Shown in pieces: positions 1 to 64,000 of a stretch of DNA of 64,000 bases. The notes under the pieces are model-generated. The model ran no database searches. It was given only the letters and a program-made list of their open reading frames with translations, and was not told where the DNA came from. The DNA is from Petasospora fabianii (taxonomy: Eukaryota > Ascomycota > Saccharomycetes > Phaffomycetales > Wickerhamomycetaceae), in NCBI GenBank assembly GCA_022641835.1, contig CP048718.1, positions 930,001-994,000 of the forward strand. Reading direction: 5' to 3'. The translations under genes and the position numbers were made by a program. Position 1 is the first letter of the stretch. Every line of letters begins with the position of its first letter.

Positions 1-1281
1 AAAAGATGGCAATACTTATATATAAATCATTATCGTTTCCATCAACTAGTTTGTCTCTAGTGCAATCTGTTTTGGTGTTAGGTCAATAGCAAGTTTAAGT
101 TAGGCAATTTGGTTGAATATACTTGATGACTCATATGCATGAGGTTATGAACCATGTGATACCTTAACTGATCTGATCATTAGACTATAGTTTTGTCATC
201 ATAACAGAGGCATGAGATGTGAGTTATCAAACACACTATAATATAGTTGAATGATCCCAAAGAGTCAAGAAAAATATGAGGCCCTAAAACATATATATGC
301 ACTGTGTGTGATACGTTGTCTTTCAAAGCCTCCTGGAAACGCAAAGGTTTCTACCTGTGGCTGTCGGTGGAGATTATGACCATGCACGTTCATGTAGAGT
401 ATCCTTAATCATTTCATATATTTGAGTGATCTCAGAGACCTGAAGTCTGTCCTTGATAACTATCAAGACTAGTTGTTGTTATTGAGAACCAAGCCTGGTG
501 ACACAGGTCATCACATATCCTGTTAATAACCAATACATTAATTTTAAAAAACCAAACAGTAAGGTGAATACCTGCATGCATATACTGCAAAACACACTGA
601 GTATTTGGAATTGCATTTGGATGATCAGTATTAAAAGGATGTTGCTTGAAATCTCAATACCGAGTACAACCATATGAGCTACCCTTCCCTCAATAGGTTA
701 TTACTGAACATAGGTCGTAAGTTTAAGATAATGATACGATGTATTGAAGACTTGAAATTCAATGAGAAACTCAAGTGTGTACTCACAACAGCCATGAGTC
801 AGTACTTTCATGCCACCCTCTCAGCCTCTCTACACAGCCCCTACTTTATCTTATTCAATGAATACATATGTAAAAGACGCCAAAAGACCCTTAAACTTGG
901 AAAAGGGGTATCCATCAAAGAGTTAAATATAACTCTTATAACCCAAAAAAACACTCTTTTGCATGTTGATAAATGTAAAGGATAAGTTCAGGACTCCGCC
1001 TCTTTATGCGAGAGGTCTCAAAGGCAATGCAATGCATTCCTAAAGGGGAACTTTCAGATGGAGAGAATCTTTAATTGGGACTGTATTAGGGGATCTGAAG
1101 GAAGATGGATTCATATATACTGTATTGGTACTTAGATCTAATTATAGCTTCAAGCACTGCCTTCAAGATTTGTTTTGATTGGGATGTTGAGTACAGTAAA
1201 TACAGGGATGTGTTGATCATAATGGTTTAAAGTTATAAGATGGTGGTTTCCCACATTCATTCTACTCAATTGAATGATTAG
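1..1281. other. Intergenic span, no supported gene
   Basis: AT-rich sequence at the window's left edge. The only open frame over 100 codons (674-985, +) has no family resemblance, no compositional bias of a real protein and no clear promoter, so I do not call it. The last few hundred bases are presumably the promoter of the RTA1-like gene at 1282. Confidence 0.5.
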
Positions 1282-2517
1282 ATGAAATACCTAATGTCAT
1301 CCACAATTTCAGATTATGCCCCAAAGATCACTTCACTTGTGAGTGAAGTCTCTAGTATCAGTTCAGTCATGGCCACCATGACTGAATCTGCTGATCTAGT
1401 GGCCACATCTCGTTCTCTTGGGTATGCCATGGCAAAACTCTCTGTGGTTTCAGATCAACAAGTATTAGCCACTGCTACTGCTACTTCAGTCATTGAATCT
1501 GCTTCTTCTGCAATTAATGTGGCTTCATCTTCACTATTATCCATTTCATCTGAACTTAACCAGTTTGGTTTCACTCCAAATTATGCCATCAATCTCATCT
1601 TTGCAATTATCATGGGAATGACTTTTGTTGCCCATGGTGTTCTTATGGTGTTTTATCACACTTGGTGGTTCAGTATCACTCATTTATTTGCAACTGGGTT
1701 TGAATTGATTGGATACATTTGTCGTTTCTTAGGCTCTAAAGACACTTTTAACAACATGTATAACATCGGTCAAATCACTACTTTAACATTTGCTCCATGT
1801 TTCATTATGGCTGGTGTTTATTTCCTCCTTGCTAAACTTATCATGATATATGGTGAAAAGTTTGCAGTGATGAAACCAATGAGGTATACTCAGGTGTTCC
1901 TTGTTTGCGACTTAATTTCATTACTACTTCAATGTGGAGGTGGTGGTATGGCTGCTGGTGCCAGTGATGGCAATGGAACAGAAATGGGAAGAAACATTAT
2001 GGTTGGTGGTCTTGTGTTTCAAGTTGTATCTATGGCTGTGTTTATGGGGTTATTCATTCATTTACTTTGGAAAGTTGGATATTTCGGTAATGTCTCTGGT
2101 TCAGTAACGAGATCTTTTAATGAGAGATACTCACATATTAGAAATAAAGCATTCTTCAAGTGGTATCCTACTGGTATCTTTGGTATAGTGTTATTTGTCT
2201 TTGTGAGATCTGTTTACAGAGTTGCTGAACTGTCTGAAGGATGGAGAGGATACTTGGTTGTTCATGAAGTGTATTTCCTCGTCCTTGACGGGTTGATGAT
2301 AGTGATTGCCTGTGTATTGACAGTGGTTTTCCATCCAGGATTTGTATTTGGAAGGGGAAAGATTCTAATTGCTGGAAGCAAAGCATATAAAAAGATGATA
2401 CAGGCTGAGGAAATGGATATGGATGATGAGGAACAGATCAAATCCAACTCCAAGATTGGACTTGAGAACTTGGAGACAAAATGGGGAGGAGATCAACCTG
2501 GTAGAACATTACTCTAA
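1282..2517 (+). CDS. RTA1-family seven-helix membrane protein (copy A)
   Basis: A 411-residue protein of the RTA1 family, the fungal multispan proteins that include Rta1, Rsb1 and Pug1; members are linked to efflux or translocation of lipids, sphingoid bases or porphyrins and to resistance to lipophilic drugs. The first ~100 residues are Ser/Ala/Thr-rich and extracytoplasmic-looking. Seven hydrophobic segments follow, with the family motifs GYICRFLG, TFAPCFIMAGVYFLLAK and YRVAELSEGWRGYL. The charged tail (EEMDMDDEEQ) is probably cytosolic. The start is the first ATG of the frame. Copy B at 3326 is a tandem near-duplicate; two more relatives lie at 8730 and 13953. The substrate cannot be told from sequence. 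Confidence 0.9.
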   Translation: MKYLMSSTISDYAPKITSLVSEVSSISSVMATMTESADLVATSRSLGYAMAKLSVVSDQQVLATATATSVIESASSAINVASSSLLSISSELNQFGFTPNYAINLIFAIIMGMTFVAHGVLMVFYHTWWFSITHLFATGFELIGYICRFLGSKDTFNNMYNIGQITTLTFAPCFIMAGVYFLLAKLIMIYGEKFAVMKPMRYTQVFLVCDLISLLLQCGGGGMAAGASDGNGTEMGRNIMVGGLVFQVVSMAVFMGLFIHLLWKVGYFGNVSGSVTRSFNERYSHIRNKAFFKWYPTGIFGIVLFVFVRSVYRVAELSEGWRGYLVVHEVYFLVLDGLMIVIACVLTVVFHPGFVFGRGKILIAGSKAYKKMIQAEEMDMDDEEQIKSNSKIGLENLETKWGGDQPGRTLL

Positions 2518-3325
2518 AGGTTTAATACTTACGACTGTATGGTTCCTTGTAGTGTAGAGTCTTGATGTGGTTGAAAGAAACTAATAGCTCGCTGGTGTTT
2601 CCCTCAAGTTACTGTTGCTAGATCGACTCTTCCAAGGAATCAAGTTTAACCATACTATAACCAATCATTTGAATGGTAACAGTCAAAGGTTTAGGACCCT
2701 TTACTGTGGCTGTAGCTGTTGGATTGCGTTAGGTGAGGTAAGGCCATGTAATGCAACACCATGCATAGACCCGTACTGTTGGAACTCTTGAGTGAGCACC
2801 GTCTACTGCCCAATGACACACCAGTAAACCATTTTGCTTTAAAAAGTTATAGAGATTTTTCAGTTATTAGAAGGTTATATATAAGTAACAAGTTCATTGA
2901 AAGCGAAGCCCCGTCAAAGGTACCGACTCGCATCTCAAGCTAAGCATAACCCTTTACTTCACAGTACAGTACAGTACAGTACATAAGATGTACATTTCGT
3001 ATGATTCATCTCTGCATTGGGAAAGAACTCCGCCAAGGAGCCAGTATGACTTGGGGCGGGGTATTAAATACTCCGCCCACTTTTAAAGAGCCCTGGAGAC
3101 TCAATCCTATGCAGATTGATAACCACGGATGTACGAGTTGCAGAATTAGTGACCTCGTGTTATGTTGCAGAAGGTTGTTGGGTTGGGGATCTGTCTAATA
3201 TTAGAAGCTGGGCTGTGCTGTTGTTGATCCATGATGCAGGGAATTGCTGATGGATGTATAAAGAGGGTAGATGATCCTCAAAGATATAGATCTAGTGGTG
3301 AGAGACTCTCAGACTAGACAAGATA
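2518..3325. other. Intergenic span between tandem RTA1-like genes
   Basis: Holds a short ACAGT pentanucleotide run (2961-2983) and no credible gene. The small frames here (2761-2943, 3001-3198) lack any family signal. The right part is the promoter of copy B. Confidence 0.5.
2961..2983. repeat. (ACAGT)n pentanucleotide microsatellite
   Basis: About 4.6 copies of ACAGT. This is the reverse complement of the much longer ACTGT array at 9860, so the same pentanucleotide occurs twice, both times next to an RTA1-like gene. Confidence 0.9.
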
Positions 3326-4522
3326 ATGACATCCACAGTTTCAAATTATCTTCCTGAGATCACTTCACTTGCGAGTGAAGTGTCTCACTTGAGTTCGGTG
3401 ATGGCCACAATGGGTGAGTCTGATAACGTCTATGAGACTTCACGTTCTCTTGCGTATGCTATGGCAAAACTCTCTGTGGTATCTGATCAGCAGGTGCTGG
3501 CCACTGCCACTGCGACTCAAGTGATTGAATCAGCTTCTTCTGCACTTTTAGTGGCATCTTCTTCCCTATCTTCTGTCTCTTCAGAATTGAACCAATACGG
3601 ATTCACACCAAATTTTGGTATCAACCTTGCCCTAACCATCATAATGGGTGTACTTTGTGCTGCTCATGGGGTTCTTTGTATCTTTTATCAATCATGGTGG
3701 TTTGGTATCACCCATTTCATTGCAACTGGTTTGGAATTTGGTGGATACATTGGTCGTGTATTGAGTTCATCAGACACTTTTGATAGAATTTACTATATCC
3801 TTCAAATCACCACTCTGACATTTGCTCCATGTTTCATTATGGCTGGTGTTTATTACCTTCTTGCTAAACTTATCATGATATATGGAGAGAAATATGCAGT
3901 GATGAAACCAATGAGGTATACTCAAGTGTTCCTCACTTGTGATGTTATTTCATTACTGCTTCAAGGTGGTGGAGGTGGCGTTGCAGCTGGTGCTAATGAC
4001 TCAAATGGCACCAATACCGGTAAGAATATCATGGTTGGTGGTCTTGTGTTTCAAGTGATATCTATGGCTGCGTTTATGGGGTTATTCATTCATTTACTTT
4101 GGAAAGTTGGATATTTCGGTAATGTCTCTGGTTCAGTCACAAGATCTTTCAACATGAGATACTCACATATCAGAAATAAAGCATTCTTCAGATGGTATCC
4201 TACTGGTATCTTTGGTATAGTGTTATTTGTCTTTGTTAGATCAGTTTACAGAGTTGCTGAACTCTCGGAGGGATGGAGAGGATACTTAGTTGTTCATGAA
4301 GTGTATTTCCTCGTCCTTGACGCATTGATGATTACGATTGCATGTATATTGAGTGTGGTGTTCCATCCAGGATTTGTATTTGGTAAGGAAAAGATTCTAA
4401 TTGCTGGAAGCAGGGCATATAAGAAGATGATAAAGGATGAAGAAGTGAATGATGAGGTCTTCGAGTTTGGTTCTAGGGAGAATTTGACGAAATCGGGTGA
4501 AAATGGTAGAACTTGGCTTTAG
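3326..4522 (+). CDS. RTA1-family seven-helix membrane protein (copy B)
   Basis: A 398-residue tandem paralogue of the gene at 1282, in the same orientation. It has the same layout: a Ser/Ala-rich N-terminal ~100 residues, seven hydrophobic segments, the TFAPCFIMAGVYYLLAK motif and the YRVAELSEGWRGYL motif, and a charged tail. The two genes match closely in protein, and some blocks are identical in DNA (for example about 65 nt at 2041-2105 against the block beginning near 4072), while N-terminal parts and tails differ. That pattern suggests a recent duplication or gene conversion of the core. The likely role is the same lipid or xenobiotic translocation as other RTA1 proteins; the substrate is unknown. 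Confidence 0.9.
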   Translation: MTSTVSNYLPEITSLASEVSHLSSVMATMGESDNVYETSRSLAYAMAKLSVVSDQQVLATATATQVIESASSALLVASSSLSSVSSELNQYGFTPNFGINLALTIIMGVLCAAHGVLCIFYQSWWFGITHFIATGLEFGGYIGRVLSSSDTFDRIYYILQITTLTFAPCFIMAGVYYLLAKLIMIYGEKYAVMKPMRYTQVFLTCDVISLLLQGGGGGVAAGANDSNGTNTGKNIMVGGLVFQVISMAAFMGLFIHLLWKVGYFGNVSGSVTRSFNMRYSHIRNKAFFRWYPTGIFGIVLFVFVRSVYRVAELSEGWRGYLVVHEVYFLVLDALMITIACILSVVFHPGFVFGKEKILIAGSRAYKKMIKDEEVNDEVFEFGSRENLTKSGENGRTWL

Positions 4523-5452
4523 GGTGACTGGTATTTTGAGTTAGGGTGAAGCTGGTACGTTTCTTTAAGGGCATACAATACTATACTAGACAATATTACT
4601 CTTATGTAGAGTGTCTTGTCATGTAGTGTTGGTGAGTATGTCAGCACATTAGAGTGACTACCAACTCAAGCACTTTACTTGATGCTTTGATTGAATGTAT
4701 ATTGAGTGTGGTAGTCCACTAAAGATCTATATAACAAAGGAAGACTCTAATGACAGATTTAAAAGACTAAAAGAAGAAGATAAATGAATAAATGATTGTA
4801 TAATGAATATGATATGGAAATATCGGATATAGAACCGGGTTAACTCCGATCACGTGATTTAAGATTTAGCTCCGATCACGTGATTTAAGATTTAACTCCG
4901 GTCACGTGATAGGATTAGGTTATGAACTTATGAGCTATGACCTATGAGCTTATGAGCTATGAGCCATGAGCTATGAGCTTAAAGAGTATAGAGAGCTTAG
5001 TAAGATAGGTGTAAGGATTAACTATTAGTATAACATCATCATAGAACAGACAGATAAAGATTATATACTTTACATAACAACCGCGAACCTCGGATGATCC
5101 GGACTGGTTAAGTTGCTGTTGCTAAAGAAGTATTAAATGATCTTTAAAGTGGTTAAAAGACTAATATATGATTTATGAGTAATAGATTAGTATCATATGA
5201 TCATTTGATTACTTAATCATCCCCCCGCTTATCCCTTCCAAAGTCCATTGTTAAGAAAGACAAAAATCGTGTGGATACAAAGGGATTAAATACTCGCGCA
5301 ACTCTTTATACTTAACACATCAGCTAACGATATAACACCTGTTTCTAAAGACGTACCAGTTGTCTTATCTTGTCTTGTCTTGTCTTCTGACATCCAGTGG
5401 CCTGCCCTGCCATACCTCCAGACCTCCAGACCTCCACCACTTCATAGCACGG
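4523..5452. other. Intergenic span with E-box repeats
   Basis: Contains a three-copy 26-bp repeat with CACGTG cores (4841-4910), a degenerate run of GAGCTATGA-like words (about 4930-4980), and the promoter of the PP1 subunit gene. No gene seen. Confidence 0.6.
4841..4910. promoter_or_regulatory. Three 26-bp tandem units, each with a CACGTG E-box
   Basis: CACGTG occurs at 4851, 4877 and 4903, exactly 26 bp apart, inside repeats of the form TCCGATCACGTGATTTAAGA. CACGTG is the core bound by Cbf1 and Pho4-type bHLH factors. The array lies about 545-600 bp upstream of the PP1 subunit gene at 5453 and about 330 bp past the end of the RTA1-like gene, so the target is most likely the former. Function is inferred only from the motif. 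Confidence 0.5.
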
Positions 5453-6868
5453 ATGGTGTACGTAACTGTATCACCTAAGCATAAGGGGTCAACTCATAAG
5501 GATCAAACCCCATTGACTTCATCTGATCATGTTCAAGAATCATCGAATCAAGTACCATTATCATTATCATTCCTTCGAAAGAAACGTAATAGTGATACAG
5601 ATGATGCAGTATCAATATCATCTACTGATATCAGTCCACCAAGGTTGGTACGTAAGAAATCAGGTGAACTTGTTAAGTCTTCATTAAAACTTAATAGTCT
5701 TGCCAATGATACAAAGACTAGATCTAAATCTATGCCCACTACACCAACTTATAATAAGAGTGTACATTTTGGTAATGATGTTGATGTTCGGTATTTTGAT
5801 GAAAGGGAAAGACCAACTGCAATAAGTGCAGATGCATCTCCTATACTTAAGGCAAGAGGTGTTAAGGCTATCTTTGAAGTTACGGATGGTGGTAATGTTG
5901 ATCTTGATGATGATGAAGACTCTGATGATCTTGATGATCTTGATGATCCATTGATGATTACATGGAAGATGGAAATGACAAATTTCTCCAAGATTAAGTA
6001 TAATGAAAAGTTTAATGAAGGTTCCAAAGTATTCTTGGAGAAGTTAATCTTGGATGAAGATGACAACTGTTTATCAGGTTCAATTGCTGCAAAGAACTTA
6101 TCATTTGACAAGTGTATTCATATAAGGTATACATTTGATTCATGGAGAACTGTTATTGAGATTGAAGCAAATTTCACCAATGAGATCACACGTATCCTCA
6201 AACGATCCAATTATGATCGATTCATCTTTAAGATCCCATTATCCAAATTTGAAATGTTAAACAATGATCAAACAGATATATCATTTTGCATACGTTATCG
6301 TTATGGAGTTGAAGAAGAAGTTTGGGATAATAATCATCATAAGAACTATCATCTAAGACTTTATCGTTCACGGAAACTTGATAATAACCGTTCAAAGAAG
6401 TTGAATGATTACTTTTCATCTAATACATCGTCAATGGATTACTTCAACAATTATCAAATGTTACGTTCTCCAGAGACACCAAATGTCTTAAAGAATAATG
6501 AATCACTTCTTGATACACCAGAGTTTGGTGATTTATCTGATACATTTGATATCTCAGACTCTGTGAACAAGCTTTCACTATACTCTGATTCATCAAATAC
6601 AGATTTACTCAAGTATAAAGATGATATGGAGTATACAACTACATCTGTTCCACCACACTTGATACCTGGATTCCTTAAGTCAGACTCTAAGGATCAACAG
6701 ATGAATCAAATGAATCAACAAAATGAAAACAAACCAAGTCCAAAGAAAGTATCAAAGACAAACAAACCAGCAATCAATTCTAAATCTTATCAAGAACTTC
6801 TTGATTCATATTGTTTTTATAAAAGTGGCGGGACCACTTCACTCAATTATGATAACTCTTTCACTTGA
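5453..6868 (+). CDS. Glycogen-targeting regulatory subunit of protein phosphatase 1 (Gac1/Pig type)
   Basis: A 471-residue protein that would bring PP1 (Glc7) to glycogen synthase. It shows the RVxF-type PP1 docking motif KSVHF at residues 102-106, followed by an acidic stretch (near DDDEDSDDLDDLDD) and a CBM21 carbohydrate-binding domain from about residue 170 to 330, with the typical FEKCIHIRYTFDSW-like core (here FDKCIHIRYTFDSW). The C-terminal 140 residues are Ser/Asn-rich and probably disordered. The frame runs open upstream to 5360 but without an ATG; 5453 is the first ATG, giving MVYVTVSPKHKG. Yeasts have several paralogues (GAC1, PIG1, PIG2, GIP2), and I cannot assign which one this is. 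Confidence 0.85.
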   Translation: MVYVTVSPKHKGSTHKDQTPLTSSDHVQESSNQVPLSLSFLRKKRNSDTDDAVSISSTDISPPRLVRKKSGELVKSSLKLNSLANDTKTRSKSMPTTPTYNKSVHFGNDVDVRYFDERERPTAISADASPILKARGVKAIFEVTDGGNVDLDDDEDSDDLDDLDDPLMITWKMEMTNFSKIKYNEKFNEGSKVFLEKLILDEDDNCLSGSIAAKNLSFDKCIHIRYTFDSWRTVIEIEANFTNEITRILKRSNYDRFIFKIPLSKFEMLNNDQTDISFCIRYRYGVEEEVWDNNHHKNYHLRLYRSRKLDNNRSKKLNDYFSSNTSSMDYFNNYQMLRSPETPNVLKNNESLLDTPEFGDLSDTFDISDSVNKLSLYSDSSNTDLLKYKDDMEYTTTSVPPHLIPGFLKSDSKDQQMNQMNQQNENKPSPKKVSKTNKPAINSKSYQELLDSYCFYKSGGTTSLNYDNSFT

Positions 6869-7762
6869 TTATATAATGGCCATGACTATACTGTTGACTT
6901 CGACAGTCAAGTATATAAGTATGATTTACTTTTACCTTTGTATCTAACATAACTATAGACAAGTGCTATAGACCTATGTTATTATGATTACTAAGAGCTT
7001 ACCTAAGTTACCCTTACTAATAGCTTACTAAGACCATAAAAAAAGAAACGAGCAAATGCGCGCGAATGAACGGAATGGTAAGGGCAACATAAATGTTTTT
7101 CAGTGGTGCATTTGGTTGGGGCACGTTGCGGTATGTGTTTGGGTGTTAGACTTAATTAGATATTTATTTAATTAATTAATTATTTATTTATATTTACTTA
7201 TTTACTTATTTATTTAATCTATTCCTTTAATTAATTATTTCTTTAATTATTTAATTATTTAAATAATTATTTGAATTATGTACCCCCATGGTGTTCGGGT
7301 TATTGATGGCTTAGTTGTTCGGATGTTTATTTGCCGGTTGACGGGACGGCATGCGTCGGCAAGAACGGATTTGTTTATGCATTAGTTTTATTCTTTTCCC
7401 TTCTGTGTTGCTCTAATGTGACAGGTAAGTAGGTTATCCTTACTTTATCTTAGCTTACTTTACCCCTCTTATGTAGTTTTATATTTGTCTCAAGTGCCTT
7501 ACTTAACTAACATCTCGAGTACCCCCGAGACTCTCGAGAACTATCTCTCGAGAACTATCTCTCGAGTAACTTCCCTTTCCGGTTCCCCCGCGTGGGATTT
7601 TAACTCATGATGCAAACTATTATATAGTGCGCATATGTAAGTTGAATTTCCCGAGCTTGCCGGGAATCAAGTATATAAGATGGAACATGGCACATCCTTG
7701 GGTGTTTGTCTTTCTGTCTATCTGATTAGGACATATCCTCGAGACTATAGACTTCTTTCCCA
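6869..7762. other. AT-rich intergenic span
   Basis: Includes a very AT-rich TTAATTA/TTATTTA tract (7150-7275), a cluster of CTCGAG words (7514-7566), and a TATA box (TATATAA near 7673) serving the small frame at 7763. No other gene seen. Confidence 0.5.
7514..7566. repeat. Short direct repeats with CTCGAG cores
   Basis: CTCGAG occurs at 7514, 7533, 7547 and 7561; the last three are 14 bp apart within copies of CTCGAGAACTATCT. Each core is a palindrome. It could be a multi-site regulatory element or a simple tandem duplication. Confidence 0.6.
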
Positions 7763-7987
7763 ATGTCAGCACAGAGTTCTCCAATCCCATCTTTTGCAAA
7801 CTTTGTTGTGCCTCATCTTAGTGATTCAATTACAATTAGAGAAGTTACATCTTTCTTTGATGATGAATATAAACCAAGACATTCATCAATGCTTTTCCTT
7901 TACATCTTTACATGTGTTTGTACAATCTATCTTTGTACACACAAGGCTATTTTAGACAAGAGAAGAGTTGATATTCCTCTTCTTTGA
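7763..7987 (+). CDS. Possible small single-span membrane protein
   Basis: A 74-codon frame starting MSAQSSPIPSF, with a charged N-terminal half, one hydrophobic segment (SSMLFLYIFTCVCTIYL, about residues 41-57) and a basic tail (KAILDKRRVD). A clean TATATAA box lies about 90 bp upstream and would put the transcription start just ahead of this ATG. I recognise no family. An overlapping frame from 7680 starts almost on the TATA box and is less likely. A chance frame remains quite possible. Confidence 0.35.
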   Translation: MSAQSSPIPSFANFVVPHLSDSITIREVTSFFDDEYKPRHSSMLFLYIFTCVCTIYLCTHKAILDKRRVDIPLL

Positions 7988-8729
7988 CTACACTGTCTTA
8001 CACTTGAGGTGATGATGTTTTAAGCTACAATACTTTATTGATGCCTCCCAGGTGGATGCTCATGATATACATTCGAAGCTGCTATGATCTACGATTACAA
8101 CGATATATTTATTTATTCTTCTGTTCATACTTCAGGTTAAGTCCTGAAATATGTTTCATATTCTTTAATACTTCTTTAACGTTTGGTATAGATTGTAGTA
8201 GTTTACATAGTGAACCAAATTAGTTAGTCAGTTGAAGTAGAGTGACAGAAGTGTCGCCACATTGCTGGTTAACCTGTCTCAGACACTTGTTTACGTATAT
8301 AAAGTAACATTTAGAGACACAGTTGCAGAAGAGGTAATTTACGTCATCAAGAGCAAGATAAGCGCTATGAATAACAAGACACAGAGTTACACATGGTTAC
8401 TTATGTCGGTACGGAGCAATCAGACCATACCTCTAATCTATACTTAATGACCACTTATTCAGGCTCCTAATACAGTCTACTATGTATATGACTATAACTA
8501 TATAACTATATGACTATAACTGATGAAAGATGATGCTTATGTGTAGGATTGACATGTCTATAACACTACCGTCCCACCTTGTGGCAACTGAGTATAAAGT
8601 TTACTTATAAACAGTTAAATGTAGTTCGAATGGCGTATTTCTGCAAGTATCAGTATAATAGGTAAACTTGCATAGGACTTGGGTTTAGATAAGTACATTG
8701 CTTAGTCTCTGTGAAGATGTATAGTATAT
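7988..8729. other. Intergenic span, nothing seen
   Basis: AT-rich, with short ACTATAACTATATGACTATAACT repeats around 8490-8520. The small open frames (8038-8223, 8262-8447) have no supporting signal. Confidence 0.5.
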
Positions 8730-9632
8730 CTATATGGACTTTTCATCTTCAGACTCATTAAAACCAAAGACAAATCCTGGATGGAAAGGAATGAATATCA
8801 AACATGTAAGACTCATCATCATAGCATCAAATAACATGAAATAAATTTCATGTGTAATCAAATATCCATTCCAACCTTCTCCAAGCTCAACACATCTATA
8901 GATACATCTGATATAGACAAATATAACACCAATAAGGATAACCAGGGGCCACATTTTAAACAAACGAGTATCTCTAATGTGTTTATACTTATACTCACTC
9001 ATACTGGAAGACCCAAAGTACTTAACTCTTATAAGGAACTGAAGGAATAGCACTAAGAAGATAGTCATACTCACCACTTGTAACACAAGACCGGCAACCA
9101 TAACATGGGTACCATTCTTTGGACTTTTGAAATGCTTTAGAGCATTAGATCCCATAGCACCACCAATAGCTTGGATTAAAAGAGAAAGAATATCACACAT
9201 GATAAAGATTTGAGAATACCTTTTTGGTTTAAGTAATGAGAACTGTGTACCATAGACCATAATTACTTGTGATAGTAAGAAATAGATACCAGCCATGATA
9301 AAACATGGTGCAATTGTTAATGTAATGATTTGAAGAAGGAAGTAATTGGAGTTTTGAGTATCATGAGATCCTAATAACCTTCCAATGTATCCAGCAATCT
9401 CGGAAGCTGTACCTAGGCAATAGGAGATACTAAACCACCAAGTTTGAAAGAAGAGTCCAATACCAGTGTGAATAAAGAATAAGATGGACATGATGATAGT
9501 CATGGCTAAATTACCACCAAATGATGGAGTATTACCATATAAATTGTTTACAAGAGAAACTGAAGACTCAGCACCTGTATCTGTAGTCATAACTGATGTT
9601 AGTGATGCTAACTCGAGCTGTAGAGATGTCAT
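8730..9632 (-). CDS. RTA1-family membrane protein, short N-terminus (copy C)
   Basis: A 300-residue RTA1-family protein on the minus strand. It has the seven hydrophobic segments and the family motifs TIAPCFIMAGIYFLLSQ and YRCVELGEGWNGYL, but the Ser-rich N-terminal region that is about 100 residues in copies A and B is reduced to roughly 40 residues (MTSLQLELASLTSVMTTD). The C-terminus is a short acidic NESEDEKSI. The start is the only sensible ATG, just inside the shared N-terminal sequence. It is a more distant paralogue than A is to B. Function as for the family: probable lipid or drug translocation, substrate unknown. Confidence 0.88.
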   Translation of the reverse strand: MTSLQLELASLTSVMTTDTGAESSVSLVNNLYGNTPSFGGNLAMTIIMSILFFIHTGIGLFFQTWWFSISYCLGTASEIAGYIGRLLGSHDTQNSNYFLLQIITLTIAPCFIMAGIYFLLSQVIMVYGTQFSLLKPKRYSQIFIMCDILSLLIQAIGGAMGSNALKHFKSPKNGTHVMVAGLVLQVVSMTIFLVLFLQFLIRVKYFGSSSMSEYKYKHIRDTRLFKMWPLVILIGVIFVYIRCIYRCVELGEGWNGYLITHEIYFMLFDAMMMSLTCLIFIPFHPGFVFGFNESEDEKSI

Positions 9633-10017
9633 TGGAGAGTAATTTTGATACTATATACTAGAATTGACATTATATATCAAGGAAGGGTATGAACCCATAC
9701 TTATATAGAGATCAGATGAAGTTACGGAAGGTGTAGAAACTGGAGAGTTCGGTCGTCATGGAGATACCCTTACAGTAAAGTCCGATCTCTACCGAGATAA
9801 CCCTCATCTCCGAAGTCATGTATAACAATGAGATCTACTAACAGTTATACTAACAGTTATACTGTACTGTACTGTACTGTACTGTACTGTACTGTACTGT
9901 ACTGTACTGTACTGTACTGTACTGTACTGTACATGAGAATCATTACAACTCCGTGATAAGTGTAGTATCACCGATATCTGTAAGAACATAGCCTCGTCAT
10001 AGACCTAATGAGTATCA
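9633..10017. other. Intergenic span with pentanucleotide array
   Basis: Holds the ACTGT array at 9860-9932 and otherwise the promoter of the RTA1-like gene at 8730-9632. No gene seen. Confidence 0.6.
9860..9932. repeat. (ACTGT)n pentanucleotide array, about 14 copies
   Basis: Fourteen perfect ACTGT units in a row, preceded by two copies of TACTAACAGTTA. It is the complement of the shorter array at 2961. It lies roughly 230-300 bp upstream of the RTA1-like gene that ends at 8730 and is expected to be length-polymorphic. Confidence 0.95.
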
Positions 10018-11223
10018 TTATAGAGGCGAAGTTATCTCCTTCTTATGCTTAATCAAGTTTAATAGTGTTCCCAATGTAAAGATTCTTCCGCTGATTGCCG
10101 AGATCTCAACATTCTTCAATTCAAAATCAACATAATGATCTTTAAGATAGTTTAACTTTAACAATCTTGCAAGTAAGAAAGCAGTAATTTGAACCACCAT
10201 GATACCACAATCACTTCCATTAATTTGTTGTGGAGTATCCATGATTTTGACCTCGAATGTTGTATTCTTACCATAGTATTTCTCCATATTAGAGATTACA
10301 CGTTTAGCTTCTCTCTCATTTGAATGACCAAGTGTATCAAAGACATATGCAGTTTCATCAAGGATACTAATGACAACGAGAGACCAATGAAGACCTCCAC
10401 CAACATTTTCAGGATCAAAATTGTCATTAACTGGTAAGAAGATAAATTTAGCATTATCAAGTTGTGGTATAACTCCTTGAGTACGTAAAAGATGTGGCTC
10501 ATCACTAATGGCGATCATAAATACCAAAGAAGGTCTTATTAGCTGAATTGATTGCGTCACAAGTTTATCATATTTGGATAACTGATATCTTTCAAGGTAT
10601 TCATAGATAAAGGAAATATTGTTATCAGATAGCCATTCATCATCTTTCAAGTTATCAATATCATCTTTATAAAGAGATATATCAAAGAATTGAAGTATCT
10701 TTGCATCTTCTCGTACTTTCTTTGCACCAAATTGAGCAATTGTATCTTTGTAAAGTCTGTTGAGTATGATGAGTTTGTTTGGGTCTGAAGGTTCATTATA
10801 ACTTGGATCATCATCTTTAGACTTCTTAGCTTTCTTCTTTGACTTGTTTGTCTCAACCACTCTCTTACCCTTTGGTTTACCCCTTGCCCTCCGTTTCATA
10901 TCCCTTATTTCCTTCTTGCTTAACTTTCCCTTCTTAGAGATAGTGTCTGTATCAGAATGATCGTCATTTGTCGATCCAGTGTGGTTTAAAGCAATCTTGG
11001 ATTCGTCAGCATACATATCACTCTGTGAGCCACTATCTGAATCTTCTCCACTTTCTTCATATGACTTATCATATGACCTTTGGTGTTCTTCATCTATAGA
11101 ACCCCAGTTGAAATGATCAAACCCATCTGTATGAATTATGGTAGACTGTTCTGTAGGTTTTGATACATCATGCCTGCTCTTGGGAATACAATATCCCTTA
11201 TACTCGTTATATATCACCGGCAT
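10018..11223 (-). CDS. Ulp1/C48-family cysteine protease resembling SENP8/DEN1 (NEDD8 protease)
   Basis: A 401-residue protein with a disordered, acidic then strongly basic N-terminal half (KKGKLSKKEIRDMKRRARGK) and a C-terminal C48 protease domain. The triad is visible: His279 in GGGLHWSLVV, Asp296 in YVFDTLG and Cys339 in NGSDCGIMVV. The region WLSDNNISFIYEYLERY and the FLPVNDN...GGGLHWSLV arrangement resemble SENP8/DEN1/Nep1-2 more than Ulp1 or Ulp2, so the probable substrate is Rub1/NEDD8 or its cullin conjugates; that is inference by memory. The frame continues a little upstream but the first ATG is at 11223 (MPVIYNEYKG). It is divergent from MET30, sharing a 321-bp promoter. Confidence 0.8.
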   Translation of the reverse strand: MPVIYNEYKGYCIPKSRHDVSKPTEQSTIIHTDGFDHFNWGSIDEEHQRSYDKSYEESGEDSDSGSQSDMYADESKIALNHTGSTNDDHSDTDTISKKGKLSKKEIRDMKRRARGKPKGKRVVETNKSKKKAKKSKDDDPSYNEPSDPNKLIILNRLYKDTIAQFGAKKVREDAKILQFFDISLYKDDIDNLKDDEWLSDNNISFIYEYLERYQLSKYDKLVTQSIQLIRPSLVFMIAISDEPHLLRTQGVIPQLDNAKFIFLPVNDNFDPENVGGGLHWSLVVISILDETAYVFDTLGHSNEREAKRVISNMEKYYGKNTTFEVKIMDTPQQINGSDCGIMVVQITAFLLARLLKLNYLKDHYVDFELKNVEISAISGRIFTLGTLLNLIKHKKEITSPL

Positions 11224-11392
11224 GACAATCAGCTCATCCAATGAAGAAACAGTTGATCAATAGACCTAAAGTAATAATGTATAACAAACTATTATATGTC
11301 CTCCAATTGTGTATGGATATAAAACGAGTTCGCGTAAAAAATTAAAAATTAAAAAAAAAACTGAGATATGTTGCCCCTACCATAAAGTGCCA

Positions 11393-11426
11393 CACGTGTT
11401 GCCCTTACCAAAGTGCCACTGTGGCG
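11393..11426 (+). promoter_or_regulatory. Cbf1-type CACGTG and Met31/32-type CTGTGGC sites upstream of MET30
   Basis: CACGTG at 11393-11398 is followed 20 bp later by CTGTGGCG (from 11419), about 120-150 bp before the MET30 ATG. In S. cerevisiae, Met4 is recruited by Cbf1 at CACGTG and by Met31/32 at AAACTGTGGC, and MET30 is itself a Met4 target. The pair therefore suggests the same feedback loop here. Confidence 0.6.
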
Positions 11427-11544
11427 TTTTTTTAGAGGAGAAGAAAAAGAAGTCGTTATACATTTATATAGAGTATTAAAGTGTCTCTTAGACTTATTCA
11501 TAGGAGTTTGCCACTGTGTTAGAGTTATCAAACACATAAGAACA

Positions 11545-13458
11545 ATGGTTCAACAGAATGACGCGTCAGCGTCTCATCGGGGTCATATGGATCTTGCCCT
11601 ATCATGTGTAACGGACATTAGAGATAAGTTTAAAGCTGTTAAGGAGTCAGATGATCAAGAGAATCGTGTTAATGAAAGTGCTATTGCTGATGATGATGTT
11701 GAAGTTGATCATAATGAAACAGATGGTCTGGGTCCACTACCTGAACGTTTTAGTGATAAACTACCAGTTTATGATATGAGTCTTATCCCCGCTGATAACT
11801 TTCACAAGTTTTGTTATCGTCATAATCCAGATGTTAAGTGTAATAAGCAAACAGATGCTAATAAGATGACACAATTACAACAAGATCTTGAAGCAACTCC
11901 ACGTGCAGATCGTGAACAGATTAATCAAGTTTGGTCAATCTTTGGTGCTGCAAATACTCATAAGAGAAACTTGATACTTCAAGGTATCCTAACACAATGT
12001 TGTTTCCCACAACTTTCATTCATATCTCAAGAAGTTTCATCTTTGATTAGAATCGATTTCATCTCTACTTTACCAATAGAGTTATCACTCAAGATCTTAT
12101 GTTATCTCGATTGTACCTCTCTGTGTAATGCTGCCCAAGTGTCCAAAGGGTGGAAGAAACTTGCAGATGATGATCGTGTTTGGCATCATATGTGTGAACA
12201 ACATATTGATCGTAAATGTCCAAATTGTGGTTGGGGTTTACCATTAATGCATATGAAAAGAGCTCGTGAGATTGAATTATCTCCACCTTCAAATGAAGTT
12301 ACATTAGCTGGTCCATATGGAGGTACACCACAACCAAAGAGAAGAAGACTTTCTAATCAAACCGTGGAAAAAGGTATGAGAAAGACAAGACCTTGGAAAG
12401 TTGTCTATATGGAAAGATTCAAAGTTGAAAGAAATTGGAGAAAGGGAACATATAAGATGAGAGAATTTGATGGTCATTCAGATGGTGTCTTAACTCTTAA
12501 GTTTGATCATAAGTATATGTTCACAGGATCATATGATACTACAGTGAAGATATGGGATGTTAACACTGGTAAACTATTAAGATCTCTGGAATCTCATACA
12601 GCAGCTGTTAAGACACTTGCATTTGATGAACAAAAAGTCATTACGGGGTCATTGGATAACACTATAAAAGTTTGGAATTATCATACTGGTCAATGTTTAT
12701 CAACTTATCGTGGTCATCATGATAGTGTTCTAAGTGTTGATTTCTATAAGAAATCTATTGTAAGTGGTTCAGCTGATAACAGCATCAAAGTTTGGAATGT
12801 TGAACTCAGAACTTGTTATGCAATGAGAGGTCATACCGAAGCTGTCAATTGTGTTAAGATTCATCCACAGAGTATGACTGTTTTCAGTGCTTCTGATGAT
12901 TCAACAGTGAGAATGTGGGATTTAAATGATAACTCATGTCTTAAAGTGTTTAGAGGTCATGTTGGTGAAGTTCAAAAAGTTATCCCATTATCACTTTCAA
13001 AGGATTATGATCTATTAGTTGATGCTGATGATGAAGAGAAGAAGACTGATGAAGACCAGGAAGAAGAACAACAAGAGGAACAACAAGAAGAAGAAGAACA
13101 AGATGATAATGTTACCGGTATTGATTACTCAGATCCATCAAGAGTTTACCCCAACTATATCCTAACAGCTTCACTTGATAACACTATTAAGCTTTGGGAT
13201 GTTAAGACAGGTAAATGTGTTAGAACACAATTTGGTCATGTTGAAGGTATTTGGGATATTGCAGCTGATACTTTCCGTATAGTAAGTGGTGCTCATGATA
13301 GATTTGTTAAGATTTGGGATCTTCAGAGTGGTAAGTGTATGCACACTTTCCCTGGTCATTCAAGTCCTGTTACTTGTGTCGGTTTAGGTGATTCAAATTT
13401 TGCTAGTGCTGATGAAGATGGTAAAGTACGTATGTTCAGCTTTGATAACTTTGATTGA
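11545..13458 (+). CDS. MET30: F-box/WD40 subunit of SCF-Met30 ubiquitin ligase
   Basis: A 637-residue substrate receptor that would mark Met4 for ubiquitination and so switch off sulfur-assimilation genes. An F-box lies at about residues 167-215 (DFISTLPIELSLKILCYLD), followed directly by the Met30 hallmark CEQHIDRKCPNCGWGLP. A WD40 propeller runs from about residue 309 to the end, with at least seven repeats of the GHxxxV...SxDxTIKVWD type. An acidic Glu/Gln insert sits inside the propeller at about residues 492-520. The frame is open upstream to 11413 without an ATG; 11545 is the first ATG. It is divergent from the DEN1-like protease. Confidence 0.93.
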   Translation: MVQQNDASASHRGHMDLALSCVTDIRDKFKAVKESDDQENRVNESAIADDDVEVDHNETDGLGPLPERFSDKLPVYDMSLIPADNFHKFCYRHNPDVKCNKQTDANKMTQLQQDLEATPRADREQINQVWSIFGAANTHKRNLILQGILTQCCFPQLSFISQEVSSLIRIDFISTLPIELSLKILCYLDCTSLCNAAQVSKGWKKLADDDRVWHHMCEQHIDRKCPNCGWGLPLMHMKRAREIELSPPSNEVTLAGPYGGTPQPKRRRLSNQTVEKGMRKTRPWKVVYMERFKVERNWRKGTYKMREFDGHSDGVLTLKFDHKYMFTGSYDTTVKIWDVNTGKLLRSLESHTAAVKTLAFDEQKVITGSLDNTIKVWNYHTGQCLSTYRGHHDSVLSVDFYKKSIVSGSADNSIKVWNVELRTCYAMRGHTEAVNCVKIHPQSMTVFSASDDSTVRMWDLNDNSCLKVFRGHVGEVQKVIPLSLSKDYDLLVDADDEEKKTDEDQEEEQQEEQQEEEEQDDNVTGIDYSDPSRVYPNYILTASLDNTIKLWDVKTGKCVRTQFGHVEGIWDIAADTFRIVSGAHDRFVKIWDLQSGKCMHTFPGHSSPVTCVGLGDSNFASADEDGKVRMFSFDNFD

Positions 13459-13952
13459 TTGATTGTTTATTTGGTTTGTTATGTTGCTAAGGTGTTACTG
13501 TTATTGCTAATTGCTATTGTTTGTTGTTATTGTTCATGGCTATGGGTAATGGATACCCTAAAGACCTTTGGCTTATGTTTCTATAGTGGGTTTGTACTAT
13601 CATTGCATGTTTATGTTAGTAAGAGATTACGTAATATGGTTTTATGTTTAGTAAGAGATTACGTAATACGGTTTATGACTATGACTCTATTCACTAGATC
13701 ATATAACTCCACCTTATAAGCAATACATTGCTTGATAATATCTTTATCTTTATCTTTATCTCTATAGGTCATCTTATGCTCATCGTGTTGAATCATCCTT
13801 GGGTGAAAAAGCGACAAGTATTTAACTGTAAAGGCTGCGCCTCAACCTTCGCAATGGACATAAACAAATAAACATCTGTTGTTCTTTCAACCCATATATC
13901 ATCAATAGTCACAGAGACTCATTACTAACAGTAGTAAGAGAAGGTATCAACT
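13459..13952. other. Intergenic span, nothing seen
   Basis: Contains a duplicated AGTAAGAGATTACGTAATA word (13618 and 13650) and TTATCTTTATCT runs (13740-13765). A TACTAACAG word at 13924 lies in the leader of the next gene but has no matching donor that I could find. Confidence 0.5.
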
Positions 13953-15098
13953 ATGTCAACATATGCCCCAATTGTGACTTCTTTGCAGTCACAATTGGCT
14001 TCTTTAACTTCTGTTATAGCAACAGAGACCAATACTCATAAGTTCCTCCAAGAATCTCGATCAATAGAGTACGCTGTTGCTTCTTTACAACAGATATCTG
14101 CTTCTCAAGTGTTGCTTACTGCTTCAGACTCCTCAGTATCAGCATCAGCAACTGCAGGGTTAAGTCATGCTTCCGAAGTATTGTCATCTCTGTCCAAAGC
14201 TGATAACATCTATGGTATGGATCCAAGTCTTGGTGGTAATGTCGCTATGACTATTATAATGGGTATTTTCTTTATTGCACATACAAGTATGGGTTGGTTT
14301 TATCAAACTTGGTGGTTTGGAATCTCTTATTTCCTTGGTTCTGCCCTTGAGATGATTGGATACATTGGCAGGAGTGTATCTGCTGGAGACTCTGATAACA
14401 AAGATGCATATATGGTACAAATTGTTTGTTTAACAATTGCACCGTGTTTCATAATGGCTGGTATCTATTTCCTATTAGCACAATTTGTTATGGTTTATGG
14501 ACAAAAATATGCCATACTTAAACCAATTTGGTATTCATACATCTTCATTGCTTGTGATATTGTATCGTTATTGGTTCAAGGTACAGGTGGTGGTATCGCA
14601 TCAGCTGCTGCCAAAAGATATGAATCTGGTCAAACTGGTACAGATATAATGGTTGGTGGGTTAGCATTCCAAGTTGTTAGTATGAGTGTCTTCCTATTGA
14701 TGTATGGACACTTCTTTTGGAAGATTAAGTATTTGAGACCTGGTTTCAAAGAGATGGAGAATCAATTCCCCGAGGAGTTTGCCTCGATTAGAGCTAAACC
14801 AAGTTTTAAATGGTTCCCTCTTGTTGTATTCCTTGGAACTATATTCGTTTATGTTAGATCTATTTATCGTGTTGTGGAACTTTCTGAAGGTTGGAAGGGT
14901 TATTTAATGATTCATGAGATTTACTTTATGATACTTGATGCTCTAATGATGGCACTTACATGTTTGATATTCATTCCATTCCATCCAGGTATCATGATTG
15001 GTAAAGGTTCTATTGCTGTACCTGGTACTAAGAAGTATAAGAGACTTGAGAGAGAGAAACATGTTCAAGAACAAACAGATGATAAATCTGATGTTTGA
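13953..15098 (+). CDS. RTA1-family seven-helix membrane protein (copy D)
   Basis: A 381-residue RTA1-family protein with the long Ser/Thr/Ala-rich N-terminal region (about 90 residues), seven hydrophobic segments, TIAPCFIMAGIYFLLAQ and YRVVELSEGWKGYL, and a charged tail (KRLEREKHVQEQTDDK). It is the fourth member of the family in 14 kb and is clearly distinct in sequence from the A/B pair. The start is the first ATG. Likely a lipid or xenobiotic translocator of the plasma membrane or vacuole; the substrate is unknown. Confidence 0.9.
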   Translation: MSTYAPIVTSLQSQLASLTSVIATETNTHKFLQESRSIEYAVASLQQISASQVLLTASDSSVSASATAGLSHASEVLSSLSKADNIYGMDPSLGGNVAMTIIMGIFFIAHTSMGWFYQTWWFGISYFLGSALEMIGYIGRSVSAGDSDNKDAYMVQIVCLTIAPCFIMAGIYFLLAQFVMVYGQKYAILKPIWYSYIFIACDIVSLLVQGTGGGIASAAAKRYESGQTGTDIMVGGLAFQVVSMSVFLLMYGHFFWKIKYLRPGFKEMENQFPEEFASIRAKPSFKWFPLVVFLGTIFVYVRSIYRVVELSEGWKGYLMIHEIYFMILDALMMALTCLIFIPFHPGIMIGKGSIAVPGTKKYKRLEREKHVQEQTDDKSDV

Positions 15099-15164
15099 TG
15101 TTAAGTCAATACTACAAATCAATCATGATATCATAACTATGTACATTGTCTTATAGATCAAAGC

Positions 15165-16010
15165 TTAACGCCCCAAGTTCAATAACAAACTGTTAGAGTT
15201 GGACTTTGCTTGTTCATCACTTGCACCACTTGGTAAATAAGTGATGTTACTAGAAGCAGAAAGAGTTTGAGCAATCTCCTTAGAAGCTTCGATTCTTCTA
15301 ATAAGCAAAAGACCATCACCAGCCTTATCTAATGCCTTAGAAATGAATTCAGCAGCCTCGGCTTCACCTTCAGCTCTAATAACTGAAGCTTGTCTCTCTT
15401 GCTCAGCTTTTTCAACAACAAACTTGGCTCTCTCGGCATCCTGTTGAGCAATTTGCTTTTGTTCAACGGCCTTTGTGAACTCTTTACCAAACGTGAGATG
15501 TGTAATGGAGACATCTTCAAGTTTTATAGAGAATTCCTTTGCACGTTCACTAAGTTCTTGTCTGATTCTAGCAGAGACAACTTCTCTTTGTGTGATCAAT
15601 TCAGCTGCATCAAACTGGGCAACAATGGACTTAAGCACTTCGTTACCAATAGATGGTAAGACCCTTTCATCATAATCAAGACCCAAATTTTGATAAATAT
15701 TTGGTAATTTTGGAACATCTGGTCTATGAAGAACTCTAAGTGTTAAGGAAACCATTTGTAAATCCTTGGTACCAGTGTTTGAAGAGATGTTTTTTGGTCT
15801 AGTACGAACATCAAACACAATAGCCTTCTGTAACCATGGAACAAGGAAGTGTGTACCTTCACCAATTACTTTTTGTTGAACACCTGAAAGACGATCAAAG
15901 ATCACAGCACGAGAACCTCCCTTAACATCATACATGGAGTATTGAGCAGCGGAAACGGCAATACCTGCCGGAATGGCAATCTTAGCAATGAAATCAGCAG
16001 CTCTAGACAT
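15165..16010 (-). CDS. PHB1: Prohibitin 1
   Basis: A 281-residue prohibitin that assembles with Phb2 into the large ring complex of the mitochondrial inner membrane and acts as a chaperone and scaffold for m-AAA protease substrates. An uncleaved hydrophobic anchor lies near the N-terminus ([19 protein letters not shown]). The SPFH domain follows from about residue 27 ([14 protein letters not shown]), with the conserved [10 protein letters not shown], then a C-terminal coiled coil ([20 protein letters not shown]). The length matches the family. It is divergent from PEX4 with 242 bp between the starts. Confidence 0.96.
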
Positions 16011-16252
16011 ATCTGGAAGAGATAGACCAATTGATATAGGGTTAGTTGGAATATACCTCTGTATAAAAGACCCACTTAGAGTGGCGACTTGTCAAAGTCG
16101 TATTCAAATTATGGTCAAAGGAGTTTTCGCGATTTGCGCGAACTCATTCTATTCGCGAACTTCAAAGGAGTTCATCTTTTGATCATTCAATGACGCGTCT
16201 TATCAATAGTGTTTTTGTTTATGGAGTATAAGTAATAGTAAGAGTAAGAGGT

Positions 16253-16720
16253 ATGGCCACTAAAAGATTGATGAAGGAGTACTCTTCTATACAGAAGGAG
16301 CTCAAGACCAACACTGAGTATAAAAACATCCTTTCATTAGAACCACAAGGTGATCTATTTAGTTGGAAAGCTATTATCAAAGGTCCACATAATTCACCTT
16401 TTGAACAAGGTCAATGGGGGATGGATATTAGTATCCCTTCTAATTATCCAATTCAACCTCCAAAGATCACGTTTACAAATCGTATATGTCATCCAAATGT
16501 CAATTTTACAACGGGGGAGATATGTCTTGATATCTTACAGAATCAATGGACACCAGCTTGGTCACTCTTATCAACAATGATTGCCATTATTTTACTATTA
16601 CAAGATCCAGAACCTAATAGTCCATTGAACATTGATGTATCAAATCTATTAAAGAGTGGAGATACAAAGGGTTATAATGGATTGATTAAGTATTATACTC
16701 ATAAATATGCTGTGAAGTGA
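16253..16720 (+). CDS. PEX4: Peroxisomal ubiquitin-conjugating enzyme Pex4
   Basis: A 155-residue E2 enzyme consisting of the UBC fold alone. It has the HPN motif (CHPNVNF) and the active-site cysteine at residue 91 in TGEICLDILQNQW. The TPAWSLLSTM segment and the short C-terminal KGYNGLIKYYTHKYA fit Pex4/Ubc10, which monoubiquitinates the import receptor Pex5 on the peroxisome with Pex22 as anchor. Other E2s of this size are possible, but this C-terminus argues against Ubc4/5 and Ubc9. The start is the first ATG. Confidence 0.85.
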   Translation: MATKRLMKEYSSIQKELKTNTEYKNILSLEPQGDLFSWKAIIKGPHNSPFEQGQWGMDISIPSNYPIQPPKITFTNRICHPNVNFTTGEICLDILQNQWTPAWSLLSTMIAIILLLQDPEPNSPLNIDVSNLLKSGDTKGYNGLIKYYTHKYAVK

Positions 16721-16734
16721 TACCATACTGATAC

Positions 16735-16970
16735 TGATACCTCTACCTCTACCTCTACCTCTGACACTTTGATACTTCTGATATCTTGAGTTATGTTATA
16801 AGAGACTACGATATGCCTTATGAATCAAACTATGCTTTAACATGTTCTTTGTATCAACATATGTGTAGCTATGTATTGTAAATTAGAAGTCATGATCAAC
16901 ATATCAACATATGATCAACATATGAGATAACAAAGAAGTAAACCAAACCAAACCAAACCAAACCAAACAC
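16735..16970. repeat. Short TACCTC and ACCAA tandem runs
   Basis: Between the convergent PEX4 and Pet20-like genes: four copies of TACCTC (about 16738-16762), repeated ATCAACATATG words (16855-16925) and five copies of ACCAA with an extra base (16940-16967). Simple-sequence DNA in a 3' intergenic region. Confidence 0.7.
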
Positions 16971-16974
16971 CCCA

Positions 16975-17613
16975 TTACTTTCTAAATTGTAAAATGAACT
17001 CATAAACATCCTTTGACAATCTTTCCATCTCCTTTTGCTCCTTTCGACTCTTTGCACCTAATCTAATCTCATTACCAGGTTCCTGAGGACTGTGGAATGG
17101 AACTAACTTATCAACAACAAATTGAGGTACTTTACTATAATCATCAAAAGTTTCAAGTTTACATGCAGACATATTCCAAGATAAAGGTATCGTTGGTGTC
17201 TTCTTGGTCTTGGTCACTGGACGACGTAATGGTGTCAAGACAGGTCTGAATCCACCATAAAAGATATCATTTCTTAAGGCATTTTGATCAAGATGTTGTG
17301 TAGAGTTAACCGATGGTGGTGTTACAACGTATGCAAATGAGTTTGTAATAGTGGAGGCGTTTGACTTAACACTGATTGGCTTCTTAAGGGAACGACCATT
17401 TTTTGTACTGCGTGATGATGTAGATGCACTTGACTTAGATGCTGATTTGACGGGAGATGGTTGAGCCTCTTTACTAGCATCAGTAGTCTCCACTTCACCA
17501 TTGCTGTTGCTATTAGCGTCTTTAGTCTGGGGTGGCCAAGATGAAGATGAGTGCCATCTCTTAGTAGAGACTCTAAGAAGCATCTGTGGACGAGTAGTGA
17601 AGCTTTTAAGCAT
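16975..17613 (-). CDS. Probable mitochondrial Pet20/Sue1-family protein
   Basis: A 212-residue protein with a mitochondrial presequence-like N-terminus (MLKSFTTRPQMLLRVSTKRW: basic, no acidic residues). A Ser/Lys-rich linker reaches to about residue 85, and a C-terminal domain has FYGGFRPVLTPL, PTIPLSWNMSACKLE and KVPQFVVDKLVPF. That arrangement recalls the fungal Pet20 domain (Pet20, Sue1), linked to respiratory growth and turnover of unstable cytochrome c. The assignment is from memory of motifs and is tentative; a fungal mitoribosomal accessory protein is an alternative. Confidence 0.5.
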   Translation of the reverse strand: MLKSFTTRPQMLLRVSTKRWHSSSSWPPQTKDANSNSNGEVETTDASKEAQPSPVKSASKSSASTSSRSTKNGRSLKKPISVKSNASTITNSFAYVVTPPSVNSTQHLDQNALRNDIFYGGFRPVLTPLRRPVTKTKKTPTIPLSWNMSACKLETFDDYSKVPQFVVDKLVPFHSPQEPGNEIRLGAKSRKEQKEMERLSKDVYEFILQFRK

Positions 17614-18190
17614 GCTGAGGTATCTTTTGTCTGTGTAATCGGTATTACAAACCAGAGAGTAAAAGGTAAAAAAAAGAATAAATCAACTGATAATTGACAC
17701 CCCCTTTCCATCTATCCACCTGGGGTGACACCCTTGGTAGGGGCACGAACTCCGCGAATGGTCCGGATATCTCTATCATAGCACGTGATCCATGTGACAT
17801 CCGGTCTTCCGCGAAAAGGTTTTCTTAGCCGCTTTAAGTACATTAAAGAGACTATGAAGTCTGAAGTTATTCATTTAAAAGACGGCAGTTCATTGATACA
17901 AGTACTCTTCTTTGTTGGATTTGGAGATAAAAGCTTTCTTATCACTTCGTCATCACATATTAGGGTTTCTCTGTGCATTACAGCCAACAATTCTAACCTC
18001 ATCAGAGGTCATCTACCCGCCCCACTACATAACATATATCAACTCATTCACCATAACGCTCAAGAAAGGTAAAAAAAAGGGCTCTAAGGGCTCAAGGAAG
18101 TCCAGTTCGAGTAATACACTCACTGTGTCTGAAACACCACAACTACAATTTGGTGATTGGGATCCATTATTGACGAATTGTCAACATTAT

Positions 18191-20854
18191 ATGAACTATC
18201 ATCGAGATGCTCCCACAGATCATCCATTTTGTCTAAGTGATGATTTTATCACTAGTAAAGAAGTTTACAATGAGTTCCATTCACATCATTTGAATACCTA
18301 CCATATTGATAAGGAACACCCAGGGTTTTGCATTGAAGGTGGTGCTGATGATCTTGACTCTGCTGATGATGCACCACTCGATCTTGACCTTGATCATAGT
18401 GATCCTGACTCGCTTCAACCTCCACCTTTCCCACTACAAGAAGGTAAAGAGATCTTCAGTATGGATCTACCTTCATTCTCCATTACAAATCATGCATTTA
18501 AAAGACATAAAGTTTTGTTAAAGCTTCTTGGACTCAATGACGATTCACAAATTTCTAAGGCTTTCACCATCATCGCTGCACTCACTGATCCACTAACACA
18601 ACCCATGGAATCAGACATTCACGTAATGTCCATCGACCTAATATCTCAACTTATAATCGCATTCTGTTACAACACTGAATCCGTCATTCCCGGGTTTGAT
18701 CTCTCAATAATTCTCTTCAAGATCATTGATAGCTCTCTTCAGCTGCTACATTGTCATGATGAAGTCAAGATTCGCAATCTTAACAACTCAGACATCAAAG
18801 TCGATTGGCGTCCACGTGTTTTAGAATGGACACCAAGTGGGCTAAACCAACAGGACATCCATCTCATGTATATGGTTGACTGTGTATGTGTTTACACTAT
18901 TTTCAAACTCTACAATTTTGAAGAACCTGACCTTTGTCTTAATCCATTCCTTGGATATTTCATCAAACTTTGGAAAATATTCACCAATGTTGTTCTCTTA
19001 GGGCTTGAAGTTGATCGTCGTGTTGAACAAGACCCAAACAATGAGACCCCTGAGATCATTAAACAAGTGATACGTGGATCTAGCGCAATCAGATACGTTC
19101 TTGCTTCTATACTCAATGAAGATCTCGAGAATAGAGTGCATGATTTTTATCATTTAAACATTGTGCATTTCCTTTCACCATATGGAAGACGTAATGGGTC
19201 AGGTGCATTATATGCCGATGTTAGATGGTATGTTGGTGCAATGCTCGCTTTAGGATCTGAATTGAATGAAGTTGTTGAGACACTTGTCGATTTGGAACCT
19301 AATGATAGATATGATGAAGATGTCAAGTACATGTTTGCACATGAATTTGAGGATTTCCATCATAAGGAACTTTTCCCCGATGAATATGATGAAGATGGTG
19401 AACCAAAGGAGCAAAATATCATTTATGAAGATGAATTTGGTGTCTTACATAAAGTGGTTCATCAGAGATGTACTTGCGAGTTTTTCGATCATGATGAAGT
19501 CTTGGAAGAAGAGGAAGAAGAACAACAAGGACATGAACAATTCGATGGTGAAGATGCAGATGAAGATGGTGACTTTAATACCATTCCCACGGCTGTTAGA
19601 GGTGATCAAGATATTGAGTTTGATGAATTGGGCAGAGATTGGCGTGATGTTCCCAGAGGTGGGAATATCTTCTTCAATGGTGACTTTATTATCGATGACT
19701 CCAAGTGTTATAGCTGGCCTGAACTCTCAAAAGTGTTTGATGATATGAAAGAGGCACCAGTTAGTGAAGAAGTCGCAGGTAGAGTTGTTATGACCGTTGC
19801 TAAGGCTGTTAAATTTGACTTTGAGCAGAATATCAATAACACAGTCTCCGATAAGGATACCATCATTCCAGCAGATGTTGTCACTCCAGATAAGATTTAT
19901 GAAAAATGGAGTGCTGGTTGGACATTTGAAGCTATGCTTGCCCTGAACCCAATTGCCTCCTATGCTATGCTTGATGAGATGTTGATGGCACACGGTTATA
20001 GAAGAGTTCTTATATGGTTCATCACCCACATGGGTTTATCATTCACACTCATGAATTACATCTTTGAACTTGTTAATGGTTTAAGAGGTGAGACTAGAAT
20101 CAGTAAGACTTTTAAGTTTTCAAGACAAGGTTCTCTGGAGATATCTGAGATTGAAAAATCAATGCTATTGCATGAATTTTTGAACAATTGTCTTATTTAC
20201 CTCTCTAGGACATATGACAGTTACAAGTCCAAATCCCAATCAGAGGCTCAAAACGCTTCAGAGTTTGAGAGGTGTATTAAGATCGTTAAACTGATCTGCC
20301 TCATGATGACCAAGTTGTTGGAGAGGGATGGTCTGGATATGGATGAATACAAAGTGGAACTGACATCGCTGCTAATTAACTGGATCGCATTCGTTCCAGA
20401 GGCCAAGACCCTTTTCTTTCAGATTAACAACAATACTGACAACAACAATAACAATAATGCTAACAACAACGCTGAAGAGACTATCCTCAAGCCTGAGAGA
20501 ACACTTCCAACACCATCAGCCACCACTGCTGAGACTACATCACCACCATCTTTGGTCCCAGCTGTACCAATGAGGCACAAGAAGTTCAATCAACAGCTCA
20601 AGGTTTCTCTCGGAAATGTCATTAAAAAGCTTGACAATGGTACACTTCTCTTCAGACCATTCTTCGAGTTAATAAACTACGACACTGGATCTACTGAGTT
20701 TAAGTCCGATGAAATGAAAGAGGATAATCAGACAAGAACTGCTACGTTTGAAGAAAGACCAGATGTACCACAATATGTGAAAGGTGAGCTAAAGCCTATT
20801 AAAAGAGACGAGGAGGAGGAACATGCTCGTGTTGAAGAGGCATTTGCCGAATGA
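18191..20854 (+). CDS. Large acidic protein, not recognised
   Basis: At least 887 residues, from the first in-frame ATG at 18191. The frame is open and looks coding well upstream (a basic stretch KKGKKKGSKGSRKSSSS then FGDWDPLL), but it has no ATG back to about 17912. The true N-terminus therefore probably comes from an upstream exon, a non-AUG start or a sequence error near the A8 run at about 18071; I found no canonical donor. The protein is largely helical, with an acidic Glu/Gln patch (EEEEEQQGHEQ, coded near 19510), a conserved-looking FDELGRDWRDVPRGGN stretch, an Asn-rich tract near 20440 and a disordered acidic C-terminus. I see no catalytic motif or membrane anchor and do not assign a function. 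Confidence 0.8.
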   Translation: MNYHRDAPTDHPFCLSDDFITSKEVYNEFHSHHLNTYHIDKEHPGFCIEGGADDLDSADDAPLDLDLDHSDPDSLQPPPFPLQEGKEIFSMDLPSFSITNHAFKRHKVLLKLLGLNDDSQISKAFTIIAALTDPLTQPMESDIHVMSIDLISQLIIAFCYNTESVIPGFDLSIILFKIIDSSLQLLHCHDEVKIRNLNNSDIKVDWRPRVLEWTPSGLNQQDIHLMYMVDCVCVYTIFKLYNFEEPDLCLNPFLGYFIKLWKIFTNVVLLGLEVDRRVEQDPNNETPEIIKQVIRGSSAIRYVLASILNEDLENRVHDFYHLNIVHFLSPYGRRNGSGALYADVRWYVGAMLALGSELNEVVETLVDLEPNDRYDEDVKYMFAHEFEDFHHKELFPDEYDEDGEPKEQNIIYEDEFGVLHKVVHQRCTCEFFDHDEVLEEEEEEQQGHEQFDGEDADEDGDFNTIPTAVRGDQDIEFDELGRDWRDVPRGGNIFFNGDFIIDDSKCYSWPELSKVFDDMKEAPVSEEVAGRVVMTVAKAVKFDFEQNINNTVSDKDTIIPADVVTPDKIYEKWSAGWTFEAMLALNPIASYAMLDEMLMAHGYRRVLIWFITHMGLSFTLMNYIFELVNGLRGETRISKTFKFSRQGSLEISEIEKSMLLHEFLNNCLIYLSRTYDSYKSKSQSEAQNASEFERCIKIVKLICLMMTKLLERDGLDMDEYKVELTSLLINWIAFVPEAKTLFFQINNNTDNNNNNNANNNAEETILKPERTLPTPSATTAETTSPPSLVPAVPMRHKKFNQQLKVSLGNVIKKLDNGTLLFRPFFELINYDTGSTEFKSDEMKEDNQTRTATFEERPDVPQYVKGELKPIKRDEEEEHARVEEAFAE

Positions 20855-20976
20855 TCTATGAGTTCCATACTCGCAAACCCTGCATAATCACTTCATGTGT
20901 ATAGACCTTAATGAACTGTTACGAATAATGATAGTTGTAGCTGATTCCTCGTTTATAGTATAAGATTTAACAAACT

Positions 20977-20986
20977 CCGCGCACGG
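20977..20986. promoter_or_regulatory. CCG-N4-CGG zinc-cluster-type site
   Basis: The sequence CCGCGCACGG, about 170 bp upstream of the secreted ureohydrolase, has inverted CCG/CGG triplets with a 4-bp spacer, the geometry used by some Zn2Cys6 factors such as Leu3. A TATA-like TTATAAG is at about 21050. Weak evidence. Confidence 0.3.
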
Positions 20987-21155
20987 AATAAATTTCCCCC
21001 GGAAATGCCTTCCTAATCTGGAGAGTCAATTCCGCTTTACTCTCCGATTTATAAGATGGACTCGATGCTCTTTCCTTTCCTTTCCTTCTCTGCTCACGAG
21101 TATCCCCGTCTCGAGGTTGCACCCACTTTGCACATATAAGTTACACAGACACACA

Positions 21156-22439
21156 ATGAAACTCAGCTTTGCGCTTATCAGTGCTATCGCTGCATCACTC
21201 GTCGCTGCCGACCACAAGATTGATAAGTACGTTCTTGATCCCCATGTTGAATTTGAAGGTGAACCATCTCGTGAGGATCTATGGGGGACTGATTGGCCGT
21301 TTGCTGGTGTAAACACTTTTGCCCATTTGCCACATACCAAGTGTTTGCTTAACCCAGATGAGCAATTTGATATTGCACTTATTGGTATGCCGTTCGATAC
21401 TGCTGTCTCTTACAGATCAGGTGCCAGATTTGGACCAAGAGGAATCAGAGCTGCCTCACAGCGTCAAACAGCACTTAGAGGATACAATGTTAGAGCTGAT
21501 TTAAACCCATACGATGATTGGGCTAAGATCATTGATTGTGGTGATATGCCGATCTCTCCAATGGACAACAATCTTGCCTTGAAACAGATGACTATGGGAT
21601 ACCAGCATCTTTTGAACCATACAACACCTGATACAAAGCATCTCCCAAGACTCGTTTCACTCGGTGGTGATCATTCTATTATCCTTCCTGCACTTAGGGC
21701 ACTTTATGAGAAGTATGGTAAGATTACATTGATTCATTTTGATGCTCATCTCGATACATGGTTACCAAACAAATACCCATCTCATTGGCCATCTGATCAG
21801 GCTGCATTTACACATGGGTCTATGCTTTGGATTGCTTATGAAGAGGGTCTATTGCAGAACAATACCAACATCCATGCTGGCTTAAGAACCAGACTATCAG
21901 ATGCTGGTGATTACGAGGATGATGATGCTCAAGGTTTCGCTCGTGTTCACTCAGATGATATTATGACTATGGGTATTGATGGAATTGTGGACAAGATTAA
22001 GAGAAGAATCCCAAAAGACGAACCAGTTTACTTATCAATTGATATTGACGTCATTGACCCAGGTCTCGCTCCAGGTACTGGTACACCAGAAGTTGGTGGC
22101 TTCCTCACTAGAGAGTTGATCTCTATGCTGAGAAAACTTGAAGATCTAAACTTAGTTGGTGCTGATATCGTTGAGGTTAATCCATCTTATGATCATGCAG
22201 AGACTACTACATTAGCTGCTGCTCAGATCGCTTTTGAAATTATCACCAACATGGTTAAGAGAGGTCCACTTGAGATCGACGACGACACAGGAAGAATCAT
22301 CAACGTTATCCAAGATTCTATTATCGAAGAATCAGTTGAGAATATTGCTGGTAAGACTGGCCAAGCTCTACCAGACATTACAGCCAAGGCCGAGTCTCTT
22401 CGTGACAAGATTAAGTTGCAGTTGGGTTGGAGTGCTTAG
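21156..22439 (+). CDS. Secreted agmatinase/guanidinobutyrase-type ureohydrolase
   Basis: A 427-residue member of the arginase/agmatinase family, hydrolysing a guanidino compound to urea and an amine or amino acid. The binuclear Mn site is intact: His173 in GGDHS, Asp196/His198/Asp200 in FDAHLD, and Asp296/Asp298 in SIDIDVIDP, followed by [10 protein letters not shown], which favours agmatinase or guanidino-acid hydrolase over arginase. A cleavable signal peptide is evident ([18 protein letters not shown]), and NHT and NNT sequons are present, so the enzyme should enter the secretory pathway. The start was chosen at 21156 because it begins the signal peptide. The exact substrate is not determinable from sequence. 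Confidence 0.88.
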
Positions 22440-22714
22440 GTAGATAGACCTACTGATTAATCAATATCCACTCTATAATGCAAATCTAAAGACCTTCTCC
22501 GCCGTGTAGAGTAATTTGAACCTTTTACAAGACACTAGACATCAAGAAGATAAAGATAGTGCCAGAAACGGTAAACTTCCTTATTAGGCAATTATTCCCA
22601 AGTTTCGCGCCAAGAAATGAAGGTTATACCAAATTGAGCTCTGGCCAAAGGAGACCCTTTTAACTCACTAGTCAATAGTGGGACTTCTCTATTGAGTAGA
22701 CCATTGTCTTTGTC

Positions 22715-24133
22715 ATGAAGCTGTGCTCTAATTTGCTATTAGCGGCGTTGCCCTGCGTTAGCTCGGCGCTGCAGCTGCCCTTACTTGATAACTTTGAGAT
22801 AAGTTCAGACCCATTCCAGAACATCCTTGGAGACTTACGTTCTTACATTAAGAGTGAGGACTATAAGGTGACACACTATAAGGCCCAAGATCCATCTGTG
22901 TGGCCCTTGGACTTGAATCAATACGAAGGATACAAGATCTTAAGATTCCCAATTAATGAAGATACGAAGTATGCACTAGACGAATTACGAGCTAGTTATG
23001 CTCAATGGGAAGCTAATGTTGAATACATCGACTTGAAAGTTCCAGAAGAAGATATGTCGTTACTACGAAGCTTGGACTATGAGGTTATCATTGAAGACCT
23101 TGCACAAGCTGTTTACGAGACTTTCCCAAGCTTGGAGTCACAGTCTTTTGACCTCACAGAGCATGATGATTTCAATGTTGCCTCAGATATCTTCTTCAAA
23201 GAGTATAGACCTTTGAAAACGATATATGCATGGTTAGATATGATGAAGGAGACTTTCCCCGACTTGGTTGAGATTGAATGGCTTGGTCAAACTTTTGAAG
23301 GTCGTGATATGAAGGCATTACATCTTAGTGCACCAACTGGGTTGAACCCTGAGAAGAAGACAATTGTATTAACTGCTGGTGTACATGCTAGGGAATGGAT
23401 AAGTACATCAACAGTGTTATGGGTAATGTCTCAATTGCTTTCAAATTATGGTGTTAAGAAAGCTGAAACAGAGTTTTTGAACAAATTAGATTTCCTTGTT
23501 GTTCCTGTGTTCAACCCAGATGGATATGAGTATAGTTGGACTGATGATCGTTTATGGCGTAAGAACAGACAAGAGACCTATGTTCCACGTTGTTTTGGTA
23601 TTGACATTGATCATTCTTTTGATTATCATTGGACGAGGTCTGAAGACTATGCCTGTGGTGAATTTTACTCTGGAGAAACACAATTTGAAGCTATCGAAGC
23701 TGAGAACCTTAACCATTACATCAACATCACCAAAGGTCAACACGAAATCTATGGATATTTGGATTTCCATTCATACACTCAAAAGATCTTATATCCATAT
23801 GCTTACTCATGTGATGAACTTCCAAGAGATATTGAGAATCTTCTGGAACTAGCATACGGTCTCTCCAAAACGATAAGATTGAAAAGTGGTAAGTACTATG
23901 AAGTGCTTCCTGCATGTAAAGACCGTGGTGTTGACATTCTTCCAGGTCTTGGTGCAGGGTCTTCATTGGATTACATGTATCATAACAGAGCCCATTGGGC
24001 ATTCCAATTCAAACTGAGAGACACGGGATCTCATGGATTCCTCTTGCCATCAAAGTTCATTATACCTGTTGGTAAGGAGATGTACAGTGCTGTTAAATAC
24101 TTCTGTGAGTTCATTCTGGACCCTGAACGTTAA
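22715..24133 (+). CDS. ECM14: Ecm14-type pseudo-metallocarboxypeptidase
   Basis: A 472-residue M14-family protein with a signal peptide (MKLCSNLLLAALPCVSSA), a prodomain of about 150 residues and a carboxypeptidase domain from about residue 170. The zinc ligands are kept (His224 and Glu227 in HAREW, His352 in DFHSY), and substrate-pocket residues remain (RKNRQ, RDTG). The catalytic Glu is replaced by lysine at residue 433 (FQFKLRDTG). That substitution is the hallmark of Ecm14, described as an inactive vacuolar or secreted family member linked to cell-wall phenotypes. The start is the first ATG at the signal peptide. Confidence 0.92.
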   Translation: MKLCSNLLLAALPCVSSALQLPLLDNFEISSDPFQNILGDLRSYIKSEDYKVTHYKAQDPSVWPLDLNQYEGYKILRFPINEDTKYALDELRASYAQWEANVEYIDLKVPEEDMSLLRSLDYEVIIEDLAQAVYETFPSLESQSFDLTEHDDFNVASDIFFKEYRPLKTIYAWLDMMKETFPDLVEIEWLGQTFEGRDMKALHLSAPTGLNPEKKTIVLTAGVHAREWISTSTVLWVMSQLLSNYGVKKAETEFLNKLDFLVVPVFNPDGYEYSWTDDRLWRKNRQETYVPRCFGIDIDHSFDYHWTRSEDYACGEFYSGETQFEAIEAENLNHYINITKGQHEIYGYLDFHSYTQKILYPYAYSCDELPRDIENLLELAYGLSKTIRLKSGKYYEVLPACKDRGVDILPGLGAGSSLDYMYHNRAHWAFQFKLRDTGSHGFLLPSKFIIPVGKEMYSAVKYFCEFILDPER

Positions 24134-24379
24134 CCATATACCTTGTATTATTACACACGACTCTTTCATGATCTCTTTTAACCCATTGTAGTACAATTTA
24201 ACCTCTTCTAAATGTTTAAAAGGATTTTCCCCAGGTTTTGATGTCAGGTTATGTTGTGCGTGGCCCGTCCAACTTCCTTACGTAATCAAAAAGTGGCGCT
24301 GTTAATTGAAGGCAATAGTTGTTACTTTATACAACACCATTACTACTCTATTACCACTAAAAGCCGTTCTTTAAACATT

Positions 24380-24782
24380 ATGAAGACTACTTCATTGCTT
24401 ACAACCCTTGCTATTGCCACCACGGCTCTTGCGAGTGAGTATCTGCCCTTTGGTGATAATACTAAGCAATCTACTAACACCAGACAGAATCATATATCCT
24501 CTACTTTGAACAAGGACAAACTACACCAAATAGGTATGTTTAATATGTTCAATACCTACGTATAAGTGACATACTAACAGATAAAGCTACATCGAAGCTG
24601 CTAAGGACAAAGTGTTAGCACTTGGAGGTACCATTGGTCATGAATATGCAACCGTGTTAACCGGGTTCTCCTTCAGTATTCCAGATGATATTTCCATTGC
24701 ATCAGTCGAGTCTATCAATAACCTTCAGTTCCCATTTGTTCTCGAGGCTGATAGTGAAGTGTACACACAGGCTGAGAAGTGA
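24380..24782 (+). CDS. Secreted I9/Pbi2-type proteinase inhibitor, two introns
   Basis: Three exons, 24380-24434, 24488-24533 and 24587-24782, join to a 98-residue protein. Intron 1 (24435-24487, 53 nt) runs GTGAGT to CAG with TACTAAC at 24472. Intron 2 (24534-24586, 53 nt) runs GTATGT to AAG with TACTAAC at 24572. The product has a signal peptide (MKTTSLLTTLAIATTALA) and then an inhibitor I9 fold: KSYILYFEQGQ, SYIEAAKDKVLALGG, TIGHEYATVLTGFSFSIPDD and a short C-terminal strand. Classical Pbi2 (inhibitor of vacuolar proteinase B) lacks a signal peptide, so this one is directed to the secretory or vacuolar lumen. The splice model is read by eye, but the reading frame and fold fit very well. 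Confidence 0.85.
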
Positions 24783-24944
24783 TCATGCCATGGTCCCTTG
24801 CTATAACTATTACGACCTAACACTTTACGACAAACAACTTATCTCTTCTCCTACTAAGTATTATGCAACTTATGAAAACTTATGACACTCTACTGTAAGG
24901 AAAATGTAGCTTTTCATAGCATTCATTACTCAACCATGAACTGA

Positions 24945-25388
24945 TTAATTACGCTCCAAGTTGATTGTATCACCAAACTTTGTATACAACGCTGTCTTGA
25001 GTTCACTTAATTTATCATCAATTTGCTCAATATCATTCTCCAATTGACTTATAGTGTTATCAACTGACTCTGTATCCTTTTCCAACTTTTCCACAGCTTC
25101 TTCTTGACTAAGCTTAACGAATACTGTTGATACTTTATAGTTGATTAGTTCCTCTTCATCAAGAAGTTCAATCTCCATTGAGACATCATCCAAGTACTCT
25201 TTCTCCTGTTTCTGTTTCTCTAACTCTGATGAGATGTTGTCTCTCTTATTAATGAGTTTAGAGAACTCATTAATCTTCTTTTGATCTTCGAATGTAACCT
25301 CAACTTGGTTCTTCTTGCCTTCTGGGAGCTTTATTGAGTTAGTACTAAACCTATACCAGTTATCTCATATCAAACATACCAATTCCAT
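24945..25388 (-). CDS. GIM3: Prefoldin subunit 4 (one intron)
   Basis: Two exons, 25380-25388 (only ATG GAA TTG) and 24945-25328, give 130 residues starting MELLPEGKKNQVEVTFEDQ, essentially the Gim3/Pfd4 start. The 51-nt intron (25329-25379) has a GTATGT donor, TACTAAC at 25344-25338 and an AAG acceptor. The protein is a beta-type prefoldin subunit: two coiled-coil arms around a short beta hairpin, ending GDTINLERN as in yeast Gim3. It works in the hexameric prefoldin that hands actin and tubulin to the CCT chaperonin. The 9-nt first exon is a typical trap for automatic annotation. Confidence 0.95.
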
Positions 25389-25834
25389 TGTAGATGTATA
25401 GTTTAATCGGTAACTCTCAAGGTTCCACCTATTAGATATACATCAACGTATAACTAAAGATACGTCCATTGGTACAAATTGCTGTCATCGATCTCCGTGT
25501 CAATAAGACCTTAGGTGCTTAGGACGGGCTTATATAAGTCATTATTCTAATTCTTTTTTAATCCATTGATTAAATACAGACATAGTATCTATCTATATAC
25601 TCTACCACCATATATATATATACTTATCATTATTCTCTTTCATATACTAACTAATCTCTATTTACCAAACATAAACGCGTCGAAGTGTGTTCGCGAGGTG
25701 GTGTTTGGGTTTTTTTCCAACATCCAAACCTTCCGAAAAAAAAATTTGAAGATTTTGAACATCCATTAAACTGTGAGCATTTATTGTTTGATCTACCTTT
25801 AAAAGATACACCGGTAGTACACTTTCTTATCAGT
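25389..25834. other. Shared promoter of GIM3 and the eIF3e gene
   Basis: AT-rich with TATATATA tracts around 25610-25622. The frame of the eIF3e gene stays open to 25685 without an ATG, but the sequence there does not look coding. No further gene seen. Confidence 0.5.
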
Positions 25835-27163
25835 ATGAGTGACCTTAGTGCTGAGGAAGTCGCCATTGCGCGCCAGTTTGATCTTACTCAAAAAGTTATT
25901 CCATTCTTTGATCGTCATTTGCTCTATCCAATCCTCGAGTCCCTAAGAGACGTGTACGATGATAGAGCCATCACTAAGCTCACATATGACCTTTTCAAAG
26001 ATACAAACATGACTGGATTCCTTAAGGAGCAATGGAAACTTTTGGAAGGTAATGAGAACTATTCTAAGGAGATCTTGGATAAAGATACACAGATTGAAAA
26101 AACGCTCGCACAACTTTCACAAGAGGCTCAAAAGACACTTGACGTGTTGAATAAGCAAGAAGTGCAAGAGAATCTTAAGCAAGATAAACTCTTGAACCAA
26201 GAGTATCTCGCTAAGAACCATAACATTACCGAAGAGGACATTGATAAGCTTTACGAATTTGGTCAATTCCAATATAACCGTGGTGATTACGTTATGGCAT
26301 CTGATCTTCTTGCTAATTTTAGAGCTCTCTCTACAAGCAATGAAAAAGTTTTGAATGCCACTTGGGGTAAATTTGCCTGTGAAATCTTGAGAACTGAATG
26401 GGATGCTGCCCTAAAGGAACTTGCCAAGTTGAGAGAGATTGTTGATTCGAGATCCTTTGGTGAACCATTAACACAGCTGCATAGTAGAACATGGGTTATT
26501 CATTGGTCTTTGTTCCCATTCTTTAACATTGAGAATGGTTTGGAATCCCTTGTTGATTTGTATTTCTCTTCTTCTTATCTTTCCACTATTCAAGCTGCTT
26601 GTCCATGGATCTTGAGATATCTTGTTGCTGCAGTTGTCGCTTCTGAATCTTCTACAAAGAACAACTTGTCCAATCCAGCTTTCCAAAAGAGACTCAAAGA
26701 ACTCGTTGGTGTTGTTGGTCAAGAACAGTATGAGTACAATGATCCATTGACATCTTTTATCAAGGCATTGTACATTGATTTCGACTTTGTTCAGGCAAAT
26801 GCCAAATTGCAAGATGCATCTGCTATCCTTAAGACAGATTTCTTCCTTCAAAACATTGCTGATGTGTTTGTTCAGAATGCTCGTCACCTTATCTCTGAGG
26901 TTTACTGTCGTGTTCATCAAAAGATTGACCTTAACGGTTTCTCCAAATCTTTGAACTTGACTAGAGAAGAAGGTGAAAAATGGATTGCTAATTTGATTAA
27001 GGAGACAAAGATGGATGCTAAGATTGATGAAAGTGAAGGTACTGTGATCTTAAACCACACACATAACTCTGTTTATCAACAAGTGATTGAGAAGACAAAG
27101 GGTCTCTCTTTCAAGGCTAACCAAATTTTGGCTACTGCCTTGAAACAGGATAACGTTCAGTAA
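25835..27163 (+). CDS. Translation initiation factor eIF3 subunit e (INT6)
   Basis: A 442-residue protein with the eIF3e N-terminal signature (FDLTQKVIPFFDRHLLYPILE), long helical repeats and a C-terminal PCI-type region (about residues 250-410), ending close to the usual family length. eIF3e sits in the octameric PCI/MPN core of eIF3 on the 40S subunit. S. cerevisiae keeps only a reduced eIF3 and lacks this subunit, so the gene marks a lineage with a fuller eIF3. The start ATG at 25835 (MSDLSAEEV) was chosen because the upstream open frame lacks ATG and is low in coding character. Confidence 0.93.
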   Translation: MSDLSAEEVAIARQFDLTQKVIPFFDRHLLYPILESLRDVYDDRAITKLTYDLFKDTNMTGFLKEQWKLLEGNENYSKEILDKDTQIEKTLAQLSQEAQKTLDVLNKQEVQENLKQDKLLNQEYLAKNHNITEEDIDKLYEFGQFQYNRGDYVMASDLLANFRALSTSNEKVLNATWGKFACEILRTEWDAALKELAKLREIVDSRSFGEPLTQLHSRTWVIHWSLFPFFNIENGLESLVDLYFSSSYLSTIQAACPWILRYLVAAVVASESSTKNNLSNPAFQKRLKELVGVVGQEQYEYNDPLTSFIKALYIDFDFVQANAKLQDASAILKTDFFLQNIADVFVQNARHLISEVYCRVHQKIDLNGFSKSLNLTREEGEKWIANLIKETKMDAKIDESEGTVILNHTHNSVYQQVIEKTKGLSFKANQILATALKQDNVQ

Positions 27164-27403
27164 GTTTTCTTGTTTATTTTGTTTTGGGTTGCATAGAACT
27201 GTACAGTAATGACATGGGATGTTCTCCTTATGTGTTAAGTTGTAGTTATAGGTTTGATTGTTTACTACCGGACCTACACCTTATTACTGTAATGTACAGA
27301 TTATGATCATGGCTATATACACTAATTCATCTTTTTTTGTTCATAAATGCAATCTTTTGTCATCCCTGATGTCAAAAGATACTATCTTGCTCTAGATCCC
27401 CAT

Positions 27404-28036
27404 CTAATCTCTAGCAGGACGTGGTACAATCTTGATGTTATCTTTCAATTTTGGTTCAACTGGTGAAACAAGTTTCTCTGAGGGCAAATTCTGTTCCAAC
27501 AATTCAACATCTGTGTAAAAGAGATCTTTCATTCTCTGAACAAGTGAATCAAACTCTTCTTTACCATTAGGTCTAAGTTGAATGAGCTTATTGACATTAT
27601 GTTGTGTGAGTGGATCAACTTCAAGTCCCTGTTGTTCAAGTCTGGCAACAACACGTGCTGTCATCCAAAGTTTCATCTCTCTAGTACCATCAACAAGCTC
27701 AAGGATACTCTGTGGTGCACTATCACTGAGTCTTGGTTCAAGACGAAGTACTCTTGTGAAACCACCTTCTCTGTTTGCGTAACGATCCTTAAGCTCACCA
27801 AAGAGCTTTGGCAAGATCTTGCCATGTTGGAAGACGTCTGAGGCAGCTAGACTCTTAGCCTTAGCCACATCTTCTTTTTTGGTCAATGAAATGAGTTTAT
27901 CTGCGAGTCTTTGAGCTTCTTTAGCTTTGGCATGTGTAGTGGTGATGGACTCGTGCTCGAACAGAGCCGTCACAAGGTTTCTAAGCAACGCTCTTCTGTG
28001 GGCAGCGTCTCTCGAAAGCTGTCTTGGAGCAACCAT
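27404..28036 (-). CDS. MRPL8: Mitochondrial ribosomal protein bL17m
   Basis: A 210-residue bacterial-type L17 protein (PRQLSRDAAHRRALLRNLVT, THAKAKEAQRLADKLISL, GGFTRVLRLEPR). It is the large-subunit mitoribosomal protein known as Mrpl8 in S. cerevisiae, where it binds 21S rRNA. The C-terminal ~90 residues (ELVDGTREMKLWMTARVV onward) are the fungal extension. The start at 28036 places the L17 domain right at the N-terminus; the open frame beyond it has no support. It is divergent from the MICOS gene MIC12, 228 bp apart, so two mitochondrial genes share a promoter. Confidence 0.92.
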   Translation of the reverse strand: MVAPRQLSRDAAHRRALLRNLVTALFEHESITTTHAKAKEAQRLADKLISLTKKEDVAKAKSLAASDVFQHGKILPKLFGELKDRYANREGGFTRVLRLEPRLSDSAPQSILELVDGTREMKLWMTARVVARLEQQGLEVDPLTQHNVNKLIQLRPNGKEEFDSLVQRMKDLFYTDVELLEQNLPSEKLVSPVEPKLKDNIKIVPRPARD

Positions 28037-28264
28037 GGTGTAGTATCTAGTATTTAGTATGTCTGTCACCACCAAAGGTATAGCACTGTAGTTCAATATA
28101 TTTAAGTGAAAAGTCGACCAAAGAGAAAATCCGCCCATAAAAAAAAAGAGATTTAAAACCCGGACACCATTTTGTTCCATTTAAATTAATTCGCTAAAAA
28201 TGACCGATTAAGTCTCTCTTAATGAGGCTTTGTATAGATCAAAGATCATTATAGAAGTGCTAAT

Positions 28265-28594
28265 ATGGGTGGAAGAATTCATGGATTTCTTGGTGGTGTG
28301 CTGTTGACGTCGTGTATCGCATACTACACGTCACAGGAGTTCAAGCGTAACCAGGAGTTTGTTTCAAAGACTATTAGAGAGACCGAAGCTATCATTGACA
28401 ACCATGGTAAACCAAAAGTTGATGTTCCACGTGCCATCGAGTTCCAACATAGACCTTCTATTAAGCAGACCATTGCTGATATTTGGGATGATCAGATCCT
28501 CAAGGTGGTGCATTGGACCTACTCTTTAAACATTGAGAAGGGAACTGCTGATATCGTCGAATACCTTGAGAGTGCTATCAACAAGGCTAAGTGA
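28265..28594 (+). CDS. MIC12: MICOS subunit Mic12 (Aim5-like)
   Basis: A 109-residue protein with one N-terminal hydrophobic segment (GFLGGVLLTSCIAYYTS) and a C-terminal helix-rich part with IKQTIADIWDDQILKVVHWTYSL. The last motif matches the Mic12/Aim5 signature (KDIWNEQIRNSVDWIYS in S. cerevisiae). Mic12 is a small inner-membrane component of the MICOS complex at crista junctions. Size and topology fit. The family is poorly conserved, so moderate caution applies. Confidence 0.75.
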   Translation: MGGRIHGFLGGVLLTSCIAYYTSQEFKRNQEFVSKTIRETEAIIDNHGKPKVDVPRAIEFQHRPSIKQTIADIWDDQILKVVHWTYSLNIEKGTADIVEYLESAINKAK

Positions 28595-28681
28595 GTTGTT
28601 GACGAATAAGCTAGAAGCATTTTACACGTTGTTATGATTAAAATACAAAAGCATTGTTAATGGAAAGCAAGTAGGTTTATA

Positions 28682-29581
28682 TTACTGTTGTTTCTTGAAG
28701 AATTTCTTGATATCCCTCTCACATATAAGCACATAGATTGGTCCAATTATGGCCAATAACAATGCAACGACAATCTGTAACAAGCCAGCGACTCTTGGAC
28801 TAAATCCTAATGATCCAGCTCCGAGGAACCATCCTATCATGTCTGTATAGATGGTTTGATATCCACGATCTAACCACCAAAGCACAATCTCAGCACATTT
28901 TTCCACTGTTATTGGAGATGAAGGACCTTCAATCTCCCTTGTGATAACTGGCTTTGTCTTCTCTTCCTCTGCAAACCCTTCGGAGGCAAAGTTACCAGCA
29001 TAAACACATGCCACTTTAATGTTAAAGGGAAGTCCCTCATGTCTCATGATATCAGAAAGAGAACGGATGGCAGCCTTAGAAGGAGCATATTGACCGTATC
29101 CTATGAAAGGATACAATGCAAGCACAGAAGAACAGAAAACAATATGACGGGCATATGGTACCGCTGGAGAGGTTGCCATGCGTTTAAAGACAGCATGGGA
29201 GAAGAATAATGCCGTATTATAGTTCACAGCGACACCTTGTTCAAGTTCCTTTGGTGTTAGATCAAGAAGTAACTTAGGAATAGAAGAACCGGCACAAAGG
29301 AACACCAAGTCAGGCGCAAACTCGAGACTGCGTACGGCATCTTCACACTCCTTATACACAGACACATCAGCAGCAATATAGGAGACAACCTGTTTATCAG
29401 ATACACGTACTTCTTTAATGGTATTGACCACAGCTTTAAGCTTAGTCTCTGTTCGTGCGATGAGTGTTACAGAAGATGCACCTTTAAGAACGAGTTGTCT
29501 GCCCATCTCAGCACCGAGTCCCTGTGATCCACCAGTGATCACAACATGCTTATCCTTCACACTCAACTGTCCTGAGAGCAT
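28682..29581 (-). CDS. TSC10: 3-ketodihydrosphingosine reductase
   Basis: A 299-residue short-chain dehydrogenase for the second step of sphingolipid synthesis, the NADPH-dependent reduction of 3-ketosphinganine at the ER. It has the nucleotide-binding TGGSQGLGAEM, an active-site YAPSK preceded by the serine in CSSVLA, and C-terminal hydrophobic segments (LLQIVVALLLAIIGPIYVLI) followed by a basic KKFFKKQQ tail, as in Tsc10/KDSR. The start is taken at 29581 (MLSGQLSVKDKHV), the first real ATG. Its 3' end is 87 bp from the end of MIC12, and it is divergent from UBP14. Confidence 0.92.
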   Translation of the reverse strand: MLSGQLSVKDKHVVITGGSQGLGAEMGRQLVLKGASSVTLIARTETKLKAVVNTIKEVRVSDKQVVSYIAADVSVYKECEDAVRSLEFAPDLVFLCAGSSIPKLLLDLTPKELEQGVAVNYNTALFFSHAVFKRMATSPAVPYARHIVFCSSVLALYPFIGYGQYAPSKAAIRSLSDIMRHEGLPFNIKVACVYAGNFASEGFAEEEKTKPVITREIEGPSSPITVEKCAEIVLWWLDRGYQTIYTDMIGWFLGAGSLGFSPRVAGLLQIVVALLLAIIGPIYVLICERDIKKFFKKQQ

Positions 29582-29810
29582 TGTGGTCAATACCTTAGTG
29601 TCTAAGATATAAAGCTATAGATTTAAAGATAAGACATAAGACATAAAGAATAGTTCAAAAGGAAATAAAACGAGTTCGCGTAATCTGGTATGCGCAACAC
29701 TTCACCAACCCCAAAACTCCGAACTCTTTGCCACCAACAGTTGTTATTTACCTGTTTAACCCTAACAATAGAAGCTAAAAAAAGTCTCATATTACACATT
29801 GGTATTGTCT

Positions 29811-32036
29811 ATGATGTCCCCTCAAATCAGGTTTGATGCTAAGAGCTCAGTCCCACTCGATAAGGACCAATGTTTCTATTGCTACCGTACTCTATTGAGT
29901 CCCTCGGGACTTCTCATCTCTCCATCATCTCGTCGTGCCTATTGTGATGATCACGTTCATCTACATATCCAGAAATATCCATCTGATACTACATATGTAC
30001 GTCTAGAGAAGACTGAGAGGACCAAAGATGAAGAATTGTCCCGTCCTGATAAGATGATCAAACTTGAGATCAAAGAGGAGAAAGAATCAGACAAGTATGA
30101 TTTAGTAACAACACCAATTGTCATTACGAATGGGTCTATTTCCCAATTTGAACCATCTCCAGAAGATGTTGAAGCTATGCAGGCCATCGCTGATGCTCAA
30201 TCAGCTGCTCAGAAGGATGATGTAAAGGCTTGGACCCAGGAGTATACACCTTGTGAACACACCATTGAGTTTAAGCAATCTCCAATTGCGATTGTTCAAT
30301 TGAAACATTGTGCTCAGTGTGAATTGGATCAAAATCTGTGGATCTGTCTCACTTGTGGTCAACTTGGTTGTGGAAGAGCTCAATTTGGTGGTGTACCAGG
30401 TAATACACATGCATTGGCACATTATAAAGATGTTGGTCATCCAATCGCTGTTAAATTGGGATCTTTAAGTAAAGAAGTTATGGATGTATACTGTTATCAA
30501 TGTGATGAAGAGATCACTATGCCTGGTGTTGCTGGTCTTCTAAAGACTTTTGGTATTGATCTTGATCATTTTGAAAAAACTGAGAAGAGTCTTGTTGAGT
30601 TGGAGTTAGAACAGAATTTGAAATGGGAATTTAACATGTTGAATGATGAAGGTGAAGAATTACCAACTGTCTTTGGTAAAGAGTTAACAGGTTTGAAGAA
30701 TTTGGGTAATTCTTGCTATTTGGCAAGTGTTATGCAGACTTTATTCTCCTTGCCTGAATATCAACAAAGATTTGCCCAACAATCATTCTCAGATTTAGAT
30801 GAGACCAATGATGTTAGATTCCAACTTGTTAAGATGGCTAAGGGTCTCACTAGTGGTGAGTTTTCTATTGCTGGTAAAGATGGTTATCAAACTGGTGTGG
30901 TACCAACTTCATTCAAACGTCAAATCAGTGAAGGACACGAAGAGTTCAGTTCTATGAGACAACAAGATGCGTTTGAATTTTGGAACCACGTGTTGGATAA
31001 AGTTGATTCTATTGATCCAGAACTTAATGACATCTTTAGATTTGTCACAGTGGATAAATTTAAGTTCCCAAATAATGAAGTGACACTTAAGAGACAACTC
31101 AATGAGAACATGACACTTCAAGTTGATATTGAGCTTGATCATGTTGATGATAAGGGAACCAAGCATTATAAACGTCAAGAATTCTTGGAATCATTGATTC
31201 AATACCTTACACCAGAGGAAATTGATTGGGAAGGTGGTATCAAAGTTGAAAAATCTACAATTATCCAGAGTTATCCAAAGTATCTCATCACTGCTATTCA
31301 AAGAATCCAACTTGAGAATTGGATTCCAGTGAAGACAGATGTTCCATTATCACTCCCAGAGTCTTTCAATATATCTGATTTCCAGATTCAGGAGCTGCTT
31401 GAAGATGGTGAAGTTGAAAGAAAGAGTGATACTGATGATGATACATTCAAACCTAACGAGGATGCCTTAACCCAGTTAATGGCTATGGGATTCACCGAGT
31501 TGAGAGCTACAAAAGCTCTACATGGTACTAATAATGGATCTGTTGAAGAAGCTATGGAATGGCTAATGCCTCGTTTAGATGATCCTACTCTTGATGATCC
31601 TGTTGTGTTGAGGAAGAATACCAACGATGGTGATGCCTCAGTTGATGCTGGTCAAGTTTCTATGTTACAGGATATGGGATTCTCCGAGAAGTTAGCTACA
31701 AAGGCTCTTATTGTTAATAAGAACAATGCTGAAGCTGCAGTTGAATGGTTATTTAGTCATCCAGATGATGATGGTGAATTACCAAAAGTTGTCTCACCAA
31801 CTGCAAAGATTGATGAGCTGTTACAAAAAGATGGCGTCTCCCCTGATTATACCCTTAAGGCTGTTGTTTGTCATAAGGGTACACAAGTGACATCTGGTCA
31901 TTACGTTGCATTTATCAAAAAGGGTGATCGTTGGGTTTTGTTCAACGATGAGAAGGTTGTTGATGTTACAGGTGACAACAAGTCATGGGAAGAGATTGAA
32001 CGTAACGGTTATGTTTACGTATGGGAGAGAGCATAG
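29811..32036 (+). CDS. UBP14: Ubiquitin C-terminal hydrolase Ubp14 (USP5 type)
   Basis: A 741-residue deubiquitinase that disassembles unanchored polyubiquitin chains. Domains in order: an N-terminal variant zinc finger (CFYCYRTL near residue 20), a zf-UBP domain at about 148-225 (CEHTIEF...CLTCGQLGCGR), and the USP domain with the Cys box at about 300 (LGNSCYLASV, Cys302) and the His box at about 697 (SGHYVAFIKK). Two UBA domains are inserted between these boxes (LMAMGFTELRATKAL and LQDMGFSEKLATKAL). The length and order match USP5/Ubp14. The first ATG is 29811; a second follows at once. Confidence 0.95.
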   Translation: MMSPQIRFDAKSSVPLDKDQCFYCYRTLLSPSGLLISPSSRRAYCDDHVHLHIQKYPSDTTYVRLEKTERTKDEELSRPDKMIKLEIKEEKESDKYDLVTTPIVITNGSISQFEPSPEDVEAMQAIADAQSAAQKDDVKAWTQEYTPCEHTIEFKQSPIAIVQLKHCAQCELDQNLWICLTCGQLGCGRAQFGGVPGNTHALAHYKDVGHPIAVKLGSLSKEVMDVYCYQCDEEITMPGVAGLLKTFGIDLDHFEKTEKSLVELELEQNLKWEFNMLNDEGEELPTVFGKELTGLKNLGNSCYLASVMQTLFSLPEYQQRFAQQSFSDLDETNDVRFQLVKMAKGLTSGEFSIAGKDGYQTGVVPTSFKRQISEGHEEFSSMRQQDAFEFWNHVLDKVDSIDPELNDIFRFVTVDKFKFPNNEVTLKRQLNENMTLQVDIELDHVDDKGTKHYKRQEFLESLIQYLTPEEIDWEGGIKVEKSTIIQSYPKYLITAIQRIQLENWIPVKTDVPLSLPESFNISDFQIQELLEDGEVERKSDTDDDTFKPNEDALTQLMAMGFTELRATKALHGTNNGSVEEAMEWLMPRLDDPTLDDPVVLRKNTNDGDASVDAGQVSMLQDMGFSEKLATKALIVNKNNAEAAVEWLFSHPDDDGELPKVVSPTAKIDELLQKDGVSPDYTLKAVVCHKGTQVTSGHYVAFIKKGDRWVLFNDEKVVDVTGDNKSWEEIERNGYVYVWERA

Positions 32037-33566
<1,530 letters not shown>

Positions 33567-33661
33567 AGTTTCCTGTATGTATCTATTTATTCAGCTCGTC
33601 TGGTATTTGCTAAAACTATAGATTCTTTTGACTTGTTGTAGATGATAGAAATGAAAGATGA

Positions 33662-34420
33662 TCACATCTCACCAAGTTTTTTCATTAACTCTGAATTCTT
33701 CTTCTTCAACTGTGCATTTTCAGACTTGATCTTTTCATTCTCCAACTGCAACAGATTCATCTGTATATCCATTTGTTTGACCTTACCAAAACTCATCTGT
33801 TTCACCAACTCTTCATTCTCCTTCTTCAAGTTCTCCATCTTTATCAAGATCTTATGACTAATCTCCAATTCGTCATAACGTCCATTATTAGTAACTGAAT
33901 TACTTGGATTAAGAGTGATAGCAGTAATCAAACTTTCTAATCTCAATTTAGTCTCCTCTAGTTCCTGAACAGTACTATTGTACTTCAAACTTAACTCAAC
34001 AAACACTTCATTAAGAGATGTTGGAATCTTTGCCGGAATGGACCCAACAGTGACGTCGTTTACAACGTTAAGTGACTCTTGTAGACGTACAATCTCATTT
34101 TCAAGTGATTCTATCTGAGACTCTTTAATCTTAAGCTGCATATTCAATTTATCCATCTCCTGTGTAGAAGTTGGAGTGTAGTTGTATGAACCAGCTGTAG
34201 TCAATGGTGTGAATGATTGATTAGTTTGGTTGATGTTTGAGTTAGAGATATGTGATTGAGGGTAAGATTGTTTACCCCAAAGATGATTGGGAAAGTTCTG
34301 TTGAGAGGAATATCCTGTTGATTGCTGATTGTAATAGTTCATATTGGACCAGGAGGTGCCGGTGGCGGTGCCAGACATGTCCAACTGTGAGGTGTCCGAC
34401 AGGGAGAAGTCGTAGTTCAT
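33662..34420 (-). CDS. MUM2: WTAP/Mum2-family protein, mRNA m6A writer subunit
   Basis: A 252-residue protein with a Gln/Asn/Ser-rich N-terminal ~85 residues and a long coiled coil to the end. The segment ETKLRLESLITAITLNPSN, then GRYDELEISHKILIKMENL, is the core of the Mum2/WTAP family as I recall it. In yeast, Mum2 works with Ime4 and Slz1 in meiotic mRNA adenosine methylation and is needed for sporulation. It is shorter than S. cerevisiae Mum2 (about 366 residues), mostly by a smaller N-terminal tail. Confidence 0.75.
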   Translation of the reverse strand: MNYDFSLSDTSQLDMSGTATGTSWSNMNYYNQQSTGYSSQQNFPNHLWGKQSYPQSHISNSNINQTNQSFTPLTTAGSYNYTPTSTQEMDKLNMQLKIKESQIESLENEIVRLQESLNVVNDVTVGSIPAKIPTSLNEVFVELSLKYNSTVQELEETKLRLESLITAITLNPSNSVTNNGRYDELEISHKILIKMENLKKENEELVKQMSFGKVKQMDIQMNLLQLENEKIKSENAQLKKKNSELMKKLGEM

Positions 34421-36265
34421 GTCTGTAGTGACTTGACAAGTTATGGGTGTCTATGAGTTCAATAGACAGGCTCTGATGACGAAGATGATGACGAAGATGA
34501 TGATGAAGAGATGAAGAGAAGAGAAGAAAGTCTTTTATGAAGTTCGTTCAAAGCAACACTGTTAAACATGCCGTAGTCATGACAACATATGAAACAATCA
34601 TAAAACGGTTAAATAGTTGAGGATATCCAATCATTGTACTGACTTCTTCTTTATGAATATGAGTTATTTAGGGCACTATATGTCTAATTTAACTTATTTC
34701 CTAGCATCTTTTACCCTAAGTCATATATATCAAGCTAAAGAGATCTTCATCCTATCAAGTCTTGTGATGAATACTGTTGACATCCAGACATCTCGGCATG
34801 GGTTTCATCATTAGGAACGGAGAAACATCATAGTTTTAGTCGTTAAAATACAATAAAGAGAAGATCTTTGTGTGATTGATCAAACTATCAAGCTATCATC
34901 TATAGCTGATGACTGATTTATCAAAAGAAGTAGTTCGTTTAAGACCCTTGTATACCCCTCCCCCTATACAAGAAATTTATTGAAAAAGGTAAATACCTCA
35001 CTTATTATAATTCACCCTTTTGAAACAAACATGAACCATTTAGGCCATTCCACTATAAATTAACACTCACCTGAACATTCCATGCTTGACTCATTTGTAA
35101 ATCTCAACACTCAATAGATAAGTAATGGTAGGTATATTCATCCACGAGGTTTACCACTATCTATTAACATTTGGCAATGGAATAGAGTTTATGTATATGT
35201 CTGCATGTAAATGTATAATTAGGCATATTTAACTTTTATGCATATTTATACGAACATTATGCATATTCTTCGCGAAAAGTGCATAAATTACTGAGAAAAA
35301 AAAAACGTCTTTTTAAACATCATCATACACTTAGATACTACGTGGTTAAGGCTGTTCAAAAGCAGTATAACCATGCTCTGGATTAGGACTTTCATTTGAT
35401 ATAACATAGTAGCTGCTATATTAGCTGGTGGTTTAGCTTGATGGTGTCACTTCCAGACTGATATGCCTTCTCCCTGCCAACTTTGCTCTTCGTATTGATT
35501 ACGATCATATACAACGACAAAGAGGAGTTAGAGCCGTAAAGAGCCCATAGTGGGTAGATAGTGAACACATGTACTCTACCAATAGCTTGTACGCCTTTCT
35601 AATACTAATTCCATCATGTATGATCGTCCCTAGTGTCTGGCATCTTGTTCACCGAATGTGGCAAAATATCAACATATATTACATGATCATACACGATGGT
35701 ATCGCATCCATACCACGGTCACTTGCTTGCATTATAATCAGCTGGCTCACTTCTATCATTATAGATCCTCTGCTTCCTAAATTAGCCAATTATTGCATCA
35801 AGATATTCAAATCAGAGGTCTTGAGCTTCTGACCAAGTAACGCGTCGAGCTACAATAAACCCTTATTTCAAGCTGTTTATCCCTCTAAAGTTATTTAAAA
35901 TACTTCAGTTCAACTCTCATCATCTCGGTATCTACTAGGAGGTTGTATTCACCCTTGAAAAGCCAGATTATGAACGATTATCAAAGATATTTGCCAGTAT
36001 GGGCCCATGACGCGCATACCTACACTACCTCAACTGGCTACTTTCCGCAATAACTCAACCAGCGCACTACATACAGCTACACAAAAGGCTTTATACTGTT
36101 ACTATGTAGCCATTACACACTTCTATGTGCTTCATTCACGCATAGAAGCCTAGGTTGGCTCTCTAGCGCCTCTCTACAACATAGCGAGCTATGACCCTAT
36201 ACCTACGAAAAATTGGACATGCCCCCGCTCTCCCATGATTACCCAACATTTTTGACCCCACTGGG

Positions 36266-36697
36266 ACCATTAATATAGCAAGGAAGGGCCTCTTGCTTTA
36301 ATGGTGGCCTATACGCTGAAACTACAGGTTGTGTGCAAAGAGTTGGGCCCCAGTGAATTTGTCCGATGCCTCACTATGGTGAGGCATCACCTCACTGCCT
36401 ATGACGATTCATGGCCACCTGAGTATCCCCACCTGGGGGAAGAACAACACCACCGGGGTATCATCCATCACTCTGTCCACCCTGTCTATGTTCAACGTTA
36501 GTACCTCTTCCCAGGGGCCGCGGATCTACTTTTGGGTCAGCGTAAGGCTTTTCCCACTGCCAGGGACTATTCGGGATAGTCGTGTCCAGAGACCACCAAT
36601 TCCTTCCTATTCCATCCTAGGTGGCACTCTGACGACCATCTCCGTAGTCTTTACCTGGGGGGAGAAGTGTCCGACATCCTGGGATGACCCTCCAGGA
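36266..36697. other. Run of perfect hairpins in a GC-rich kilobase
   Basis: Four inverted repeats within 430 nt. At 36266-36305, ACCATTAA and AGCAAG pair with CTTGCT and TTAATGGT. At 36365-36388, GATGCCTCAC pairs with GTGAGGCATC around a 4-nt loop. At 36565-36581, GACTAT pairs with ATAGTC. At 36677-36697, TCCTGG pairs with CCAGGA. An ATTTTTG word lies just before the first hairpin. Such density suits a folded RNA, but no known RNA family signature (U1, U2, U5, U6, SRP, RNase P) was found. Confidence 0.4.
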
Positions 36698-37229
36698 TTT
36701 CTCCACCTGTCTGCGAGGGACACCACCTAGGGTTTGCCGACTTCCCCCGTTCGGGTTGCCAGGCACAGGGGAATCCGGAGCCTACTAATGAGGTGCACAC
36801 GAGCCCCCATGTCACTGTCCCAAGAAGGAAGCTCACACCCCGATGACTGTCGTGGTAGGTCTAGTCCACCGTCATGTGCGAGGCCATACTGGCTTCCCCC
36901 TCGTTAGATGGGGCCAGCGGGAGGTGTACGGAGTCCTTCAACTAAGAGGTATAACACCGACCTCCATGCAGACACTGACCCAGAAGAAGCTCTGGCCCTT
37001 AGGGCACCCTAGACATGTATTATATACAAGCTGGGTGTGATATAAGGCAACGGACTCCTCCCTGCTCGCAGCTCTTCTTTGGCTGGGCATCCTTCAACTC
37101 CGGTTCGAATGGTAACCAAATGTGGACGATTCCCCTGAGACCAATCCACCTCTCTGAGAAGCTGTCAACTGATAGCTCAAGTTATATTCTATTTAGGCAG
37201 TAGGGTTATAGATGCTCAGTATCTTGTCA

Positions 37230-37745
37230 GAGTGCGGTAGTAATGAATGAAGGCAGTTAGCTCATCAGCCTCGAACAAGAGAGGACACATGTGAAGACAC
37301 ATGAGTAGACATTACTTCCAGCAACTTAACTGAGCCAACACTATGAGCATTCAACAGTCACAGTGGTCATATCTGCAATACGTTGTCAAGATGAGATACT
37401 GGAATGGAGGCAGTTAGCTCACCTGCCTTGACTATAGATAAAATCCAAAAGGATGTATCATGCAAGGACACACATGTAAACATGTGTTAAACCAGTAAAA
37501 CATCAGACATAGCACCGGATACTCCAGATGTTCCCATTGACCCATAAGCAATCATTGATCCAGAATCTTATCAGTAGGTGAAAATAGTGAATGAAAAGCA
37601 GTTAAGCTCTTCTCCTCGACCTATAGATAGAAGTACCGCAACACTTCTAAAATGCAAGTTCACATGTGTTAGACACATGGTAAGACACCACTTTCACCCA
37701 AAGTGACTTGATAACTGAGCCTCCATGATACTGGATACGGCTACG
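37230..37745. repeat. Three diverged copies of a 160-190 bp unit with a conserved hairpin
   Basis: Anchor words GGCAGTTAGCTC recur at 37252, 37409 and (as AGCAGTTAAGCTC) about 37597. Each is followed 40-80 nt later by a CACATGTG-type inverted repeat: CATGTG/CACATG in copy 1, ACACATGT/ACATGTGT in copy 2, and ACATGTGT/ACACATGG in copy 3. Copies 1 and 3 also share a downstream AACTGAGCC. The hairpin is kept by paired changes while the rest drifts, which hints at selection for structure or for a palindromic binding site. Confidence 0.6.
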
Positions 37746-38302
37746 ATAGTATTTCTGTAGTAATGGGATATCATTTGTATGGAAACCACTTATGTATTAC
37801 ATCTATTGAAACAATGCCACAAAACAAATTCCGACTGTGGGTCGGAATCTTTGCATCGGAATTTTGTCGGCCGTTAATGCGAATGCGGGGTAGGAAAAAT
37901 TACTTTTGGTTGCGAATAAGGAATGGTGATATAGTTCTTTGTCGTTTGGGATGATTCATAATCAAGTAGTTGTATAAGGAGAGATGTATAGAGTTAAGTG
38001 CATAGCTGAGTTGTTAATGTTCTGTGTCAAATCTTAGTTACATGGTTATAATGTTACGTCAAGTTCGGTGTAGTTATACAGCTACAGTTATAGCTCTATA
38101 ACGTATAGGTAACTGTTGGAAGCTACTCATTATATAAAGCTAGCTTATAATACCCGGATCTCTCCGGCAGCCCGAGAATGATATACGAGCTTGAGTATTA
38201 CAGTATGGGAACATCTACATAGAAAATAGACCAACCCAGAGACCTCCTGGTTTCAAAAGACATTGTAGAAGAAGAAGCTCTGTCCCTATGTTATATAGAC
38301 CA

Positions 38303-38416
38303 AGCTATGAAGCTATAAATCTATAAAGCTATAAATCTATAAAGCTATAAATCTATAAAGCTATAAATCTATAAAGCTATAAATCTATAGCTATAAAACT
38401 ATAAATCTATAAAGCT
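38303..38416. repeat. 16-bp tandem array (AAAGCTATAAATCTAT)n
   Basis: About six to seven near-perfect units, mixing AAGCTATAAATCTAT phases, in the AT-rich right part of the gene-free interval. Probably length-variable. Confidence 0.9.
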
Positions 38417-38946
38417 GTGTTCATCCATAAGCCCGACAAAGGTAGCAATACTGTCAAAATCCAGACCCATTACTTAATGTCATCAGATCTAGATCTAAAT
38501 CTAGATTTCCTATAATCTCCATAATTCCGTGCTCCTCTTCTCTTAACCTTTCCAAATAGAAATGAACGCATAAAAGGTAATAAAGGAATAAAGGCAATAA
38601 AGTTGATAAAGAGGGTAATGGTCCCAGCCGTTCCTCCGGAAATTAACCCCGCGCTTAAGATGACTCCTCATGTGACTCCCCTTCCCTTCATAACTGTTTC
38701 TTTAGGTTGCCTAGACAACCAAGAAAACCTTTTATATTAATGTATGGTTGCCAATTCCTAATACGGAATGACGGAATGGTCACTTTTATCTCCTCGGTCC
38801 CACGGAGGAGTTTGTATGTAAAGTTTGTGGTGTATGGAATTTAGTGGAGAAAGGGAGATATGTGTCAAAGTTATAAGTAGAGCGAGGACCGGGATATGAC
38901 ATGCTATGACTGTCGTCTCTTACAGAAGTGATATTCATGTCATACT

Positions 38947-39576
38947 ATGTCTAAGCCCAAGAGAACAAGAACAGGTTGTCTGTGTTGCAGACGTCGTCAT
39001 AAGAAGTGTGATGAAGTTAAACCAAATTGTACTTTTTGTCGTTCAAAGGGTATTGAGTGTGAATGGCCCGTAAAGGGAGCAATATTTGTCAATTACAATA
39101 CAGGTTCAAACCCATTAGAATCATCATTCCAAATATCTCCACCAACACCAACTTGTGTCTCGTTGACTTCGACTAATATGTTTACTATATCAGATGATTC
39201 TCGATCATCAATTCCATCAAAACCACCATCATTAGCTAAATCCACAACTAGTGAATCTTCAATGTCTCCACGATCCCCACAGACAACTTTAGCATTCCCA
39301 TACGTCTTAGAACCACCTTTACAAAGACAAAGAACACCTTCTTTCTCTTATCTGCAACCTACTCTTTCACCAACATCTTCAGAATACAGTTATACTGCGA
39401 CATCACTAAACACAGATGCAATCACTTCAATCAGCAAAGCTGAACACAACCACAATCACAATAACGACAGCATATCTCTACCACCTATCAAACCATATCA
39501 TTATGCCCCAAGAACAACAGCACCTCCACAAATGGTTATCACAAAGAGACTCTCTGTAGACTCTTTACTCAATTGA
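38947..39576 (+). CDS. Small Zn2Cys6 transcription factor
   Basis: A 209-residue protein with a complete fungal zinc cluster at the very N-terminus: cysteines in the spacing C-x2-C-x6-C-x6-C-x2-C-x6-C (TGCLCCRRRHKKCDE, then NCTFCRSKGIECEWP), preceded by basic KPKRTRT. The remainder is Ser/Thr/Pro-rich and looks disordered. There is no middle homology (fungal_trans) domain, so it is much shorter than most of the class. It would bind DNA in the nucleus; targets are unknown. It sits beside the large gene-free interval. Confidence 0.85.
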   Translation: MSKPKRTRTGCLCCRRRHKKCDEVKPNCTFCRSKGIECEWPVKGAIFVNYNTGSNPLESSFQISPPTPTCVSLTSTNMFTISDDSRSSIPSKPPSLAKSTTSESSMSPRSPQTTLAFPYVLEPPLQRQRTPSFSYLQPTLSPTSSEYSYTATSLNTDAITSISKAEHNHNHNNDSISLPPIKPYHYAPRTTAPPQMVITKRLSVDSLLN

Positions 39577-40039
39577 TATTCACTACATGACTCCAATATG
39601 CATATCTACTTGATTATGAACTTCATTGATGATTAATATCAGCACCTATTACATTTCAATGGATTTCTATAGTACTCATTTGTCTAGATGTAGTATTAGC
39701 TCTGTTGTTACTCATACATGTTACTCATACATGTTACTCATAGATCAAGCAGACATCTTCGAGTATACAGTCCACGGACAATGAAGCTATTCAAGAGTGT
39801 CTAGATGTATGAGTATTCGGATGAGAACTGTCTATTAGATAACTAGATAGAGTCAAGAGGCAAGACATATCAACTCATAACCAAAGGTGTTGATAGAAGA
39901 AGAGTTATAAGTATTAAGTATACGCGTAACGTTTCGCGAAAAATAATACGCGCGTCTCAGTTGAACGCGTCTTAACATCAAACACATCTTACCATATGAA
40001 GAAGAAGAATAAGACGAAGAAGAAGAGATATAAGAAGAT
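39577..40039. other. Intergenic span
   Basis: Three direct repeats of GTTACTCATACAT-like words at 39705-39740, and an ACGCGT-containing stretch (39920-39972, two ACGCGT cores). ACGCGT is the MluI cell-cycle box bound by MBF, which would suit the DNA-replication gene POL32 just downstream. No gene seen. Confidence 0.5.
39921..39970 (+). promoter_or_regulatory. MCB-like ACGCGT cores upstream of POL32
   Basis: ACGCGT-type words (TACGCGTAAC near 39922, ACGCGCGTC near 39950, AACGCGTC near 39964) lie 70-120 bp before the POL32 ATG. MBF (Swi6/Mbp1) binds ACGCGT at G1/S genes, including DNA polymerase subunits. Motif-based inference. Confidence 0.55.
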
Positions 40040-40867
40040 ATGTCCCTGCTTGAACGATCTAACGAAAAGCTTAAAGAACAGCTTCTTACAGGGAACACAC
40101 CTTGTAATTATAAGCTTCTATCACGTCAACTTGACATCCACGTAAATGATGCAAAGAAGTTGCTATACACTTTCTATACACAACATAAGGACTTAGTTGA
40201 GGCTACATATGTTATATTGGGACAATTACGTGATTCAGAGCAAAAGCTTACCATTAAGATCACCAAGGATCTTGATGATTGCAGTTTATTTGAACAAGTT
40301 GATTCTGTTCAAGTCTATGCACTAAGTGCAAAGGGAATCTCTCCTGATGAGATTTCACAAATGACACAATCTGAGATTAATAAGTTTGATATTACAGAGG
40401 AGAAGATGCAAACATGGGGTATCATTAAAGGTCCTGATGTAATTGAGGTTGAGCGTTCAAATAGTGCCCCAACTACAACGAACTCAAGACTATCTACAAC
40501 GACACAATCATCTTCATCAAAGACCCAAGCTCCTAGTATCATGGATTCAATGAAGTCGAGACCAAAGAATGAAGAGTCTAAACAACAGAAGAAACCGGAT
40601 CCATTTGCAAACATGGGTCTAGAGTCTGAGAGAATCTTGGCCAAGTATAGAAAGCAGGAGCAAGAGCCAGAGAAGAAAGATAAACAACAAACCATTGGGA
40701 AATCATTTGCAAAGAAGGCATCAAAGGGGACTACAGACTCGAAAACCCAGAATGATGCTGCTATGGAGTTAATTGAGGATGAAGATCTTAATGATGAGGA
40801 GTATATCAAGAAGCAAGAGAGATTAAAGACAGAGAAAGCTAGAAAGCAAAAGCTCTTGGAATCCATG

Positions 40868-40906
<39 letters not shown>

Positions 40907-41320
40907 CAAGAAGTGATGGATGTTGATGATGAGCCTAAGGTGGAGACCAACAAGAAGGAGGCAACACCACAGCCACCGAAGGAGGAATCACAATCCAAAC
41001 ACGCTGATCTAGCTGATGTGTTTGATTCATCCTTCTCACAATCACAATCACAATCACAAAAGAAGGGTGTCTCAGATCATCAGGAGCCAACCTCTGGTAA
41101 GACTGAAGAAGAAGTTGAGACATATGTTGATGAAGATGGTTTCATCGTGACTAAATCTAAACCAAAGGCCAAGACTACATCATCTTCAAAACCAAGAGCT
41201 AGAACATCAAGTACAACAACTTCAAACACATCAACTAATGGTCCAGAAACTAAGAAACAAAAGACTAGTGGTCCAAAGAGTCAATCTTCACTCATGTCCT
41301 TCTTCGGTAAGAAGAAATGA
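40040..41320 (+). CDS. POL32: DNA polymerase delta subunit Pol32
   Basis: A 426-residue Pol32/Cdc27/p66-type subunit. The N-terminal ~150 residues form the winged-helix-like part that binds Pol31 (LLSRQLDIHVNDAKKLLYTFY). The rest is charged and disordered, with a poly-Asp run near residue 275. A canonical PCNA-interacting box closes the protein (QSSLMSFF, residues 415-422, then GKKK). It links polymerase delta to PCNA and is needed for break-induced replication. MCB-like elements precede it. Confidence 0.92.
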
Positions 41321-41558
41321 CAACTCCTTTTGAACCCAAAATGCATTCAATTACAAATATATAACAACAGACAACTGTAGATAACTCCATTATTCCTCAA
41401 TTAGTATAAACTCATCCGCAAGACTTCTCCACATAATCAAACACCCGCGAAATCAATAAGAGCGATAATTGATGACGTAGCTCTCTCTATTATAACTCTT
41501 CAACTACCACCTAAAGTCTTTCATAGTCATTGACTTAGTTGCCTCAATTGCATTCACA

Positions 41559-44288
41559 ATGCGAGTAATTGCCACTTTTGTCCTTGTGGCTCTATTGGGG
41601 CTTGTCCAATACGCACAAGCTGTGAAACCCGAACTGTTTAAGACTTGTGGCCAATCAGGCTTCTGTAACAGAAACAGATTCTACGCAAGTGAAATATCAA
41701 AGACTCAGGCTTCTCATTACTACTTAGATAAGAGTTCCGTAAAGATTGAGAGTGGTGTTATCACTGGTGACTTGTTCAAGACCATCAGTGATACTCACAG
41801 TGTCAGATTGCCACTTCAAATTGATATACTTGAGAACGACAGCATTAGACTCAGAATTGATGAAGACCGTTCACAGATCGATTGGACTAATAAGCTTCTG
41901 AAGAAAGAAAGATACACTGGAGCTGCTGAGTGGGCATTTGCCCAAGATCCAGTGGTTAACACCAATGCTAAGATCGATGCTGACTCGGGTAAGTTCACAA
42001 TCACATACGGTAACAAGTCACAATACACTGCTGAAGTATTCTCCAAGGAGTTCAAGATTGTTATCAAATTGAATGGTGAAACTCAGCTTGTGCTTAATGA
42101 TAGAAACTTGTTAAATGTGGAGCATTTCAGAACCGAGGATCAGAACGATCAGAACCTATTGCCCGAAGAATCCTCCTATAACGCTTTCAAAGATGACTTT
42201 AAGGATTCTAAAGGTGATACTCTGCCATTTGGACCAGAGTCTGTCGCCTTAGATTTCACTTTTGAAGGTTTCAAGAATGTTTATGGTATCCCAGAGCATG
42301 CTGATTCCTTGTCATTGAAGGACACTTCTAACTCAGAGCCATACCGTTTGTTCAACGTTGATATCTTTGAATATGAGACAGATTCTAGAATGGCCATGTA
42401 TGGTGCTATCCCATTCATGGTTGCCCATAAGCCAGGTGTTTCCGCTGGTGTCTTCTGGGTCAACGGTGCTGATACATACATTGACATTAAGAAGCAACAG
42501 GAAACTAATGAAGGTGTGTTAAGCGACTCGAAAGACACAAAGACCCATTGGATGTCTGAATCTGGTATCATTGACGTTGTCATTTTCATTGCTGAAACTC
42601 CAGAACAGATCACCAAGAACTATGCTGCCTTAACAGGTACCACTGCCCACCCTCACTTGTTCTCACTTGGTTACCATCAGTGTAGATGGAACTACAACGA
42701 TGCTGATGACGTTGTCGAGGTTCACAGAAACATGGATAAGCACAAGTTCCCATACGATACCATTTGGCTCGATATTGAATACACTGACTCCAAGAAGTAT
42801 TTCACTTGGAAGAGAGATATATTCCCAGATCCAGTGCAAATGATGAAGTATCTGGGTGTTACAGGACGTAACCTCGTTACTATCATCGATCCACATATCA
42901 AGACCGGATACGAAGTGTCCAAGGCTCTCGAGTCCAACAGCCTTGCAGTTCTCGATAAGGATGGGAACCCATTCAAGGGTCACTGCTGGCCAGGTGAGTC
43001 CATGTGGATCGATACATTCAATCCAGAAGCTTCCGCTTATTGGCGTTCTCTATTTGATAATGGAACAAGTTTCTCTGGTGACGTTACCAATCTTCACATC
43101 TGGAATGATATGAACGAACCATCAGTCTTCTCTGGCCCTGAAACTACATCTCCAAAGGATGCTATCACACACGGTCAAATTGAGATTAGAGATGATCACA
43201 ATATTTATGGTCTTACTTTCCACCAGGCCACCTATGAGGCCATGAAGGCCCGTTATGTCAATAAGCGTCCATTCATCCTTACCCGTTCATACTTTGCAGG
43301 ATCTCAGAGAACTACAGCCATGTGGACAGGTGATAACATGTCTAAATGGGAATACCTTCGTATTGCCACTCCAATGATCCTTACACAAAATATTGCCGGT
43401 ATGCCATTCAGTGGTGCTGATGTTGGTGGATTCTTTGGTAATCCATCCAAGGAGTTGCTCGTGAGATGGTATCAGGCTGGTATTTGGTATCCATTCTTTA
43501 GAGCTCATGCTCATATTGATTCTAGAAGACGTGAACCATGGATTGCTGGTGAACCATACACGGGATATATGAGAGATGCCGTTAAGACACGTTATGCTCT
43601 TTTACCATTGTGGTACACTCAATTCTATGAATCTAGTGTTACAGGTAAACCAGTTATGACTCCATTATTCTACAAGTTCCCACAGGATGAAAGTTTGTTC
43701 GAGATTGATGACGAATTCTTCATTGGTGATATCCTTGTCAAGCCAGTTGGTGAAGAGCATGCACAGACTGTTGATGTGTTATTGCCTGATACTGAGAAGT
43801 ACTTCCACTACACCGACTACTATGTCATCCAGGGTAAAGGTAAGCACACAGTTGATGCTCCATTGAACAAAAGTGCTGTATTTATTAGAGGAGGCTCTAT
43901 CACACCAAGAAAGGATAGATACAGACGCTCGTCCAAGTTGATGCAATATGATCCTTACACCCTTATTGTTGCCGTTGGTCAGGATGGTACCGCTAGTGGC
44001 ACTCTTTACATCGATGATGGTGAGACTTTCAACTATGAGAATGGTGAGTTTGTGTACTTGGACTTGAAACTTAACAACGGTTTGTTGACAAGTGAAGTCA
44101 TTAATGGATCTATGGACATTCTCAACAAGTTGGAAAAGGTTATTGTTCTCGGTGGTGAGCTCTCTAGTCCTGTTACTGTTACTCAAGGTGGAAAGACATG
44201 GGAGGCTGTTGTTGATCACAACGAGTCACACTATGTTATCAAGAACCCAGCTGTCAAGATGTCTGAGTCCTGGTCTATCAAGTTCTAA
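41559..44288 (+). CDS. ROT2: Glucosidase II catalytic subunit
   Basis: A 909-residue GH31 alpha-glucosidase of the ER that trims glucose from N-linked glycans. It has a signal peptide (MRVIATFVLVALLGLVQYAQA), the family N-terminal sequence FKTCGQSGFCNRNRF, a galactose-mutarotase-like domain, and the catalytic barrel with the nucleophile Asp517 in IWNDMNEPSVF and the acid/base Asp592 in MWTGDNMSKW, then beta-sandwich domains. There is no ER retention signal; the beta subunit normally supplies it. The length matches Rot2/Gls2. Convergent with the Ap4A phosphorylase gene, 62 bp apart. Confidence 0.95.
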   Translation: MRVIATFVLVALLGLVQYAQAVKPELFKTCGQSGFCNRNRFYASEISKTQASHYYLDKSSVKIESGVITGDLFKTISDTHSVRLPLQIDILENDSIRLRIDEDRSQIDWTNKLLKKERYTGAAEWAFAQDPVVNTNAKIDADSGKFTITYGNKSQYTAEVFSKEFKIVIKLNGETQLVLNDRNLLNVEHFRTEDQNDQNLLPEESSYNAFKDDFKDSKGDTLPFGPESVALDFTFEGFKNVYGIPEHADSLSLKDTSNSEPYRLFNVDIFEYETDSRMAMYGAIPFMVAHKPGVSAGVFWVNGADTYIDIKKQQETNEGVLSDSKDTKTHWMSESGIIDVVIFIAETPEQITKNYAALTGTTAHPHLFSLGYHQCRWNYNDADDVVEVHRNMDKHKFPYDTIWLDIEYTDSKKYFTWKRDIFPDPVQMMKYLGVTGRNLVTIIDPHIKTGYEVSKALESNSLAVLDKDGNPFKGHCWPGESMWIDTFNPEASAYWRSLFDNGTSFSGDVTNLHIWNDMNEPSVFSGPETTSPKDAITHGQIEIRDDHNIYGLTFHQATYEAMKARYVNKRPFILTRSYFAGSQRTTAMWTGDNMSKWEYLRIATPMILTQNIAGMPFSGADVGGFFGNPSKELLVRWYQAGIWYPFFRAHAHIDSRRREPWIAGEPYTGYMRDAVKTRYALLPLWYTQFYESSVTGKPVMTPLFYKFPQDESLFEIDDEFFIGDILVKPVGEEHAQTVDVLLPDTEKYFHYTDYYVIQGKGKHTVDAPLNKSAVFIRGGSITPRKDRYRRSSKLMQYDPYTLIVAVGQDGTASGTLYIDDGETFNYENGEFVYLDLKLNNGLLTSEVINGSMDILNKLEKVIVLGGELSSPVTVTQGGKTWEAVVDHNESHYVIKNPAVKMSESWSIKF

Positions 44289-44350
44289 AGTAATTCTCTA
44301 TTACTGTATAAAAACAAAGCAGATTTGTGGTATAAATCTAAAGTCTTGAC

Positions 44351-45307
44351 TTAGTAGTGGTACTCATCTGTTGTCTGACCTGCTGTGTTTGGAAATCCAC
44401 ATGCAGAGAGGATCTCCAAAGGTCCATCAGCCTTGATCAAATCAAGAATCTCCTGGTTCTTAGCCAGGATTAAACCAGTGTAAGCTGCAGAGTTGATACC
44501 AATCTTTCCCTTGTAGTAAGGGTCCAATCTTGGAACGAGCATCAACCATTTTCTTGTCATAAGAACGTTATAAGCGATTGGCTTTTCCTCGTCTCTTAGG
44601 ATGGTGAGTACTCTTTGAAGCAATGATGAGAAGGCAAGTGCCATGTAATCTTCGTCGTACAACTTGTCTTCGGATTTTGGTAATGGGAGGATGAAGTGAG
44701 CAAATGGGAGTTGTTTGTTTTGAAGTGGTTCAACACTAGAGTTGGCAATGAAGGCTTCTTCACCAGCAACAACTTGTGATGGGAATGGGGTAAAGTTATC
44801 TGGATATCTAAGGAATTGCAAGTGTTTATGTGGTTGAGAGGCACCAGAGTTCTCGCCACAGTTATAAAAGCCAAAGAACTTTTCACCCTTAGTGGATGAC
44901 TTCTCGAGAGAGCCAAGGATCTTCATAGATGCAATGAGGTCGAATGGGGAGAGTGGAGAAGTCTGTGGCTTGAAATCCTTTGTTGTAAGTAGGAGATGGT
45001 TAGCTGTGACTGGGAATTTGTTCAAGAGGATATTGTACTCTCCAGCATAGTCAGCAAGAACTGTCATCTTTGGATCTGGATTGAGAAATGGGTTAAAATC
45101 CTTAGGACGTTTCTCTTGCTCCGGACTTTCCTCTTGTGTAGGCTTCTTACCAAGACTTTCAGCAAATGTAATGACAAACTGCGTGTCATTTGCCTCAATG
45201 TATGTCTGTGTGGATTCAGAGAGCACAACGTCGCCTGACTCAAAGGCAGCTGTGTAAGTCTTCTCAACGAGATCACCAAAGTCTTCTGGGAGATCGTACT
45301 TCTGCAT
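44351..45307 (-). CDS. Diadenosine tetraphosphate (Ap4A) phosphorylase
   Basis: A 318-residue enzyme of the Apa1/Apa2 family that splits Ap4A with phosphate to ATP and ADP. It has the family HIT-like active site (GASQPHKHLQFLRYP), the upstream LLNKFPVTANHLLLTTKDF, and the C-terminal MTRKWLMLVPR and GINSAAYTGLILAK. The length equals that of yeast Apa1/Apa2 (321-325). S. cerevisiae has two paralogues; only one is present here, so I leave the symbol open. Confidence 0.92.
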   Translation of the reverse strand: MQKYDLPEDFGDLVEKTYTAAFESGDVVLSESTQTYIEANDTQFVITFAESLGKKPTQEESPEQEKRPKDFNPFLNPDPKMTVLADYAGEYNILLNKFPVTANHLLLTTKDFKPQTSPLSPFDLIASMKILGSLEKSSTKGEKFFGFYNCGENSGASQPHKHLQFLRYPDNFTPFPSQVVAGEEAFIANSSVEPLQNKQLPFAHFILPLPKSEDKLYDEDYMALAFSSLLQRVLTILRDEEKPIAYNVLMTRKWLMLVPRLDPYYKGKIGINSAAYTGLILAKNQEILDLIKADGPLEILSACGFPNTAGQTTDEYHY

Positions 45308-45890
45308 AATGTTCTGTGTTTGAAACTAGCTGTCAATTGCAATTGAAAAGCAATTTAATAACAAGCTAAATGTGTCAAGATTGCCACTATTAACATGCCA
45401 TCAGCTGTGGGACTTAAAGAGATATATATATAGTGGTGTCCGGGTGTTTACGTAACAATTATCATATCACGTGACACATTAGGAAGAAGTGGGTTTAAAG
45501 AAGTATCTGGTAGGGCCTGGAGAGTGATTTAAAGTATAGTGATGTATTACTTCTTTGATACTTTCAGTAATAAAAGTATCATTTTCAGTAGAAACCACCC
45601 AAACTGTGTTAAAAGTTGACATATCGTCCTTTGAAAAGTTGTTGGGCACCGATCTCGAAAAATGGCCAAACGACCGAGTTCGGCGAACAGTAAACGATAC
45701 AACAAAGGCTTACAAATTCATTAACTTCAGGGCCTCTTGATTCTTTCACTTACACAGTGACACTTTGAAACTCCACTAAACCCCTGTGAAACTTTTACAC
45801 TGCATTTAGAGCCGGTCCCATTGCAGTTTTATAACTCCCCCATCACTCATCGCTCATCCCCACTTCCAACTCCACGCGACCTCCCATATC
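45308..45890. other. Shared promoter of the Ap4A phosphorylase gene and CAB1
   Basis: Contains a CACGTG box (45467) and a 60-codon frame without ATG (45555-45740) that I do not call. No further gene seen. Confidence 0.5.
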
Positions 45891-47228
45891 ATGAGCTCAA
45901 CGTTACCCCAGCTCCATGAGCTCGATGAGATCGACAACACGATACAGAACCCAGGAGCTATTCAAATCAATGTTACCGGTGCCTTCATTGTGGATGATGT
46001 TCTCTATGAAGATGAGGAATCTATTCCAGAGACGAGTGACATTGCGCTCCCATTCCAGACACGAGACATCTCGCATATTGCCGTCGATATCGGTGGATCA
46101 TTGGCTAAAGTAGTTTATTTCACTTCAAACAAGAGCATATCGAATTCACAAGAAGATCTAGGTCCACAGATCAGTAAGAAGATCAATTATAACTCAGATT
46201 CAGACTCTGGTGATGAAACAGCACCTAGTAGGAGTTCCTCCGTCTCGGCATTGGACCCAATGAGGGGTGGAAGACTAAACTTTTACAAGATTGAAACCGA
46301 GAGAATTGATGAATTCATTGGTTTCATTGCAAAGCTGATCAAGTTTTACAACAAAAAAGTGCATATAATGGCCACAGGTGGTGGAAGTGTCAAGTTTTAT
46401 GATAGATTAAAGAAAGAGTTAAATGTTGACGTTACTAAAGAAGATGAGATGGCTTGCCTAATCGAAGGACTCGACTTCTTTATCACTGAGATACCAAATG
46501 AAGTGTTTATGTACAGTGAACAGAACCCAATGAAGTTTGTTGAGGCTCGCCCTGATATATATCCTTATCTTCTGGTAAACATTGGGTCTGGTGTCTCTAT
46601 GGTGAAAGTAACTGGACCATCAACGTTTACCCGTGTTGGAGGTTCCTCCTTAGGAGGAGGAACACTATGGGGTCTCCTTTCCCTTCTAACAGATGCAAGA
46701 GACTATGATGAGATGCTTGAGAGTGCTGCACAAGGTGATAATGCCAATGTGGACATGCTTGTCGGTGACATTTATGGAACCGACTACAACAAGATTGGAC
46801 TCAAGGCAAGCACGATCGCTTCGAGTTTTGGTAAAGTGTTCAAGAAGAAGTATGGGGCCGATAGTGACTCAAGGAAGGACAACTTCAAGCAGGAGGACAT
46901 CTCCAGGTCGTTACTGTATGCAATTTCGAATAACATTGGTCAGATTGCATATCTTCAAGCTAAAGTTCATGATTTGCAGCATATCTATTTTGGTGGTTCA
47001 TACATTAGAGGTCATCCACAAACTATGCATACGTTATCATATGCTATCAATTTCTGGTCTCAAGGTGCCAAGAGAGCTTATTTCCTTAGACATGAAGGTT
47101 ATCTTGGTGCAGTTGGTGCATTCTTGAAGAGACAACCAACTGGATGGGGTAGAAAGAGTTCTGTTTCATTAGATGAGAGTTCAAAGAAGAAAGTCGCTCA
47201 AGTGCTGAAGAACATGGATAGCACATGA
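45891..47228 (+). CDS. CAB1: Pantothenate kinase
   Basis: A 445-residue type II (eukaryotic) pantothenate kinase for the first, rate-setting step of coenzyme A synthesis. Motifs: AVDIGGSLAKVVYF (P-loop-like phosphate 1), ATGGGSVKFYDRL, the EQNPMKFVE region, LLVNIGSGVSMVKV, and GGSSLGGGTLWGLLSLLT. A variable acidic Ser-rich insert (NSDSDSGDETAPSRSSS, about residues 100-120) splits the N-terminal lobe. The length is slightly above S. cerevisiae Cab1 (367) because of this insert and the N-terminal ~60 residues. Confidence 0.93.
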   Translation: MSSTLPQLHELDEIDNTIQNPGAIQINVTGAFIVDDVLYEDEESIPETSDIALPFQTRDISHIAVDIGGSLAKVVYFTSNKSISNSQEDLGPQISKKINYNSDSDSGDETAPSRSSSVSALDPMRGGRLNFYKIETERIDEFIGFIAKLIKFYNKKVHIMATGGGSVKFYDRLKKELNVDVTKEDEMACLIEGLDFFITEIPNEVFMYSEQNPMKFVEARPDIYPYLLVNIGSGVSMVKVTGPSTFTRVGGSSLGGGTLWGLLSLLTDARDYDEMLESAAQGDNANVDMLVGDIYGTDYNKIGLKASTIASSFGKVFKKKYGADSDSRKDNFKQEDISRSLLYAISNNIGQIAYLQAKVHDLQHIYFGGSYIRGHPQTMHTLSYAINFWSQGAKRAYFLRHEGYLGAVGAFLKRQPTGWGRKSSVSLDESSKKKVAQVLKNMDST

Positions 47229-47376
47229 CTCTCATACAGTAGAGTAAAAAAGAATTGCATAATGACCCCTCACATAGCTACGACATGATATTCATATATG
47301 ACGATCTGCATCAGTGTAGAGACTACGATTATGTTGTCAAATCATCAATCATAACATTAAAAACCCAGTAAACACA

Positions 47377-48447
47377 TCAAATTATAGAGCACAAGGTATG
47401 CAGAGGGTTAGATTCTGCGTTAACCTCCGTTGTCAACACCGTGGTTTGGTTAGCTGTGAGACCTGGGTAGGCAAAGGAGTTTATATGAACACCATCATCT
47501 TCCATTACCACTCTTAGTGTATTCTCCGGTTCTTTAGCCAAGGCAATACTCCATATGCCATCCTCTATAGAGAAAGATGATATACCGGCAAGTTTTTTTA
47601 AGAGCGCAGTGACAAGTAATGTCTTTTCCTCAGTAGCAAGAACCTGTTTGTTTTGCTGACTTAATGAATCATTGTTTGATGCATGAATCTTCTTCCACTC
47701 TTCGAGGGCAAGCCCCAACCGGGCTTTTTCTTTTTGTAATTGATTCTTCTTAGCGGCATTTTGCTGTGCATGTTCCTCCTTGACCTTAAGAGACTCTTGA
47801 GCAATTTTCGTTTGTTCATCTATCCAGCTCTTACGCAATTTGATATTTTCCAGTGCGGAGTATAACGATTTCGCCGTATTCAAATTGGTACCAGGGTCAA
47901 GACTCTCAACTGTTGATGCCATCTCTATGATTTGATATATCATCTCAGATTGTCGATTAACCCCATCAATCGCCTCTCTTAATTGTGCCACTCGTTTCAT
48001 TTTCTCATCAGTATCTGTGATGAGCTTTGTAGCCGTGGTAGTGTGTTGATCCAGACTTTCTCCCAATTTCATCACTTGGTCAATCTTGTCATTGATATCA
48101 GAAGCCATCAAATCTACTGCTTTCTTCTTCAACTCCAATTCTTGCTTCTTCTGCTTGGCTTCATTACTTGATTGTAAGATAGCATCACGATTGATCTCCT
48201 TATCATTCTGTTCAAGCACAAGACGGAGGAATTGTTCCTTGGACTCCTGTTCAAGGAAAAGAAACTTAAGACGATCGAACCGCTCAACGTACAAGTTGAT
48301 TACCTCGTCAAGAACTGATGGATCAACATTGGAAGGTGCAGAAGGATAAATCGCTTGGATCTCAGATTGAAGACTCTTCCCCGATAAGGTCTTCGAGACG
48401 AGCCTTAGCTCTTGGAGCCTAGCAAGCCGTGGATCTTGTTGAGACAT
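47377..48447 (-). CDS. KRE28: Probable kinetochore protein Kre28/Sos7
   Basis: A 356-residue, almost wholly coiled-coil protein. The N-terminal stretch VERFDRLKFLFLEQESKEQFLR is the best-kept part of the Sos7/Kre28 family as I remember it; long coiled coils follow (about 100-260) and a globular C-terminal end with SSFSIEDGIWSIALA. Kre28 pairs with Spc105 (KNL1) in the KMN kinetochore network. The match is from motif memory, so other coiled-coil kinetochore proteins are possible. Divergent from the coiled-coil gene at 48677 with 229 bp between. Confidence 0.65.
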   Translation of the reverse strand: MSQQDPRLARLQELRLVSKTLSGKSLQSEIQAIYPSAPSNVDPSVLDEVINLYVERFDRLKFLFLEQESKEQFLRLVLEQNDKEINRDAILQSSNEAKQKKQELELKKKAVDLMASDINDKIDQVMKLGESLDQHTTTATKLITDTDEKMKRVAQLREAIDGVNRQSEMIYQIIEMASTVESLDPGTNLNTAKSLYSALENIKLRKSWIDEQTKIAQESLKVKEEHAQQNAAKKNQLQKEKARLGLALEEWKKIHASNNDSLSQQNKQVLATEEKTLLVTALLKKLAGISSFSIEDGIWSIALAKEPENTLRVVMEDDGVHINSFAYPGLTANQTTVLTTEVNAESNPLHTLCSII

Positions 48448-48676
48448 CTAGCCGCCCAGTAGAAAGAAGAGCACGCCTGTTGTTGTTGTTTGTTTGTTTA
48501 CTTTATGTTTATTTGTTTACATTTTTTGTTTTGTTGTTTATTTATATGTTTATAAGCGCTTAAGAGTGGCCCTACCACTATTCATATCGCGACACGTTAA
48601 ATTGTATTACTCCTTGGTTTATACGAGTACTAGATCTATCTCTCATTAGGCTTATTTGTCTTGATAGTGATACATT

Positions 48677-49369
48677 ATGGGTACATCAGATAACTACGTG
48701 CCGCAGACTGAGAATCTGGAACATTTGGAAAGTGCAATCCGCGAGTTGCAATCCGTTTCGCTTCAAAGCACGTTACTTAAGAGCAAAGTTGTCACATCGG
48801 TTGATAGACTTATAAGATCGCTTAATGATGATCGAGGCACTGAATATAATGATACGATAGAGGGCACTGAGAAATTCCTTGGACGGTATGAGATGAGTTG
48901 TATCAATGCAGATGAGTTTAAGAACAAGAGTGAGTTGGAACAACTTCAAGATCAGAATAGACGACTAGAAGATGTGTTAGTATCAAAAATCGCTTATAAC
49001 AAGGAAGCTGAGAAGTTAAATGGGGAATATGAAGATAGTATCAATCAATTGATTCAAATGGTCCGTGAGAAGCAACAAGCTCACCAGATGGAAGAGTTCA
49101 CATTGATTAAGGAGATCTCTCAACAATTAGATGAATTAAAGCGCAAAGAAAGTGAAGCATATATCAAGTTAGTGGAGAATGAAAACATTGTGCACAAGCT
49201 TACGAGGACAATCACAGATTTTTATGCACTACTGGAGCAAAACAAATGGAATGAAGAGTATGGTGAGAAGTTAAGGTCTCAGTTGAGATTCTACGAGGCT
49301 AGACTTGCAAACAAGGGGGATTCTTACCGTTTGACAAGGCCAGATATAGTGGACTCTTTATTTAGATGA
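48677..49369 (+). CDS. Coiled-coil protein, not recognised
   Basis: A 230-residue acidic protein, helical throughout, with strong heptad character from about residue 80 to 180 (LEQLQDQNRRLEDVLVSKI, QQLDELKRKESEAYIKLVE). It has no hydrophobic segment or signal. The C-terminus (RLTRPDIVDSLFR) looks like a short binding motif. The shared 229-bp promoter with the Kre28-like gene suggests, but does not show, a kinetochore or spindle role. Confidence 0.8.
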   Translation: MGTSDNYVPQTENLEHLESAIRELQSVSLQSTLLKSKVVTSVDRLIRSLNDDRGTEYNDTIEGTEKFLGRYEMSCINADEFKNKSELEQLQDQNRRLEDVLVSKIAYNKEAEKLNGEYEDSINQLIQMVREKQQAHQMEEFTLIKEISQQLDELKRKESEAYIKLVENENIVHKLTRTITDFYALLEQNKWNEEYGEKLRSQLRFYEARLANKGDSYRLTRPDIVDSLFR

Positions 49370-50027
49370 AAAAGGATAAATGATACGACGATTAGTGCAA
49401 GTGATGTAGATGTGCCGTGTAACTTGTCAGGAGTTGAAGTTGGAGGGGGATATGGATGTGCAGAAGACCTCATCGGAGCCGAAGACATGACACCATTTGA
49501 ACAAGAGAGCCGTACATACCCTAACTGATCAATCTGATATGACCAGAACATTGTCCAGCATTCTTACGATGCTGTACAACCGTAGACGCATAGACAACAT
49601 GAACGGGTGCGCAGCTATAACTAGCAGTAGGTCTAGTGTCTGCAGCTCTTTTAAAGTGAAGTCCCTGAGGCTCACACTCAAAGCAGAATGGGGTTTTTTT
49701 TTCTTTTCCTGCAAATCACTAGGGCTAGCATATGCATATAGCCAATCGAGTGCTGGGTGTTCTAGCTGCTGTACTTCGGGGGCTAGAAGTGCCGGTATGC
49801 GGCTATTGTTCAGCGACTTGCGTTATAGACCAATCAGAAGCCGTGTTGCGAGCTTATTTCAATAAGTACTTGGCTGTTCCACTGCCTCAAACCGGGAAAC
49901 TTGTGATCTCTAAACAGAATCTATCTACTGATAAACACCTTACGACAGCCTATAAGACTCACACCACTCTCCATCGATCACCATTGGTCACCTTCGGGTC
50001 CTGCCCTGCGCTCATGCACCATCGCAT

Positions 50028-50036
50028 TTATCTGAT
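50028..50036 (-). promoter_or_regulatory. ATCAGATAA GATA-type site
   Basis: A perfect match, on the minus strand, to the ATCWGATAA element bound by the fungal iron-repressor GATA factors (Fep1/SreA/Sfu1). It is 1.8 kb from the FTR1 ATG, so relevance is uncertain; a single 9-mer can occur by chance. Confidence 0.3.
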
Positions 50037-50096
50037 CAATCTTGTTACAGTCTACAGCACACATCAATATTAAAAAAAAAAATAAAATAAAATAAA

Positions 50097-50144
50097 AGGC
50101 AGCCTGCTGTTTAGAAGGTGCGTCAATGCATCCCTAGGCTGCCT
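50097..50144. other. Inverted repeat AGGCAGCCT / AGGCTGCCT
   Basis: A 9-bp perfect stem with a 30-nt loop, extended by A/T pairs into about 12 bp, immediately after an A-rich tract. It might be a terminator-like or RNA hairpin, or chance. Confidence 0.4.
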
Positions 50145-50504
50145 CTTTTCAGGGTGTTAAAGACTTGTCTATCATCAGTTTGTCCTATTGACCTATGGGA
50201 GTATGAGCCAACCTCCCTACATCACGCCATATAACATTCGTCTCTTTAGACCCGACATAACACCGACTTGTTAACGGACAAAAAAGCCCGATTGTTGGGG
50301 AGTCTTGGCATCTTGGCGAGCATATTGAGTCTCTAGAGTCCATCTTCACTAGGTCTGTCAGGTGGTCTTGTCCGTTATGTCTTCGTGATGTGTCCCGTGT
50401 CCCCTGGTCAACCCCAATTGGCGAAAACTCGTTGCCCTTGTTCTCCATTTTTTTCGCAATTCTTCAGGTGTATGGGACAACCTGGGACAAAGGTCTTCTC
50501 TCAG

Positions 50505-50575
50505 ACACACACACACACACACACTCACTCACACTCTCTCTTACTCTCACACTCACACACTTTCTCTCTGACTCT
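50505..50575. repeat. CA/CT dinucleotide-rich microsatellite
   Basis: About ten CA units, then degenerate CTCACA/CTCTCT runs. Probably length-polymorphic. Confidence 0.9.
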
Positions 50576-51004
50576 CTTCTCCGTTGTGTTCTAGATCACA
50601 CGACCATCGGCAATCCTCCAACACCTAGTTTCAATTTTCTCCTAAGACCTACAGCGATCACCCTATTTCGGATCTTTGTCTCTAAAGAACTAACTAAATC
50701 TACCAAGCGTTCGGACCTACTCTCTACTCAGTAATTACAGAAGCTCCCCAAGCTCACTGATAAATCAACTTCATAAGGATAACCCATCCAGAAGCTCATA
50801 GGAACGTAGTGTTAGTACCTGTTCATAAATCTGAAATTGTTATCTTCTAGATCGCTAGATACACCCAAACATAGTCTAGCAGAAGACTAAAGTGTGCCAA
50901 GAGTAGCCCAGCCATCACATATCTATTGTTATCAAGAGTGGGTCGATGTTACATCGTGTGACTCTGTCAATTCCTATCTAGTACAAATGACACACATATA
51001 AGAA

Positions 51005-51119
51005 CAATAAGGTATCAGCGATACCGTTATTGGTGTTGTTTGGGTTAACGAGGGATCTACCATCCACATCGTATATGATGTGAAGTTTACCCCCCGTGGC
51101 CTGGAGTCGGCTTAGACTC
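51005..51119. ncRNA. Candidate structured RNA, three consecutive hairpins
   Basis: At 51005-51032, CAATAA and GGTATC pair with GATACC and TTATTG (12 bp with one bulge, 3-nt loop). At 51065-51082, CACATC pairs with GATGTG. At 51104-51119, GAGTC pairs with GACTC. A TATA-like ATATAAG lies just upstream at about 50996. The region is GC-richer than its surroundings. No known snRNA, snoRNA or riboswitch signature was recognised; the hairpins might be chance or protein-binding palindromes. Confidence 0.25.
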
Positions 51120-51835
51120 GCCTAATGGACCGTGGCTGCATTACGGTTTGTTCCTTGCCCTCGCTCAATCAAAATAATAAATTCAAGGGCAACAAAACAT
51201 TAATTGATGAGATAGAGCCAATAGCAGATGAGGTTTAACTATATTGTCTGCTTTAATAACACCTGTTTTGTTTTTTCTTTTCAAAGCTTCCAGCCAATAA
51301 GAAGATATTTTGTGTTTTGTGTCGTGAAGAGAAAGACTCAGTACGCGCGCAGTAGTAAGGCAGCCCTCAGCCGGGACATGGGACAATCTGAGCTTAAAAG
51401 ACTTTTGATGGATATTCTTCAACTTCTTCAGCCCCAGGGCATGACAAACCCAGCTCATACCATCCAATCAGCAAGACGTACACCCGTTTTCTGTCGCCTT
51501 GTCTGCTCTCCCAGGACATGTCCCAGTCCGTACACTGGCTTGTACCCCCTGCTAGGTCCCCAGTCCCTAAGGGAGCTCAGACCCAGTCCCAATCCTGCAA
51601 CCCGTAAGATAACCTTAATTTGTCCCCCCCCTCAACTTGCATGTTCAACCTGCACATCTCTGCTTCCCTTCCTCGGACACCCTTTAAACCCACCCACCCG
51701 GAAAGTGCTGCCCTGTGAGTCGGTTTTGCAAGTGCATCTTGTATATAACCCCCCGGTGGGGCCCTTTCGGCTTCGTAAGGCCCATCTCCATACTGAAGAT
51801 CTTCGTACACCCCATTTACCCACATATACTCTACA

Positions 51836-53026
51836 ATGGCTAACAAGGCTGACAGCGTCTTTAACGTTGCCGTGTTCTTCGTGGTGTTCAGAGAGTGTCT
51901 TGAGGCAGTCATCGTCATTTCGGTGCTGCTCTCTTTCCTCAAGCAGTCCATTGGATCTCAGGACCTCGCTCTTTACAAGAAACTTCGTCTCCAGGTTTGG
52001 ATCGGTGCCGTAGTAGGTTTAATCATCTGTTTGGCCATCGGTGGTGGTATGATTGGTGCTTACTACCGTTATGAGAATGATATCTTTGGTAATGCTGAAG
52101 ATATCTGGGAAGGTGTCTTCTGTATGATTGCAACCATTATGATCTCCTTCATGGGTATTGCCATGCTCAGAATCAACAAGATGCAAGCTAAGTGGAGAGT
52201 TAAGATCGCCAGATCCCTTCTTGCCGTTCCAAAGAGAAAAATTGACAGATTTAAAATCGGTTACTTGGCTAAGAAGTACTCCATGTTCTTGCTTCCATTC
52301 ATCACCGTCCTTAGAGAAGGTCTTGAAGCTGTTGTGTTTGTCGCTGGTGCCGGTATCACCACTAAGGGCTCCAAGGCTTCTGCATACCCACTTCCAGTCG
52401 TTGTCGGTTTGATCTGTGGTCTCGCTGTTGGTTTCTTGCTCTACTATGGTGTCTCTTACTCCTCCATGCAGATCTTCCTCATTGTCTCCACTTGTATTCT
52501 CTACTTGATCGCTGCTGGTTTGTTCTCTCGTGGTGTCTGGTACTTTGAGACCTATGTCTTTAACAAGGCCTCTGGTGGTGATGCTTCCGAGTCTGGTGAT
52601 GGTAACGGTTCTTACGATGTTACAAAGGCTGTTTACCACGTTAACTGTTGTAACCCAGAATTGGATAACGGTTGGGATATCTTCAATGCCCTTTTGGGAT
52701 GGCAAAACACTGGTTACATTGGTTCCGTGCTTGCTTACAACTTGTACTGGTTAGCTTTGATCATTGTTGTGCTTCTCATGCTCTTTGAAGAGAAGAAGGG
52801 TCACTTGCCATTCTGCAAGAACTTGCAGTTGAGACATTTGAACCCATTGTACTGGATTAAGAACAAGAAGAAGAATGAGTTGTCTGAAGAGGACAAGACT
52901 AAGTTGTTCTCTGATGTCCAGAATGTTCAGTTCGACTCTGACGGTGTCTTGCACCAGGCTGGTGAGGATGCTGTTGAGGAAACTACAAAGAAGGCTACCA
53001 CCACAAATGCTGCTGCCGTGAACTAA
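51836..53026 (+). CDS. FTR1: High-affinity iron permease
   Basis: A 396-residue plasma-membrane iron permease that takes Fe3+ directly from a Fet3-type multicopper ferroxidase. Seven hydrophobic segments and both iron-binding REGLE-type motifs are present: RECLE at residues 19-23 and REGLE at 160-164. The SGGDASESGDGNGSYDV loop and YHVNCCNPELDNGWDIFNALLGWQN match Ftr1 closely. No FET3 partner is in the window. The promoter has CCAAT boxes and TATATAA about 90 bp upstream. Codon use is strongly biased toward frequent codons, as for a highly expressed gene. Confidence 0.95.
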   Translation: MANKADSVFNVAVFFVVFRECLEAVIVISVLLSFLKQSIGSQDLALYKKLRLQVWIGAVVGLIICLAIGGGMIGAYYRYENDIFGNAEDIWEGVFCMIATIMISFMGIAMLRINKMQAKWRVKIARSLLAVPKRKIDRFKIGYLAKKYSMFLLPFITVLREGLEAVVFVAGAGITTKGSKASAYPLPVVVGLICGLAVGFLLYYGVSYSSMQIFLIVSTCILYLIAAGLFSRGVWYFETYVFNKASGGDASESGDGNGSYDVTKAVYHVNCCNPELDNGWDIFNALLGWQNTGYIGSVLAYNLYWLALIIVVLLMLFEEKKGHLPFCKNLQLRHLNPLYWIKNKKKNELSEEDKTKLFSDVQNVQFDSDGVLHQAGEDAVEETTKKATTTNAAAVN

Positions 53027-53111
53027 GCTTTCTTAAACCCAATTTTTTATCCACATCTTTAATAATAAGCTCTAATAATAACCTTTTGTGTGTGTACATG
53101 CTGAATATCTT

Positions 53112-54809
53112 TTACTTGGCCGAATCATTAGGATCAATCTTGAAGATCTTATCCGGATTCAAGATTCTTAATGGGTCCATAGCCAATTTCAACTTTCTCA
53201 TAGCATCAATAGTCTCTTCACCTAGTTCCATCTGCAAATGATGTCTCTTGGCATTACCAATACCATGTTCACCTGAACAAGTACCCTCATGTTCCAATGC
53301 CCTAACAACCATACGATCAGCAAGTTTCATAGCAGCCGGTTCATCATTCTTGTCATACATCAAAAGGCAATGGAAATTACCATCACCAACGTGTCCAACG
53401 ATGGTTGTGTATAATCCAGACTTGTCACAATCTTCAACAGTTTCTTCAATCACTTTAGCCAAGTTTGATATTGGTACAGCAACGTCAGTGGACCAAATCT
53501 TAACATCTTGAGAGATCTGTGAACGACCAAAATCGATTGATGACCAGAATATGGATTTGCGTGCACTCCATAACTCATCTTGTTCCACTTTGTTACGTGC
53601 AACTTGGAATCCATGTGCCTTGAACTCCTTAGTGATACTCTTAACATCCTTAACGATTTCATTCAGGATCTTTTGATTACCAGAACCAAGCTTAAAGAAT
53701 AGAGTTGGTCTTTCATCCCATTTGCGTGATGTTTGTCCACTGAAATTGATAGCTTTCATCATTCTCTCATCAAGCAATTCCACAGCGTTCAATGGTGTTC
53801 CTTCTTGGATCAACTTAACCACAGCTCTAGTGGCATCACCTAATGTATCAAATGGCACAACAGCCACAGTCTCAAACTTTGGCTTAACATGTAGTTTGAC
53901 AGTTGCCTCTGTGACAATACCTAATGTACCTTCACTCCCCACCATTAATCCTGTTAAATTATAACCATTTGAACTCTTCTTTGGTCTGCGTTTAGTCTTG
54001 ATAACGGTACCATCAGCAAGGACGACCGTGAGGTTAACAACGGCCTCTTTCATTGTACCGTATCTATAAGCATTAGTACCTGAACATGAACATGCAACCA
54101 TTCCCGCACAAGTTGCACCTGGACCTGGATCTGGACCAAGCATTAATCCATCAACGCCAACAATCTCATTAATCTCTTGCCAACCAACACCGGCCTGTAC
54201 GGTGATGTCTAAGTCATCTTTGTTGTATGAGATAACTTTATCCATTCTCGAAAGATCTAATGTGATTCCACGACGTGTAGAGATGTATTGACCCTCAATA
54301 GATGTTCCTCCTCCGAATGGAACTATAGGTATACGGTATTCATGAGCGATTTTGACCACTTGAGACACTTCATCAGTTGTTGTTGGATACACCACAATTC
54401 TTGGACGTTGATGATCCTCTGGTGAATGGACGGTATAATTGTTCTTTGTATGTGATTCGATGTCTGCCTCAGTAGTAGATATAGCAGTTGGTGGGAGGAT
54501 CTTACGGATGGCTTCAACAGCTAGGTCAAAGTCCCATTTGTTACCATATTGTGGGGGAGGAATGTCCGCCAGGGACGTTGTAGATGAATGTGGGAATAAG
54601 AATTCTGGAGGGTGTGAAAAAGTGTTGTTTAGGGCAAAATAGAATCCTATAAGTGAACCGGCAAAGACACCTGTGGTCATATGAATACGACGAGTCCATA
54701 CTTTCTCAGTAGACTCCTTAGGACCATTAGACTCAGATGCCCTCTTGGCTGAGTTAGACGCCCAGCGTCTGACAACCCTGATAGATTGATGTCTAAATAG
54801 ACGGTGCAT
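53112..54809 (-). CDS. DLD1: D-lactate dehydrogenase (cytochrome c)
   Basis: A 565-residue flavoprotein oxidising D-lactate to pyruvate and passing electrons to cytochrome c at the mitochondrial inner membrane. It has a basic presequence (MHRLFRHQSIRVVRRW), a hydrophobic segment at about 45-65 (TGVFAGSLIGFYFALNN), a PCMH-type FAD domain (VPFGGGTSIEGQY, GPDPGATC-like GPDPGPGATCAG), and a C-terminal FAD-oxidase domain ending in CSGEHGIGNAKRHHL. The length and order match Dld1. Convergent with FTR1, 85 bp apart. Confidence 0.93.
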   Translation of the reverse strand: MHRLFRHQSIRVVRRWASNSAKRASESNGPKESTEKVWTRRIHMTTGVFAGSLIGFYFALNNTFSHPPEFLFPHSSTTSLADIPPPQYGNKWDFDLAVEAIRKILPPTAISTTEADIESHTKNNYTVHSPEDHQRPRIVVYPTTTDEVSQVVKIAHEYRIPIVPFGGGTSIEGQYISTRRGITLDLSRMDKVISYNKDDLDITVQAGVGWQEINEIVGVDGLMLGPDPGPGATCAGMVACSCSGTNAYRYGTMKEAVVNLTVVLADGTVIKTKRRPKKSSNGYNLTGLMVGSEGTLGIVTEATVKLHVKPKFETVAVVPFDTLGDATRAVVKLIQEGTPLNAVELLDERMMKAINFSGQTSRKWDERPTLFFKLGSGNQKILNEIVKDVKSITKEFKAHGFQVARNKVEQDELWSARKSIFWSSIDFGRSQISQDVKIWSTDVAVPISNLAKVIEETVEDCDKSGLYTTIVGHVGDGNFHCLLMYDKNDEPAAMKLADRMVVRALEHEGTCSGEHGIGNAKRHHLQMELGEETIDAMRKLKLAMDPLRILNPDKIFKIDPNDSAK

Positions 54810-54915
54810 TGAAGTGATTGCTGATCTAAAACAGCAGAGAAAGAGAGAAAGAGTTATAAGAGAGATAAGAAGGGACTCGAGTCTCGAGGCTTCTCCACTG
54901 AGTCGTGATCTCTGT

Positions 54916-54935
54916 TAAAAAAAAAAAAAAAAAAA
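54916..54935. repeat. Poly(A) tract
   Basis: About 19-20 consecutive A in the divergent promoter between DLD1 and the dehydrogenase gene; a probable nucleosome-excluding dA:dT element. Confidence 0.8.
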
Positions 54936-55006
54936 GCATCGACTAAACATTATGACTACCAGATTAAGAACTATTAATCACACTCAGAGACTAACTACAC
55001 CCCATA

Positions 55007-55957
55007 ATGACCAAAGATGCTCTGCTGAAGCCAGACTACGAGTCTCTGAGGAAGACTCCACAGACTTTTTATCTCTTTGGTGAACATATTTCACACTCGC
55101 GTGCCCCACATCTTCACAATACACTCTTTTCACTTGTCAATCTTCCCTGGGAGTATAAACTTTTTGAATCTTCCAACTTTGTTGAGATTAACGATGTGTT
55201 TGATCGTGAGTCTCTCATTGGATCTGCAATCACTATGCCTAATAAAGTTGTTGCTGTGAACCATGTTGATGTTCTTGATCCGATCGGTCATGGTTGTGGA
55301 TCGATCAACACTGTGTACACGATGCTTTCACCAGATGGTACTCGTCAGCGAGTTGGTACAAACACTGATACTGTGGGTATCTTTGAAGCAATTCGTCAAA
55401 ATTACCCAGAGGAAGCTGATAGATTCAAAGGAACACCGGGACTCGTTTATGGAGCTGGTGGTGCTTGTCGTTCTGCTGTGTATGCTTTGTATAAGCTTCT
55501 TGGTGTCTCTAAAGTGTACATCATTAACAGAATTGCCGAAGAAGTGAGTGCAGTACAGGAGAGTATGCGTTCTCATGGATTCACTGGTGAGATTATTCAT
55601 GTTACAGACCCTGAGATGGCACAAAAGCTTGAATCACCAAAGCTCGTGGTGTTGACTGTTCCAGATTTTGAGCCAACAAGTCCAGGAGAGAAACTCGCTA
55701 GAGCTACACTTAGTGTATTTGAAAAGCAGGCACACGACGAACCAGGTGTTGTTCTTGAGATGTGTTACCATCCACGCATAGAGACAAGATTGTACAATTC
55801 CTTTGTCGCTAGTGGATGGAAAGTTATTAGTGGAGTCGAAGCTATGATTTATCAAGGTATTGCACAACAGGTATTGTGGACTGGTATCCCATTAGAACAA
55901 CTTCCTGTCAAGAAGGTGATTGAGATTATCTACAAGAGTATAGAAGATAGTAAATAA
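55007..55957 (+). CDS. Quinate/shikimate dehydrogenase-family enzyme
   Basis: A 316-residue stand-alone member of the shikimate/quinate dehydrogenase family. The N-terminal substrate domain has HISHSRAPHLHNT and MPNKVVAVNH, and a Rossmann domain begins at GLVYGAGGACRSAVYAL, with GINTVYT- and NTDTVGI-type motifs (GSINTVYTM, GTNTDTVGIF). In fungi the anabolic activity lies in the pentafunctional Aro1, so a separate enzyme next to a type II dehydroquinase points to catabolic quinate/shikimate use (QutB/Qa-3-like). The cofactor and the quinate-versus-shikimate preference cannot be read from sequence. Convergent with the dehydroquinase, 36 bp apart. Confidence 0.85.
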   Translation: MTKDALLKPDYESLRKTPQTFYLFGEHISHSRAPHLHNTLFSLVNLPWEYKLFESSNFVEINDVFDRESLIGSAITMPNKVVAVNHVDVLDPIGHGCGSINTVYTMLSPDGTRQRVGTNTDTVGIFEAIRQNYPEEADRFKGTPGLVYGAGGACRSAVYALYKLLGVSKVYIINRIAEEVSAVQESMRSHGFTGEIIHVTDPEMAQKLESPKLVVLTVPDFEPTSPGEKLARATLSVFEKQAHDEPGVVLEMCYHPRIETRLYNSFVASGWKVISGVEAMIYQGIAQQVLWTGIPLEQLPVKKVIEIIYKSIEDSK

Positions 55958-55993
55958 ATAGAAGAAACCATTAAATTCATAAACTTTTCCTGT

Positions 55994-56461
55994 TCAATTG
56001 CTACCGTAGTGCAATGCAAAGTCAACAGCAGACTTGTAACCAAAAATTGGACCCATTCCACAAATTACAGCGACAGCCACATCACTAAGGTAAGATTTTG
56101 ATCTGAACTCTTCTCTAGCATGAACATTAGTGATATGAAGTTCAATGAATGGGATTGCAACACCTAAAAGTGCATCTCTAATGGCAATTGATGTATGTGT
56201 GTAAGCACCAGCATTAATGATGATGAAATCAATACCTTCTTCACGTGCCTGATGGATACGATCAATGAGAGCACCTTCACTATTAGATTGGAAAGAGTAA
56301 AAAGTATTATCGGGTGATTCTTTAAGTATCTGTTGCTTGCAATTGTTTTCAATTTGTTTGAGAGTTGTAGTACCGTATTTAGCTGGCTCTCTGGTTCCGA
56401 GGAGATTGAGGTTCGGGCCGTGGATGAGCAAAATCTTTCTGGACATTTCTGGTCTAGTCAT
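55994..56461 (-). CDS. Type II (catabolic) 3-dehydroquinase
   Basis: A 155-residue type II dehydroquinase (QutE/Qa-2-like) interconverting 3-dehydroquinate and 3-dehydroshikimate. It shows [21 protein letters not shown] with the catalytic tyrosine, the [15 protein letters not shown] motif, [17 protein letters not shown], and [15 protein letters not shown] with the catalytic histidine. The size is that of the dodecameric family. Fungal anabolic dehydroquinase is the type I domain of Aro1, so this enzyme signals quinate catabolism. The second ATG (residue 6, [12 protein letters not shown]) is an equally good start. Confidence 0.95.
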
Positions 56462-57035
56462 TGAGTCTGGCAGGTTGATATAGATAGATAAAGAGAGAGA
56501 GAGAGAGAAAGGTAAAAGATAAAAGGTAAAGATACAAAATGAAAGTTATGACTCAAAAAAAGAAACCTGGTGACACATAAAAATCCCGCATTTTCCACCA
56601 TTTATTTCCTAATAGGGAACTATTCCTAAATAGGAAATCATTCTGGGGCAATGAGAAAATTTTAGAGAGAAGTTACCCGGCCTAGTGTGCGTCCCCAAAC
56701 CAGAAGCTCCTTTTTTTTTTTTTTTTTTACCTTTAGACCCAATTAGTCCATTTTCCTTTCGCTGGTCAAAAGGACTAGTCGACTAGTCCCGGACCCCCCA
56801 AACATACACACATAAACAATAGATAGGGTCTTAAACTGTTGACTAGACTATTACAACTATCAGTGAATTGTGTCTTCGGTCAGTGTCTTGTTTATTGTCT
56901 TCTTCATTGTCCTCTTCATTGTTGTGACGTTAGTGGTTCTATATCTTGGTTGCCCAGTCCAGGTCAAAACAAAACACACATACACGTCTTCTTATACCCC
57001 AGATCAAGGAACTCGTCTCTCACCATTTAGGAAGC
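56462..57035. other. Divergent promoter of dehydroquinase and Gcr1-like factor
   Basis: Holds two CArG/Mcm1-type boxes (56605-56637), a T20 tract (56709-56729), and ACTAGTCGACTAGTC-like inverted words at 56773-56788. Open frames here are not supported. Confidence 0.6.
56605..56637. promoter_or_regulatory. Two adjacent Mcm1/CArG-type boxes
   Basis: TTTCCTAATAGGGAA and TTCCTAAATAGGAAA, their CC(N)6GG cores at 56608 and 56625, 17 bp apart. The second is a perfect CC(A/T)6GG. MADS-box factors such as Mcm1 bind such dyads. They sit about 145 bp upstream of the dehydroquinase and 400 bp upstream of the Gcr1-like gene. Confidence 0.5.
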
Positions 57036-58271
57036 ATGGATCCAATCAACATGCTCCAAGAGCAGATTGCCACCATTGGCAACTCTATTCAATCCTCGAT
57101 TCAAAAACTAAGCGATGAGATCTCCATTATCTCACGTCGTATGGATCAACTTGAGCAGCACACGGGGAGAAGTTCAAACAATATCAATGCTCTTAATGAT
57201 AAGATTGATCAAATTAAGTCTCGTGCAGAGGCAATTCCAAAGATCTACACTAATCAACTTGGACTTCTTGATACTTTGTCCATTGGACATCAATATCAGT
57301 TTAAACGTTTAGGAAACCTTATGAATCGTGATACAGACCCTACACCATTCACTGATCCACAACTTACCAATCCGGCTTTGAACCATTCAACTCCCCTAAG
57401 TTCAAGACCACCACACCATTCAGGTTCTAATGATGACCGTGCACGTCTCACTGAAGTCAATAGCCAGCAGCAGCAGCAGCAGCAGCAAAATGGTAGTGAT
57501 CCGCAACAACAACAACAACCACAACAACAGCAACAGCCTCAACAACCACAGCCTCAACAACCACAGCAACAGCATCATCACAATATTCTTCAACCACGTG
57601 TCACGTCCAGTACATCCCAACCATCTACATCCCATATTGCACCACAGAATCGTGTTAATCAACCAGCAGTGAACATGTCAATGCTAACCACTACAACTTC
57701 AGATGATTCATCACGTGCAAATAACACATCTCAATCAACTCAATCCAACTCTGTGGCCCCCTCGTATCCACGTCTTTCAATGAACTTACAAGAACTCAGT
57801 TCTGATCAAATTGCCATCCCATCATTACCACCCCAGGGTTCAACATCTGATGATGGTTTGTCGAATGGTATGCCAGGGATCAATGAAGTTGTAGAAGAAG
57901 AAAGTCGTCGTATGTGGGATAACGTTGCCTTTAGAAACTTGAATGGACATCCAAAATCGGTTAGAGAAGTCTTGGAAGAGTATTACTTTGGTTATGATGG
58001 TCAACCTCCATTGAAATATTTGGAAAAGTACAGAAAAGATTGGAGAAAAGGTAATAAGAACTTGAGTAAGACTTTCTGTAGACGTTACAGAATCGTTACA
58101 GCTGTTGAAAATGGTGTTAGACAGTATATGAGAGAGTTTGGTCTTCAGGAGAATGTTGCCCGTGAGAGAATTATTGAAGAATTAGAAGATGCAAGACGGA
58201 AACCAAATGGTAAGAAAGAGACCATGTATTGGTTATTCCATCATATCCCTCAAGCTTGGAAGAGAAGATGA
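57036..58271 (+). CDS. Gcr1/Msn1/Hot1-type DNA-binding protein
   Basis: A 411-residue factor. The N-terminal ~65 residues form a coiled coil (MLQEQIATIGNSIQSSIQKL), followed by a long low-complexity Gln-rich part with a CAG-coded run (about residues 145-185), and a C-terminal GCR1_C-type domain: SVREVLEEYYFGYDGQPPL, LEKYRKDWRK, FCRRYRIVTAVE. This is the fold of Gcr1, Msn1 and Hot1, which regulate glycolytic, invasive-growth or osmotic genes. The paralogue is not decidable. The frame is open upstream without an ATG; 57036 gives MDPINMLQEQ. It may or may not regulate the neighbouring quinate-type genes. Confidence 0.82.
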   Translation: MDPINMLQEQIATIGNSIQSSIQKLSDEISIISRRMDQLEQHTGRSSNNINALNDKIDQIKSRAEAIPKIYTNQLGLLDTLSIGHQYQFKRLGNLMNRDTDPTPFTDPQLTNPALNHSTPLSSRPPHHSGSNDDRARLTEVNSQQQQQQQQNGSDPQQQQQPQQQQQPQQPQPQQPQQQHHHNILQPRVTSSTSQPSTSHIAPQNRVNQPAVNMSMLTTTTSDDSSRANNTSQSTQSNSVAPSYPRLSMNLQELSSDQIAIPSLPPQGSTSDDGLSNGMPGINEVVEEESRRMWDNVAFRNLNGHPKSVREVLEEYYFGYDGQPPLKYLEKYRKDWRKGNKNLSKTFCRRYRIVTAVENGVRQYMREFGLQENVARERIIEELEDARRKPNGKKETMYWLFHHIPQAWKRR

Positions 58272-58330
58272 TATCTGCTTTGTAATCTTGATTTGTTTGT
58301 TTGTCTATCTGTCTGTCTTATTTGTATTGG

Positions 58331-58382
58331 TGTTGTGTCTATGTTGTGTCTATGTTGTGACTATGTTGTGTCTATGTTGTAC
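58331..58382. repeat. 12-bp tandem repeat (TGTTGTGTCTAT)n
   Basis: About four copies with one substitution (GACTAT), just 3' of the Gcr1-like gene. Confidence 0.85.
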
Positions 58383-58506
58383 TATATTCTAATTTGCTTG
58401 ATTCTGTTTACTTCTGTCGTATTAGTTTCCTCTCGGGTTTGCTATCACTATATTCTCAATACTACAAGTTAAGTCTCTATAGTCATGATACATAAATCTA
58501 TAGTAG

Positions 58507-59318
58507 TCACTTCGAGTCTCCGTTTGGCCACTCTGGTCTTGCCAAATCGAACCCTTCAGTGACTCTTGCAAATATTGAACCACCCAATCTACCAACAGGT
58601 TTAAGTTTACCAAAATCAATACCGTCTTTAGTCTCATTGATAACATCTTCTCTCGCATGGAACATCACACCTTCCAATAAGAAAGTTGAGCCAGTTTGTC
58701 TCGTCTTGTCTTTCTTAGAGAACCAATCATGTTTACTAACAAGTTTACACTCGATACTAAATGCACTCTCTTTCACAATTGAAGCCTTAACAGCTCTTCC
58801 AGACTCCTGGTTCAACCCAACAAGATCTAACTCGTCAACATCATCAGGTGCATTAACACAAGAGGCATTAGCAGCCTCAACGTACCATTCACTTATGATA
58901 TTGATAGTACATTCACCAGTCTCAATAATGTTCTTAGCAGTATCTTTACCATTACGTCCCTGAGAGATACCAACAACAAATATTGGTGGATCTGAGTTAA
59001 CCATGTTGAAATAGGAGAAAGGTGCAAGGTTGTTAACACCATCGGATGAGACTGAAGAGATTAAGGCAATTGGACGAGGTGTCACTGCCGAGGTTAAGAG
59101 TTTATAGTTTGAAATTGATGGTCTACCATCTTCATAAGGGTCAATGGTCACTTTGTTACCAGTTTGAGATACGTCATTGGTGCCATTACCATTTACCCAT
59201 TGTGGGTTCGGAGAGTCTGTGAGACGGAATGAACGTTCAGCGAAGGGTGGCTGATCGTTGTGTTAGTTAACTATTACTATATCATGAATACTCTTCAACT
59301 TACTCTCTGAGAAGACAT
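58507..59318 (-). CDS. Flavin reductase-like FMN-binding split-barrel protein (one intron)
   Basis: Exons 59304-59318 (MSSQR) and 58507-59250 give 252 residues: MSSQR joined to PPFAERSFRLTDSPNPQW. The 53-nt intron (59251-59303) has a GTAAGT donor, TAACTAAC branch site and CAG acceptor. The body is a flavin-reductase-type domain: SAVTPRPIALISSVSSDG, NLAPFSYFNMVNSDPP, and the C-terminal GRLGGSIFARV. Such proteins bind FMN and reduce flavins or serve as flavoprotein oxygenase components. The physiological substrate is unknown. The first exon is too short for ORF callers, which would start internally at a non-ATG codon. Divergent from SLX1, 175 bp apart. Confidence 0.88.
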
Positions 59319-59493
59319 TACTCTGTGTAATCTTTGGAGTTGAGTAGAACTAAGACTAGTAGTTTGTATACATTATATAGAGTATATACTCTATATGGTC
59401 GCGGGCCACATCAACAAACAAAGCCACACATAATCTCGGCTCTTTAACCTCTTTCATTCAGATCTTCTAATAGACAGTCTTATGAGCTAAGTG

Positions 59494-60643
59494 ATGGGAC
59501 ATAAGAAAGAGTCGGTAAAAGTGCATATGGTACCACAGTTGTACGGAGTCTACCTCGTCCAATCTATCCCAAAGAAGAACAGCTTTTACATTGGATCAAC
59601 TAATGACCCAGAGAGAGTGAGTCTTATATCTATTCTTTCTCCCTTAAGCAATATATCTAACAGTACAATAGAGACTTCAACAACATAATGGACTCAAGAC
59701 AGGTGGAGCATACCGTACAAAACCATTAGCTAAGAGACCATGGCAAATGATTCTTTATGTCCATGGGTTCCCCAGTAAGGCAACTGCCCTAAGTTTTGAA
59801 TTCTCCTTTCAACACGCATATAAATCACGACATATACCATCATCAGAGAGAATAGTCACTTCCAAATCTGGTGGGAACTCTATGGCACATAAGTTGTTGT
59901 TTGTACGACAGTTGATTAAGTCACCATTCTTCAGTAAGATGGGACTTAAAGTTCAACTCTTTACAAATGAAGCATATAAGTGTTGGTGTGATAACAAGTT
60001 TGGAGTATTGATCAGTGATAGGGTCAATGTACAGTATGTTGATGAAGATAAAAGGGATCTTGATATCAATTTGGGGCATGTTAAGCAGTTCAAGGACAAG
60101 GTCATTCAATGTGATAAGGAGGTCTTAAGCAAATACAGTAAAACATTTGAATTTGGTGAGCTTGAATGTATCTTATGTCCAGAAAAGATTGATTATATAA
60201 ACTCTGATCAATTCCCACTTGTGGCTATGTGTTATCGATGTGATTGTCTTACACATTTATCATGTCTTGCAAGGGAGTTTAATGAACAGACAAAGGATAA
60301 AGAGGATGAACAGATGCGTCTGACACAGAAGAAGCAGAGAGTTCAGAAAAGGAAGAAGAACATATCATCTGGTAATGATATCGGTAGAGAAGAACTTGTT
60401 TTCATACCAGATGGAGGAATCATTCCATCTAAAGGTACATGTCCAAAGTGTGGAAAGATGTTAATGTGGCCTACACTTGTACGAAATGCAACTAGAGCAA
60501 GAGCTTCACAGGGCTTCACCTTAGAGGAACCTTTAACACAATCTGGTTCTCAGCTTTTAGCTAAGGAGAGTCAATCTGGTGACTATGATGTTGATGGTGA
60601 TGATGATGAGGATATCTCAATACTCCCAGATCTAAATGAATGA
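59494..60643 (+). CDS. SLX1: Structure-specific endonuclease subunit Slx1 (one intron)
   Basis: Exons 59494-59616 and 59672-60643 give 364 residues. The 55-nt intron (59617-59671) runs GTGAGT to TAG with an ATCTAAC branch site. Splicing restores the GIY-YIG nuclease: YGVYLVQS, FYIGSTNDPERRLQQHNG and GAYRTKPLAKRPWQMILYVHGFPS. A RING-like/PHD zinc domain follows (CILCPEK, CYRCDCLTHLSCL, CPKCGKMLMWP). The C-terminal tail is acidic. Slx1 works with Slx4 to cut branched DNA at replication forks and Holliday junctions. Without the intron the nuclease motif is broken, which supports the model. Confidence 0.95.
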
Positions 60644-60709
60644 CATCATATAGCTTTCATATAACTTAACCTGTAGACATACTCAACCTAATAGTTATAC
60701 TCTAAGATG

Positions 60710-60778
60710 GTAGTAGTGTAGTAGTAGTGGTAGTAGTAGTGGTGTAGTAGTGTAGTAGTAGTAGTAGTAGTAGTAGTT
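60710..60778. repeat. GTA/TAG trinucleotide-rich repeat
   Basis: Interrupted TAGTAG/GTGTAG array, ending in about eight perfect TAG units, between SLX1 and VPS51. Confidence 0.9.
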
Positions 60779-60880
60779 GATGTTAATGCGCGCTTGACGA
60801 AAACAAAACAACACATCAACTACAACACATCAACTACACCTTCTCCATACACTTCTCTCTACAATAAACTAGTCACAACT

Positions 60881-61687
60881 ATGAGTCAATCAGTTCCAAA
60901 CTCTCCTTTATCACCCTCACCCAATGCAGAGACACCAACTTCGTACAAGAAACCTCTCCGTATACGAAGTCAACAAAGTGAGAAGAGACGTCATGCATTA
61001 AAGGAATACTATAAGCTCAAAGAGCAACAAGAGAATCTTGAGGCATCTACATCTGTGGCACCGGGTAATACACCATTACCTGATGCTTTGGGCGATGATG
61101 AAGATGATCTTGAGAAGGAGATAACTGAAGATTGTCCAATCTCTGATATTGATCTAAACAAGACCGAGTTTAAAGATGTTTTGAAACAGACTAATAGACT
61201 CAGTACAAGTATCAATTTAATCAATTCTAACATTAAGAACATCATTTATAATAACTATTATGAATTGATTAAGCTTAATGACTTCTTGAAAGATTTAAAT
61301 GAGCTAAGTCTTGATAAGGTTACCAAGGCTGATGATGAGAAGAAGGATGTCTTGGACTTCCTTAACATGAAGAAGAACGATATAGATGACAATACATCGG
61401 TAACACTAGATACTCAAGGACTTGATAAGTTACGTCAATTGATGCATAAGATTGAAGTGATGGACCAAAACGAATATACCAAAGTTGCCACTAAGAACGA
61501 TACATCTGTTACATCCGGTATCTCCACTCTTATTCAATTAAGAGATGATAATATGACATTAAAAGAGAGTTATAAAGATCAATTAAAGGAAAAGCTTACC
61601 ATATGGATTGATCAATTGAAGAAAAATGATGGTCAACAAGGTTTAATTCGTCAACTTGAAGATGTTAAACGATCTTTACAGTCATAA
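60881..61687 (+). CDS. VPS51: GARP complex subunit Vps51
   Basis: A 268-residue protein with the Vps51/Vps67 N-terminal signature: RRHALKEYYKLKEQQ, then DINKTEFKDVLKQT-like (DLNKTEFKDVLKQTNRLSTS) and IIYNNYYELIKLNDFLKDL, followed by coiled coil. Vps51 links the GARP tethering complex (Vps52-54) to the SNARE Tlg1 for endosome-to-Golgi traffic. It is longer than S. cerevisiae Vps51 (164) because of the C-terminal helical part. The start at 60881 (MSQSVPNSPLSP) is the first ATG; the frame is open upstream without one. Confidence 0.85.
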   Translation: MSQSVPNSPLSPSPNAETPTSYKKPLRIRSQQSEKRRHALKEYYKLKEQQENLEASTSVAPGNTPLPDALGDDEDDLEKEITEDCPISDIDLNKTEFKDVLKQTNRLSTSINLINSNIKNIIYNNYYELIKLNDFLKDLNELSLDKVTKADDEKKDVLDFLNMKKNDIDDNTSVTLDTQGLDKLRQLMHKIEVMDQNEYTKVATKNDTSVTSGISTLIQLRDDNMTLKESYKDQLKEKLTIWIDQLKKNDGQQGLIRQLEDVKRSLQS

Positions 61688-61741
61688 GTCTATAGTCTAC
61701 AAAGTATATTATCAACAAGTAACTTAACTTATAGCATTATA

Positions 61742-62470
61742 TCAATCCTTCTTCAACTCAAAGTATTCAGTTCTAACACCTTCTTTAGTAACAATCAAGA
61801 TCTCAAGACCATCACCAACGTGAATATGTCTCTCTGTAGCTGATGAAAATGCATCCCTCACAAGTTGAATAACTTCTTCAAGTGTTAAATATTTCAATGG
61901 CTTCTTCTTGGTACCGTGAGAGTCCGGCTCATACTGGTTTTTGAAGTTAACCTGATTATCCAAGAATGGCATAATTAAAGATGCAGCAGCACCACCAGCT
62001 CTACACTGTTCTCTTTCATAAGATCCAACAGGATCAAATGAATAAACTGATCCTTTACCTTCTTCATCAAGACCAGCAATGATGGTATGAACGTAGTATG
62101 GGAAAAATCTCTTCCCATAAAGCATATGTTGTATGAATCTTGCCGCAGAGGATAATGTCATCTTCTTTTGATGATTGAAATGATACCATTTCAATTGATT
62201 CTTAAATCTTGTAACCAATGCCTCACCATCAGCACTGAATCCATTAGCAGATACCACAATGTTATCACCTGCATCAAAAACCTTGGGTTCATAACGTGAG
62301 TTAATAGAATAACCCACAGTGTGTCTTGTATCACCCGCAAGGACGGCAAAGTCCTCTCCGGCGATTCCAAGGATGGTACCACCAGAATCGGAGTATGGGT
62401 TGAATCTGTGCTCGATCGGCACACTTTGGGCCTCACTCTGATAGCCTGAATTCACAGTAGCAGCTGACAT
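61742..62470 (-). CDS. PRE7: 20S proteasome subunit beta 6
   Basis: A 242-residue beta-type proteasome subunit lacking an active-site threonine. After a 28-residue propeptide-like lead, the domain starts SDSGGTILGIAGEDFAVLAGDTRHTVGYSI-like (key words GGTILGIAG, AGDTR, GYSINSR). QCRAGGAAASLIMPFLDNQV and the HVGDGLEILIVTKEG end match Pre7/PSMB1. It sits in the outer beta ring of the 20S core. A PACE-like GGTGGC element lies upstream. Confidence 0.95.
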   Translation of the reverse strand: MSAATVNSGYQSEAQSVPIEHRFNPYSDSGGTILGIAGEDFAVLAGDTRHTVGYSINSRYEPKVFDAGDNIVVSANGFSADGEALVTRFKNQLKWYHFNHQKKMTLSSAARFIQHMLYGKRFFPYYVHTIIAGLDEEGKGSVYSFDPVGSYEREQCRAGGAAASLIMPFLDNQVNFKNQYEPDSHGTKKKPLKYLTLEEVIQLVRDAFSSATERHIHVGDGLEILIVTKEGVRTEYFELKKD

Positions 62471-62811
62471 TGATGATCAGAAGTTAATTGATAACAGAGT
62501 CAGTGGGATTGAAGGGACAAGGACTGATCTTGGTGTTTGATTAAGTCAACGCCACCAGTTTGGAGAATCAATTGTGAGTGTATGGATGCCGCGAATCGAA
62601 CATGTTCGCGAAGGTGTTATTTATTACTATATATTATGGTATAGTATTATAGTAGCTGAAGTGTTATTTCAGTTCAATTGCATCAGTATTGTATTTGTGA
62701 TCTGTGTTTAATCTATTATGATCTATACTATATCTAAACTCGTCTTATCTCGATAATAAGAGCTTTTGCCTATCAGTCTAACAAACAGCAATATCTAAGT
62801 AACCAACAAAA
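62471..62811. other. Promoter of PRE7 and upstream flank of tRNA-Glu
   Basis: AT-rich except for the PACE-like element at 62550. No gene seen. Confidence 0.5.
62550..62557 (-). promoter_or_regulatory. PACE-like GGTGGCG element
   Basis: Read on the gene's strand, GGTGGCGT lies about 80 bp before the PRE7 ATG. Rpn4 activates proteasome genes through GGTGGCAAA; here only the GGTGGC core is kept, so this is a likely variant site. Confidence 0.45.
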
Positions 62812-62883
62812 TCCGGCATGGTGTAGTGGCTAGCACAGTTCGCTCTCACCGAGCAGACCGGGGTTCGATTCCCCGTACCGGAA
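62812..62883 (+). tRNA. tRNA-Glu (anticodon CTC)
   Basis: A 72-nt tRNA without intron. D-arm GTGT/GCAC, anticodon loop CTCTCAC giving CTC, T-arm CGGGG TTCGATT CCCCG, internal A box (GTGTAGTGGC) and B box (GGTTCGATTCC), and a T-rich Pol III terminator directly after. The acceptor stem TCCGGCA/TACCGGA has one mismatch, C6 against A67; the usual fungal tRNA-Glu has a T-A pair there. Confidence 0.95.
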
Positions 62884-63045
62884 TTCTTTTTTATTTTTTT
62901 TTTTTTTATTCTCGGCTCGGCTCGGCTTGGGGTAAAAAGATCTGGTAAGTGCAACATCCCGAGATCTCAAGATGTTCTTTTGTAAAGAACACGACAACAA
63001 CAATACTTCAATAGAGTGTTTCTTATACTGTTTAGATGAAGAAGT

Positions 63046-64000
63046 ATGTCTGATTTGAAAGAACGTAAGGAGGCGTTTGTTTCCGGGTTGACTGGAGGTT
63101 CGATCTCCGAGATTAATCAAGTCACTTCGATAGCATTGATTGGGTATTTCTCATGGTGTTTTATCAATAAGTACACTAATCTCTTCCATGGATCAAATAA
63201 ATGGTCACCATTGAGTCTTACAATTGATTTCCTTCTCAATTGGGTGGGGCTTCTACTGGCCATAACACTCTATTCATCACAACCAAGTATGCTTGCCCTT
63301 GGGATCCTCTTACCAACACTTTCATTACCATTGTTCAATAGGGCAAGATCAACGTCATCACAAAAGAAGACTAAGAAGATTAATAAAGCCGAGATCACCG
63401 ATAAGACATACTTACCAAAGAAACCATTCGTTACTGAATACAGAGGAGGTATGCTCGTTATCACCGCACTGGCTATCCTTGCTGTTGATTTCAAAATCTT
63501 CCCACGTCGTTTCGCCAAGGTTGAAACTTGGGGAACATCATTAATGGATCTTGGTGTTGGATCTTTTGTGTTTTCAATGGGTATGGTATCCACACGAAGT
63601 GTTATGCTTGATGAATTTCATCAAAGAAGAGTTAGTTATTGGTCAAAATTGTACAAGAGTCTAAGAAGTACAATGACAAGTGTTGCATTGGGGGTCTTAA
63701 GACTGGTCTTTGTTAAGAACTTGGACTATCAAGAGCATGTCACAGAATATGGTGTTCATTGGAATTTCTTCATAACACTTGTCTTGGTGGGTCCATTGAC
63801 TATCTTCATTGAACCAATCTTCAAATTCATTCCTCGTTGTCTAGTATCATTAATCATTACATTGACTTATGAATGGTTTATTGTCAAGAAAGAAGAATTC
63901 TTACCATATCTTTTACTTGCACCAAGAGTTGATTTCTTAAGTGCTAATAGAGAAGGTATCTTTTCACTTTTGGGGTATTGGGCAATCTTCCTTGCTGGTC
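63046..64000 (+). CDS. GWT1: GPI-anchor inositol acyltransferase Gwt1, 5' part
   Basis: The first 318 codons, with the frame still open at the window edge. The N-terminus has ERKEAFVSGLTGGSISEINQ, then YRGGMLVITALAILAVDF, FPRRFAKVETWGTSLMDLG, VKNLDYQEHVTEYGVHWNFF and SANREGIFSLLGYWAIFL, all diagnostic of Gwt1/PIG-W. It is an ER multispan enzyme that palmitoylates inositol of the GPI precursor and is the target of the antifungal manogepix class. The protein is normally about 490 residues, so roughly a third is missing beyond the edge. Confidence 0.96.
   Translation, partial: MSDLKERKEAFVSGLTGGSISEINQVTSIALIGYFSWCFINKYTNLFHGSNKWSPLSLTIDFLLNWVGLLLAITLYSSQPSMLALGILLPTLSLPLFNRARSTSSQKKTKKINKAEITDKTYLPKKPFVTEYRGGMLVITALAILAVDFKIFPRRFAKVETWGTSLMDLGVGSFVFSMGMVSTRSVMLDEFHQRRVSYWSKLYKSLRSTMTSVALGVLRLVFVKNLDYQEHVTEYGVHWNFFITLVLVGPLTIFIEPIFKFIPRCLVSLIITLTYEWFIVKKEEFLPYLLLAPRVDFLSANREGIFSLLGYWAIFLAG

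Follow-up and report, generated by a model that had tools for sequence, protein, structure and literature searches.

The window analysed here is a 64-kb stretch of contig C4, in a genome of 12.34 Mb and 16 contigs, and it holds an interval (34421-38946) in which no ATG-initiated ORF of 150 aa or more occurs between positions 34420 and 38947. When gaps were counted between 36 ORFs of at least 150 aa, after 2 of the 38 listed ORFs had been dropped as overlapping others, this 4526-bp gap was the largest of 35, against a median of 275 bp and a runner-up of 1861 bp, in agreement with an earlier, sequence-only reading that had called the interval gene-free. Its neighbors are a WTAP/Mum2-like gene (33662-34420, minus strand; 27.2 bits, under the Pfam cut-off of 35) and a gene for a Zn(2)-Cys(6) transcription factor (38947-39576, plus strand), both of which lie outside the element described below. 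Genes around the element resemble those of a budding yeast or a near ascomycete relative. The same reading had placed a shift to higher GC at the center of the interval, and this is borne out by a GC content of 53.2% at 36001-37000, compared with a top 1-kb value away from the core of 48.6% (51501-52500). The at least four perfect inverted repeats that it had counted within 430 nt were not recovered: a search for perfect hairpins (stem of at least 7, loop of 3-16) returned two in 36240-36700, compared with a shuffled mean of 0.39 and with 8 of 200 dinucleotide shuffles reaching two, while over 36180-37200 the count was again two versus 0.81, reached by 37 of 200 shuffles. Perfect hairpins in the core are above chance only modestly. 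At 38302-38427 the window also carries a short tandem array in which AAGCTATA and AATCTATA units alternate.

The core of the interval belongs to a dispersed family. Used as a query against the 12.3-Mb genome, it matched at least 14 places including the window copy, a count that, like the other copy counts given here, is a lower bound from a search of a single genome. The window copy and 12 other matches span ~1 kb each at 89-99% identity, and the match on contig C2 is split into two pieces of 83% and 86%. Each of the 13 fuller copies combines an arm (type A in six, type B in seven), the 1-kb core and three to seven modules. A type B arm query found seven places, the window among them, together with three extra short matches, and a type A arm query taken from locus L031 found six; the module region was matched at all 14 loci, with a second block in five of them (L029, L030, L033, L034 and L035). 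Family copies occur in both orientations, and two to four of them are present on each of contigs C1, C3, C4, C5 and C8. Their flanking ORFs are unlike between loci, with the exception of L032 (C4, ~214 kb) and L035 (C4, ~160 kb), where a common 175-aa ORF that is 95% identical is a sign of segmental duplication. The literature that was searched describes no such family, which does not prove its absence from print. Exact strings of the core, 5' box and module gave no matches in IMG/VR, nor did the core string in prokaryote genomes; neither collection holds eukaryotes, and both negatives are therefore silent on other yeasts.

The window copy (L025) extends over 35180-37720, with the minus strand as the putative RNA strand, and the anatomy of this block is common to the other copies. 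Its limits were read from an identity profile over the 13 fuller copies, in which mean identity is 34-37% left of 35180, 45-66% over most of the arm (where the alignment mixes both types), 95% from 36181 with a peak of 99%, 89% at 37081-37180, and about 50-54% from ~37780 rightward. Outermost on the left is a TGCA-rich motif (35239-35300, minus strand) that contains a palindrome around TTCGCGAA, has short matches with both arm types and is associated with perfect hairpins at 35237 and 35257; this motif would sit near the 3' end of the predicted RNA. It is followed by a variable arm of type B (35480-36160, minus strand), whose mean identity is 75% to six type B arms and 46% to six of type A, and by the GC-rich core (36165-37190, minus strand, on which it folds better), where copies are ~97% identical at 36165-36990 and ~90% identical at 36990-37190. 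Three tandem cloverleaf modules follow, each detected on the minus strand by a covariance model: U1 (37237-37321; E 1.1e-8), which is without one hairpin, U2 (37394-37503; E 8.2e-27), which was in the training set, and U3 (37582-37696; E 9.4e-6). These modules correspond to the three-copy hairpin repeat that had been noticed from the letters alone, and that observation stands.

Eight loci (L029-L036) match an additional conserved 5' domain, no match to which was found in the window copy or in L026, L027, L028, L037 and L038. An alignment of seven of these loci, from which L034 was excluded on account of its match being in two pieces, reveals a box around GTCATGTGGCGCTGGCTACTCTGCGACTGGGC together with ~100 nt of almost unchanging sequence, part of which looks like a diverged module. 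The domain lies beyond all modules at six of the eight loci, where a 5' end would be expected, and in L029 and L034 some modules lie outside it. An identical 12-mer, GTTTCTGTGGCA, is found ~90-120 nt upstream of the 5' domain, in RNA orientation, at L030-L033 and L035, where it is preceded by an X-box-like (RFX) sequence and followed by a TATA-like one. The 12-mer is absent from L029 and L036 although the 5' domain is present there. Across the genome it has nine occurrences, and five of these precede a family member in RNA orientation; the reversed control occurs six times. The window copy, being without the 5' domain, is probably a truncated family member.

The modules are 83-118 nt long and, when U1-U3 were folded singly, consist of a closing stem with internal hairpins, most clearly in U2 on the plus strand (z -4.6) and U3 on the minus strand (z -4.4). 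Trained on 25 U2-type modules in minus-strand orientation, a covariance model finds 61 modules at the 14 loci, every one of them on the equivalent of the window's minus strand and 36 of them (19 U1-type and 17 U3-type) outside the training set; there are three to seven per copy in the 13 fuller copies and two in the C2 copy. Within the 64-kb window the model matches only U1, U2 and U3 up to an E value of 5, and all 44 genomic occurrences of a module string are at the 14 loci, where the control string has no occurrence in the genome at all. Over the 61 modules, standard pairs make up 90.2% of 1394 cells, where slid structures pair in 24-62%. Two-sided changes are found in 236 cells versus a shuffled mean of 91, a value reached by none of 500 shuffles, in a control that overstates significance because the modules are paralogues from one genome. 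Two of the five covariation measures are weak, namely the number of pairs with two-sided changes (14 versus 12.5, reached by 105 of 500 shuffles) and the number of pair types (44 versus 41, reached by 44 of 500). When the U2-type modules are taken by themselves, in an alignment based on sequence only, the proportion of cells that pair is 91.4%, and cells with two-sided changes number 34 versus 13.6 (0 of 500 shuffles), with 22 pair types versus 21.2 in shuffles, 202 of 500 of which reach that count. We note that the module structure was drawn by eye from rows of the counted alignment, and this, together with paralogy, means that the numbers favor the structure. RNAalifold, unaided, recovers two of the four module helices, and a strict covariation scan of the whole element returns one helix, since the core varies too little and the arms are of two types. 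A long structured RNA had been among the suggestions of the sequence-only reading; covarying modules that lie on one strand support that suggestion, with transcription predicted.

The strand assignment draws on several signals, which are not uniform. At paired positions of U1-U3 read on the plus strand there are 160 A-C cells versus 56 G-T cells, and as A-C on the plus strand equals G-U on the minus strand, the wobble pairs lie on the minus strand. This holds whichever strand had been folded to derive the structure, plus for U1 and U2 (79 versus 42) and minus for U3 (81 versus 14). The core folds on the minus strand with an MFE of -397.9 (z -3.6, centroid -378, none of 20 shuffles as good) and on the plus strand with an MFE of -349.4 (z -1.6, centroid -207, 2 of 20 as good). 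Among changed paired cells of the core, 57 of 139 remain paired on the minus strand and 31 of 150 on the plus strand in nine intact copies, with corresponding counts of 91 of 230 and 55 of 247 when 12 copies are used. The block at 36860-37190 folds better on the plus strand (alignment z -4.0 versus -2.3 on the minus strand), as do the single modules U1 and U2, while the alignment z of the remaining four blocks between 36180 and 37720 is better on the minus strand.

Arm and core differ in how they have diverged. Over 35480-36160 the two arm types are 76% (A) and 75% (B) identical within type and 46% between types, and global identity of A to B (47-50% in three pairs) appears little above that of identically aligned shuffled sequence (38-46% in ten controls). 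Within types, 36 pairs of arms show 103 indels versus 5709 substitutions, a ratio of 0.018, where the module region has 0.081 and the core 0.182; non-coding arms of one type, among the 13 fuller copies, carry up to ~30% substitutions almost without indels. Given that a single type B window reaches z -4.6 on folding and type A ranges from +0.8 to -1.9, we claim no arm structure. Core identity is 0.972 and 0.969 within the arm types and 0.971 between them, so that cores are mixed between arm types: variant blocks of the core are common to both, and the closest partners in 36990-37190 are often of the other arm type (L026-L028, 0.990; L029-L027, 0.985). The cores of L025 and L027, both of which are without the 5' domain, are 99.0% identical. 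Ectopic gene conversion would account for the identity of the cores better than selection on each copy, in which case this identity is no proof that the window copy works. Among splice-like motifs, TACTAAC is present in the core of 12 of the 13 copies, without any consistent partner on the 5' side.

We consider it likely, from the sequence features assembled here, that the window block is a member of a dispersed family of 3-4-kb structured non-coding RNA genes on the minus strand, with a scaffold as the likeliest role. Complete members would be transcribed from the equivalent of the window's minus strand, driven by a promoter region with an X-box-like palindrome, the shared 12-mer and a TATA-like stretch. 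The predicted product, a non-coding RNA of 3-4 kb, would comprise the conserved 5' domain, three to seven cloverleaf modules, the GC-rich, stably folded core of 1 kb and a variable 3' arm of type A or B; with the 5' box and the outer arm motif as end points, it would span ~3.0 kb in L031 and ~4.1 kb in L033. As a scaffold, it would present the same binding surface again and again through its modules, all of them anchored on a rigid core; a protein, or further copies of the same RNA, would bind there, while ectopic gene conversion would hold the core alike between loci. The sequence itself shows a family, its anatomy, modules that covary on one strand and a mixing of cores across arm types; transcription, the ends of the RNA, conversion as the source of core identity and the role as a scaffold are inferred.

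The main rival to such a host gene family is a mobile element that is non-autonomous and has an RNA structure working for the element's own spread, through packaging or replication in trans, and we regard this as unlikely. The scatter of copies among unrelated gene neighborhoods in both orientations speaks for it, as do the truncated members and the second module blocks in five loci, and the genome has three matches of equal score to a reverse transcriptase of Ty1/copia type (C2:934971, C4:61691 and C4:1069520). Yet the sole RVT_1 match is telomerase, the element's boundaries fade with no sharp stop (one end was checked by eye for target-site duplications), and several copies share promoter-like upstream elements, all of which count against mobility. 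The copies also contain no LTR-like repeat, self-comparison giving module repeats only, which separates them from LARDs. These are non-autonomous derivatives of LTR retrotransposons, and the family resembles them in length, in being a non-coding repeat and in having an interior that is both conserved and structured. An LTR retrotransposon or derivative was rejected as a candidate, direct terminal repeats not having been found in self-comparison of the copies.

Further readings fit less well than a family of RNA genes. A DNA element, be it a centromere, a replication origin or a recombination hotspot with palindromes that bind proteins, would sit with a GC-rich, homogenized core, a palindromic outer motif and conversion between copies, but G-U-type wobble covariation on one strand only is needless for double-stranded DNA sites, and we hold such an element to be improbable. 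The centromere that the sequence-only reading had proposed is unlikely, since five contigs (which need not equal chromosomes) carry two to four copies apiece. Hairpins repeated on one strand could supply a Dicer pathway with double-stranded RNA, yet the cloverleaves have short stems and no long duplexes, leaving this highly improbable. Equally improbable is a decayed protein-coding or viral gene family, which could claim a plus-strand frame of 152 codons in the core (143 aa from ATG) that is open in L027, L028 and L031, three of 13 copies, but shorter or broken in the remaining ones. Four candidate ORFs have no Pfam match, every arm frame has 6-26 stops, arm substitutions in 11 pairs show no codon phase, and core indels include lengths of 1, 2, 4 and 7 nt; on the grounds of stops, missing codon phase, indels and missing Pfam matches, a protein-coding gene family was rejected. 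Decayed foreign DNA, another of the earlier suggestions, survives at most in part: the window copy is without the 5' domain found in eight of its relatives, but between this copy and L027 the cores are 99% identical.

Comparison with known systems gave likenesses of style. At Rfam 15 gathering thresholds, the window yields only a tRNA at 62812 and the 13 other loci yield no matches, the models of GOLLD, ROOL, OLE and rRNA included; permissive Rfam scans gave sub-threshold matches only, none of which was accepted in the element. A tRNA-like cloverleaf shares with the modules a closing stem and two or three hairpin arms, but the arms, loops and size (83-118 nt) of the modules are unlike tRNA, and ARAGORN found no tRNA in the 14 loci. 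The yeast telomerase RNA TLC1 is likewise long, non-coding and from yeast, and it serves as a scaffold, the role that we propose for the present family. Telomerase RNA is normally single copy, whereas the family here has 14 copies, and nothing favors the telomerase RNA that had been suggested from the letters; no telomere repeat array was found at the contig ends examined. Concerted evolution of rDNA offers a parallel in a homogenized, multi-copy, GC-rich structured RNA, but rDNA forms a single array, and the family consists of dispersed single copies.

Nearest in style, by analogy and without detectable homology, are the ornate bacterial RNAs GOLLD, ROOL and OLE, bacterial or phage RNAs of several hundred nt whose function is unknown or poorly understood (PMC12286853). 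They share with the family the character of a very large, elaborately folded non-coding RNA, here predicted from sequence, but they are bacterial or phage-borne (PMC12286853). The present family, by contrast, comes from a yeast-like genome, is multi-copy and has its cloverleaf modules in tandem. Very large folded RNAs of unknown function have so far been found mainly in bacteria and phages. We venture, as a speculation with the odds against it, that the family could be the eukaryotic equivalent of those giant ornate RNAs: a multi-copy RNA of 3-4 kb in the nucleus, built on a rigid core on which its tandem cloverleaves polymerize or dock a protein at regularly repeated positions, while the exchangeable 3' arms (A and B) define two classes of one particle. 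A family of large folded RNAs in so compact a yeast-like genome, with its modular repeats, shared upstream elements and homogenized core, would make the function of such RNAs accessible to genetics in a eukaryote. It would also illustrate how one RNA domain stays constant across loci while the adjoining arm diverges nearly without indels.

Several observations were made beside the element. The genome gave no match to 5S rRNA. Contig C16 (51.6 kb) is AT-rich and mitochondrial-looking, and at L059 on contig C12 a 135-bp repeat is present in two copies (1159-1441), with a consensus resembling a fungal cellulose-binding domain. Window ORFs 1282-2517, 3326-4522 and 13953-15098 have alike starts (SLxSEVS/SLxSQLAS...SVMAT or SVIAT) and are probably a local gene family. 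The pantothenate kinase ORF contains four CTG codons: two align with leucines in yeast Cab1 (positions 228 and 342), another aligns with an isoleucine, and the remaining one lies beyond the alignment; because two of the four are at aligned leucines, CTG probably encodes leucine in this genome.
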